The notes under the pieces are model-generated. The model was not told the origin of the DNA, did not search any database, and saw only the letters and a program-made list of their open reading frames with translations. Below are positions 1-40,391 of a DNA stretch of 40,391 nucleotides, piece by piece. The stretch covers positions 1-40,391 of the forward strand of contig CAUJEL010000054.1 of NCBI GenBank assembly GCA_963169875.1. The letters are read 5' to 3'. Made by a program: the position numbers and the translations under genes. The stretch's first letter is position 1, and every line of letters begins with the position of its first letter. This stretch comes from Candidatus Zhuqueibacterota bacterium (GTDB taxonomy: Bacteria; Zhuqueibacterota; Zhuqueibacteria; Residuimicrobiales; Residuimicrobiaceae).

Positions 1-34
1 TTATCAATCTCCTGACTTGACGATCGCTTACCAT
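1..34 (-). CDS. 5' end of a leftward gene, possibly IS21-type transposase (partial)
   Basis: An ATG at 34 (minus strand) follows a strong Shine-Dalgarno AAGGAGG with 5-nt spacing, and the frame stays open to the left edge, reading MVSDRQVRRLI. Only eleven codons are visible. From memory, IS21-family IstA transposases often begin with a closely similar 'MV(S/T)D.QVR.L' stretch before a helix-turn-helix. That resemblance is the only basis for the name. No insertion-sequence terminal repeat could be assigned between this start and kamA. Any gene starting with a similar peptide remains possible. Confidence 0.4.
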   Translation of the reverse strand, partial: MVSDRQVRRLI

Positions 35-74
35 CCAAGCCTCCTTCCTTATCAGTCGACTTGGATAGTATAGC

Positions 75-100
75 AATTCCTGATCTTCTATACAGGAATT
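75..100. promoter_or_regulatory. Short inverted repeat in the divergent start region
   Basis: AATTCCTG (75-82) and CAGGAATT (93-100) form a perfect 8-bp inverted repeat with a 10-nt AT-rich spacer. It lies between the leftward gene starting at 34 and the kamA start region. It could be an operator or part of an insertion-sequence end. Nothing else distinguishes the two, and no clear -10/-35 pair was found around it. Confidence 0.3.
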
Positions 101-155
101 TTAATTGTCGTCACCCAGGAATAATAAATGTCGTTAATCAGAAACCGAAGAACCG

Positions 156-1646
156 TTGAGTGAGGCCTTTTATGCTGATCTGAACCACATCCTCGACGGC
201 ATGACCGGCAAAAGTAAAGTCTACGCACAGCAAACCCTGCCGGCTTTTCTCGACCTGGAGAGTCGCGAAGCGGCTATTGCCCGGTCTGCTGACCTCGATG
301 AACTGGCGAAACAAAACCAAACCTGCATCAACCGCCATCCACATGGCCTCCAGGATAAAATTGTTAATCAGAGGCAGAAAAACAAGCAACGCATTCTCAA
401 ATATTTCAGTGCTACTGAAGAGAACTGGGAAGACTACCACTGGCACCTCCACCACCTGATCCGTAGCAGCACGGTTCTGAAGGATCTGATCCTCCTGACG
501 GCCAAGGAACGTGATGCCATAGACCAGGCCAGAGAAGCGGGATTGCCATTCGGGGTCACGCCCTACTATGTCTCCCTCATGGACTACAGCTCAGACCGCC
601 GCCGCGACCATGCCGTGCGCGCCCAGGTTCTGCCACCGCCGCACTACGTGGCGCAAATGCAAGAACACAGCGCAGACCGCATCACCTATTTCGATTTCAT
701 GCGCGAGACAGACACTTCACCAATTGATCTCATCACCCGGCGCTACCCCCACATCGCCATTTTTAAGCCCTACAACACCTGCAGCCAGATTTGCGTCTAC
801 TGCCAGCGCAACTGGGAAATCAATGATGTGCTCTATGATGGCGCGCTGGCCCTGCCCCGGCAAATCGATCAAGCCATTGAGTGGCTGGCCAGCCATCCCG
901 CCATCACCGAGGTGCTGGTCACCGGGGGTGATCCGCTGGTGATGCCGGACAAGATCATTGCGGATATCCTCGGCCGCCTGGCCGCAATTGGGCATATCGA
1001 ACGCATTCGCATCGGTTCGCGTATCTTTGTCGCCTTGCCGCAGCGCATGAGCGACGCTCTGGCGGACATCATCGCCCGTCATCATGAACCTGGCCGGCGC
1101 GAAATCGCTCTGGTCACCCATTTTGAACACCCCTATGAGGTGACGCCGGAGTCCATGGAATCCGTGCAAAAAATGCGTCGCCGCGGTCTTGGGGTGTATA
1201 ATCAGGCGGTTTTCACGGTCGAGAACAGCCGCCGCTTCGAGCTGGTGGCACTGCGGCGGCTGCTGCGCCTCATCGGCGTGGACGCGTACTATACCTTTTG
1301 CGCCAAAGGCAAGGAGGAGACGCGCGACTATCAGGTGCCGCTGGCGCGGCTGCAGCAGGAGGTCAAGGAAGAGGCGCGCGTGATGCCGGGCCTGGTGCGC
1401 ACCGACGAGCCGGTCTATAACGTGCCGCGTCTGGGAAAGAATTACATCCGCGCGGAACAGCACCATTCGCTGGTTACTATTTTGCCGGACGGCAGCCGCC
1501 TCTATGAATTCCACCCCTGGGAGAAGAATCTCAGTTTGGCGCCCACCTATCTGCACAAGGATGTGCCCATATTGGCTTATCTCAAAGAGTTGCAGAGGCG
1601 GGGTGAGGATATTCAGGAGTATCGCAGTATCTGGTATTATTTTTAA
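156..1646 (+). CDS. KamA-family radical SAM aminomutase (lysine 2,3-aminomutase-like)
   Basis: This 496-aa protein carries the radical SAM motif CxxxCxxC at residues 209-216 (CSQICVYC). It is followed by the VTGGDPL motif, the HFEHPYEVTPE strand typical of the aminomutase family, and a late Gly-Lys (PRLGKN) at the place where the family binds PLP through lysine. Family members use SAM, a 4Fe-4S cluster and PLP to move an amino group from the alpha to the beta carbon. Substrate (lysine, glutamate or other) cannot be decided here; length exceeds the ~415-aa clostridial enzyme through an N-terminal extension. The only in-frame start is TTG at 156, with no good ribosome site and an in-frame stop at 135. 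A better-equipped ATG at 128 (AGGA, 7-nt spacing) lies in another frame, which suggests a one-base frameshift near 142-144. The gene stands alone. Confidence 0.85.
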   Translation: MSEAFYADLNHILDGMTGKSKVYAQQTLPAFLDLESREAAIARSADLDELAKQNQTCINRHPHGLQDKIVNQRQKNKQRILKYFSATEENWEDYHWHLHHLIRSSTVLKDLILLTAKERDAIDQAREAGLPFGVTPYYVSLMDYSSDRRRDHAVRAQVLPPPHYVAQMQEHSADRITYFDFMRETDTSPIDLITRRYPHIAIFKPYNTCSQICVYCQRNWEINDVLYDGALALPRQIDQAIEWLASHPAITEVLVTGGDPLVMPDKIIADILGRLAAIGHIERIRIGSRIFVALPQRMSDALADIIARHHEPGRREIALVTHFEHPYEVTPESMESVQKMRRRGLGVYNQAVFTVENSRRFELVALRRLLRLIGVDAYYTFCAKGKEETRDYQVPLARLQQEVKEEARVMPGLVRTDEPVYNVPRLGKNYIRAEQHHSLVTILPDGSRLYEFHPWEKNLSLAPTYLHKDVPILAYLKELQRRGEDIQEYRSIWYYF

Positions 1647-1723
1647 TGCGAGGGGGAATGCCCGCATAAATGCGGAACTACGAACGCTGTACGGCCAGAT
1701 ACCGTGGGAGTAGCAGCATTCAT

Positions 1724-1755
1724 AAAAACAGGCCCCACCAAAACCAGGTGGAGCC
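1724..1755 (-). terminator. Terminator-like hairpin in repeat unit 1
   Basis: The stem is GGCTCCACC/GGTGGGGCC on the minus strand with a 7-nt loop, followed by a five-T run (A-run 1724-1728 on plus). It is oriented to end transcripts of the leftward TSP3-OmpA gene. Function is inferred from structure only. Confidence 0.45.
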
Positions 1756-1852
1756 CATTGTTCATTGCCAACAGAAACAAAGTCAAATGCCCGCATAAAT
1801 GCGGAACTACGAACGCTGTACGGCCAGATACCGTGGGAGTAGCAGCATTCAT

Positions 1853-1884
1853 AAAAACAGGCCCCACCAAAAACAGGTGGAGCC
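1853..1884 (-). terminator. Terminator-like hairpin in repeat unit 2
   Basis: This is the second copy of the same stem (1860-1884) with its T-run at 1853-1857 on the complementary strand. It is the first of the two large hairpins that a leftward transcript from the TSP3-OmpA gene would meet, about 110 nt after the stop codon. Confidence 0.45.
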
Positions 1885-1993
1885 CATTGTTCATTGCCAA
1901 CAGAAACAAATCTTAAGCCCGCATAAATGCGGTACTACGAACCAGGTACTGCCAGGTATCTTGGGGAGTAACCCGGTGCAGCAAGCAGCACCC

Positions 1994-3619
1994 TTATTTC
2001 ACCCTGACAAACTCGATGCGCCGGTTCTGCGCCCGGCCCGCGGACGTCTTGTTGCTGGCCACCGGGAAGCGCGCGCCAAACCCCACGGCCGTCACACGTT
2101 CCGGCGCAATGCCCTTGCTGAGCAGATACTGACGCACCGCCTCGGCCCGCTTCTCGGACAAAATTTGGTTGACCGTCGCATCTCCGATGTTGTCGGTGTG
2201 ACCGCGTATTTCCACCACCGTCTGATCATTGAGAACCAGTCCGTTGGCAACCTCATCAAGAACGGGAAGAGATTCCGGGGTCAGTTCTGCCTTACCCGAA
2301 GCAAAGGTCACACCCTGCAACACCAGGGGCGTCTCAGCCGGACCACTCTCCTCCTGTGGTTTGAGCTGCAGCTCATCCGGACAGCCATCATCATCCTCGA
2401 ATCCGTTCATGGTCTCCGCTGCGCCGGGACAACGATCCCGTTCATCCGGAACCCCGTCGCCGTCGCTGTCGGCATCCGGACAGCCATCTTCGTCCAGATA
2501 GCCATTGATGGTTTCCGCTTGATCCGGACATTTATCAATGGCATCCACGATCAGATCCCCGTCATTGTCGAAATCAGGACAGCCGTTGCTGTCCTCCCAA
2601 CCATCCATATCCTCTGCTTCATTGGGACAGGCATCGAGCGCATCGACGATGCCATCCTGGTCATTATCGATGTCCGGGCAGCCATCGTTATCTTCAAAGC
2701 CATCCAGATCTTCAGGTTCGTTGGGACAGAGATCTTGTTCATCGGGAATGCCGTCTTCGTCATTATCCGGATCGGGCAGGCCATCGCCGTCGAGCCAGCC
2801 GTCCTTATCCTCCGATTGCAGCGGTGCCAGGTCGCAGACATCAGGGACACCATCCAGGTCATTATCGGGCTCCGGAGCACCGTCGCCATCCTGGAAACCA
2901 TCAAAATCTTCCGGACGCTCGGGATCGGCATCGAACTTGTCGAGCATGCCATCGCGGTCGCGATCGCGCAGGTATCCCCAATACCAGGTGAGTTGGGCGA
3001 TGCCCTGAAGCACCTGGTTATTGACGTCGTCATATCCGACATTATCCGTGCGCATCTGCAGCAGCGCAGAAAACCGGCCCTGCAAATCGAGCGAAAACGA
3101 AGGAGTGATGAACCATTCAATACCGACGCCCTGGTACAGGAGCGCGTTTTTTCGCAAACCGCTGACGCGCTGGCCCCAACGCAAAAGATTGTCGCTCCAG
3201 AACGAGCGTTGCTCATCGTCCTCGATAAATCGCAGATCCCAATAGAGTACGCCTGCACCCAGAGCTATATAGGGTTTGAGGCGGCCGCGCGCGACCGGCG
3301 TCAAACGCACGCCCAGGGTCAGCGGGAACAGGAAGGTGCGGTAGGGATCCGCGCTGTTTTTCTTGTAGCGGGACCCTTCGATAGCCGGTTTGAATCCTCC
3401 ATAGCCGGCGCTGGCCTCAAATTGCAGATACATGGAGGGCGCATAGCGCAATCCGACTCCGGAGACGACACCGAGCGCGGCGCGATCCGGTGTATCGCCG
3501 GCAAATTTTACCGCGCTGCTGTAGAGGCTAAATCCCTTTCCGGATTCCCAGATCTGCGCATTCAGGGGAAGCGTCGCCAATAGAAGCAGCAGGACAAGAA
3601 CGTTGCATCGCTTTAACAT
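1994..3619 (-). CDS. Outer-membrane protein with thrombospondin type 3 repeats and OmpA domain
   Basis: This 541-aa protein starts at ATG 3619, which gives a clean signal peptide (MLKRCNVLVLLLLL, cleavage near LNA); upstream in-frame codons add only a non-signal extension. Residues ~20-190 look like an OmpA-type beta-barrel. They are followed by about six acidic repeats of the DxDxDGxxDxxDxCP type, the calcium-binding thrombospondin type 3 pattern. The C-terminal ~110 residues are an OmpA/MotB peptidoglycan-binding domain (GHTDNIGD, then NQILSEKRAEAVRQYL and NRRIEF). The family anchors outer membrane to cell wall. The gene is monocistronic, lies downstream of the sigma-54 operon, and has a CRP-like palindrome upstream. 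Confidence 0.9.
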   Translation of the reverse strand: MLKRCNVLVLLLLLATLPLNAQIWESGKGFSLYSSAVKFAGDTPDRAALGVVSGVGLRYAPSMYLQFEASAGYGGFKPAIEGSRYKKNSADPYRTFLFPLTLGVRLTPVARGRLKPYIALGAGVLYWDLRFIEDDEQRSFWSDNLLRWGQRVSGLRKNALLYQGVGIEWFITPSFSLDLQGRFSALLQMRTDNVGYDDVNNQVLQGIAQLTWYWGYLRDRDRDGMLDKFDADPERPEDFDGFQDGDGAPEPDNDLDGVPDVCDLAPLQSEDKDGWLDGDGLPDPDNDEDGIPDEQDLCPNEPEDLDGFEDNDGCPDIDNDQDGIVDALDACPNEAEDMDGWEDSNGCPDFDNDGDLIVDAIDKCPDQAETINGYLDEDGCPDADSDGDGVPDERDRCPGAAETMNGFEDDDGCPDELQLKPQEESGPAETPLVLQGVTFASGKAELTPESLPVLDEVANGLVLNDQTVVEIRGHTDNIGDATVNQILSEKRAEAVRQYLLSKGIAPERVTAVGFGARFPVASNKTSAGRAQNRRIEFVRVK

Positions 3620-3664
3620 AATGAATCCCGGTTTTTTGATGGGTATTGTTAGCAAACTGGACAG

Positions 3665-3680
3665 TGTGATGGTACTCACA
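3665..3680. promoter_or_regulatory. CRP/FNR-type palindrome upstream of the OmpA-family gene
   Basis: TGTGATGGTACTCACA is an exact TGTGA-N6-TCACA palindrome, the half-site pattern bound by CRP-family regulators. It sits 46-61 bp upstream of the start at 3619. A 16-bp match could be chance. No regulator of that family lies in the window, and no convincing -10/-35 pair was found beside it. Confidence 0.4.
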
Positions 3681-3739
3681 GTAGTAAATACCACAAAAAT
3701 GCGGGAATGCGTAAACGGGCAGGAGTGAGAGCAGAAAAA

Positions 3740-5119
3740 TCAGTACTGAATTTCGTATTTTTTGATGCGATAGCGCAGCGTATCCAGGCTCAACCCAAGC
3801 AGACGTGCGGCACGGGTCTGATTCCCGCGGGTACGGCTCAGCGCCTGGAGGATGAGTCGCTTCTCCATATCATGGAGGGAGAGATCATCGGGAGGCACCA
3901 CGGGTTCGATCACTTCTTCGGGGAGTTGCTGGTCATGGTCGATAAGAAGGATATCGTGCGCCTCAATGATATCCTCATTGGCGAAGATGACGGCCCGCTC
4001 GATGACGTTGCGCAACTCTCGAATATTGCCCGGCCAGCGGTAGGCCAAAAGTTTGCGCTGCGCTTCGGGAGCGATGCTTTTAATCTTCTTCTTAAAATCG
4101 TACGCGTAAATATTCATGAAATGATCCGCCATGCGCAGAATATCGCCGCTCAATTCGCGCAGCGGCGGCAGACGCAGTCGCAGCACATTGAGGCGGTAGA
4201 AAAGGTCCAGCCTGAATTCCTTGCGTTCCACAGCATGCTGGAGGTCGTGGTTGGTGGCTGCGATGATCCGGGTCGTGACGGTCCGTTCCAGGGTGCTGCC
4301 GAGGCGGCGGAATTTTTTGGTTTCCAGAAAAGAGAGAAATTTGGCCTGCAGCGCGAGGGGCAGTTCGGCAATTTCATCCAGAAACAGGGTGCCCCCATCA
4401 GCTTCCTCCAGCAGTCCTTTTTTGGGCGAGACCGCATTGGTGAAAGCGCCTTTTTCATAACCGAAAATCTCCGACTCGATGAGATTGTCGGGTATGGACG
4501 CGCAGTTGACCTCAACAAAGGGTGCATTGGCCTGGGTGGAGTTGTTGTGTATCATGCGCGCGACGAGATTTTTACCCGTGCCGGTCTCCCCTTCCAGCAG
4601 CACGATCGAATTATGGTATTTGGCGATCTTGGTGACAAAATCTCGAATATGCTGGATTTGAATCGATTCGCCGATGATGGTGACGCCGCTGGAATGGGCC
4701 GCCCGTGTCAACGAGGACTGCAGCAGCAGGATTTCATAGCGCTGCTGTTGAATCTTCTGTTCAAGGTTGGTCTCATTGCTGGTTTCCTGAATGACCAGGA
4801 GGAGATTTTTCTCCCTGGCGGATATCTGTTTCGGCGAGGTCAGACTGAAGGTGTAATAGGAAATATCGCCGTCCTGATTGGGGCGGCCGATTTTTTCGAG
4901 TACGTATTTTTTGCGTTCACCTTTATACAGGGCGGCGATTTCGGATTCATTGCCCACGAATTCCGGGAACAGATCGAGCAGATGCGTCGTCACGCTATCC
5001 ATTTCAATGGGCATGACTTTTTTAAAATGGCGGCTGAGCTGAACCAGTTTCTGGTTTTCACTGAAAAGAGCGAAAACGATTTTCTTTTCCGCCAGAATAT
5101 GTTCAATGACTTCCAGCAC
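3740..5119 (-). CDS. Sigma-54-dependent transcriptional activator (EBP) with GAFTNA loop
   Basis: This 459-aa protein starts at GTG 5119, one nucleotide after the GTPase stop, with GAGGCGGAA as ribosome site. Residues 1-~115 look like a PAS-type sensory region; there is no receiver domain. The AAA+ core has Walker A GETGTGKN (177-184), Walker B GGTLFLDE (242-249) and the arginine-finger region FRLDLFYRL (302-310). The C-terminus carries a Fis-type helix-turn-helix (~425-455). Such proteins hydrolyse ATP to open sigma-54 promoters. The loop that contacts sigma-54, normally GAFTGA, reads GAFTNA (224-229), so activity may be altered. It is the last gene of an operon that itself has a perfect sigma-54 promoter, which suggests autoregulation. 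Confidence 0.93.
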   Translation of the reverse strand: MLEVIEHILAEKKIVFALFSENQKLVQLSRHFKKVMPIEMDSVTTHLLDLFPEFVGNESEIAALYKGERKKYVLEKIGRPNQDGDISYYTFSLTSPKQISAREKNLLLVIQETSNETNLEQKIQQQRYEILLLQSSLTRAAHSSGVTIIGESIQIQHIRDFVTKIAKYHNSIVLLEGETGTGKNLVARMIHNNSTQANAPFVEVNCASIPDNLIESEIFGYEKGAFTNAVSPKKGLLEEADGGTLFLDEIAELPLALQAKFLSFLETKKFRRLGSTLERTVTTRIIAATNHDLQHAVERKEFRLDLFYRLNVLRLRLPPLRELSGDILRMADHFMNIYAYDFKKKIKSIAPEAQRKLLAYRWPGNIRELRNVIERAVIFANEDIIEAHDILLIDHDQQLPEEVIEPVVPPDDLSLHDMEKRLILQALSRTRGNQTRAARLLGLSLDTLRYRIKKYEIQY

Positions 5120-5120
5120 G

Positions 5121-5654
5121 CTATTCCGCCTCGAGAATCATCTCTGCCAGCTTGTTAAAGGCCTTTTCAACATTGTCGCCGGATTTAGCACTGGTCATGA
5201 AACAGGGCACTTGATGGGATTTCGCAAACTGCCTGAACTCCTCTACCACAGGTCCTTCGGCTTCCACCAGATCGTACTTGTTGGCAATAAAGATGATTTT
5301 GCTGTCCGGGTTGGTCTCTTTGAACGGTTTCAGAAATACGTCCGGATTCTGAATGGACAGGGACCTGGACAGATCAAAGACCACGAGCGCGCCATTTGAA
5401 CCGCGAAAGTAGTTGCGGATGAGTTCATTGAACTTTTCGATATGAGCGAGATCCCACAGTATGAATTTAAAAGCAACGGCCTGCGATTTTTTCGCCAAAG
5501 TGACCGGCGGCATTTTTTTCTGTGTGACCTGAACCCCAATGGTGGAGAGATATTTTTCATCAAAAAGATTATAGACAAAGCGCCGCACCAGACTGGTTTT
5601 ACCAACCCCGAAAGAACCGAGCATGCAGATTTTTTTACTGACTTCGATGGTCAT
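5121..5654 (-). CDS. Ras-like small GTPase with degenerate G3 motif
   Basis: This 177-aa protein is the length of a single Ras-fold domain. G1 is GSFGVGKT (13-20), followed by a candidate G2 threonine (38). G4 is NKYD (125-128) and G5 is SAK (155-157). G3, normally WDTAGQE, reads WDLAHIEKF (67-75): the invariant glycine and the catalytic glutamine position are both changed. This predicts slow intrinsic hydrolysis or dependence on a partner. The phosphate-binding and guanine-specificity motifs are intact, so nucleotide binding is likely. Prokaryotic Ras-like GTPases (MglA, Rup types) usually work with Roadblock/LC7 partners, and the adjacent upstream gene has such a region. The ATG lies 4 nt after the preceding stop. 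Confidence 0.9.
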   Translation of the reverse strand: MTIEVSKKICMLGSFGVGKTSLVRRFVYNLFDEKYLSTIGVQVTQKKMPPVTLAKKSQAVAFKFILWDLAHIEKFNELIRNYFRGSNGALVVFDLSRSLSIQNPDVFLKPFKETNPDSKIIFIANKYDLVEAEGPVVEEFRQFAKSHQVPCFMTSAKSGDNVEKAFNKLAEMILEAE

Positions 5655-5660
5655 GGATGA

Positions 5661-7454
5661 TTAATTGCTCCCCAAAAGAAGATCAAATTCGACCCGGTAG
5701 TTCGGCGTCTTGCTCTTCTGCTGAATAGTTTCTTCGACGAGTTTTGGTGATTTATCACCATACGAAACAGGTATCACAACATCTCCCGCGATATTCATTT
5801 CCGCGAGTTTGCCTAAAACCGCATCCAGCCGTTCTTTGGATAAAAGAACGTTACGGGAAAAATCCTTGTAGTCGTTGGCAAATCCACGCACCACCAATTT
5901 GGCACCTTCCCTGGCAAAAACGCGATAGACCGCCACCGCCGCTTCGAGCTTGTTGAGCTGATCCGGGGGGAATTCGGCCGATCTGGCGGCAAATTGAATG
6001 GCGTTTTCACGCAGGAAACTGCGCACCTCCACCAATTCGCTGGCATTGAGTACGACCAGGTTGTTGGTGACCACGCGTATCCCATGCACTTCGCTCAGCA
6101 GCAGTCCGATATCGCGTTTAAGACGGGCATCGGGGACAAAACCATGGATGATCAACGCCTCCCCTTCCACCACCAGTTTCGGTCTGAAATAGGGCAGGCT
6201 GTCATAAGCCGCCAGCCGGCGCTGCACCGAAGCAAGGATTTCTTCCTCTGTGGCCGGAAGAACAATGACCTGTATCTGGTCATCAATCTGACGCACGCCA
6301 GGTACACGCTGGATGAGGCTGTCAATTCTGGCCTTGACCGCGAAACTGCTGACCTGTCCCCCCAGCACAACTTTTCCATCATCACAATGATAGGATAACT
6401 TTTGTTCCTGCAAATGGGGAACCGCTGTCAATTTTTCTCCAATGGCGCTTTGCAATTTATAATCACGCCAGTAACCCGGCAGAAAAACGAAGCCAATGAA
6501 CATCAGCACCAGGAAAACAGTGAAAAAGAACAGATACAGCAAATAAGGCTTGGATTTCTTCTCCTCCGCGGCTTCCGCAACCCCATTATAAGTATCCATG
6601 AAACCGCGCAGGGGACTGGAAATATTGACAAAATCGCTCAGATCCCCATTGAACTGGCGCAGGGCGCGATAATAGCGGTTGTAGATTTTCTGGTTAAGCC
6701 GGCCAACATCCTTGTAAAAATTATCCGGTTCATAGCCTGAGATGACCACGGCGAGATACGCGTACCGCCCCAAATCAAGAAGAATTTTCGATTGGCCGTA
6801 GTGGATCTCCTGCAAGTCATGATCATGCGATTGAAACGCATGCGCGACAAAGTCACGAATGGCCGTGAGCATGCCGCTGATAAGTTCCTGGTCAACGCCG
6901 TTGCCATTTTCATGCTCATCGGCGGATACATGCGCGATGAGAAGGCCGGTCTCGGAGTGGATGACAAATATCTGTTCGATCCGAAACGGCAAAGATCCTT
7001 TGATCAAAAGATCGGCACGCTTCATGCCGAGTAATTGCGCCTGCAGCCAGGTCGGCAGAAATGACCGGCGAATGGTATTTTCAATCTTTTTATTGACCGA
7101 AGAGAACTGATCGCTCATCGCCTCGGCGACTGACTTGCGAATGGTCTTGCCAATGATGGGATAGAGCGCGTCAACGACTTCTTCACGAGTTTCGACCACC
7201 TGGCGTTTAATGGCTTCACCCATGACAGGTGCCAGCGCTTCGGCCACATCTTCCTTGTTATCGCTGATGGTGCGTTCCAGCAAATCCGTGAGCAGCGGAT
7301 TCAAAGAAGCGATCATCGCTTCTTTATCGGCGAATTGAGAGCGCAGGTGCTCCAATTCGGAGCGTATGCGCGCGAAATCGCTGTCCGCTCCCAAAAGAAG
7401 ATCACGCAACCGCTGCAATTCTGCGTCGGCGTTTTTGGCTTTATTTTTATTCAT
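5661..7454 (-). CDS. Membrane protein: coiled coil, Roadblock-like region, TM, BON repeats, OmpA-like C-terminus
   Basis: This 597-aa protein is not a recognised named family. The N-terminus (1-~130) is charged and helical, probably coiled coil. Residues ~158-245 (RIEQIFVIHSETGLLIAHVS, later YAYLAVVISG) resemble a Roadblock/LC7 fold. One strong membrane helix spans ~304-327. After it come two BON-like segments (~333-395 and ~405-470), then a region (~480-597) resembling OmpA/MotB (VVRGFAND, LLSKERLDAVLGKL, NYRVEFDL). The layout predicts a cytoplasmic GTPase-facing half and a periplasmic half reaching lipid or cell wall. It lies between the coiled-coil gene and the GTPase, with 6- and 15-nt gaps. 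Domain calls are by eye; TM and BON are firmest. Confidence 0.8.
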   Translation of the reverse strand: MNKNKAKNADAELQRLRDLLLGADSDFARIRSELEHLRSQFADKEAMIASLNPLLTDLLERTISDNKEDVAEALAPVMGEAIKRQVVETREEVVDALYPIIGKTIRKSVAEAMSDQFSSVNKKIENTIRRSFLPTWLQAQLLGMKRADLLIKGSLPFRIEQIFVIHSETGLLIAHVSADEHENGNGVDQELISGMLTAIRDFVAHAFQSHDHDLQEIHYGQSKILLDLGRYAYLAVVISGYEPDNFYKDVGRLNQKIYNRYYRALRQFNGDLSDFVNISSPLRGFMDTYNGVAEAAEEKKSKPYLLYLFFFTVFLVLMFIGFVFLPGYWRDYKLQSAIGEKLTAVPHLQEQKLSYHCDDGKVVLGGQVSSFAVKARIDSLIQRVPGVRQIDDQIQVIVLPATEEEILASVQRRLAAYDSLPYFRPKLVVEGEALIIHGFVPDARLKRDIGLLLSEVHGIRVVTNNLVVLNASELVEVRSFLRENAIQFAARSAEFPPDQLNKLEAAVAVYRVFAREGAKLVVRGFANDYKDFSRNVLLSKERLDAVLGKLAEMNIAGDVVIPVSYGDKSPKLVEETIQQKSKTPNYRVEFDLLLGSN

Positions 7455-7469
7455 AACCCCAGAGTTTAT

Positions 7470-7865
7470 TTATTCTGCACGCAAATTTCGAATCCGCATC
7501 GCCCAATCTTCAAAGGCGCGAGCGACCATTTCACGGTCGGTTTTGGCATCCTGGAGTTGGGCAATCTTTTGATTCAGATCTTTGTCCAACAACTTCAGAA
7601 GGTCATGCAGTTGCGTCCAGCTTGCATCACTCTGGGTGAAGCGCTCCGTGAGCGCTGATATTTTTAGATTTGCCTCGGCAAGGCGTTTTTCAGCTTCAAT
7701 CAACTTGGCATCGAGATCGCGCAAACCCTGGAGAAAGGTATTCATGCGCCGTTCCCACTCCGCGGCTTTCTCGCCAAAAAGAATCTCACGAATTTGCTCG
7801 ATGCTGCTCTTGGTTCTGAGATTCAGCTTTTCCAAGTCGGCTGGATTGACCGTTTCGTCCACCAT
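7470..7865 (-). CDS. Small coiled-coil protein, first gene of the sigma-54 operon
   Basis: This 131-aa protein has no recognised family. Heptad-like, charged helix covers most of it (about residues 15-125), with no signal peptide, membrane segment or cysteine cluster. ATG 7865 was chosen because AGGAGG lies 8 nt upstream; a TTG two codons earlier is too close to that site. It resembles the N-terminal helical part of the next gene product in composition, so the two may form a mixed coiled coil (inference). It is the first gene after the sigma-54 promoter, with a leader of about 160 nt. Confidence 0.8.
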   Translation of the reverse strand: MVDETVNPADLEKLNLRTKSSIEQIREILFGEKAAEWERRMNTFLQGLRDLDAKLIEAEKRLAEANLKISALTERFTQSDASWTQLHDLLKLLDKDLNQKIAQLQDAKTDREMVARAFEDWAMRIRNLRAE

Positions 7866-8037
7866 GCCCAAACCCTCCTGTTAAAACCACGCAATCCATG
7901 GGGCTTTGTAACCTAAATGTCACACCCTCAGACCCGACTGTCACAATTTCATGCAAATCTTTATCCGCCAAGAGTAGTCTATTGTCTTTATTAATAACAT
8001 ATTAAATGCAATTTATACTCTGCGCGGAATACAAAAA

Positions 8038-8054
8038 TGCAATTCTCGTGCCAG
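8038..8054 (-). promoter_or_regulatory. Sigma-54 (-24/-12) promoter
   Basis: The minus strand reads CTGGCACGAGAATTGCA, which matches the sigma-54 consensus YTGGCACGrNNNTTGCW at every fixed position. The GG (-24) and GC (-12) elements are separated by exactly 10 nt. Transcription would start near 8026 and run leftward into the coiled-coil/GTPase operon, whose last gene encodes a sigma-54 activator. Confidence 0.85.
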
Positions 8055-8070
8055 TCCGCCTCCCTATAGG

Positions 8071-8114
8071 CTATAAGCTGCCGGACCACGGTGCCAATCC
8101 TGGTGCCTATAAGC
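8071..8114. repeat. CTATAAGC direct repeats, candidate activator sites
   Basis: CTATAAGC occurs at 8071-8078 and again at 8107-8114, 36 bp apart. They lie about 45-90 bp upstream of the predicted sigma-54 start, where enhancer-binding proteins can bind. The first copy overlaps a palindromic TATAGGCTATA. Binding is speculative. Confidence 0.3.
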
Positions 8115-8246
8115 AAGTACTTATTTTTAATAATATAAAAAGAAAATTTTCCAGAAGCAAGCAAGATTCTTGAAGTTAGCTAAAATTTCACTTGCTCTTG
8201 ATTATAGAATGGCCTAACTTTTCATACATCAGACAGGAGAGCATTC

Positions 8247-8726
8247 ATGGACCTTTTACAACTCTTCATTTTATTGATCATCATCGGGTTCGTTCTTTTC
8301 TTCGGCGTGACGATATTCTGGCGCAGAAAAAAGAAAGCCCGGCCTGTGGAAGCCACAAAACTGATGCTGGTGGCGGTCCGGCGCCGCCAGTCGGGCATTG
8401 CGCACGTGATGGAACTGCCCGCTGAAGCCCAGACCCAGTTGCTGAAATCCTTGGAAAGCCAGTGGCGCATCGTCAACAGCCGTTGGCTGGGGTATTGCCG
8501 CTCCATCGAAGGTTTTGTCAGCGATGCCAGCGGCCTGGCTGCGCCCGGCTCTGAAGACTGGCGCATTCTTTACCTGTATGAAATCAATGATTATGATCAT
8601 TTCCGCGATTGTGTGAAAATTTTCGAGAGCGAAGAATATGCCCTGCTACGCCAACACCTGGAAGTGCGCATGATTTGCGGTGAATCGATTCAAGACATGA
8701 CCGGAAAACTGCAGCGCATTTACTGA
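8247..8726 (+). CDS. Small membrane-anchored protein of unknown function
   Basis: This 159-aa protein has an N-terminal membrane helix (about residues 4-25) followed by a basic stop-transfer stretch (WRRKKKAR), so the ~130-residue remainder should face the cytoplasm. CAGGAGAG before ATG is a good ribosome site. The soluble part has no motif I recognise; late stretches such as WRILYLYEINDYDHFRDCVKIF suggest a compact alpha/beta fold. It is divergent from the GTPase operon and overlaps the convergent zinc-ribbon gene by 7 bp. A role with the GTPase module is possible only by position. Confidence 0.75.
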   Translation: MDLLQLFILLIIIGFVLFFGVTIFWRRKKKARPVEATKLMLVAVRRRQSGIAHVMELPAEAQTQLLKSLESQWRIVNSRWLGYCRSIEGFVSDASGLAAPGSEDWRILYLYEINDYDHFRDCVKIFESEEYALLRQHLEVRMICGESIQDMTGKLQRIY

Positions 8727-9022
8727 TCCAATGGGCTCTTTTTGCCGAAAAGTTCATCGAGCCTGCGGCGCGCTTCCGCGCCGCGGTCATCCCCGCCTCC
8801 AGCTCCGTCCCGCTTGCGCGGTGTGAAATAGGCACAAAAATTACCGCTCTCCTTCTCCTTCACCCATTCCGCCTCGGACTCGCGGCATTCATGAAAAGCC
8901 CTCACATCGTACAACTCACAATTCAGACAGCAGTGCAGATAGCTGTGACAGCGCGGACAGGTCTGTTGTCTGCCCACTGTTCTCTCTACGGCTATCTCGT
9001 TAGCGCAGTGATAACATTTCAT
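8720..9022 (-). CDS. Small double zinc-ribbon protein
   Basis: This 100-aa protein starts at ATG 9022 (AGGA about 10 nt upstream); the longer in-frame extension lacks a better site. Cysteine pairs CYHC, CPRC and CLNC with further Cys/His indicate one or two zinc ribbons. They are followed by EAEWVKEKESGNFCAYF and a charged Gly/Arg-rich tail. The pattern looks like a conserved family of small uncharacterised zinc-ribbon proteins, but I cannot give a function. It sits just downstream of yigZ and overlaps the convergent membrane-protein gene by 7 bp at its 3' end. Confidence 0.75.
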   Translation of the reverse strand: MKCYHCANEIAVERTVGRQQTCPRCHSYLHCCLNCELYDVRAFHECRESEAEWVKEKESGNFCAYFTPRKRDGAGGGDDRGAEARRRLDELFGKKSPLDQ

Positions 9023-9099
9023 TCTATCAGTTCCTGTATGGTTGCCGCAGGCACACTCTGCAGAGCTCTTGCAGGCTCGAAAGTGCGAAAAATGACACT

Positions 9100-9726
9100 T
9101 CAATCATCCCCATCGTCTCCCAAAAAGATGCTGATGTGGCCATGTGTTGCATCGATCAATTCCCGCTGCAAGACATCGATCTCTCCGGCACGGACGCTCG
9201 TACGGATACGGACGCAGTCGGCATAATCGGAGGACACGATGACCGCATGATGCCGTTGCAAAAGTTTCAGGACCGCTGAGAGCTGCTCATAACCAACTTT
9301 AAGCTTCAAGGGAACACAGTGATACTGTGTGATGGGAGGCGTTTGTTCGAGAACCAGAGCGGCCGTATCCGCATACGCGCGGGCTAATCCGCCTGTACCC
9401 AGCTTGACGCCACCGAAATACCGGACGATGACCACCACCAAATTGGTGAGATCGTGGCCCTGGATGGCGTGCAGAATGGGCTTTCCAGCCGTGCCGGATG
9501 GTTCTCCGTCATCGGAGAAGCGGCTGTATTCCTGGCTCTGATATCCGCAGCGATAGGCGTAACAGTGATGGGTGGCGTCAAAAAATTGCTTTCTCAGTCC
9601 GTCGACATAGGACTCGGCTGCAATTTTGTCCACTGCAGGGGCGGCAAAGCCGAGAAAACGCGATCCTTTCACCTTTAGCTCGGCTTGCGCTGAATTCGCG
9701 ATGGTTTGGTATGAATCTTTGATCAT
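9100..9726 (-). CDS. yigZ: YigZ/IMPACT family protein
   Basis: This 208-aa protein, the usual length for YigZ, carries the IMPACT signature (YSRFSDDGEPSGTAGKPIL, then VVVIVRYFGGVKLGTGGLARAY) in residues ~65-125, and a C-terminal ferredoxin-like domain. Bacterial YigZ/YvyE proteins are widespread and poorly understood; the eukaryotic relative IMPACT regulates translation through GCN1. ATG 9726 gives the normal N-terminus. The zinc-ribbon gene follows 77 bp downstream and may share the transcript. Confidence 0.92.
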   Translation of the reverse strand: MIKDSYQTIANSAQAELKVKGSRFLGFAAPAVDKIAAESYVDGLRKQFFDATHHCYAYRCGYQSQEYSRFSDDGEPSGTAGKPILHAIQGHDLTNLVVVIVRYFGGVKLGTGGLARAYADTAALVLEQTPPITQYHCVPLKLKVGYEQLSAVLKLLQRHHAVIVSSDYADCVRIRTSVRAGEIDVLQRELIDATHGHISIFLGDDGDD

Positions 9727-9758
9727 GCCGTCAGACCGGTTGATCAGGGGAAATTTAA

Positions 9759-9787
9759 CCTTGCGAAGGCATAAAACCTTCGCAAGG
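9759..9787 (-). terminator. Terminator-like hairpin after the fab/acyl-CoA dehydrogenase operon
   Basis: CCTTGCGAAGG (9759-9769) and CCTTCGCAAGG (9777-9787) form a perfect 11-bp stem with a 7-nt loop, followed on the minus strand by TTAAATTT. It lies 20 bp after the acyl-CoA dehydrogenase stop. The same palindrome core recurs at 13428-13456. Confidence 0.65.
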
Positions 9788-9806
9788 CAATCGTTACAGG
9801 CAATCG

Positions 9807-10964
9807 TTAATTATTACTGGCGCTGTCCTTGATGATATGGCGCGCAATGACATTGCGCTGAATCTGGTTGGTGCCTTCATAGATCTGCGTGATCTTGGCG
9901 TCGCGCATGTATTTTTCCACCGGATAGTCGCGCATATATCCGTAACCGCCGAATATCTGTACTGCATCGGTGGTGACGCGCATGGCCACATCGCCGGCCA
10001 GGACTTTGCACATGGCGGATTCGCGGCCAAAGTCTTTTTCACCGGCATCGATCATGCGGGAGGTGGCATAGAGCAGCGCGCGTACGGCTTCGATCTCGGT
10101 GGCCATGTCGGCGAGCATGAACTGGATGGCCTGGAAAGAGGCGATGCTCTGGCCGAATTGACGCCGTGTTTTGGCATAGCGCACCGCATGATCCAATGCG
10201 CCCTGGGCGATGCCCAGCGCTTGTGCCGCGACGCCGGGGCGGGATTTGTCCAGCGTCTTCATGGCCACCATGAAACCCTGGCCTTCCCTGCCGAGGAGAT
10301 TGGCCTTGGGAATCTTGCAATCCTGGAAAACCACTTCGCAGGTCGCCGAGGCGCGAATGCCCAGCTTGTCTTCCTTTTTTCCAAAGATCAAACCTTCCGT
10401 CCCTTCTTCGACGATGAAGGCGGAAGCGCCGCGGCTGCCGCGGCTGGGATCAGTGGAGGCGATGACCGGGTAATATCTGGCCACGCCGCCGTTGGTGATA
10501 AAGTGTTTTGTGCCGTTGAGGATATAATGATCGCCTTCCAGACGCGCCGTTGTTTGAATCGCCCCCGCATCGGAACCGGCTTCGGGCTCCGTCAGGCAAA
10601 ACGCAGCCAGCCCTTCACCGCTCGCCAGCACCGGCAAAAATTTCTTCTTTTGTTCGTCATTCCCCGAGATCAGTATTGGAAAGGTCCCCAGCGCGGTTCC
10701 GGCCAGGGCCAGAGATATGCCGCCGCATGCCTTGGACAGCTCTTCCGTGACCAGTACCAATTCCATGGTTCCGCCACCCAGTCCTTCGTATTCCTGCGGT
10801 ACCCAGAGACGGAAAAAATCCATACGCGCCATCTCTTTGACAACCGGCCATGGAAATTCAGCCTTTTTGTCATATTCAGCAGCCACCGGTGCGATGGTGC
10901 CTTGGGCAAATTCACGCGCCAGCTGCTGATAGGCTTGCTGTTCTTCGGTTAAAAAATAGTTCAT
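9807..10964 (-). CDS. Acyl-CoA dehydrogenase
   Basis: This 385-aa FAD enzyme has the length of short/medium-chain acyl-CoA dehydrogenases. FCLTEPEAGSDAG and YILNGTKHFITNG are the FAD/substrate motifs, and YEGTNQIQR near the C-terminus carries the catalytic glutamate. ATG 10964 overlaps the RNase III stop as ATGA, with AGAAGGAAAG as ribosome site. It oxidises acyl-CoA to 2-enoyl-CoA and passes electrons to ETF; no etfAB is in the window. It is odd at the end of a fatty-acid synthesis operon. Chain length and direction cannot be told; a biosynthetic or remodelling role is possible. Confidence 0.92.
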   Translation of the reverse strand: MNYFLTEEQQAYQQLAREFAQGTIAPVAAEYDKKAEFPWPVVKEMARMDFFRLWVPQEYEGLGGGTMELVLVTEELSKACGGISLALAGTALGTFPILISGNDEQKKKFLPVLASGEGLAAFCLTEPEAGSDAGAIQTTARLEGDHYILNGTKHFITNGGVARYYPVIASTDPSRGSRGASAFIVEEGTEGLIFGKKEDKLGIRASATCEVVFQDCKIPKANLLGREGQGFMVAMKTLDKSRPGVAAQALGIAQGALDHAVRYAKTRRQFGQSIASFQAIQFMLADMATEIEAVRALLYATSRMIDAGEKDFGRESAMCKVLAGDVAMRVTTDAVQIFGGYGYMRDYPVEKYMRDAKITQIYEGTNQIQRNVIARHIIKDSASNN

Positions 10965-11731
10965 GAGATCTTTCCTTCTGCTTGGTTGGTACGCAGGCGC
11001 TTGAGCGCTTCCTCGGCTGCGCGTTGTTCGGCCAGTTTTTTCGAAGATCCAACACCCGAACCACACTTGATGCCATTGATCAACACGCCCACCGTAAACA
11101 CTTTATGGTGATCCGGACCCTCTTCGTTTTCGACCAGATAAATGGGGCCCTGTTTGTTGTCACGCTGACAATACTCGAGTAAAAGGCTCTTGAAATTCTG
11201 CAGTTGTGTCTCCGCCAACAGGCTGGGCAGGCCATGGGCGATATGTTTCTGGATCATCTTTCGCGCCGGTTCCAGTCCACCATCGAGGTACATGGCGCCG
11301 ATGACGGCTTCGAGGGCATCGGCGAGGATCGAATCGCGCGTGCGGCCGCCGGCGCGCTCCTCGGATTCGTTGAGAAAGATGAACTTGCCCAAATCAAATT
11401 CACGCGCGACCCGGCCGAGATTGAGACGGTTGACGAGCAAGGATTTATAGTTGGTGAGCGTCCCTTCTTCTTCATCGGGGTGCTGTGCATAGAGGTATTC
11501 CGTGACGACCAGACCGAGTACAGCGTCCCCCAGGAGTTCCAACCGTTCATTGGATTGTATTCGTTCTTCCCCCGTCAACACCAGACAGGAACGGTGCTTG
11601 AGCGCCTGCGTCAGCAGGGCGAGATCGTGGAAACGGTAGTTGATCCTCCGCATCAGATCTTCGAGCTGCGATGGCAGAGAAGCACGCTGTTGGCCAAAGA
11701 GTCTGAAGAAAAAAAGTTTGCTCCATTCCAT
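10961..11731 (-). CDS. rnc: Ribonuclease III
   Basis: This 256-aa protein has the RNase III signature NERLELLGDAVL and the second acidic cluster (DSILADALEAVIGAMYLDGG) in the N-terminal catalytic half, and a C-terminal dsRNA-binding domain ending GSSKKLAEQRAAEEALKRL. It cleaves double-stranded RNA in rRNA processing and decay. ATG 11731 was preferred (GGTGG upstream); an in-frame ATG at 11770 would add 13 residues without a ribosome site. The order fabF-rnc is common in bacteria. Confidence 0.95.
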   Translation of the reverse strand: MEWSKLFFFRLFGQQRASLPSQLEDLMRRINYRFHDLALLTQALKHRSCLVLTGEERIQSNERLELLGDAVLGLVVTEYLYAQHPDEEEGTLTNYKSLLVNRLNLGRVAREFDLGKFIFLNESEERAGGRTRDSILADALEAVIGAMYLDGGLEPARKMIQKHIAHGLPSLLAETQLQNFKSLLLEYCQRDNKQGPIYLVENEEGPDHHKVFTVGVLINGIKCGSGVGSSKKLAEQRAAEEALKRLRTNQAEGKIS

Positions 11732-11779
11732 ACAACACCACCCGTTTATGGATCGAGACCTTCCCCTCATTGGGATATA

Positions 11780-13021
11780 CTACTCGGCATACTTTTTAAA
11801 CGCCAGGGTTACATTATGTCCGCCAAAACCGAACGAATTGGACAAGGCCGTGTTGACCGCTTGTTGAAGTGCTTTGGGAACATAATTGAGATCGCAATCC
11901 GGATCGGGATATTCATAATTGGCGGTCGGGTGAATGGCGCCGCGCCGGATGCTCATGATCGTGGCCACGGCTTCCACCGCGCCGGAACCACCCAGCATAT
12001 GGCCCACCATGGATTTGGTGGAGCTGATGGGCAGTTGATAGGCATAGTCCCCAAAAACTTTTTTAATGGCCAGGGTCTCGGTCTTGTCGTTGAGCTGCGT
12101 CGAGGTGCCGTGAGCATTGATATAGTCAACCTGCTGGGGTTCGAGGCCGCTGGTTTTAAGCGCCAGACGCATGCTGCGCGCCGCGCCATCTCCGGTTGCA
12201 TCGGGCGCAGTGACGTGATAAGCATCCGCGCTGAATCCGTAACCGGAAATTTCCGCATAAATTTTAGCGCCACGGTTTTTGGCGTGTTCCAGTTCTTCCA
12301 TAACCAAAATAGCGCCTCCCTCTCCCATGACAAACCCGTCACGTTGCGCATCAAAGGGGCGGCTGGCTTTTTCCGGTTCCTCATTGCGCGTGGATAAGGC
12401 TTTCAAGGCATTAAATCCTGACACACCGATGCGGCAGATGGGCGCTTCCGAACCGCCCGCCAGCATACCAATGGCCTCGCCATTGCGGATGTGCGTATAA
12501 GCCGCGCCTATGGAATGCGCTGAAGAGGCACAAGCCGAGACGGTGGCATAGTTCACACCCTTGAGGCCGTAGTGGATCGAAATGTGCCCGGGGGCGATAT
12601 CAGCGATCAACATGGGGATCAAAAAGGGGCTGACTCGGTTCGGACCGCGCTCCAGCAATGCCTGGACTTCTTTTTCGAAGACCTGCATGCCACCAATGCC
12701 TGAGCTGCAGATGACGCCGAAAAGATCGCGGTCCACAGCATCGAAATCGATGCGCGCGTCCTCCACCGCTTTTATGGCAGCGATCATGGCAAAATGAGTG
12801 AAACGGTCCATGCGCCGCATTTCCTTGCGATCGAGATACCGGGCGATGTCCAGCTCTTTAATTTCACCGCCAATTTTGGTATCAAAAGAAGTCGCATCAA
12901 ACGCCTCAAAGCGGGAAATACCGCTCTTGCCGGCCAGAAGATTGTCGAAAAAGAGGTCCAGGTCATGTCCAAGCGGAGACACCACGCCCATGCCCGTGAC
13001 CACTACACGTTTCGGCTCCAT
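11780..13021 (-). CDS. fabF: 3-oxoacyl-ACP synthase II
   Basis: This 413-aa protein is full length. The catalytic cysteine is C164 in VSACASSAHS, with the two histidines in NAHGTSTQLND and KSMVGHMLGGSGAVE, giving the Cys-His-His triad of elongating ketosynthases. It condenses acyl-ACP with malonyl-ACP. AGGAAATGC precedes the ATG. It is downstream of acpP, separated by a hairpin at 13085-13111. Confidence 0.97.
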   Translation of the reverse strand: MEPKRVVVTGMGVVSPLGHDLDLFFDNLLAGKSGISRFEAFDATSFDTKIGGEIKELDIARYLDRKEMRRMDRFTHFAMIAAIKAVEDARIDFDAVDRDLFGVICSSGIGGMQVFEKEVQALLERGPNRVSPFLIPMLIADIAPGHISIHYGLKGVNYATVSACASSAHSIGAAYTHIRNGEAIGMLAGGSEAPICRIGVSGFNALKALSTRNEEPEKASRPFDAQRDGFVMGEGGAILVMEELEHAKNRGAKIYAEISGYGFSADAYHVTAPDATGDGAARSMRLALKTSGLEPQQVDYINAHGTSTQLNDKTETLAIKKVFGDYAYQLPISSTKSMVGHMLGGSGAVEAVATIMSIRRGAIHPTANYEYPDPDCDLNYVPKALQQAVNTALSNSFGFGGHNVTLAFKKYAE

Positions 13022-13084
13022 GCATTTCCTTGTTTAAGTGAACCCAAAGGGCTTTCAAATAGCCTGTCCATTGAGCGCTTAAAG

Positions 13085-13111
13085 AAAGGGGCAACCTCAG
13101 TCGCCCCCTTT
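13085..13111 (-). terminator. Hairpin between acpP and fabF (attenuator-like)
   Basis: On the minus strand AAAGGGGGCGAC and GTTGCCCCTTT form a G/C-rich stem with one bulge, 8 bp after the acpP stop. Only a short T-run follows. Partial termination here, or stabilisation of the upstream message, would give ACP more protein than the downstream enzymes, as is normal for this gene. Confidence 0.5.
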
Positions 13112-13119
13112 AACCTTTT

Positions 13120-13359
13120 TTAGCTATTGCCCAGTTTCTGATTCAGGTACTTGAGGGCATCCCCGACCGTGGTCATCTTTTCAGCATCCTCATCCGGAAT
13201 TTCGATCCCGAATGCTTCCTCGAAACCCATGATCAATTCGACCGTGTCGAGAGAATCTGCACCCAGGTCATCGATGAATGAGGCCTGCTCAGTGACTTCA
13301 CTGGCATCCACACCAAGCTGTTCGACGATGATTTCTTTCATCTTATCTTCGGTACGCAT
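13120..13359 (-). CDS. acpP: Acyl carrier protein
   Basis: This 79-aa acidic protein has the phosphopantetheine attachment site [12 protein letters not shown] with serine 36. It carries acyl chains as thioesters during synthesis and delivers them to PlsX. AGGAGG lies 8 nt before the ATG, the strongest ribosome site in this operon. Hairpins on both sides (13085-13111 and 13428-13456) could isolate or stabilise its message. A GATAAT box about 60 bp upstream of the ATG could serve as an internal promoter, but its -35 partner is weak. Confidence 0.97.
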
Positions 13360-13427
13360 TAATTTATCCTCCTATAAGAGTTATGGTTTAGCTGCGTTCG
13401 ATCATTATTATCAATGTTTGATTTACT

Positions 13428-13456
13428 CTTGCGAAGGTATTGAGGACCTTCGCAAG
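13428..13456. repeat. Palindromic element between fabG and acpP
   Basis: CTTGCGAAGG (13428-13437) and CCTTCGCAAG (13447-13456) form a perfect 10-bp stem. The core is identical to the hairpin at 9759-9787, but the loop and flanks differ. That suggests a dispersed REP-like element rather than shared descent of the whole region. Here it lies inside the operon and may modulate the junction. Confidence 0.6.
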
Positions 13457-13487
13457 GGTATCCCAATTTTGTTGGCTGTCATTTATC

Positions 13488-14231
13488 CTACATCACCATG
13501 CCGCCGTCCACATGGATGACCTGCCCGGTCACATAGTCCGCCAGGGAACTGGACAGGAACAGCACAATATCCGCCACATCCTGCGCGGTGCCTGGCCTCT
13601 TGAGCGGTATGATGGTCATAAAAGCTTCCTTCGCCGCTTCAGGCAAACCCTTGGTCATATCGGTTTCGATGTATCCCGGCGCCACGGCATTGACCTGAAT
13701 GTTGCGGCTCCCCAGCTCTTTGGCAGCGGATTTGGTAAGACCGATTACGCCCGCCTTGGAAGCCGCATAATTGGCTTGTCCGGCATTTCCCATCACACCG
13801 ACCACGGAGGCCATGTTGATGATTTTGCCGCTGCGCTGCTTCATCATCACGCGTGTGGCGGCCTTGATGCCGTTGAAGGTGCCCTTGAGGTTCACCGCGA
13901 TGACGCTGTCCCACTCTTTCTCATCCATACGCAACAAAAGATTGTCGCGGGTGATTCCTGCATTATTGACCAAAATATCGATGCGCCCCATTTCGCTGAC
14001 CGCTTTTTCGATAAGGGCTTCCGCATCGGCCAACTGCGATATATCGCTGCGGACCGCCAGGCTGCGCCGCCCCAGGGCTTTGACCTCCGCTGTGGTTTGT
14101 TCAGCACCGGACAGATCAATATCCGAAACCACCACATCGGCCCCGGCCGCTGCCAGACGCAGGACAATGGACTTGCCGATGCCCCTGGCGCTACCCGTAA
14201 CCACTGCCACTTTATCTTTCAAATCGATCAT
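13488..14231 (-). CDS. fabG: 3-oxoacyl-ACP reductase
   Basis: This 247-aa short-chain dehydrogenase has the cofactor motif TGSARGIG near the N-terminus, NNAG, the catalytic YAASK, and the typical end GQVIHVDGGM. It reduces 3-oxoacyl-ACP with NADPH. ATG 14231 has GAGG 7 nt upstream and starts 8 nt after the fabD stop; longer in-frame extensions run into fabD. Confidence 0.96.
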   Translation of the reverse strand: MIDLKDKVAVVTGSARGIGKSIVLRLAAAGADVVVSDIDLSGAEQTTAEVKALGRRSLAVRSDISQLADAEALIEKAVSEMGRIDILVNNAGITRDNLLLRMDEKEWDSVIAVNLKGTFNGIKAATRVMMKQRSGKIINMASVVGVMGNAGQANYAASKAGVIGLTKSAAKELGSRNIQVNAVAPGYIETDMTKGLPEAAKEAFMTIIPLKRPGTAQDVADIVLFLSSSLADYVTGQVIHVDGGMVM

Positions 14232-14239
14232 CGCTGACC

Positions 14240-15160
14240 TCATACCAAATTGGTGATGTCTTGTTGTGAACTGATGGATTTCACTTCTACATTTGCATTG
14301 ATCTTGCGAATCAGTCCGCTCAAGACAGCGCCGCAACCAATTTCGATGAAACGAGTGGCACCGTCCTGTATCATTTGTTCGACCTGCGTACTCCAGCGCA
14401 CAGGACTGACCAGCTGCCGCTCCAGCAAGGGCGCGATATCCGTGGCGCGCTCACACGGTTTGGCCGTCACATTACAATATACCGTGGTTTCGGGTTGTTT
14501 GAATGCCACGGTCTGCAGGGTTTTGGCAAAAGCCGGTCTGGCGGACTCCATAAGGGGTGAATGGAAAGCGCCGCTCACGGGCAGGAGAATTGCACGCCGT
14601 GCACCGCGACTGCTGGCCAGACGCACGGCTTCCTGCACCCCGGCGACGCTGCCGGAAATCACGATTTGTCCCGGGGCGTTGATATTTGCAATGGTGACGA
14701 GCCCTTGCCGGCTCACTTGAGAACAAATCTCTTCAAGCACAGCGATTTCCATGCCGAGAATGGCGGCCATGGCACCAGCTTGCGATTGGCCGGCTTCCTG
14801 CATCAATTCACCGCGCACCTTGACGAGTTGCAGGCCGGTGTCGAAATCCATGGCAGCAGCGGCCGTGAAAGCCGTGAATTCGCCGAGGCTGTGGCCTGCG
14901 ATCATGTCCGCTTTCAAGCCGCGTTCACGCGCCAGCTGATACAGGGCCAGGCTGTGAACGAACAGGGCCGGTTGCGTGATGCGGGTTTGCCGTAACCGTT
15001 CCTCAGGTCCCGAGAAAGAAAGCTCAGCCAGATCGAAACCCAAAATCTCCGCGGCGTGGGCATAGAGGGCGGCAATACTGTCATGGGCCGCATGAATATC
15101 AGCCCCCATACCGACAGCTTGAGATCCCTGACCGGGAAATATGAAAGCGGTTTTACTCAC
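14240..15160 (-). CDS. fabD: Malonyl-CoA:ACP transacylase
   Basis: This 306-aa protein has FPGQGSQ at the N-terminus, the nucleophile serine 91 in GHSLGEF, and SGAFHSPLM with the catalytic histidine. It loads malonyl units onto ACP for FabH and FabF. The start is GTG 15160 with GAGGA upstream. It follows fabH by 16 nt and couples closely to fabG. Confidence 0.96.
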   Translation of the reverse strand: MSKTAFIFPGQGSQAVGMGADIHAAHDSIAALYAHAAEILGFDLAELSFSGPEERLRQTRITQPALFVHSLALYQLARERGLKADMIAGHSLGEFTAFTAAAAMDFDTGLQLVKVRGELMQEAGQSQAGAMAAILGMEIAVLEEICSQVSRQGLVTIANINAPGQIVISGSVAGVQEAVRLASSRGARRAILLPVSGAFHSPLMESARPAFAKTLQTVAFKQPETTVYCNVTAKPCERATDIAPLLERQLVSPVRWSTQVEQMIQDGATRFIEIGCGAVLSGLIRKINANVEVKSISSQQDITNLV

Positions 15161-15176
15161 AGTGAATCCTCAACTT

Positions 15177-16166
15177 TTAGAAACGCACCAGAGCCGAGGC
15201 CCATGTGAATCCGGATCCAAACGCCACCAGCAGTGCAGTTTGTCCGTCTTGCAGCTTTCCGCCGCGGCGCGCTTCGTCCATGGCGATCGGAATGGACGCG
15301 GCTGAAGTGTTGCCGTATCGTTCGACATTCACAAACACACGTTCGGGGGGAATCTTGACGCGCTTGGCAGTGGCATCGATGATGCGCAAATTGGCCTGAT
15401 GAGGGATCAGCAGATCTACATCGTCTCCAGTCAGCCCGGTTCGGTTCAGGATGGTCTCCGCGGCGTCGCCCATGGCCATCACAGCCTGTTTGAAGACCTC
15501 CCGCCCCTCCATCTTTATAAAATGCATATGGTTATCCAGGGTGTCATGACTGGGGAGATAGCGCGTTCCCAGGCCCGGAATATGCAGCAGATGTCCAAAA
15601 CGGCCGTCGCTTTTAAGATAGGTACCGAGAATACCGCGATTTCCCTCGGCCGGGCGCAGAACGGCTGCGCCGGCGCCGTCGCCAAAGAGAACACAGGTGC
15701 CGCGATCGCTATAGTCGGTGACGCGGCTGAGCGTTTCGCCACCGATCACCAGAACGGTTTTGGCCTGCTCAGTGGCGATCATGGCGTTGCCCATGGACAG
15801 GCCATAGAGGAAGCCGGAGCACGCCGCAGCGATATCAAAAGCGGCCGCATTGATGGCGCCCATTTTTTCCTGAACAATGCAGGCGGTTGAAGGAAAACCC
15901 ACATCACCCGTGACGGTGGCCACGATGATCAGGTCAACGTCTTCCGGTTTGAGGCGCGCATCCGTCAATGCATTCAGGCCGGCCTCGGCGCACAGGTCGG
16001 AGGTGTAGCGTCCCTCTTCGACGATATGGCGCTCTTCGATCCCGGTTCGTTCCTTGATCCAGGCATCGCTGGTATCGACCATTTTTTCGAAATCTTTATT
16101 GGTGAGAATACGGCTGGGAATGCCGACACCGGTTCCCACGATCATTGAATAAATAGAATTGCCCAA
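15177..16166 (-). CDS. fabH: 3-oxoacyl-ACP synthase III
   Basis: This 329-aa protein begins the acyl chain by condensing acyl-CoA with malonyl-ACP. The triad is cysteine 116 (AAACSGF), histidine in IPHQANLRI, and asparagine in ERYGNTSAAS. TTG 16166 is preferred because AGGAG lies 7 nt upstream; an ATG seven codons later (16145) has no comparable site. It sits between plsX and fabD as in many bacteria. Confidence 0.96.
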   Translation of the reverse strand: MGNSIYSMIVGTGVGIPSRILTNKDFEKMVDTSDAWIKERTGIEERHIVEEGRYTSDLCAEAGLNALTDARLKPEDVDLIIVATVTGDVGFPSTACIVQEKMGAINAAAFDIAAACSGFLYGLSMGNAMIATEQAKTVLVIGGETLSRVTDYSDRGTCVLFGDGAGAAVLRPAEGNRGILGTYLKSDGRFGHLLHIPGLGTRYLPSHDTLDNHMHFIKMEGREVFKQAVMAMGDAAETILNRTGLTGDDVDLLIPHQANLRIIDATAKRVKIPPERVFVNVERYGNTSAASIPIAMDEARRGGKLQDGQTALLVAFGSGFTWASALVRF

Positions 16167-16211
16167 TGAATGACTCCTGTAAGTGGTTGCTCTCCTGATT
16201 CCGGAAAGGAT

Positions 16212-17225
16212 TTACTCGAGGCAAGCAACCTGTTGAATTTCGTCCTGAATGTGTTCATTCACTTTTTCATGAACCATTTTTTTGGCGGCCAGGACGGCGT
16301 TACGAATGGCGCGCGGTGTGGAACGGCCATGGGCCTTGATGCAGACGCCCTGGACGCCCAGGAAAGGCGCGCCGCCGTACTCTTGATAGTCAAATATTTT
16401 CTTGATGCCGTCGAAAGTTGGCTTCATCAGCACAGCGCCCAGCTGCGAAAAGATGTATTTGCGCGCCAGTTTACGCATGTTGGAATTGAACATGCTGTGC
16501 AGGCTCTCACCAAATTTGAGCACGATGTTGCCGGTGAAACCGTCGCAAACAAAAACATCCGCTGTTCCATGCAGGATATCGCCGCCTTCGACGTTGCCGA
16601 TAAAATTCAAGCCCGATTTTTTCAGCATCTCATGCGCCTTGAGGACGGTTTCATTGCCCTTCATCTCTTCATGCCCGATATTCAAAAGGCCAATCTTGGG
16701 CCGGGGCTCATTATAGACATGCGAGAAATAGATGCTTCCCATGATGGCGAATTGGACCAAATCCTGAGGTTTATTATCCGCATTGGCGCCAACATCCAGC
16801 AGCAGACAGCCTCCGGTTTCAGCGGGCATGATCGTTCCGATAGCCGGCCGCCGGATGCACGGGATGCGCTTGAGACCAAACAAAGCCGATGCCATGATGG
16901 CGCCCGTATTACCGGCGCTGACCACTGCATCCACTTTGCCTTCTTTGTGCAGGCGCATGGCGACGTTTATGGACGCATCCGGTTTTTGTTTCACCGCAAC
17001 CGCCGGCGATTCATCCATAGAGATGGCCTGTGAAGCGTGCACCACAGAAATGGGCAATTCGTTAATATGGAAGTGACGCTGCAAATGATGATTTACAACG
17101 GCTTCATCTCCCACCAGAACCACTTCCAGTTCGCCCTTGGCTGCTCGAGCGGCATCAACACCTCCATGGACCACGTCGTGGGGGGCGTTATCTCCGCCCA
17201 TGGCGTCTAATGCTATTCTGATCAA
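16212..17225 (-). CDS. plsX: Phosphate acyltransferase PlsX
   Basis: This 337-aa protein begins IRIALDAMGGDNAP, the hallmark of PlsX, and keeps the GNTGA and GFTGNI motifs. It converts acyl-ACP to acyl-phosphate for phosphatidic acid synthesis, tying the fab genes to membrane lipid. The start is TTG 17225 with GGAG 7 nt upstream; no nearer ATG would keep the conserved N-terminus. It follows rpmF by 94 bp. Confidence 0.95.
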   Translation of the reverse strand: MIRIALDAMGGDNAPHDVVHGGVDAARAAKGELEVVLVGDEAVVNHHLQRHFHINELPISVVHASQAISMDESPAVAVKQKPDASINVAMRLHKEGKVDAVVSAGNTGAIMASALFGLKRIPCIRRPAIGTIMPAETGGCLLLDVGANADNKPQDLVQFAIMGSIYFSHVYNEPRPKIGLLNIGHEEMKGNETVLKAHEMLKKSGLNFIGNVEGGDILHGTADVFVCDGFTGNIVLKFGESLHSMFNSNMRKLARKYIFSQLGAVLMKPTFDGIKKIFDYQEYGGAPFLGVQGVCIKAHGRSTPRAIRNAVLAAKKMVHEKVNEHIQDEIQQVACLE

Positions 17226-17319
17226 CTCTGGACTCCGATATTGGTTAAAAACAGCGCGACCCCAAAAATGTCAGACATTCCTGAGGTCACGTAATGGAAT
17301 GGTGGGAGAGAAAAATGCA

Positions 17320-17502
17320 CTATTGCTCTCTTGGCAGAAAAACCGAACGGTTTTTATAATATCCACAATTCGGACAAGCGCGATGGGGCAACTTGGGTTG
17401 GTGGCAGTTGGAGCACTCGGTCACTGTTGGAGTTGCTGCCTTCCAGTTAGCCCGTCTCTTATCGCGACGGGTTCTCGAATGTCGTCTCTTTGGTAGTGGC
17501 AT
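17320..17502 (-). CDS. rpmF: 50S ribosomal protein L32
   Basis: This 60-aa basic protein starts MPLPKRRHSRTRRDKRRA and carries two cysteine pairs (CSNC and CPNC) that form the zinc ribbon seen in zinc-binding L32. It is a component of the large ribosomal subunit. AGAGG precedes ATG 17502. The yceD-rpmF-plsX order is a classic conserved arrangement. Confidence 0.96.
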   Translation of the reverse strand: MPLPKRRHSRTRRDKRRANWKAATPTVTECSNCHQPKLPHRACPNCGYYKNRSVFLPREQ

Positions 17503-17514
17503 TGAATAAACCTC

Positions 17515-18018
17515 TTATGATTTAAATAGTTGTTTTAATTTATCCCAACGCGGATCATCCTGATTCGCTGAACAATTGCAGGTCTCTGTATTCCAGTTGG
17601 CGCCGCATTGGGGACACAGCCCGCGGCACGCTTCCTGGCACAGTCGCTTTGCCGGCAACGCCAGGATCATACTCTGGCGCAGGGATTCGCTCATATCAAT
17701 TTCTTGCGTGGATTCAGAGATGAAAAAGATGCTCTCGTCCTCCCCTTCGGTCAATTTTTCATCGAAGGAATAGATCAGAGACAACCGCTCCGCCAGCGGC
17801 CTGACAAACGGCTCCGCACAGCGATCACAAACATAATGAGCACCGGTCTCCCAATTCACATCCACGACAATGGCTTCTGCCGTCTTGTCAACTTGCAACT
17901 GCACCATTATCGGAGATGAAAATTCCGGCCATGCTGACAGATCCAGACCGGATGCCGGGAGTTGCCGTTGCTCCGTGAATTGGCCGATCGGCAGGCCTGC
18001 TATACGAAGTCGAAGCAT
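17515..18018 (-). CDS. yceD: YceD/DUF177 family protein
   Basis: This 167-aa protein belongs, by position and pattern, to the YceD (DUF177) family found just upstream of rpmF. It has a CDRC pair in the middle, an acidic stretch, and a C-terminal cysteine cluster (CQEACRGLCPQC, then CNC) with DDPRWDKLKQL. Its role is linked in the literature to 23S rRNA or ribosome biogenesis, but the mechanism is uncertain. ATG 18018 has GGAG upstream. It is first in the operon, just after the promoter at 18046-18074. Confidence 0.92.
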   Translation of the reverse strand: MLRLRIAGLPIGQFTEQRQLPASGLDLSAWPEFSSPIMVQLQVDKTAEAIVVDVNWETGAHYVCDRCAEPFVRPLAERLSLIYSFDEKLTEGEDESIFFISESTQEIDMSESLRQSMILALPAKRLCQEACRGLCPQCGANWNTETCNCSANQDDPRWDKLKQLFKS

Positions 18019-18045
18019 GGTTCTCCACTCTCCAAATCGACGCAA

Positions 18046-18074
18046 AATTTAGTAAATAACTTGTTAATAGTCAA
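18046..18074 (-). promoter_or_regulatory. Sigma-70-like promoter of the yceD-rpmF-fab operon
   Basis: On the minus strand TTGACT (18069-18074) is separated by 17 bp from TAAATT (18046-18051). Transcription would start near 18039, about 20 nt before the yceD ATG. The -35 matches five of six consensus bases and the -10 matches four. Confidence 0.65.
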
Positions 18075-18103
18075 GACAAAAATTGCGATTTTATGAATTC
18101 AAT

Positions 18104-18529
18104 TCATTTTTCTGCAGCAATCAATTCGCTCGCGCTGAAGAAAAAATCGATCTCGCGACGGGCATTCTCCGGCGAATCCGATCCGTGCACCACGTTGCGG
18201 GAGACATTCTCCGCATAGAGCCGCCGGATGGTCCCCTCAGCCGCCTGCTGCGGGTTGGTCAATCCCATCAGGGCCCGCCAGGCTTCCACCGCATTCTCCT
18301 TCTCCAACACCGCGACAACCACAGGTCCCTCGGTCATGAAATTCAACAGTTCACCGTAAAACGGTTTCTCTTTATGAATCTCATAAAACCGTCCCGCCTG
18401 GACGCGGCTCAGACGAATCATTTTCATTCCAACCAACGTGAAACCCGATTTTTCAATCAGTGCCAATACCTCACCCGCCAGATGCCGGGCTACACCGTCT
18501 GGCTTGATGATGGCCAGTGTCCTCTCCAT
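18104..18529 (-). CDS. ndk: Nucleoside diphosphate kinase
   Basis: This 141-aa protein has the conserved TLAIIKPDGV start and the active-site histidine 115 in NVVHGSDS. It balances nucleoside triphosphates by phosphate transfer through that histidine. AAGGGAAG precedes ATG 18529. It is last in the oxidoreductase operon, 13 bp after the gamma subunit, an uncommon but not unique partner. Confidence 0.96.
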   Translation of the reverse strand: MERTLAIIKPDGVARHLAGEVLALIEKSGFTLVGMKMIRLSRVQAGRFYEIHKEKPFYGELLNFMTEGPVVVAVLEKENAVEAWRALMGLTNPQQAAEGTIRRLYAENVSRNVVHGSDSPENARREIDFFFSASELIAAEK

Positions 18530-18542
18530 ATGCTTCCCTTTT

Positions 18543-19091
18543 CTATTTCATGATGGCTTGCGCTTCCCGCAAGCCCACGGCAAAGGCCTTCAAATTCAAT
18601 TCTTCAGTGCCCTTGGGCACGCGCGCTTCGATCGCTGTGAGCAGCGATTTTTCCGACACGATCCTGGAAATACCCGCAATCAGGCCCAAAGCGACAATAT
18701 TGGCCACCAGAGCCCGGCCCGCCTTTTCGCGCGCCAATTGAATGATCGGCACTTTGATGACGCGAAAAGATCCTTCCGGCACCCTGGTAACCGCTTCGCT
18801 GTCCACCAGGATGATGCCATCTTTTTTCAAATCGGAGTGATAGCGGTCGCAGGATTCCTGGGTCAGGGCCAGCAGCAGATCGATGTTCACCGCTTTGGGA
18901 TAATCGATATCCTCATCGGAGATGATCACCTCGGAACGGCTGGCGCCGCCGCGAGCCTCCGGGCCATAAGACTGGCTCTGGGTGGCATTCAATTCATCAT
19001 AAACCGCAGCCGCCTCCGCCAGGATCTTGCCGGCTAATACCAACCCCTGACCGCCTTCGCCGCTCAGACGAATTTCATATCGAAAACTCAT
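18543..19091 (-). CDS. 2-oxoacid:ferredoxin oxidoreductase, gamma subunit
   Basis: This 182-aa protein has the gamma-type motif SGEGGQGLVLAGKILAEAA at the N-terminus and QSYGPEARGGASRSEV, both typical of the KorC/VorC type. With the alpha, beta and ferredoxin-like delta subunits just upstream it forms a four-subunit enzyme that converts a 2-oxoacid and CoA to acyl-CoA, CO2 and reduced ferredoxin. 2-oxoglutarate is a likely substrate, but branched-chain oxoacids cannot be excluded. Confidence 0.93.
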   Translation of the reverse strand: MSFRYEIRLSGEGGQGLVLAGKILAEAAAVYDELNATQSQSYGPEARGGASRSEVIISDEDIDYPKAVNIDLLLALTQESCDRYHSDLKKDGIILVDSEAVTRVPEGSFRVIKVPIIQLAREKAGRALVANIVALGLIAGISRIVSEKSLLTAIEARVPKGTEELNLKAFAVGLREAQAIMK

Positions 19092-19096
19092 CGCGT

Positions 19097-19912
19097 TTAT
19101 TTCTCCTCTTTAAGATGATCAATAAGGCGCTGATATTCCGTCCGGCATTCAGGACGCTCTGTATCCACCAGAACACCGGTGATGATCTTGCCTTCGAGTT
19201 CCTCCGGCGTCATGCTTTCCGCCTTGCTCACCGGGATGCTGTTCTCCTTCTGATGCAGGATCATGTCCACCGGTGTCCCTTCCCGGTTGCGGCGGCCATA
19301 GGCGGTCGGACATGGAGACAGCACTTCAACCAGCGAAAAACCCTTTTTCTCGATGGCGCGTTGTATGTACTTTTCCAACTGTACGGCATTGTAAACCGTG
19401 GCCCGGGCGACGTAACTGGCGCCCGCGGCCTGCGCCAATCCACTGATATTAAAGGCGTTTTCAAAATTCCCGTACGGCGCTGTGCTGGCGCGTTTGCCTT
19501 TGGGCGTGGTGGGCGATACCTGCCCGCCGGTCATGCCATAGATGAAATTATTGAACAGGATCACCGTGATATCGATATTCCGCCGCGCCGCGTGGATGTA
19601 GTGGTTGCCGCCGATGGCTGTGGCATCCCCATCGCCGGTGACAACGACGACATGTAACTTTGGATTGGCCATTTTTATTCCAGTCGCAAAAGTGAGCGCG
19701 CGTCCATGGGTCGTGTGCAACGTATTGAAATCCACATACCCGGTCAGACGGCTGGAACAGCCGATGCCCGAGACCATGCACATTTCGTCCTTGTTGATGC
19801 CGAGTTTATGGATGGCGCGCAGCATGGACTTTAACACGATGCCATCGCCGCAGCCGGAACACCAGATGAGCGGGAATTTGTTGAGACGCAGATATTGATC
19901 GTAATTGAACAT
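19097..19912 (-). CDS. 2-oxoacid:ferredoxin oxidoreductase, beta subunit (TPP-binding)
   Basis: This 271-aa protein starts at ATG 19912 behind AAGGAG. It has WCSGCGDG at the N-terminus and the thiamine diphosphate motif GDGDATAIGGNH...NNFIYGMTGGQ, followed by SPTTPKG. This subunit decarboxylates the 2-oxoacid. SSRLTGYVDF and HTTHGRALTFATGIK are usual for KorB-type subunits. It lies between alpha and gamma with short overlaps or gaps (5 bp to gamma). Confidence 0.94.
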   Translation of the reverse strand: MFNYDQYLRLNKFPLIWCSGCGDGIVLKSMLRAIHKLGINKDEMCMVSGIGCSSRLTGYVDFNTLHTTHGRALTFATGIKMANPKLHVVVVTGDGDATAIGGNHYIHAARRNIDITVILFNNFIYGMTGGQVSPTTPKGKRASTAPYGNFENAFNISGLAQAAGASYVARATVYNAVQLEKYIQRAIEKKGFSLVEVLSPCPTAYGRRNREGTPVDMILHQKENSIPVSKAESMTPEELEGKIITGVLVDTERPECRTEYQRLIDHLKEEK

Positions 19913-19937
19913 GAACTTTCTCTCCTTCTCTATCACT

Positions 19938-21071
19938 TCACTCGGGCAGAGCCTGCAGAATCTCGGCCGGACTGATGGGATCGCCATCCACTTTATTGAG
20001 ACGCTTCACCGGCGCCGCGCCTGCCAGAGCCCATTCCACTTCGTGGGCCATTTGTCCCAGATTCATCTCGGCGACAACCCAGTTTTTGATCTGCCCGGCA
20101 TAGGCGCGGATCTCCTTGTCGGCAAAAGGCCACAAGGTCTTCAGACGCAACAATCCCACCTTCTTGCCGGCCTCCCGCGCCAGACGCACAGCATGGCGGG
20201 CGGAGCGGGCTGTTGAGCCAAAAGACACCAGAGCGGTCTCTGCATCGTCCATCATGAACGCATCCACTTCGACGATGTCGTCGCGATTCTGCTCGATCTT
20301 GCGATGGAGACGTTCGATGAGGCGGCCGATTTCGCGGCCGCTGTTGGTCGGAAAACCGGTCTCGTCATGCGCCAATCCGGTCACATGGAAGCGGTATCCC
20401 TGTCCAAAACTGGCCATGGGCGGCACCCCGCATTCAGTATGCTCATAGGGCAGATACTTGTCAGGCGCAACCGCCGGTGGGATGCGGTCGATGATTTCAA
20501 GCGCCGTCGTGTCGGGCATGTTCACTTTTTCGTTGACATGTCCGATGATTTCATCGAGCAAGAGGATGACCGGTGTGCGATATTTTTCCGAAAGATTGAA
20601 GGCGCGCACAGTCAGTGCAAAGGTCTCGGCCACACTGAACGGCGCCAACGCGATGATAGGGTGATCTCCGTGGGTGCCCCACCGCGCCTGCATCACATCG
20701 CCCTGGGCGGGCAATGTGGGCAGACCTGTGCTGGGTCCACCGCGCATGACATTGACAATCACACAAGGCACCTCCGCCATGGCGGCAAAGCCGATGTTTT
20801 CCTGCATCAGGGAAAATCCAGGTCCGCTGGTGGCGGTCATGGATTTCACGCCCGCCAGGGAACCGCCAATGATGGCGCCGATCGATGCGATCTCGTCCTC
20901 CATTTGTATAAAGACGCCGCCGATTTTGGGCAGCTCCACAGCCAATACCTCAGCCACTTCCGATGAAGGCGTGATAGGATAACCTGCATAGAAACGCATG
21001 CCCGCTGCCAAGGCACCCTCGGCGCACGCCTCGTTTCCCGTTAAAACTCGGATGTTTTTCTCTTCTTGCAT
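19938..21071 (-). CDS. 2-oxoacid:ferredoxin oxidoreductase, alpha subunit
   Basis: This 377-aa protein has GNEACAEGALAAGMRFYAGYPITPSSE at the N-terminus, TATSGPGFSLMQENIGFA, and the KorA-type segment PCVIVNVMRGGPSTGLPT. It forms the pyrimidine-binding part of the TPP site and the CoA-binding domain. It begins 3 nt after the ferredoxin-subunit stop and ends 25 bp before the beta-subunit start. Confidence 0.94.
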   Translation of the reverse strand: MQEEKNIRVLTGNEACAEGALAAGMRFYAGYPITPSSEVAEVLAVELPKIGGVFIQMEDEIASIGAIIGGSLAGVKSMTATSGPGFSLMQENIGFAAMAEVPCVIVNVMRGGPSTGLPTLPAQGDVMQARWGTHGDHPIIALAPFSVAETFALTVRAFNLSEKYRTPVILLLDEIIGHVNEKVNMPDTTALEIIDRIPPAVAPDKYLPYEHTECGVPPMASFGQGYRFHVTGLAHDETGFPTNSGREIGRLIERLHRKIEQNRDDIVEVDAFMMDDAETALVSFGSTARSARHAVRLAREAGKKVGLLRLKTLWPFADKEIRAYAGQIKNWVVAEMNLGQMAHEVEWALAGAAPVKRLNKVDGDPISPAEILQALPE

Positions 21072-21074
21072 CGC

Positions 21075-21311
21075 TTACTCGCTTGATTGGTCAACTTTGC
21101 TGTTGTCTACCACCACAATGGCGAAATCCGGACACCGCAACTCACACAACATACACGCGGAGCATTGGTCCAAATGGGCAACTTTTGCTTTGCCGCTGCG
21201 CATTTCCAGAACCGACTCCGGACAAAGTTCCACGCAAATCACACACCCCTTGCACCAGGCTTCGTTGATGGTGATGGTGACATCCTTTTTCTTGGCCTTT
21301 TGTTCTGACAT
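21075..21311 (-). CDS. 2-oxoacid oxidoreductase delta (2x[4Fe-4S] ferredoxin) subunit
   Basis: This 78-aa protein has two clusters of the type CxxCxxCxxxCP (CKGCVICVELCP and CSACMLCELRCP), which bind two 4Fe-4S centres. It passes electrons from the TPP site to free ferredoxin. It is the first of the four subunit genes, with AGGAG before ATG 21311, and follows the carbamate kinase gene by 54 bp. Confidence 0.93.
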   Translation of the reverse strand: MSEQKAKKKDVTITINEAWCKGCVICVELCPESVLEMRSGKAKVAHLDQCSACMLCELRCPDFAIVVVDNSKVDQSSE

Positions 21312-21365
21312 GACGAGTGACTCCTGCTGATGATAACGCCTACCCTGATCGTGATATCCAGCTGT

Positions 21366-22325
21366 TCAGGCGACAATTTCCGTGCCTGTTTCTCCCTCGA
21401 GCGCCTCAGTCATGCGCTCTACGGAGGTGATGATGACTTTTTTGCCGCCCTGTTCAATGAACTTGATGGCAGCCTCTATTTTGGGCCCCATGGATCCTTT
21501 TGGAAATTGCCCTTCCTCCAGATATTTCCGCGCCTCCGCGATCGTCAACACATCGATATATCTCTGATCCGGTTTGCCAAAGTTTATCGCCACCTGGTCC
21601 ACCGCGGTGAGAATATACAGTTCATCGGCGTCGATCTCCCGCGCCAGCAGCGCGGAGGCCAAATCCTTGTCGATGACGGCATCCACACCTTCGAGACGGC
21701 CATCCTCTTCCAGATAAACCGGAATACCGCCGCCCCCCACGGTGATGACAATGGTTCCCTCGTGCACCAGCTTGCGAATGATATTGGCTTCAATCACCTT
21801 TTGCGGAATGGGCGATGGCACCACACGCCGGTAACCGCGTCCTGCATCCTCGCGGATGATATAGCCGCGTTTCTCGACCAGAGCAGCGACATCCTCTTTC
21901 TTGTAAAACGGACCGACGAACTTGGTCGGATTGTGAATCGAAGGATCATCACGATCCACCACCACCTGCGCCAGCAGCGTGACCACATCGCGGGCGATGC
22001 CGCGCAGCAGCAGTTTATTGATCAGCGACTGTTCGATCATATAGCCCATGCCGCCTTCCAGGTCAGCCACAATCACACCAAGCGGTATTGGCGGCACCAC
22101 ATTGCGCGTCTCTTCGACCCGGATCAGCGAATGACCGACCTGCGGGCCGTTGCCATGGGTGATGGCTATGCGGTAGCCTCGTTCGATCAAATCCGCCACG
22201 CCCATGAGGGCGCGGCGGGTGTTGGCGAACTGTTGATAGATATCACCCTCTTCAAATTCCCGGGTGATCGCATTACCGCCGAGGGCGACGACGGCAATTT
22301 TATTGGTTTCCACTAATGCTGGCAT
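21366..22325 (-). CDS. arcC: Carbamate kinase
   Basis: This 319-aa amino-acid-kinase-fold protein starts KIAVVALGGNAI and carries GNGPQVG and VITVGGGGIPV, matching carbamate kinase. It interconverts carbamoyl phosphate plus ADP and carbamate plus ATP. No arginine deiminase or carbamoyltransferase gene is in the window, so the source of carbamoyl phosphate is unknown. GAGAGGATGC precedes ATG 22325. The gene follows the cDPGS-like gene by 10 bp and precedes the ferredoxin subunit, suggesting one transcript. Confidence 0.93.
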   Translation of the reverse strand: MPALVETNKIAVVALGGNAITREFEEGDIYQQFANTRRALMGVADLIERGYRIAITHGNGPQVGHSLIRVEETRNVVPPIPLGVIVADLEGGMGYMIEQSLINKLLLRGIARDVVTLLAQVVVDRDDPSIHNPTKFVGPFYKKEDVAALVEKRGYIIREDAGRGYRRVVPSPIPQKVIEANIIRKLVHEGTIVITVGGGGIPVYLEEDGRLEGVDAVIDKDLASALLAREIDADELYILTAVDQVAINFGKPDQRYIDVLTIAEARKYLEEGQFPKGSMGPKIEAAIKFIEQGGKKVIITSVERMTEALEGETGTEIVA

Positions 22326-22335
22326 GCATCCTCTC

Positions 22336-23646
22336 TCAGAACTGGCTCAAGGCGTCTTCGAGATTGGGGCGGCCGATTTCCTGCAGATCGTAGAATACGC
22401 GTGCGGCCGGTTTGTTGATCTTGATGATGCGGCGCAGATCAATGGGCGTGCCGATGACCACCACATCGCAATCCGAAGCGTTGATGGTTGCCTCGAGATC
22501 GCGCATCTGCTCATCTCCATACCCCATGGCGGGCAGCAGCGTGCCAATCTCCGGATACTTTTTAAAGGTATCGACCAGCGAGCCTTTGAGGAAGGGACGC
22601 GGATCCACCAATTCCGAGGCACCATAACGATCCGCGGCGATCACGCCAGCGCCAAAAGACATCTCACCATGGGTGAGCGTCGGGCCGTCCTCAACCACCA
22701 GGGCGCGTTTGCCGCGCAGGGCTGCTTCATTCTCGACGCGGATGGGGGAAGCGGCATCGATGATGCGCGCCTTGGGATTGTAAGCGCGGATGTTTTGCGT
22801 CACTTCGCGCAGGTCATCCAGATCGGCTTCCACCTCTTTGTTGATGACGACGTAATCGGCCATGCGCAAATTGGTTTCGCCCGGATGATAGGTGATCTCG
22901 TGCCCCGGACGCAGCGGATCCACCACTACAAAATGCACATCCGGTTTGTAAAAGGGCGTGTCGTTGTTGCCGCCATCCCAGAGAATGACGTCCGCCTCTT
23001 TTTCCGCCTGCTCCAGAATGGCGCCGTAATCGACGCCGGCATAGACGATCGATCCGCTGACGATGTGCGGTTCATACTCTTCCATCTCTTCGATGGTGCA
23101 TTTATGTTTCACCAGGTCATCAAGGTTGGCGTAGCGCTGAACTTTTTGCGCGACGAGATCGCCGTAAGGCATGGGGTGACGGATGGCCACAATGCGTTTG
23201 CCTTTGGCTTTGAGAATTTCCGCGACGCGGCGGGTGGTCTGGCTCTTGCCGCAGCCGGTGCGGACGGCGCAAACCGCCACCACGGGCACCTTGGCCTTCA
23301 GCATGGTGTGGCGCGGGCCCAGCAGGGAAAACGTCGCGCCCAGCGCGTTGACCAGAGACCCCTTGTGCATGACATATTCATGCATCACATCGCTGTAAGC
23401 GAAAAAAACTTCATCCACATCGTATTGGCGAATAAGCTCGGGCAGTCTATCTTCGGGTTCGATGGGAACCCCTTTGGGATAAAGTGCGCCAGCCAATTCA
23501 GCCGGATATTTGCGATCATCGATGTTGGGGATCTGGGTCGCGGTAAAAGCGACCACTTCATACTGCTCGTTGTTGCGGAAAAAGACGTTAAAATTATGAA
23601 AATCTCTTCCTGCTGCCCCCATGATAATTGCCTTGCGCTTCAACAT
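22336..23646 (-). CDS. Cyclic 2,3-diphosphoglycerate synthetase-like NTPase
   Basis: This 436-aa protein resembles the cyclic 2,3-diphosphoglycerate synthetase family known from methanogens; bacterial members are often called GTPases. It starts KRKAIIMGAAGRDFHNFN and has a SIMIBI-type P-loop near residues 127-135 (AVRTGCGKS). Later motifs include ILWDGGNNDTPFYKPDVHFVVVDP and VVEDGPTLTHGEMSFGAG. The archaeal enzyme makes a cyclic phosphate compatible solute; whether bacterial homologues do is unproven. GGAGGTTGC precedes ATG 23646. Its adjacency to carbamate kinase hints at an acyl-phosphate or carbamoyl-phosphate link (inference). Confidence 0.8.
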   Translation of the reverse strand: MLKRKAIIMGAAGRDFHNFNVFFRNNEQYEVVAFTATQIPNIDDRKYPAELAGALYPKGVPIEPEDRLPELIRQYDVDEVFFAYSDVMHEYVMHKGSLVNALGATFSLLGPRHTMLKAKVPVVAVCAVRTGCGKSQTTRRVAEILKAKGKRIVAIRHPMPYGDLVAQKVQRYANLDDLVKHKCTIEEMEEYEPHIVSGSIVYAGVDYGAILEQAEKEADVILWDGGNNDTPFYKPDVHFVVVDPLRPGHEITYHPGETNLRMADYVVINKEVEADLDDLREVTQNIRAYNPKARIIDAASPIRVENEAALRGKRALVVEDGPTLTHGEMSFGAGVIAADRYGASELVDPRPFLKGSLVDTFKKYPEIGTLLPAMGYGDEQMRDLEATINASDCDVVVIGTPIDLRRIIKINKPAARVFYDLQEIGRPNLEDALSQF

Positions 23647-23681
23647 GCAACCTCCACTTATTTGTTCTTGGTTCAGGAATT

Positions 23682-23707
23682 AAAAAAGGCAGGATATGCT
23701 CCTGCCT
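23682..23707 (-). terminator. Rho-independent terminator of dusB
   Basis: On the minus strand AGGCAGGA and TCCTGCCT pair around a short loop and are followed directly by six Ts. The stem begins immediately after the dusB TAG stop. It cleanly separates dusB from the operon that starts with the cDPGS-like gene. Confidence 0.9.
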
Positions 23708-24703
23708 CTAGATAGACTCAATAGACTCAGCAACAGATAACATGGTACTATGCTGTTGCTGGAATTGCAGCAAACTGGCACGGACTTTAAAAATATCGTT
23801 CTGGCGGAAAAGCTCTTCCCGAAACTGAGTGACGTGTTCGCCGCCTTTGAGATAATAAGAGATATGTTTACGCATATTAAAAACCGCCACGCGGGCTCCA
23901 TAGAACCGTTCTTGCGCTTCGAGATGGCGAATGCACATGGCCAGTCGCTCTTCGAAGGAAGGTGGCGGAATGATCACACCATCCTTGAGGTATTCAACAA
24001 CCTGTTTGAAAATCCACGGATTACCGCGGGCAGCCCGTCCGATCATAACCAGATCACAGCCTGTCTCATCCAGCATGCGCCTGGCATCCTGCGCCGTATT
24101 GACATCGCCGTTACCAATGACTGGAATGGAGACCGCCTTCTTGACGTCCGCGATCAAACGCCAGTCAGCCTGACCCTTGAAGCCCATCTTTTGCGTGCGC
24201 GGATGAATGGTGACTGCCGCAATGCCCACATCCTGCAGACGCTGACAGGCCTCTACCACGACGGTTTCCTGCCATCCGGCTCGCAGTTTGGCCGTGACCG
24301 GAATCGCAGTGGCCGTCACAACCGCTGTGCCAATGGATTGAATGGACTGCAGATCGCGCATCAGCGCGGATCCGCCGCCGCGGCGTACGACCTTTTTGGC
24401 CGGGCAGCCGAAATTGATGTCGATGAAATCTGGTTCCAGTTCGGCGACGATTTTTGCAGCCGCCGCCATGGTCTCCGCTTCGGCGCCGAATAACTGCACG
24501 CCAATGGGCCGTTCCTCCGGGGAGAAACGGCATATGTCAAGGGTACGCTTGCGATTGCGTACCAGCGCGTCCGCGCTGGCCATTTCGGTGTAAATGAGCC
24601 CTACCCCGAATTCCTTGCATATACGCCTGAAAACCGAATCGGTCCAACCGGCCAATGGTGCGAGAACCACGGGATTGTCAATTTGTCTGCCCGCTAAAAT
24701 CAC
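23708..24703 (-). CDS. dusB: tRNA-dihydrouridine synthase (DusB-type)
   Basis: This 331-aa FMN protein has APLAGWTDSVFR at the N-terminus, the catalytic cysteine 100 in DINFGCPAKKV, KLRAGW, HPRTQKMGF and GNGDVNTAQDA, and ends in a helical RNA-binding domain. It reduces specific uridines in tRNA with NADPH. The start is GTG 24703 with a poor ribosome site; no better start keeps the conserved N-terminus. Confidence 0.94.
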   Translation of the reverse strand: MILAGRQIDNPVVLAPLAGWTDSVFRRICKEFGVGLIYTEMASADALVRNRKRTLDICRFSPEERPIGVQLFGAEAETMAAAAKIVAELEPDFIDINFGCPAKKVVRRGGGSALMRDLQSIQSIGTAVVTATAIPVTAKLRAGWQETVVVEACQRLQDVGIAAVTIHPRTQKMGFKGQADWRLIADVKKAVSIPVIGNGDVNTAQDARRMLDETGCDLVMIGRAARGNPWIFKQVVEYLKDGVIIPPPSFEERLAMCIRHLEAQERFYGARVAVFNMRKHISYYLKGGEHVTQFREELFRQNDIFKVRASLLQFQQQHSTMLSVAESIESI

Positions 24704-25150
24704 AAGTTAATATAGATGTTTAAATATTTTTAAGCAAGGCTTTCTTTGCGCATGCGCAGGAGCCCGCTGTGAGGTTGCGGCAGGCGCAGAATGTCTGATT
24801 CGATGCAGCCTAAAAGCATGCCGAAACTTTTAAAGCTGAATCGCACGTTTTTTCTCCGTGCCTCTGTGTCCTGGTGGTAAAATCTTTTACCACGGAGGCA
24901 CAGAGCCACAGAGAAAGCCTGACTCAGTTTATGTCGAAGCATCGTCTTCTGCATGACAGGTACAATTATAAAAATGTCATTCTTGCAAGAATCTTTTAGC
25001 GTCTTCGCCGAGATCTGCCGCGGATGCTGAAAGATGGTTACACCATGACAAGTGGGGGATTGGCATGGACGGTGCTATCCGGGCGAACGCATTTTAAAAA
25101 ATCCTTGCAGGCCTCTTCTCAGGCCGATCCGGCTGCTTCGCGCAGCAAAC
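24704..25150. other. Intergenic region with hairpin repeat, no gene
   Basis: The 447 bp between GH97 and dusB (both leftward) contain a large imperfect inverted repeat (24851-24916). Apart from that they hold a short leftward frame (24730-24954) that runs through the repeat and looks accidental. The dusB promoter should lie here, but no clear -10/-35 was seen. A weak hairpin with TTTTTT near 25096-25120 might end the GH97 message. Confidence 0.6.
24851..24916. repeat. Imperfect 32-bp inverted repeat (CACGGAGGCACAGAG type)
   Basis: Arms 24851-24882 and 24885-24916 are reverse complements with a few mismatches and a 2-nt loop. The right arm holds ACCACGGAGGCACAGAG. Similar phrases are scattered in intergenic DNA of many environmental bacteria (from memory, not searched). 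A mobile, non-coding MITE-like origin is plausible; function is unknown. Confidence 0.75.
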
Positions 25151-27121
25151 TCATGGTTGCAGCGGTTTAACCCGCGCGACCCAGCCTCCCCCCTCGGCAA
25201 GCTGCAGGGTCAGCGTCGAACGGGCTGTCACCTCTTCCGTGCCGGTGCTGTAATCCATGGCACAGCGGCCGGCATTGATGCCGTCGGCAAAATAATGCAT
25301 CTCATACCCGCCGGAAGCCAAAAAATCCAACGAAACGGTCAAGTCTCTCGCTTTTTCATTGTTCATGGCGCCGATGTACCACTCCGCCCCGCTGCGGCGT
25401 GCAACCACTACATACTCGCCCGCACTGGCCTGCAGAACCCGTGTCTCATCCCACTGCACCGGAACCCCCGCCATGAAAGCGGTGCAGCCCGGCTCCGCCA
25501 GATAACGGCTGGGCGAATCCGCAAGCATTTGCAGCGGACTCTCGTAAACCACATACATCGCCATCTGCTGACAGCGGGTAGTCTGACTCATGGGGAGATC
25601 GAAAATCACTTGAAATTGCCGCGCCTGGGCGTTGACCATGGCGCCCGGCGTATAATCCATGGGCCCCACGGCCATGCGCGTAAATGGCAGGATCAGATTG
25701 TGCGTCGGGGTGAGTTCCCTGGACCATTTGTTATGTTCCAGGCCTTTGACGCCTTCCCGCGTCAGCACATTTGGATAAGCGCGATCCAGGCCGGCCGGCT
25801 TGTATGCGCCGTGGAAATCCACCAACAGCTTGCGCGCGGCGGCCTCGCGGGCGATCATCCAGTAATAGTTGACCATATATTGATCGTCCCGCTGCATGAA
25901 ATCAACCTTGATGCCTTGGACGCCCCAGACGGCGAAACGGTCCAGCGCCGGCTGCAGCTGATCCAGCAGCGTCTTCCAGGTGACCCAGAGGATAACGCTC
26001 ACTTTTTTCTCGCGGCCATAGCGAATCAGCTCAGGGACATCAATGTCCGGATTGGGCGAGAGCAGATCGCCCAGTTTGTACCAGCCTTCATCCAGAATTA
26101 TATATTCAATGCCATAGCGGCTGGCAAAATCGATGTAATATTTGTAGGTAGCTGTATTGAGTCCGGCCTTGAAAGGCACATTCCAGACATTGTTGGCATT
26201 CCACCAGTCCCAGGCTACCTTACCCGGCTTGATCCAATCTGTTGAGCTTATCTGTGTGGACTGTGAGAGCTTGAAAACCATCGTGTTTTCCAGCAGATGT
26301 CCATCCCGTTCCGTGATGAGCAGGAATCGCCAGGGGAATGCGCGCGCACCTTTGGTCTCGGCGATATAATCGGCTCTTTCGATGGGTTTGACATCGCGAT
26401 CCGAGGTGACGCTATCGCGGAGCACCACCTGCGGAAAACGTCCCTTGAGCTGGTACAAAGAGGATTTGTCACCGCTCAGCCACATGCCCGGATAATCCTG
26501 CAGATCCGCTTCGCTGATGAGCGCCTTGAACCCTTGAGGCAGCGACACCAGCGCCGGGGTATATGCCCTGCGATGATCATTGAGTTCACCGAGATGCAGC
26601 AATTTATATGCTTGCTCCTGATGAGAGTAAAAGCTGGGCTCTTCGGCAAAATAGAGTGCATGATCGCCACCGAAGGCAAAGGTAGACAGTTCATCCACAA
26701 TGCGGATAACGCCTTTTTTACGCGTGACGAAGCGGTAAGCGATGCCATCGTCATAAGCGCGAAAGACCACGCTGAAATCCCCGGAAAAATCAAGGATCAT
26801 CTCGTTGAAATGGTCGCGGACGCGATCGAAACGGGTTCGCACGACCGGGACCAGAATTTGATCCACCTGACGGCGCTGCACCTTTTTCAACGCACTGGAG
26901 GGTCCCAGCACCTTACCGTCGCCAAGCGTCAGCGAGATGGGAGACGGCAGCAGCATGACCTTGCCCGCGTAGCTGAGCGACCAGGCCAGCTGTTCTCCGG
27001 TCTCCACGCGGACCAGGAGCAAATCGTTCGGAGAAGATAAATCCACAACCTTGCCTTGCGCGAAGGAGTCCATCGCAGCCAGAAAAATGAGGCACACTGC
27101 CAGCAGTGAACGGTAGATCAT
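25151..27121 (-). CDS. Secreted glycoside hydrolase family 97
   Basis: This 656-aa protein has a signal peptide (MIYRSLLAVCLIFLAAMDSFA); ATG 27121 has AGGAG 7 nt upstream. The N-terminal beta-sandwich (to ~270) is followed by a TIM barrel with YIILDEGWYKLGD, GIKVDFMQRDDQ (Asp ~407), and LTREGVKGLEHNKW (Glu ~456 and ~462), all typical of GH97. The family splits into inverting alpha-glucosidases (SusB) and retaining alpha-galactosidases; an aspartate nucleophile after KV fits the retaining type, as do its GH27 and mutarotase neighbours. Substrate is inferred. It is separated from GH27 upstream by two hairpins, so it may have its own promoter. Confidence 0.9.
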   Translation of the reverse strand: MIYRSLLAVCLIFLAAMDSFAQGKVVDLSSPNDLLLVRVETGEQLAWSLSYAGKVMLLPSPISLTLGDGKVLGPSSALKKVQRRQVDQILVPVVRTRFDRVRDHFNEMILDFSGDFSVVFRAYDDGIAYRFVTRKKGVIRIVDELSTFAFGGDHALYFAEEPSFYSHQEQAYKLLHLGELNDHRRAYTPALVSLPQGFKALISEADLQDYPGMWLSGDKSSLYQLKGRFPQVVLRDSVTSDRDVKPIERADYIAETKGARAFPWRFLLITERDGHLLENTMVFKLSQSTQISSTDWIKPGKVAWDWWNANNVWNVPFKAGLNTATYKYYIDFASRYGIEYIILDEGWYKLGDLLSPNPDIDVPELIRYGREKKVSVILWVTWKTLLDQLQPALDRFAVWGVQGIKVDFMQRDDQYMVNYYWMIAREAAARKLLVDFHGAYKPAGLDRAYPNVLTREGVKGLEHNKWSRELTPTHNLILPFTRMAVGPMDYTPGAMVNAQARQFQVIFDLPMSQTTRCQQMAMYVVYESPLQMLADSPSRYLAEPGCTAFMAGVPVQWDETRVLQASAGEYVVVARRSGAEWYIGAMNNEKARDLTVSLDFLASGGYEMHYFADGINAGRCAMDYSTGTEEVTARSTLTLQLAEGGGWVARVKPLQP

Positions 27122-27434
27122 GTGGGGTCTCCTGATTTCTTTAAGTGATTGCCAGTTTACAAAACTGGCGAAAGTTACGTCAAGTTCCAAGTGGACGAGT
27201 CTCGTTGACCTGCAACCGGGCGCGATATCGTGATTATTATGGTTCAGTTCAGCATATCAGAAAGCGTCAAGTTGTCATTGCATTCCTCATATACAATAAA
27301 AATGCCTCCCCCCCCGATGTCATTCTGAAAGAATCTTTGACGGCCAGCCACCAGGATTGGCTGTCTATGGCACCTCCTGCGCCGGCGCGGCTGCTCACCG
27401 CTTATCCAAAAAATGCCTTCTGCAGGACAGTTTG

Positions 27435-27462
27435 GGCAGGGTGCGGCAAGCCGCACCCTGCC
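27435..27462. terminator. Perfect 13-bp hairpin downstream of GH27
   Basis: GGCAGGGTGCGGC (27435-27447) and its exact complement (27450-27462) flank a 2-nt AA loop. It lies about 60 bp after the GH27 stop. There is no T-run on either strand, so it may act as a Rho-dependent end, an RNA 3' stabiliser, or a repeat. Confidence 0.55.
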
Positions 27463-27473
27463 ATTGAACCTTA

Positions 27474-27495
27474 CGCACAACCGAATCGTTGTGCG
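27474..27495. terminator. Second hairpin just after GH27
   Basis: CGCACAAC (27474-27481) pairs with GTTGTGCG (27488-27495) around a 6-nt loop, 27 bp after the GH27 stop. With the hairpin at 27435-27462 it forms a pair marking the 3' end of the GH2-mutarotase-GH27 transcript. Confidence 0.5.
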
Positions 27496-27521
27496 GCCAG
27501 CCTCCCTTTGCTCATGCCCGA

Positions 27522-29480
27522 TTATATCTGCCGCAGCAGCACCAGACAGGCGCCATGGGCCGGAACCTCGCGGCTGAAGCGGTCACGGTAAACGCCCAGA
27601 TCCTTCTGCCGCCATAGATCTCGCACCGTCTGTCCGCCGCTGATTCCCAAAGAATTCCAATCCACAGAAACAACGCTCTTTTCACGGTTAGGGTTGAACA
27701 GCCCCACCGCCAGGCTGCCATCCTCCATCTTTTTCACCCAAACCTCCACCCCGCCGTGCTGTTTGACGCGCGATGCCTGAACGCCCAGCGGGTCCTGATT
27801 CACCGCCAGAACCTCGTCATTGGTCAAAAGATTGAGCGTAAAGGCATCCAGGCGCGTGAGGTCGCAGCCGATCAGCAGCGGTGACGCCAGCAGCGACCAC
27901 AGGGTGATGTGGGTATATTGCTCATCCGCCGTCAGCCGGGTCGGATGCAGATTGGGTCCCCAGCCCACGTATCCGACCACCAGCATGTCCGGATCATTCC
28001 AATGCCCCGGACCAGCGTGCCATTCATGGCCTGCTTGTGAAAAGCCAATCCCGGACATACTGGACCATGAATCCACGATATCTCCGGTGGTGCGCCAACT
28101 GTTGCCGCCCACCTCCGCACCCCACTTCCAAACCTCCCCCATGCCGTACTGACACAGACTGAACACGATATCGCGATCGGCGCGATCCAGGGCCGCGCGC
28201 ATCACATGATACGGCTTTTGGTAATCCTCCAGCGACGGCTGCCGGGCGATTTCTCCGTAGGAACACCAGTCATATTTCAAATAATCGAAACCCCATTCGG
28301 CGAACTGCAGGGCATCCTGCTCCTCATGCTGATAAGAGGCCGCGTATCCGGCGCAGGTCAGCGGTCCAGGCGAGGAATAAATGCCGGTTTTCAAACCCAG
28401 GCCATGGATATAATCGGTCAATGCGCGCATATCCGGAAACTTGGCATTGGTGCGAATCCGTCCCTGGCTGTCCCGTTCGCGGCCCCCCAGACCTGGATCC
28501 GCATCGCCCGGTTTAATGGCCCAGCAGTCGTCGATATTGATATAACTCCAGCCATGATCCGCCAGACCGCTTGCAATCAGAGCCTGCGCGGCGGAGCGCA
28601 CCTGACGGTCATCCACGGCGCAGGCGAAGCAGTTCCAGCTGTTCCATCCCAGCGGCGGCGTCAAGGCGATCTGATCCCCGATCACAATCTTGAAAAGGAG
28701 CGTGGCCGCACCGAGCCGGTTCGCCGCTGTCAAAGTGACCGGATAGGTGCCCTTGGCGTCCGCTTTGCCGCTGATGATGCCGCTGTTGCCATCCAGCTCG
28801 AGACCGGCGGGCAGACCGGAGGCTGAAAATTTCATCGGCCGCTCGCCTGTTGCCGGAATCCGGTAGAGAAAAGGCCGGCCGGGCCGGCCGCCGTAGATGC
28901 GGGCGCCATTGATGCGCGGCTCGGGACGCGGTGATGGTGTCAGGACATAAGGTTCCGGTTTTGGCGTCACCCTGGCCGTTGGCTTGACTCCACGATACAG
29001 AATAAAAGCGTCCGCCCAATCCGCGTGGTCCCAACCGATGCCATCACCACCATCTTCCACCATCAACTCGAGGAGTTTGACCCCTTGCAAATCGACCTCC
29101 ACGGGAAATGCCGCTTCGCGAAAATGCAGGATCGGGCTCTTGAACACCTGCCTGCGATCTGCGTGCACCAGAAACTGTATGGAGGGCCGCTGCTGGTTGG
29201 CATCATCATCCACTCCCACCATGGCTTTGAAACGTTCCGCCTCGCCATCCAGGTTGATGGCGTAATAGCTCACAGCGTGAGTGCCGACGCCGTGTTCAAA
29301 AATGCGGCCATTGATGGTGATGGTCTTGCCCTCGATGGATCGATTGGCGTGGGGCTCGCCCCAGCCGATTTCCATCTGCGACAAATCGAGATCGGCGAGC
29401 CACAGTGTGTCCGGCGCCTGACCGAAAAGCGCGCCCGCCCATAAATTAACCGCAAGAATGATCAACAATTTTTTCTGCAT
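27522..29480 (-). CDS. Secreted GH27 alpha-galactosidase with NPCBM module
   Basis: This 652-aa protein has a signal peptide (MQKKLLIILAVNLWAGALFG). Residues ~25-165 form an NPCBM-type carbohydrate-binding module (GKTITINGRIFEHGVGTHA). A short Ig-like putative domain follows (~205-275, FSASGLPAGLELDGNSGIISG). The GH27 barrel begins LGWNSWNCF; the nucleophile is Asp ~404 in KYDWC and the acid/base is Asp ~498 in WNDPDMLVVG. GH27 enzymes release alpha-linked galactose, rarely N-acetylgalactosamine or arabinose. The ATG is 3 nt after the mutarotase stop, so the two are cotranscribed. Confidence 0.93.
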   Translation of the reverse strand: MQKKLLIILAVNLWAGALFGQAPDTLWLADLDLSQMEIGWGEPHANRSIEGKTITINGRIFEHGVGTHAVSYYAINLDGEAERFKAMVGVDDDANQQRPSIQFLVHADRRQVFKSPILHFREAAFPVEVDLQGVKLLELMVEDGGDGIGWDHADWADAFILYRGVKPTARVTPKPEPYVLTPSPRPEPRINGARIYGGRPGRPFLYRIPATGERPMKFSASGLPAGLELDGNSGIISGKADAKGTYPVTLTAANRLGAATLLFKIVIGDQIALTPPLGWNSWNCFACAVDDRQVRSAAQALIASGLADHGWSYINIDDCWAIKPGDADPGLGGRERDSQGRIRTNAKFPDMRALTDYIHGLGLKTGIYSSPGPLTCAGYAASYQHEEQDALQFAEWGFDYLKYDWCSYGEIARQPSLEDYQKPYHVMRAALDRADRDIVFSLCQYGMGEVWKWGAEVGGNSWRTTGDIVDSWSSMSGIGFSQAGHEWHAGPGHWNDPDMLVVGYVGWGPNLHPTRLTADEQYTHITLWSLLASPLLIGCDLTRLDAFTLNLLTNDEVLAVNQDPLGVQASRVKQHGGVEVWVKKMEDGSLAVGLFNPNREKSVVSVDWNSLGISGGQTVRDLWRQKDLGVYRDRFSREVPAHGACLVLLRQI

Positions 29481-29483
29481 GGT

Positions 29484-30617
29484 TCACCGGACAGAAAATT
29501 GATACATGGTGGTTTGCGTATAGGTTTCACCCGGCCGCAGCACCACAGAAGGAAAATCCGGCTTGTTGGGAGACTCGGGATAGTGCTGGGCCTCCAGGCA
29601 CAAACCGTAGCGATGATTGTAGCGTTTCCCTTCTTTTCCCGTAAAGGTGCCATCCAGGAAATTGCCGCAATAGAACTGCATGCCCGGCTCGGTGGTATAG
29701 ACCTCCATGTAACGGCCGCTGGAAGCCTCATAGACGCTGGCCGCCAGACCCAATTTCCCGGTCTCTTTTGTCAGTACCCAGTTATGATCATAGCCCTGGC
29801 CATACTGCAGCTGTTGATCAGCTTCACCGATGCGAGCGCCGATGGCGGTGGGCGTGGTGAAATCAAAGGGCGTCCCCTGCACCGGCCGCAATTCACCGCT
29901 GGGAATGAGGGTCTCATCCACAGGTGTGAAATAATCCGCCGCAATCATGAGTTCGTGTCCGAGGATGTCGCCTTCACCGTGGCCGGCGAGATTGAAGTAG
30001 CCATGATGGGTTGGGTTCACAATGGTCGCCTGATCCGTGGTGGCTAAATAGTCGATACGCAGTTGGTTGAGATTGGTGAGCCAATAGGTGACTTCCAGTT
30101 TGAGATTCCCCGGATACCCTTCTTCGCCATCCCTGCTGAGATAAAAAAGTTTTACCCCGACGGCGCTGTCCGATTTGACCGTCTCTGCGCTCCACAGGAC
30201 TTTATCAAAGCCAGCCACGCCGCCGTGGAGGTGATTGGGCCCATTGTTGGTGGCCAACTGATACGTCTTGCCATCCAGCGTGAATTGTCCTTTGCCGATG
30301 CGGTTGCCGTAGCGGCCGACGATGGCGCCAAAGTAGGGCGGCTCTTTGAGGTAATTATCTATCTTGTCAAAACCGAGGACGATATCGGCAAAGTTGCCGT
30401 TGCGGTCCGGCATGTACAGGCGGTTGACAATGGCGCCATAGGTGATCACCATGGCTTTGGCGCCCTGACTGTTGACGAGGGTGAACTGTTCCACTTGACG
30501 GCCATCAGGGAGCTTGCCGAATGGTGCGCGTTCCACTTTCATAAGAGATGCCTCCTTGCCACAAGAAACCAACATCAGCATTGTGATTGATAATAGAACA
30601 ACATACGATTTGAACAT
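29484..30617 (-). CDS. galM: Aldose 1-epimerase (galactose mutarotase) lipoprotein
   Basis: This 377-aa protein has a lipoprotein signal with lipobox LVSC, so it should be anchored outside the cytoplasm, unlike classical cytosolic GalM. Mutarotase motifs include YGAIVNRLYMPD, GRYGNRIGKGQF, NNGPNHLHGG, and NPTHHGYFNLAG with the catalytic histidine; the catalytic glutamate would lie near the C-terminus (LCLEAQHYPESPN). It interconverts alpha and beta anomers of galactose or glucose released by its neighbours. AAGGAGG precedes the ATG. It sits between GH2 and GH27. Confidence 0.93.
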   Translation of the reverse strand: MFKSYVVLLSITMLMLVSCGKEASLMKVERAPFGKLPDGRQVEQFTLVNSQGAKAMVITYGAIVNRLYMPDRNGNFADIVLGFDKIDNYLKEPPYFGAIVGRYGNRIGKGQFTLDGKTYQLATNNGPNHLHGGVAGFDKVLWSAETVKSDSAVGVKLFYLSRDGEEGYPGNLKLEVTYWLTNLNQLRIDYLATTDQATIVNPTHHGYFNLAGHGEGDILGHELMIAADYFTPVDETLIPSGELRPVQGTPFDFTTPTAIGARIGEADQQLQYGQGYDHNWVLTKETGKLGLAASVYEASSGRYMEVYTTEPGMQFYCGNFLDGTFTGKEGKRYNHRYGLCLEAQHYPESPNKPDFPSVVLRPGETYTQTTMYQFSVR

Positions 30618-30659
30618 GGTAAATTCCTCCTTAATGAATCCGTTAAAAATCCCTCTCGT

Positions 30660-33161
30660 TCATTCCACCATCACCTCATCGGCGAAAATCCACGCGGGCT
30701 GGCCGGCACCCGGATGGCCCGCTGGACAAACCTGTGTATTCAAACTTTTGATTTTTACATATCGGGCTGGATGATCGTTTATATCCACCGTCAGGGTTGT
30801 CTCGAAAGCGCCGCGCTGATCCACGCCCTGAGCAGGTGTTGTGCTTCCAGCAGCTCTAAAGTTGACACCATCGCTCGACAAAAAGACTTCCATGGCGCGC
30901 GGCAGGAATATCCAGGCGCCATAATCCTGGAGAAAATGGCCGCTGACCCGGCGCAGCGGCTGTTCTGAGCCGAGGTCGATCACCACTTCCATATTCTTTT
31001 CCTGCCAGCCCGACCAGCAGCCATCGTTGTAATGTGCCGAACCGAGCAGGCCATCCACCAGTGTCGCCGCGCCACCGCCATACTTGGGACTGGAAGACGT
31101 GATCAATTCAGGAGTCCGGCCCAAGGCGGCATGCACATATAGATCGCGGGACACGATGCCGCCGCAGTCTGCCTCAGCACAGGCAACCGCAGACAACCTG
31201 CATGTGCGATCCACCCGCACAGGTGCGCCATAGCGCGTGGAGAGAGGCGACGGTTCTGATCCATCCAGGGTGTAGTGTATGGGTTCACCTTTGCGCGTCT
31301 TCATGGTCACCAGCACGGAGCGTGAAACGGCATCGGCAGAAAACTGCACCTGCGGCAGAGAGGGCAGTTGATCCGTGTGCAGGCGACGAACACGGCTGGT
31401 GTCAAGTTTGATGACGCGGCGGTCATAGGTCATCAGGCCATTGGCTTCAGTCTCGACATCGGTGGTTTGGGTATAAACCGCAGCGGACAGCCCGGGCTCA
31501 TCAACCAGTTGCCACACCTGTGACCACAACTGTTCATAGCGCCGGCGCAGGTCGGAAAAATCGGTCATGTTTTGATAGCCCCAGTTTTCGCTGGTCCACA
31601 TGTGATCCCTGACTTTCAAACCCAGGCCGCCGAATTCACCGAGTACCGCGGCCCGGTTCACTTGCGGTTGTGGTGAATCAGGCCCGGGATAGCGATGCCA
31701 GTCATTGACATCGCCGCCCCCGCGATCCGTCCATCCGCTCGCCTGATTCACCAATCGCGTCGGGTCCTGCTGGCGTATGAATTGTACAACCTGGTCACTC
31801 TCGAACTGGCCCCACCCTTCATTAAAGGGCACCCACATGATGATGGAGGGATGGTTGAAATGAGTGGCGATCATACGCTCCAGCTCCAGATAATACTGCT
31901 GTGCCGATTCCGGCGTGCGGGTGATATCCGCATCATCGCCGCCGATGAAGGCATCCCCGCTGGGCATATCCTGCCACACCAGCAAGCCGAGCCGGTCGCA
32001 CCAGTAATAGAAGCGCCGCGATTCCACTTTGACGTGCTTGCGCAGCATATTGAATCCCATGGCTTTGAGCACGCGCAAATCGTAGACCATCGCCTCCTCG
32101 CACGGCGGCGTATAGAGGCCGTCCGGCCAGAATCCCTGATCCAGAGGGCCCGTCTGAAACACAAATTTGTTGTTCAGTAACAGCCTGGTGACGCCGTTTG
32201 CGTCCGCCCCCACGGCGATTTTTCGCAATCCGGCATAGGAGCGGATTTGGTCCATGATTTTGCCACCACGGCGCAGGATCATTTCAATATCATATAAATG
32301 CGGACTCGATGGCGACCATAATTTTGGATTTGCCAAGGTCAGCTTGCCGGATGCCATCGCCGCAAAAGAGGCCTGTGCCACCACATCCTCTCCATCGGCA
32401 ACCTTGACATCGATGCGGTCTTGCGTGCTTGCTTCCCATGTGAACGCCGATAAAAACAAGGCCCCTTCATCCGCATCTGCAACGATTTTGAGGTCTTGAA
32501 TAAAGGTCGCTGAAACGGGTTCGAGCCAAACGGTGCCCCAGATGCCGGTGCTGGGCGTGTAAAAGATGCCGCCCGGCTTCAGGACTTGTTTACCGCGCGG
32601 TTGTGTGCCGCTGTCCGTTGGATCCGACACCGCGACGAGCACTTCCTGCTCTTCGCCCTTTTTCAGCGCGGAGGTTATATCAAAATAAAAAGGATCGTAG
32701 CCACCGCGATGCGCTCCTGCACGGGAGCCATTGATCCACACCTCGGTCTCCCAATCAACGGCTTCAAAATGCAGAAGGATTCGATCATGACGCCATGCTT
32801 GTGGCAGCGAAAAGGTCCGTTTATACCACAACCGCTGCTTTTCATCCACCCTCTGCTGCACGCCGGAAAGCGCGGACTCGACCGGAAACGGCACCAGGAT
32901 CTCCCCGGAAAAGTCGGCTGGCTTTACCACCTCTTTGGCCGTAATGGCATATGACCATAAGCCATTGAGATTAAGCCATCGTGAGCGCTGCAACTGCGGT
33001 CGCGGGTATTCGGGATGCACATTTTTCGGGTTCGGCACCTCAGACCAGGGTGTGGACAATTGCGGTTTTTGCGCCACCCAGGCGGAAGACGCAGGCGAAT
33101 ACATAATGAACAGGAGCGATGATAGGAGTATGGATTTTATGACAAGATGGGACCGCAGCAC
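30660..33161 (-). CDS. Secreted GH2 beta-galactosidase-like enzyme with F5/8C module
   Basis: This 833-aa protein starts at GTG 33161 (GGAG 8 nt upstream); an upstream TTG at 33179 lacks a site. A signal peptide (LLSSLLFIMYSPASSA) is followed by the GH2 sugar-binding domain (~60-220), an Ig-like domain and the TIM barrel. The barrel has the acid/base Glu ~448 in WVPFNEGWGQFE and the nucleophile Glu ~509 in VLGEFGG. The C-terminus has a chitobiase-type beta-sandwich (HYTLDGSEPSP) and an F5/8 type C (discoidin) sugar-binding module (~700-833). GH2 covers beta-galactosidase, mannosidase and glucuronidase; galactosidase is suggested only by neighbours. It is the first gene of the GH operon, 42 bp before the mutarotase. 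Confidence 0.88.
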   Translation of the reverse strand: MLRSHLVIKSILLSSLLFIMYSPASSAWVAQKPQLSTPWSEVPNPKNVHPEYPRPQLQRSRWLNLNGLWSYAITAKEVVKPADFSGEILVPFPVESALSGVQQRVDEKQRLWYKRTFSLPQAWRHDRILLHFEAVDWETEVWINGSRAGAHRGGYDPFYFDITSALKKGEEQEVLVAVSDPTDSGTQPRGKQVLKPGGIFYTPSTGIWGTVWLEPVSATFIQDLKIVADADEGALFLSAFTWEASTQDRIDVKVADGEDVVAQASFAAMASGKLTLANPKLWSPSSPHLYDIEMILRRGGKIMDQIRSYAGLRKIAVGADANGVTRLLLNNKFVFQTGPLDQGFWPDGLYTPPCEEAMVYDLRVLKAMGFNMLRKHVKVESRRFYYWCDRLGLLVWQDMPSGDAFIGGDDADITRTPESAQQYYLELERMIATHFNHPSIIMWVPFNEGWGQFESDQVVQFIRQQDPTRLVNQASGWTDRGGGDVNDWHRYPGPDSPQPQVNRAAVLGEFGGLGLKVRDHMWTSENWGYQNMTDFSDLRRRYEQLWSQVWQLVDEPGLSAAVYTQTTDVETEANGLMTYDRRVIKLDTSRVRRLHTDQLPSLPQVQFSADAVSRSVLVTMKTRKGEPIHYTLDGSEPSPLSTRYGAPVRVDRTCRLSAVACAEADCGGIVSRDLYVHAALGRTPELITSSSPKYGGGAATLVDGLLGSAHYNDGCWSGWQEKNMEVVIDLGSEQPLRRVSGHFLQDYGAWIFLPRAMEVFLSSDGVNFRAAGSTTPAQGVDQRGAFETTLTVDINDHPARYVKIKSLNTQVCPAGHPGAGQPAWIFADEVMVE

Positions 33162-33479
33162 GGCTTTGTCTCCGTTCAATCATAATTTTTGCAGGCCATG
33201 AATTGGTGCTGCCGGGGATTTTCGCAGCACAGTTGGAGCATGAAACGGCAACACGCAGATTAAAATAAGCAACCAGAATACAAAAATCCAGATATTTCAG
33301 GTTGTGGCGCAATTATTGTAAGTATAGGGTTGAGCGGACGGTTCACAACATTACATAATTGACTGTTAATTTATGAATTTATCGCGTCTTAATATTCAAT
33401 CTGTTGTATAAATTAATTTACACAATGAGCTTTGGGTGTAACAATTTTATGGTAAAATAATTTAAACAGGGAAAAGGCG
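33162..33479. other. Divergent promoter region, no gene
   Basis: This 318-bp, AT-rich region separates the leftward GH operon from the rightward secreted protein. A TTGACT at about 33360 and TATAAA near 33411 occur but not with proper spacing. Both promoters should be here; none is assigned with confidence. Confidence 0.55.
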
Positions 33480-35369
33480 ATGAGGAAAAATATGTTAACT
33501 GCGAAAAAATGGCAATTGGGAGCCATGATGATGCTCATGCTGGCATTTCAGGTGAGCGCCCAATCCTGGATCACGACCTGCGACACCGGCGTCCAGGTTG
33601 AAATCCTCGGCAAAGGCATGGGTACCAGGGATGCAACCACCAATCCTGTGCAGATCAATATTCCCAATCCGGAGACGGTGGACAGCATCCTGGTTCAGGT
33701 AGTCCTGAAAGTGCCGGATGGCACGCCAGCGCCAAATCATGTCCAGTTGACTACCACCACGCAGAATGTGTCTCTGAACGTTCCCAAGATCATTGTCGAA
33801 GGTATGGGCTATCATTATGAGACCGTCCTGCATGGCAGTTCGTTTGTCAAAGCTCAGGTCTATGGGACCGGCACTTCCAGTTATTTTTCGCCGCGCGCTC
33901 TGGTGCTCTATGTTTTCCGGCATGGATACTTTGGGACTTATCATACGGGAGAATATGTACACAAAGGCATCTGGTGGGATGCATCGGACCGGCCGCACAG
34001 CTACAGCAGGATTTATACAGTTCCTGCCACCATGGGTTTAAAAAATATAACCGCCACGTTTGCGGTGACCGACAAGGACTCGAATACCGGCCGCGATGTG
34101 ATCTTGCGCGCCCAGGCCGGCGCCATCAGCCAGCAACAGACTTTTCTGACCTCCTCCGAAGGCGAAGAAATGCTGCTGAAAACATTAACCCTGGTGAACG
34201 TCCCCGGCGATGTCACCACCGTCACAGTTACGGTCACTTCACCAGATGATCATGGCGATTCCGTCTACTGGAGTGGTGTGGATATCAGCACGGCCTGTGA
34301 AATGGATTTCGGCGATGCGCCTGAACCCTGCTTCCCGACGCTGCTGGCCAGCGATGGAGCGCGTCATCTGTACAAGCCAGGCTATTTCCTCGGGAACAGC
34401 ATCGATACGGAGAGCGATGGACATCCGAATGTGGAAGCCACCGGCAATGACCTGGATGGCATTGACGATGAAGATGGCGTCGAGTTTCTCACTGATTTTA
34501 TGTACGGCCAGGAAGCCAGCATCCAGGTGACCGCCTCCGCACCTGGTTATCTCAACGCCTGGATCGATTTTAACAGCGACTGCGTCTGGGGTGAAATCGA
34601 ACACCCCATTAAAGACCGCTGGATCGAGGCAGGCAGTCACACCTTCTCATTCGTCGTGCCGATTTCCCTGTTACCCTCATACAGCACGGTGGCGCGATTC
34701 CGTTTCAGTTCGCAACGCGGATTGACGCCCACAGGTCTGGCCATTGATGGAGAAGTGGAGGATTACCTTGTTCATGTTTTTGAACCGGTGGAATTGACCA
34801 GTTTTCAAGCTTCAGCCGACCTGAACCGGGTTGTCCTGCAGTGGCAAACCGCGTCCGAAAGTGAAAACCTCGGCTTTTACATCTACCGGTCTGAAAGCGA
34901 AGACGGTGTATTCAGCCGTATCAATACAGAACTAATTCAGGGTGCCGGTACCAGTGCGAGCAAACAGTCCTATCAATATATCGATAAAAACGTCTCCGCG
35001 GGAAATATTTATTACTACCGGCTGGTCGATGTTTCAACGCGGGGGATTGAACAGTGGCACGGACCGGTGGTGGTGGAGTTGATAAAGCCCACCCAGGATC
35101 AGCTCGAGCAGAATGCGCCCAATCCATTCAACGCCCATACGCGTATTTCTTACTCGATTAAAAAAGGCGGGGATGTATCGCTGGCGATCTATAATTTGCA
35201 GGGGCAGCTGGTGCGCACGCTGGTTGAGGCCAGGCAGCAAGCCGGGTCCTATTCGGTCATCTGGGACGGCAAGAATTTTGACGGCCGCGATGTTCCCAGC
35301 GGGACCTACCTCTACACCATGCAGACGCCGGACGGTGAGTTGAGTCACCGCATGACCCTGGTTAAATAA
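33480..35369 (+). CDS. Secreted protein with GEVEDY domain and FlgD/T9SS-type C-terminal tail
   Basis: This 629-aa protein has a signal peptide (MLTAKKWQLGAMMMLMLAFQVSA) and AAAGG before ATG 33480. The N-terminal ~250 residues are beta-rich with no recognised enzyme motif. Residues ~270-440 form a GEVEDY-type domain (DFGDAPEPCFPTLLASDGARH, ending GLAIDGEVEDYLVH). Then comes a fibronectin-like stretch (ELTSFQASADLNRVVLQWQTASESENLGFYIYRS), and a final ~85-residue tail (NPFNAHTRISYSI, SVIWDGKNFDGRDVPSGTYLY) of the FlgD-like/T9SS type A sorting class. It is likely displayed at the cell surface. It is divergent from the GH operon. Confidence 0.85.
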   Translation: MRKNMLTAKKWQLGAMMMLMLAFQVSAQSWITTCDTGVQVEILGKGMGTRDATTNPVQINIPNPETVDSILVQVVLKVPDGTPAPNHVQLTTTTQNVSLNVPKIIVEGMGYHYETVLHGSSFVKAQVYGTGTSSYFSPRALVLYVFRHGYFGTYHTGEYVHKGIWWDASDRPHSYSRIYTVPATMGLKNITATFAVTDKDSNTGRDVILRAQAGAISQQQTFLTSSEGEEMLLKTLTLVNVPGDVTTVTVTVTSPDDHGDSVYWSGVDISTACEMDFGDAPEPCFPTLLASDGARHLYKPGYFLGNSIDTESDGHPNVEATGNDLDGIDDEDGVEFLTDFMYGQEASIQVTASAPGYLNAWIDFNSDCVWGEIEHPIKDRWIEAGSHTFSFVVPISLLPSYSTVARFRFSSQRGLTPTGLAIDGEVEDYLVHVFEPVELTSFQASADLNRVVLQWQTASESENLGFYIYRSESEDGVFSRINTELIQGAGTSASKQSYQYIDKNVSAGNIYYYRLVDVSTRGIEQWHGPVVVELIKPTQDQLEQNAPNPFNAHTRISYSIKKGGDVSLAIYNLQGQLVRTLVEARQQAGSYSVIWDGKNFDGRDVPSGTYLYTMQTPDGELSHRMTLVK

Positions 35370-35378
35370 AAACAAGCT

Positions 35379-35423
35379 TGCGCCGGCGGATTAAACAGAA
35401 TACCTGTGAAAGCCGCCGGCGCA
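35379..35423. terminator. Bidirectional hairpin between convergent genes
   Basis: TGCGCCGGCGG (35379-35389) and its exact complement (35413-35423) form an 11-bp GC-rich stem with a 23-nt loop that contains a small inner stem (ACAG/CTGT). It lies between the rightward secreted-protein stop and the leftward ferredoxin-like stop, 9 bp and 10 bp away, so it can serve both. Confidence 0.75.
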
Positions 35424-35433
35424 GAAATACGGG

Positions 35434-36273
35434 CTACAAATTTTCGTCCTTGAGAATCTCGCCTTTCAAACCCACCACAATCTGCCGCAGCGGTATCTGC
35501 CGCTGCGACTGGTTAAGGGCGATCTGCGCCAGTCGCAGTAAACCGCTGCAGCAAGGCACCTGCATCATCATCACCGTCAGGCTCGAAATTTCCGCTTCCT
35601 GGATCAACGCCGTCAGCTTTTCCACATACGTCTCCAGCCCCTGGTCCAATTTGGGGCAGGCGATTACCAGTGTTTTGCCCTGCAAATAAGCGCCGTGAAA
35701 TTCACCGAGACTGAAGGCGACGCAATCCGCGGCGAGCAAGAGGTGTGAGCCATGGAAATGCGGCGCCAACGGATTGATCAGATGCATCTGAATGGGCCAG
35801 TGCGTGAGCTGGGAAGGCATGGCCTCGCCGGAGGCCGTTGCTGGAGCGGCTGCAGGCGTAAAGGTTGCTGTTTGCTGCCCCGGACAACCGGCGTGGGCCT
35901 TTTGCGCGGATATGCCCAGATAATCCGGAATGGGGATTCCCTGATCCTGCAAATAAGCGATGGCATCACCGAGATAGTTCATCTGGCCATGCTCATACAA
36001 ATGTCGCAGATGTGCAAGGATGGTATTGCGGCCCTGGGCGGCGATGATGGCCATGACTTTGCGCTCGTCATAGGCTTCCGCTTCGCGCTCCTCCACAGTG
36101 ATGGCGCCTTCCGGGCAGTGGCCGATGCAGGCGCCCAGACCGTCGCAGAGCAGGTCGCTCACCAGGCGCGCCTTGCCGTCAATGATCTGCAAGGCGCCCT
36201 CGGGACAATTGGGGATGCAGAGTCCGCATCCGGTGCATTTCTCCTCATCTATCTTTATGATCGTGCGTTTCAT
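35434..36273 (-). CDS. Two-cluster ferredoxin-like protein with cysteine-bearing C-terminal domain
   Basis: This 279-aa protein starts at ATG 36273 (GAGGAAATC upstream); the longer frame is not supported. The N-terminal ~65 residues bind two 4Fe-4S clusters (CTGCGLCIPNCPEG and CDGLGACIGHCPEG). A helical middle is followed by CPGQ and a C-terminal ~110-residue domain with conserved-looking cysteines in LAADCVAFS, VIACPKLD and QVPCCSGL. No enzyme name can be given; such proteins occur in anaerobes, and the late cysteines could bind metal or take part in redox. It is divergent from typA and convergent with the secreted protein. Confidence 0.82.
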   Translation of the reverse strand: MKRTIIKIDEEKCTGCGLCIPNCPEGALQIIDGKARLVSDLLCDGLGACIGHCPEGAITVEEREAEAYDERKVMAIIAAQGRNTILAHLRHLYEHGQMNYLGDAIAYLQDQGIPIPDYLGISAQKAHAGCPGQQTATFTPAAAPATASGEAMPSQLTHWPIQMHLINPLAPHFHGSHLLLAADCVAFSLGEFHGAYLQGKTLVIACPKLDQGLETYVEKLTALIQEAEISSLTVMMMQVPCCSGLLRLAQIALNQSQRQIPLRQIVVGLKGEILKDENL

Positions 36274-36426
36274 GATTTCCTCGCTGGTTGCCAATACCGT
36301 CTTCAATTTAGGTAATAAAATAAGAGATTTTAAATACAAAAACAACTGTCGTGCAGCAGGAAAAAAGCAGTTGGCCGTATTATATAATAAATCGTGGCAA
36401 ATTTCATTTTTTCTTTGTAAATTATG

Positions 36427-36454
36427 GGCTGTCAATCACAGGCCATTTTTTGGG
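36427..36454 (+). promoter_or_regulatory. Hairpin with T-run upstream of typA
   Basis: GGGCTGT and ACAGGCC flank a 5-nt loop (one mismatch) and are followed by ATTTTTT, about 30 nt before the typA start. It resembles a small attenuator or leader terminator. It may also be accidental. Confidence 0.3.
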
Positions 36455-36484
36455 CCGTATTTCACTTTCGAACTGGTTTATAGA

Positions 36485-38326
36485 ATGAAAAATCTGACCC
36501 CCAATTCCGCCTTACGCAATATCGCCATCATCGCCCACGTTGATCATGGCAAAACCACCCTCGTCGACCAGATGTTCCGTCAGAGCGGCCTGTTCCGCGA
36601 GAACCAGCAGGTCGAAGATCGCATCATGGACAACATGGATCTTGAACGCGAACGCGGCATCACCATCGCCGCCAAAAATTGCTCGGTGACCTGGCAGGGC
36701 ATCAAGATCAATATCCTCGACACCCCCGGCCACGCGGATTTCGGCGGCGAAGTGGAACGTGCCCTCAAGATGGTCGACGGGGCGATCCTGCTCGTCGATG
36801 CCTCCGAGGGCCCGCTGCCGCAAACCCGCTTTGTGCTTAAAAAAGCACTGGAAGGTCATCTCAAAATTATCGTGGTCATCAACAAAATCGACCGCAAGGA
36901 CGCGCGGCCGCAGCAGGTCCTCAATGAAATCTACGACCTGTTCATCGATCTCGATGCCACCGAAGAACAGATCGAATTCCCGGTGCTCTTCGCTATTGGA
37001 CGTGAAGGCGTGGCGCAGACCAGTCTGGATGCAGCCGGCACCGATTTGACGCCGTTGTTCAACACCATATTGGCGTATATCCCGGCCCCGCACTTTGATC
37101 CCGCTGAACCATTCCAGATGCTGGTGTTGGATTTGGATTATTCCGATTATCTCGGCCGGCTGGCCATTGGCAGGGTTTTCAATGGCGCCGCGCATAATAA
37201 CGATGCCTTGATGTGTATCGATGCGGACAATGCCGCACACCCGCTGCGCGTCACCCGCATTCAGGTCTATGACGGCATCAAGCTTAGTGAAACCGATACC
37301 GCCGCGCCGGGAGACATCATTATTTTAGCGGGCATCGATGAGGTGGCCATCGGGGATACCATCTGCACACAGCAGGCGCCCAAAGCCCTCAAACGCATCA
37401 CGGTCGATGAACCCACCATCTCCATGCTCTTCACCATCAACACTTCGCCTTTTGCCGGCCGGGAAGGCAAGTATGTGCAATCCGGCAAGCTCCGCGAACG
37501 CCTGATGCGTGAGACCATGCGCAATGTGGCCATCCGCATCGAAGAGGCGGACAGCCCCGATCGTTTCATCGTCAAAGGCCGCGGCGAATTTCAGATGGCG
37601 ATCCTCATCGAGACCATGCGCCGGGAAGATTATGAACTCTGCGTAGGCCGGCCCCAGGTCATTTTTAAATACAAGGATGGACAAAAACTGGAGCCCATCG
37701 AACACCTCTTCATCGATTGCGAAGAACAATTCCTCGGCATCGTCACGGAAAAATTATCGCGGCGCAAAGCCAGAATGATCAATCTGGTCAACCACGGCAC
37801 CGGCCGCGCGCGCGTCGAGTTCTCCGTTCCCTCCCGCTCCCTGATCGGTTACCGCAATGAATTCCTCACCGACACCAAGGGCACCGGCATCATGAACTCC
37901 TATCTCCAGGGCTATGAACCCTTCCGCGGCGATTTCACCACGCGCTTGACGGGATCCATTGTCTCCGACCGCCAGGGCGAAACCGTGGCGTATGCGCTCT
38001 CCAATCTTGAGCCGCGCGGCATTCTTTTCGTCAGCCCGGGCGAAGCCACCTATGAGGGGCACATTGTGGGCGAACATAATCGCGACAACGACATCGATGT
38101 CAACCCCTGCAAACAGAAAAAGCTCACCAACATGCGCAGCTCGACCAAGGACGAAGCGATCCAGCTGACACCATGCACGCCCCTCACACTGGAACGCGCC
38201 ATCGAATTCATCAAGGACGATGAAATGGTGGAGGTAACGCCGAAATCGATTCGCTTGCGCAAAAATGTGCTGTCAGCGATGACGCGGCACACGGGGGACC
38301 GCCGGCAAAACGGGAAAAATGAGTGA
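36485..38326 (+). CDS. typA: Ribosome-associated GTPase TypA/BipA
   Basis: This 613-aa protein has the standard TypA length. ATG 36485 gives [31 protein letters not shown]; an open upstream extension is not part of the family. G1 is AHVDHGKT, the switch I region is [13 protein letters not shown]3 is DTPGHADF and G4 is NKID. The elongation-factor-G-like domains and the TypA-specific C-terminus ([21 protein letters not shown]) follow. It assists ribosome assembly and stress adaptation. The ribosome site is weak. Confidence 0.96.
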
Positions 38327-38345
38327 AGCGGGAAAAATAGCGGGG

Positions 38346-38695
38346 TTCAGCATCCTTTAACTTATTTCTCGTTCCATCCTCGGAACGCCGCAAGGCACCA
38401 GATGCTGATTTGCGCCATTGCGGCATCCTTGAAAATATTTCTCGTTCCATCCTCGGAATGCCGCAAGGCACCAGATGCTGATTTGCGCCATTGCGGCATC
38501 CTTGAATCTAGTTCTCTTTTAATCTTCAAAACGCCGCAAGCGTCAGGATGCTAGTCGGTTCGATTGCAGCATCCTTGAAAGTATTTCTCGTTGTATCTTC
38601 AGAATGCCGCAATTAACAGGACGCGGATCAGCTGCATTGCGGCATCCTGATGAATTTTCACATCTTCCGGTTCCACCCTCAGAATGCCGCAAGCC
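38346..38695. repeat. 73-bp tandem hairpin array
   Basis: The core GCCGCAA recurs at 38387, 38460, 38533, 38606 and 38686 (three periods of 73, then 80). Each of the first four units pairs ATGCCGCAA with TTGCGGCAT some 24-26 nt later: copy 2 is perfect over 9 bp, copy 4 perfect over 10 bp, copy 1 has one mismatch and copy 3 two. Loops differ in copies 3 and 4, while the spacer TATTTCTCGTT-ATC is partly kept. A half unit ends the array. It fills the space between convergent typA and the TPR lipoprotein. No coding frame of note. Confidence 0.85.
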
Positions 38696-38702
38696 GATCA
38701 AC

Positions 38703-39683
38703 TCAAGATTTTAACTTTTCAATATATGCCAGCAATGCCTCGGCATAGGATCCATAGTTTTTGCCATCCACAAGCCAGGTCGCCGAATCCGCAGGATTTA
38801 ATCCATTGGCCGGCGCCAACACAGTGACCTGGGTCTGCGCGGAGGGAAAATCCTGAATGTAGAAATAGGCTTCCGCAAGACCGAGGCGCAAATCCTTGCT
38901 GTCCACTTTGCTGTTATGGCTGAAGGTGTAGTTGGGATTGAGGGTCAAGACTTTGGCCAGATTTTCAATGCAGGGTCCGTACTTTTTCAACGCCAGGTTC
39001 ACAAATCCCAGCCCCACCATCGCATCGCTGAAATTCAGTTTTTGCTGAATCGCCTTGGAAAAATAGGCCAGCGCCTGCGACATCGAATCCACCGAGGCAT
39101 CCGCATAACACCAGCCCAGGCCGTTCAAGGCATCGGGTGAAGTGGGCAGTTTCGCATACAACGCTTTAAAGTAGGCAATGGCGTTACGAATTTGCCCTTT
39201 TTCATACTCTGCCCATCCCGCTGGTGCGAGATCCGCCAATCCCAATCCCGTCTTGAAGGTCAGTTCCTCAGAGCTCACCGTCCCGCCTTTGGACGTAGAT
39301 TGCACCTTATAATAATAATTTGTATTCGACCGCAGTCCACTGAGCAAGGCGCTGTGTTGGGTCTGGGTCACATAGCTGCTATCATTGAATATAAGCTGAC
39401 CGCTTAAAAAACCATATTTCACCACAGTCGAAGATTCAATATCCGTCTCCCAGGTGACGGTTGCCGTGGCATCGGTTATATCACTCACGGCCGGCGCCAC
39501 AGTGATGTTCGGTTTGGGAAAGGTCTTGGGCTCCGTTGGATTCTTGCTGCCGCAATTCAGAACTGCGAGCCCCAGGCCCGCAAGGATCAGTATCCTCGCC
39601 GCGTACATCCTCCGCCCTCTTCCCGCCTTGATCCCGGCGTTGCGTATTTTTGCACAGTACACTATTTTTTCTGATCGTTTCAT
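38703..39683 (-). CDS. TPR lipoprotein with fibronectin type III-like domain
   Basis: This protein is 326 aa from ATG 39683 (GAGG about 8 nt upstream, 11 nt after the preceding stop). An in-frame ATG at 39608 also has a site and gives a textbook lipoprotein signal (MYAARILILAGLGLAVLNC), so the true start may be there. After a Pro/Lys-rich linker, residues ~60-145 resemble fibronectin type III (ATATVTWETDIESSTVVKYG, SNTNYYYKVQ). The rest is TPR-like (GWAEYEKGQIRNAIAYFKALYAKLP, ALNGLGWCYAD, NLAKVLTLNPNY). Such proteins scaffold envelope complexes. It is probably cotranscribed with the upstream secreted protein. Confidence 0.85.
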   Translation of the reverse strand: MKRSEKIVYCAKIRNAGIKAGRGRRMYAARILILAGLGLAVLNCGSKNPTEPKTFPKPNITVAPAVSDITDATATVTWETDIESSTVVKYGFLSGQLIFNDSSYVTQTQHSALLSGLRSNTNYYYKVQSTSKGGTVSSEELTFKTGLGLADLAPAGWAEYEKGQIRNAIAYFKALYAKLPTSPDALNGLGWCYADASVDSMSQALAYFSKAIQQKLNFSDAMVGLGFVNLALKKYGPCIENLAKVLTLNPNYTFSHNSKVDSKDLRLGLAEAYFYIQDFPSAQTQVTVLAPANGLNPADSATWLVDGKNYGSYAEALLAYIEKLKS

Positions 39684-39694
39684 TTTCTTTCCCT

Positions 39695-40391
39695 CTATTG
39701 GAGAATCAGCATTTTACGGGTGAATGTCTGTTGGGCGACTTTGCACTGATAGAAATAGACGCCGCTGGCCACTTGACTCCGATCATCCCGGCGTCCATCC
39801 CATTGCAGGGTATGGATGCCTGCGGCATAGACACCTTGTACCAGCGTCCTGACCTTTTCGCCAAGTATATTATAAATAATGACCTCCATTTCCTGACGCT
39901 GTGGCAGCTCAAAAACTAGGGTTGTTTTTTCAGCGCCAAGACGGAAAGGATTGGGGTAATTTTGATGCAGTGCAAACTGCGCCGGGATGCTTTGTGCAGT
40001 GGCGATGACGCGAATCGCACCCGTGTGGCTGATTTTTGCCGTCAACAAATCATCCATTTGTTGGGATTTCACGGCCAACCAGGATCCGTCCGGCTGCTGC
40101 AGTTCAAATTGATGGATCCGTTGAACGCCCGCCGGCAACCTGTACTGTACCTCCGCGGGTTGCTGCAAGGAAAGCTGCGCCGGACCGAGCAGATAATGGC
40201 GCTGACCTTCCGTCCCATTGGCGCCCTTCACCTCTGATTCCATCAGGGTCATATAACCATCCTGACGTAAAGAAGCGCGTGGAAAATGGATCTGAATTTG
40301 TCCGTCCGCGGAGAGCAAATCCCCGCCCGTTTCCGCTGCAACGAACTGCGCAGCGATCTCTTTTGCACTGCTTCCGGTATTGCCAGCCAGG
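39695..40391 (-). CDS. Secreted protein with FlgD/T9SS-type tail, 3' part only
   Basis: The frame is open to the right edge, so at least 231 C-terminal residues of a larger protein are visible and its start lies outside. A beta-rich stretch (PAEVQYRLPAGVQRIHQFELQQPDG) precedes the final ~80 residues with QNYPNPFRLGAEKTTLVFELP, VIYNILGEKVRTLV, TLQWDGRRDDRSQVASGVYFYQ and a basic end. This is the same sorting-tail class as the protein at 33480-35369. The TPR lipoprotein gene follows 11 nt downstream. Confidence 0.85.
   Translation of the reverse strand, partial: LAGNTGSSAKEIAAQFVAAETGGDLLSADGQIQIHFPRASLRQDGYMTLMESEVKGANGTEGQRHYLLGPAQLSLQQPAEVQYRLPAGVQRIHQFELQQPDGSWLAVKSQQMDDLLTAKISHTGAIRVIATAQSIPAQFALHQNYPNPFRLGAEKTTLVFELPQRQEMEVIIYNILGEKVRTLVQGVYAAGIHTLQWDGRRDDRSQVASGVYFYQCKVAQQTFTRKMLILQ

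Follow-up and report, generated by a model that had tools for sequence, protein, structure and literature searches.

A conserved sigma-54 promoter element upstream of a Ras-like GTPase operon with a sigma-54 activator as its predicted output

The question raised by this locus is whether a short element resembling a sigma-54 promoter drives the operon that it faces, and what kind of system that operon encodes. Within the window analysed here, a continuous stretch of 40,391 nucleotides (nt), the element CTGGCACGAGAATTGCA is read on the minus strand, with GG at 8052-8051, GC at 8040-8039 and 10 nt between them, and fits the consensus TGGCACG-N4-TTGCA. A sequence-only reading of the window had described it as a consensus-perfect promoter; the element is present exactly as quoted there, and both the fixed consensus positions and the 10-nt GG-GC spacing were confirmed on the minus strand. 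It is intergenic and sits approximately 160 nt ahead of a compact four-gene operon, with gaps between the genes of at most approximately 15 nt; the outer-membrane protein gene that follows is possibly co-transcribed with these four.

8038..8054, minus strand (read 8054 to 8038): highly probable -24/-12 sigma-54 promoter CTGGCACGAGAATTGCA, by consensus match and conservation
7470..7865, minus strand: gene 1, small hydrophilic coiled-coil-like protein; ATG at 7865, ORF possible from TTG at 7871
5661..7454, minus strand: gene 2, predicted longin domain (residues 158-292), transmembrane (TM) helix (approximately 303-325), BON domains and OmpA-like peptidoglycan-binding domain
5121..5654, minus strand: gene 3, Rup-type Ras-like small GTPase
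3740..5119, minus strand: gene 4, sigma-54 enhancer-binding protein (EBP) with PAS, AAA+ (GAFTNA) and Fis-type HTH
1994..3694, minus strand: OmpA/thrombospondin type-3 outer-membrane protein gene, after the operon

Whether scanned with TGGCACN5TTGC at zero mismatches or with the degenerate pattern TGGYRYRN4TTGCW, the window contained CTGGCACGAGAATTGCA as its only match. Because 0.31 matches to the degenerate pattern are expected and at least one occurred in 27 of 100 shuffles, a single perfect match in 40 kb is not improbable by itself. The genome-wide scan for further -24/-12 sites that the earlier reading had proposed was carried out over 5.0 Mb in 215 contigs and gave 21 strict sites against 10 for a reversed-pattern control, suggesting that approximately half of the strict sites of the genome arise by chance and that such a site is informative rather than proof. 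Approximately half of 15 other strict sites that we inspected were intergenic with an ORF start shortly downstream, and the remainder lay within ORFs, in agreement with the expectation if half are real. Strict sites at four loci of the same genome (L088, L089, L095 and L098) are intergenic and 28–78 nt upstream of ORFs, among which are a lipoprotein-like and a TPR-like protein; the one in L089 is directly behind an EBP gene.

What raises CTGGCACGAGAATTGCA above the chance level is its conservation in G001, the sole comparison genome of the same genus, whose orthologous proteins are approximately 79% identical. The counterpart in G001, TGGCACGTGAATTGCA, keeps 16 of the 17 promoter positions, and its distance from the orthologous gene 1 is almost unchanged. 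Identity to G001 falls just downstream of the promoter, to 5–12 of 20 positions (approximately 25–50% in the 80 bp there), and is high again upstream (8105-8169) and near the start codon. Within a different family of the same order, G006 has an independent full match, TGGTATACAAATTGCA, at a comparable place, and G013 has a one-mismatch match, GGGTATGGATTTTGCA, at a similar distance from the operon. A uniform scan of approximately 440 bp upstream of each of 29 operons of this type (EBP-type Rup operons, described below) yielded 3 full consensus matches where shuffles predict 0.02, and 4 matches with at most one non-core mismatch where 0.23 are expected; upstream of 67 Rup operons whose outputs are of other kinds, many of them from cyanobacteria and Chloroflexota, the full sigma-54 consensus was not found. 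Two of the three full matches come from same-genus relatives, so they represent two independent occurrences. Judged by sequence comparison, the promoter is conserved in the genus and in one further family of the order, whereas most of the class lacks it. In the G001 assembly the EBP gene (L062:8098-9365) is split over frames, through sequencing error or decay, and conservation of the promoter in that genome therefore does not prove its use by an intact EBP. The gene-2 and EBP genes of G043 (L072:3195-6867) carry in-frame stops, which may likewise reflect sequencing error or decay.

The genome search also recovered an intact rpoN, the absence of which the sequence-only reading had named as the observation that would speak against a promoter; it is a single ORF of 470 amino acids with the canonical RpoN box ARRTVAKYRE. 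Together with the conservation in G001 and the second full match in G006, it upholds the earlier claim of a sigma-54 promoter facing an operon with its own activator gene. The competing possibility is that the resemblance to a sigma-54 promoter is fortuitous and that a sigma-70-type promoter, perhaps in 7907-7954, drives the operon. That possibility draws on the approximately ten strict genome matches expected by chance and the shuffled windows with at least one match, and on the position of the conserved block 7907-7954, which is closer to gene 1; it is hard to reconcile with the site in G001, whose sole change falls at a free spacer position, with the full match at the equivalent place in G006 and the excess over shuffles in the 29 upstream regions, and with a sigma-70 scan of the intergenic region that returned no candidate on the minus strand. 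We regard a chance resemblance as very improbable and conclude that 8038-8054 is very probably a real sigma-54 promoter.

Transcription from this promoter is predicted to start near 8027, approximately 12 nt past the GC, which would give the following leader.

7866..8027, minus strand: predicted 5′ leader of approximately 162 nt, with ribosome-binding site GGAGGG at 7878-7873

At several other sigma-54 sites in the genome the ORF begins 28–90 nt past the -24 element, and the leader here is longer. Its distal part, at approximately 7907-7954, is conserved relative to G001 and the proximal part is not; the conserved stretch carries TGTGACAGTCGG and AGGTTACA on the minus strand. The leader had no match in Rfam and folded no better than shuffled sequences, and a riboswitch or structured leader was therefore rejected.

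To what kind of system do the four genes belong? As described by Wuichet and Sogaard-Andersen (2014, PMC4316618), Group 1 Rup modules combine a GTPase gene with genes for an output protein, a coiled-coil protein and a protein made of a conserved domain, a TM segment and OmpA. Typical output proteins are diguanylate cyclase/phosphodiesterases and histidine kinases, and they share a conserved N-terminal region with an invariant glutamine (PMC4316618). The operon resembles these modules in having counterparts of the four components, namely a predicted coiled-coil protein, the TM-OmpA protein, a GTPase that lacks the G3 glutamine and an output protein whose N-terminal domain carries conserved glutamine. 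Pfam identified Ras in gene 3, BON in gene 2, and the sigma-54 AAA+, lid and Fis-HTH domains in gene 4; the OmpA domain of gene 2 scored just below the Pfam cut-off by sequence, and its fold match is clear. Gene 3 has the G1, G4 and G5 motifs and no glutamine at the catalytic G3 position, and in an alignment of 92 GTPase sequences glutamine is not among the common residues of that column. Homologs of gene 1 precede gene 2 in nearly all loci, and its coiled coil is predicted from sequence and from a sub-threshold match to HAUS1. The same arrangement of four genes is seen throughout the class, except that one family (L078, L079, L084 and L085) keeps genes 1 and 2 with no Rup GTPase or EBP nearby.

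The operon differs from the described Group 1 modules in its output, which is a sigma-54 EBP rather than a GGDEF-EAL protein or a histidine kinase; since those outputs are typical and not obligatory, we class it as a Group 1 Rup variant. The loop of the gene 4 protein reads GAFTNA, and GAFTNA or GAFTDA is found through most of the family; Desulfovibrio EBPs vary the same position of the GAFTGA loop and remain competent (PMC4641369). Of the 3121 ORFs in the loci, a profile of the N-terminal 140 residues of the EBP matched 101, each of them within 6.5 kb of a Rup gene; most are kinase-like outputs, the prevailing kind in the cyanobacterial and Chloroflexota loci. Alignment of this domain revealed near-invariant E53, E58, Y88, Q121, Q125 and E129 and an invariant G56, and its structure is predicted to be a PAS fold (pLDDT 93), with matches to PAS and LOV structures. 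By sequence, then, the EBP and Rup-linked kinases have homologous N-terminal PAS domains, and this shared domain indicates that the EBP is a Rup module output whose effector end has been exchanged. EBP-type outputs were found in Calditrichota-like genomes, with one further case in an Ignavibacteriae record (L161). We hold with high confidence that the operon is a Rup module with an EBP output, which would give the module direct control of transcription. The 2014 survey listed no experimentally characterized Rup GTPase (PMC4316618), and our literature search found no later functional study of one; the same search, which took in the main text of PMC4316618, found no GTPase-linked EBP.

The conserved domain of the TM-OmpA proteins, unnamed in PMC4316618 (where the word 'longin' has 0 occurrences), is a predicted longin domain in gene 2. 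Residues 158-292 of the model matched the longin structures of Sec22b (Z 13.6 over 125 residues), VAMP7 (12.8) and Ykt6 (12.3), as well as Fuzzy in its complex with Rab23 (12.6), Mon1-Ccz1 (11.6–11.7) and an Asgard Roadblock-longin protein (11.2), and an independent Foldseek search matched it to Mon1-Ccz1 with Ypt7 (E 8e-4). The pLDDT of the longin model is approximately 57–85 for most of the domain, with one block near 47, and confidence is low over the N-terminal 130 residues of the P0002 model. The cytoplasmic part of gene 2 is thus predicted from its model to be a longin domain, with the fold of eukaryotic Rab regulators. Roadblock/longin dimers are platforms for small GTPases and act mainly as exchange factors (PMC10933270), and from operon linkage we infer that the longin domain may serve the GTPase as an exchange factor or as some other kind of partner. 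The likeness to Mon1-Ccz1 and to CPLANE (Fuzzy-Inturned) lies in the longin fold, which is predicted on the side of gene 2 (Z 11.6–12.6), whereas sequence identity is very low (8–12%) and gene 2 has just one longin domain, carried by a bacterial envelope protein, to which the proposed exchange role would fall. A small GTPase similarly shares its signalling operon with a Roadblock/longin-like partner in MglA/MglB and in the actinobacterial conservon of GTPase, Roadblock protein and kinase (PMC4316618), but no separate Roadblock protein was found here, the longin-like domain is fused to a BON/OmpA membrane protein and the output is an EBP.

We then considered which activator would act on the promoter. 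The genome encodes approximately 27 proteins with full EBP domains, so that activation by the operon's own EBP is plausible and unproven. An EBP gene next to a sigma-54 promoter commonly encodes the regulator of that promoter. Co-location of an EBP gene with a sigma-54 promoter has likewise been used to assign regulators in Desulfovibrio (PMC4641369). Under the main alternative reading, the sigma-54 promoter is genuine and is driven by one of the approximately 26 EBPs besides gene 4, for example in a nutrient response, and the module's own EBP controls targets elsewhere. No sigma-54 promoter could be recognised at the Rup-EBP operon of most relatives, so that there the EBP must act elsewhere, and because the promoter precedes only 3–4 of the 29 EBP-type operons, all from one order, self-activation is not general to the module. 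Sigma-54 sites elsewhere in the related loci were considered as EBP targets and set aside as few and inconsistent. Set against regulation by another EBP are the general habit of EBPs to regulate the promoters beside them and, in the region upstream of the promoter, a dyad of suitable size at the usual distance that is nearly unique in both genomes. We therefore consider another EBP an unlikely driver, and on balance it is the operon's own EBP that probably acts on this promoter.

8071..8078, plus strand: CTATAAGC repeat, second copy, lost in G001
8107..8114, plus strand: CTATAAGC repeat, conserved copy, overlapping the dyad and kept in G001
8109..8124, no strand: candidate activator-binding dyad ATAAGTACTTGCTTAT, 16 bp, 7-2-7 with one mismatch
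8105..8169, no strand: conserved upstream block of 65 bp, between the divergent gene and the promoter
8247..8726, plus strand: divergent gene sharing the intergenic region, with an N-terminal TM helix

The earlier reading had proposed two CTATAAGC repeats as possible activator sites. Both copies exist with the 36-bp spacing given (2 found against 0.41 expected), and the copy at 8107-8114 is conserved within the dyad; the idea of a pair of sites was rejected, as the copy at 8071-8078 is lost in G001. The dyad includes most of the conserved copy, becomes a perfect 7-2-7 palindrome, ATAAGCACTTGCTTAT, in G001, and is placed approximately 57–73 bp upstream from the -24 GG, a distance typical of Desulfovibrio EBP sites, most of which fall in this range (PMC4641369). 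With at most one mismatch it is one of only two such sites in its own genome, and it is the only perfect one in G001. As a guide to further targets it was uninformative: the own-genome count of dyad sites equalled that of the reversed-pattern control, with none beside a good sigma-54 site. A single weak pairing of dyad and sigma-54 site was seen in G001 (L198). Conservation of the dyad stops at the genus, and no common dyad was detectable over the class; one shared across EBP-type operons was rejected (5 against 2.1 expected, with differing sequences). We accordingly treat 8109-8124 as a candidate EBP-binding site only, and it could instead belong to the divergent gene.

The surrounding block 8105-8169 is identical to G001 at 62 of 65 positions, compared with 68% over the whole region, and is possibly an activator or bending region, or a promoter of the divergent gene. 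That block and dyad serve the divergent gene and have no relation to the sigma-54 promoter is a reading that we take seriously while thinking it doubtful. Five genomes of the order have the divergent gene, which has no Pfam match, alongside this operon, and the block lies between the two; yet the scan found no sigma-70-like site for that gene in the block, and G006 also has a GCA/TGC dyad approximately 70 bp upstream of its sigma-54 site, though with different spacing.

The explanation that we favour, and consider fairly likely, is a sigma-54 promoter that drives a Rup module with an EBP output and is self-activating in this lineage. Sigma-54 RNA polymerase would bind 8054-8038 as an inactive closed complex, start near 8027 and transcribe the four genes. 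The gene-2 protein, anchored to peptidoglycan through its OmpA and BON domains in the periplasm, would sense the state of the envelope, and its cytoplasmic longin domain would set the nucleotide state of the Ras-like GTPase through a presumed contact. The GTPase, with the coiled-coil protein, would then engage the PAS domain of the EBP, again by a presumed contact, and the released AAA+ ring would hydrolyse ATP and open sigma-54 promoters, including its own, from the dyad at 8109-8124. With the EBP's own operon under a sigma-54 promoter, positive feedback would result in this genus. The signalling steps beyond the gene content are conjectural, and the complete transmembrane G-protein pathway, from peptidoglycan-anchored longin protein to Ras-like GTPase to EBP through PAS with amplification of its own operon, is a tentative proposal.

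The proposed circuit is akin to known sigma-54 systems, namely those of Desulfovibrio (PMC4641369), Psp and NorR, in its -24/-12 element, its AAA+ activator with Fis-type HTH, the candidate upstream palindrome and the proposed autoregulation. It differs from them in its input, a PAS domain common to GTPase-linked kinases in place of the known types of receiver, GAF or small-ligand domain.

Taken alone the promoter is ordinary; what makes it important is the operon that it precedes, a variant form of an uncharacterized GTPase module with an output that is readable as transcription. Rup modules with kinase or c-di-GMP outputs offer no obvious read-out, whereas with an EBP output beside its own sigma-54 promoter, promoter activity would report the state of the GTPase directly. 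Such a reporter read-out would make the roles of Rup GTPases and of the bacterial longin domain testable.
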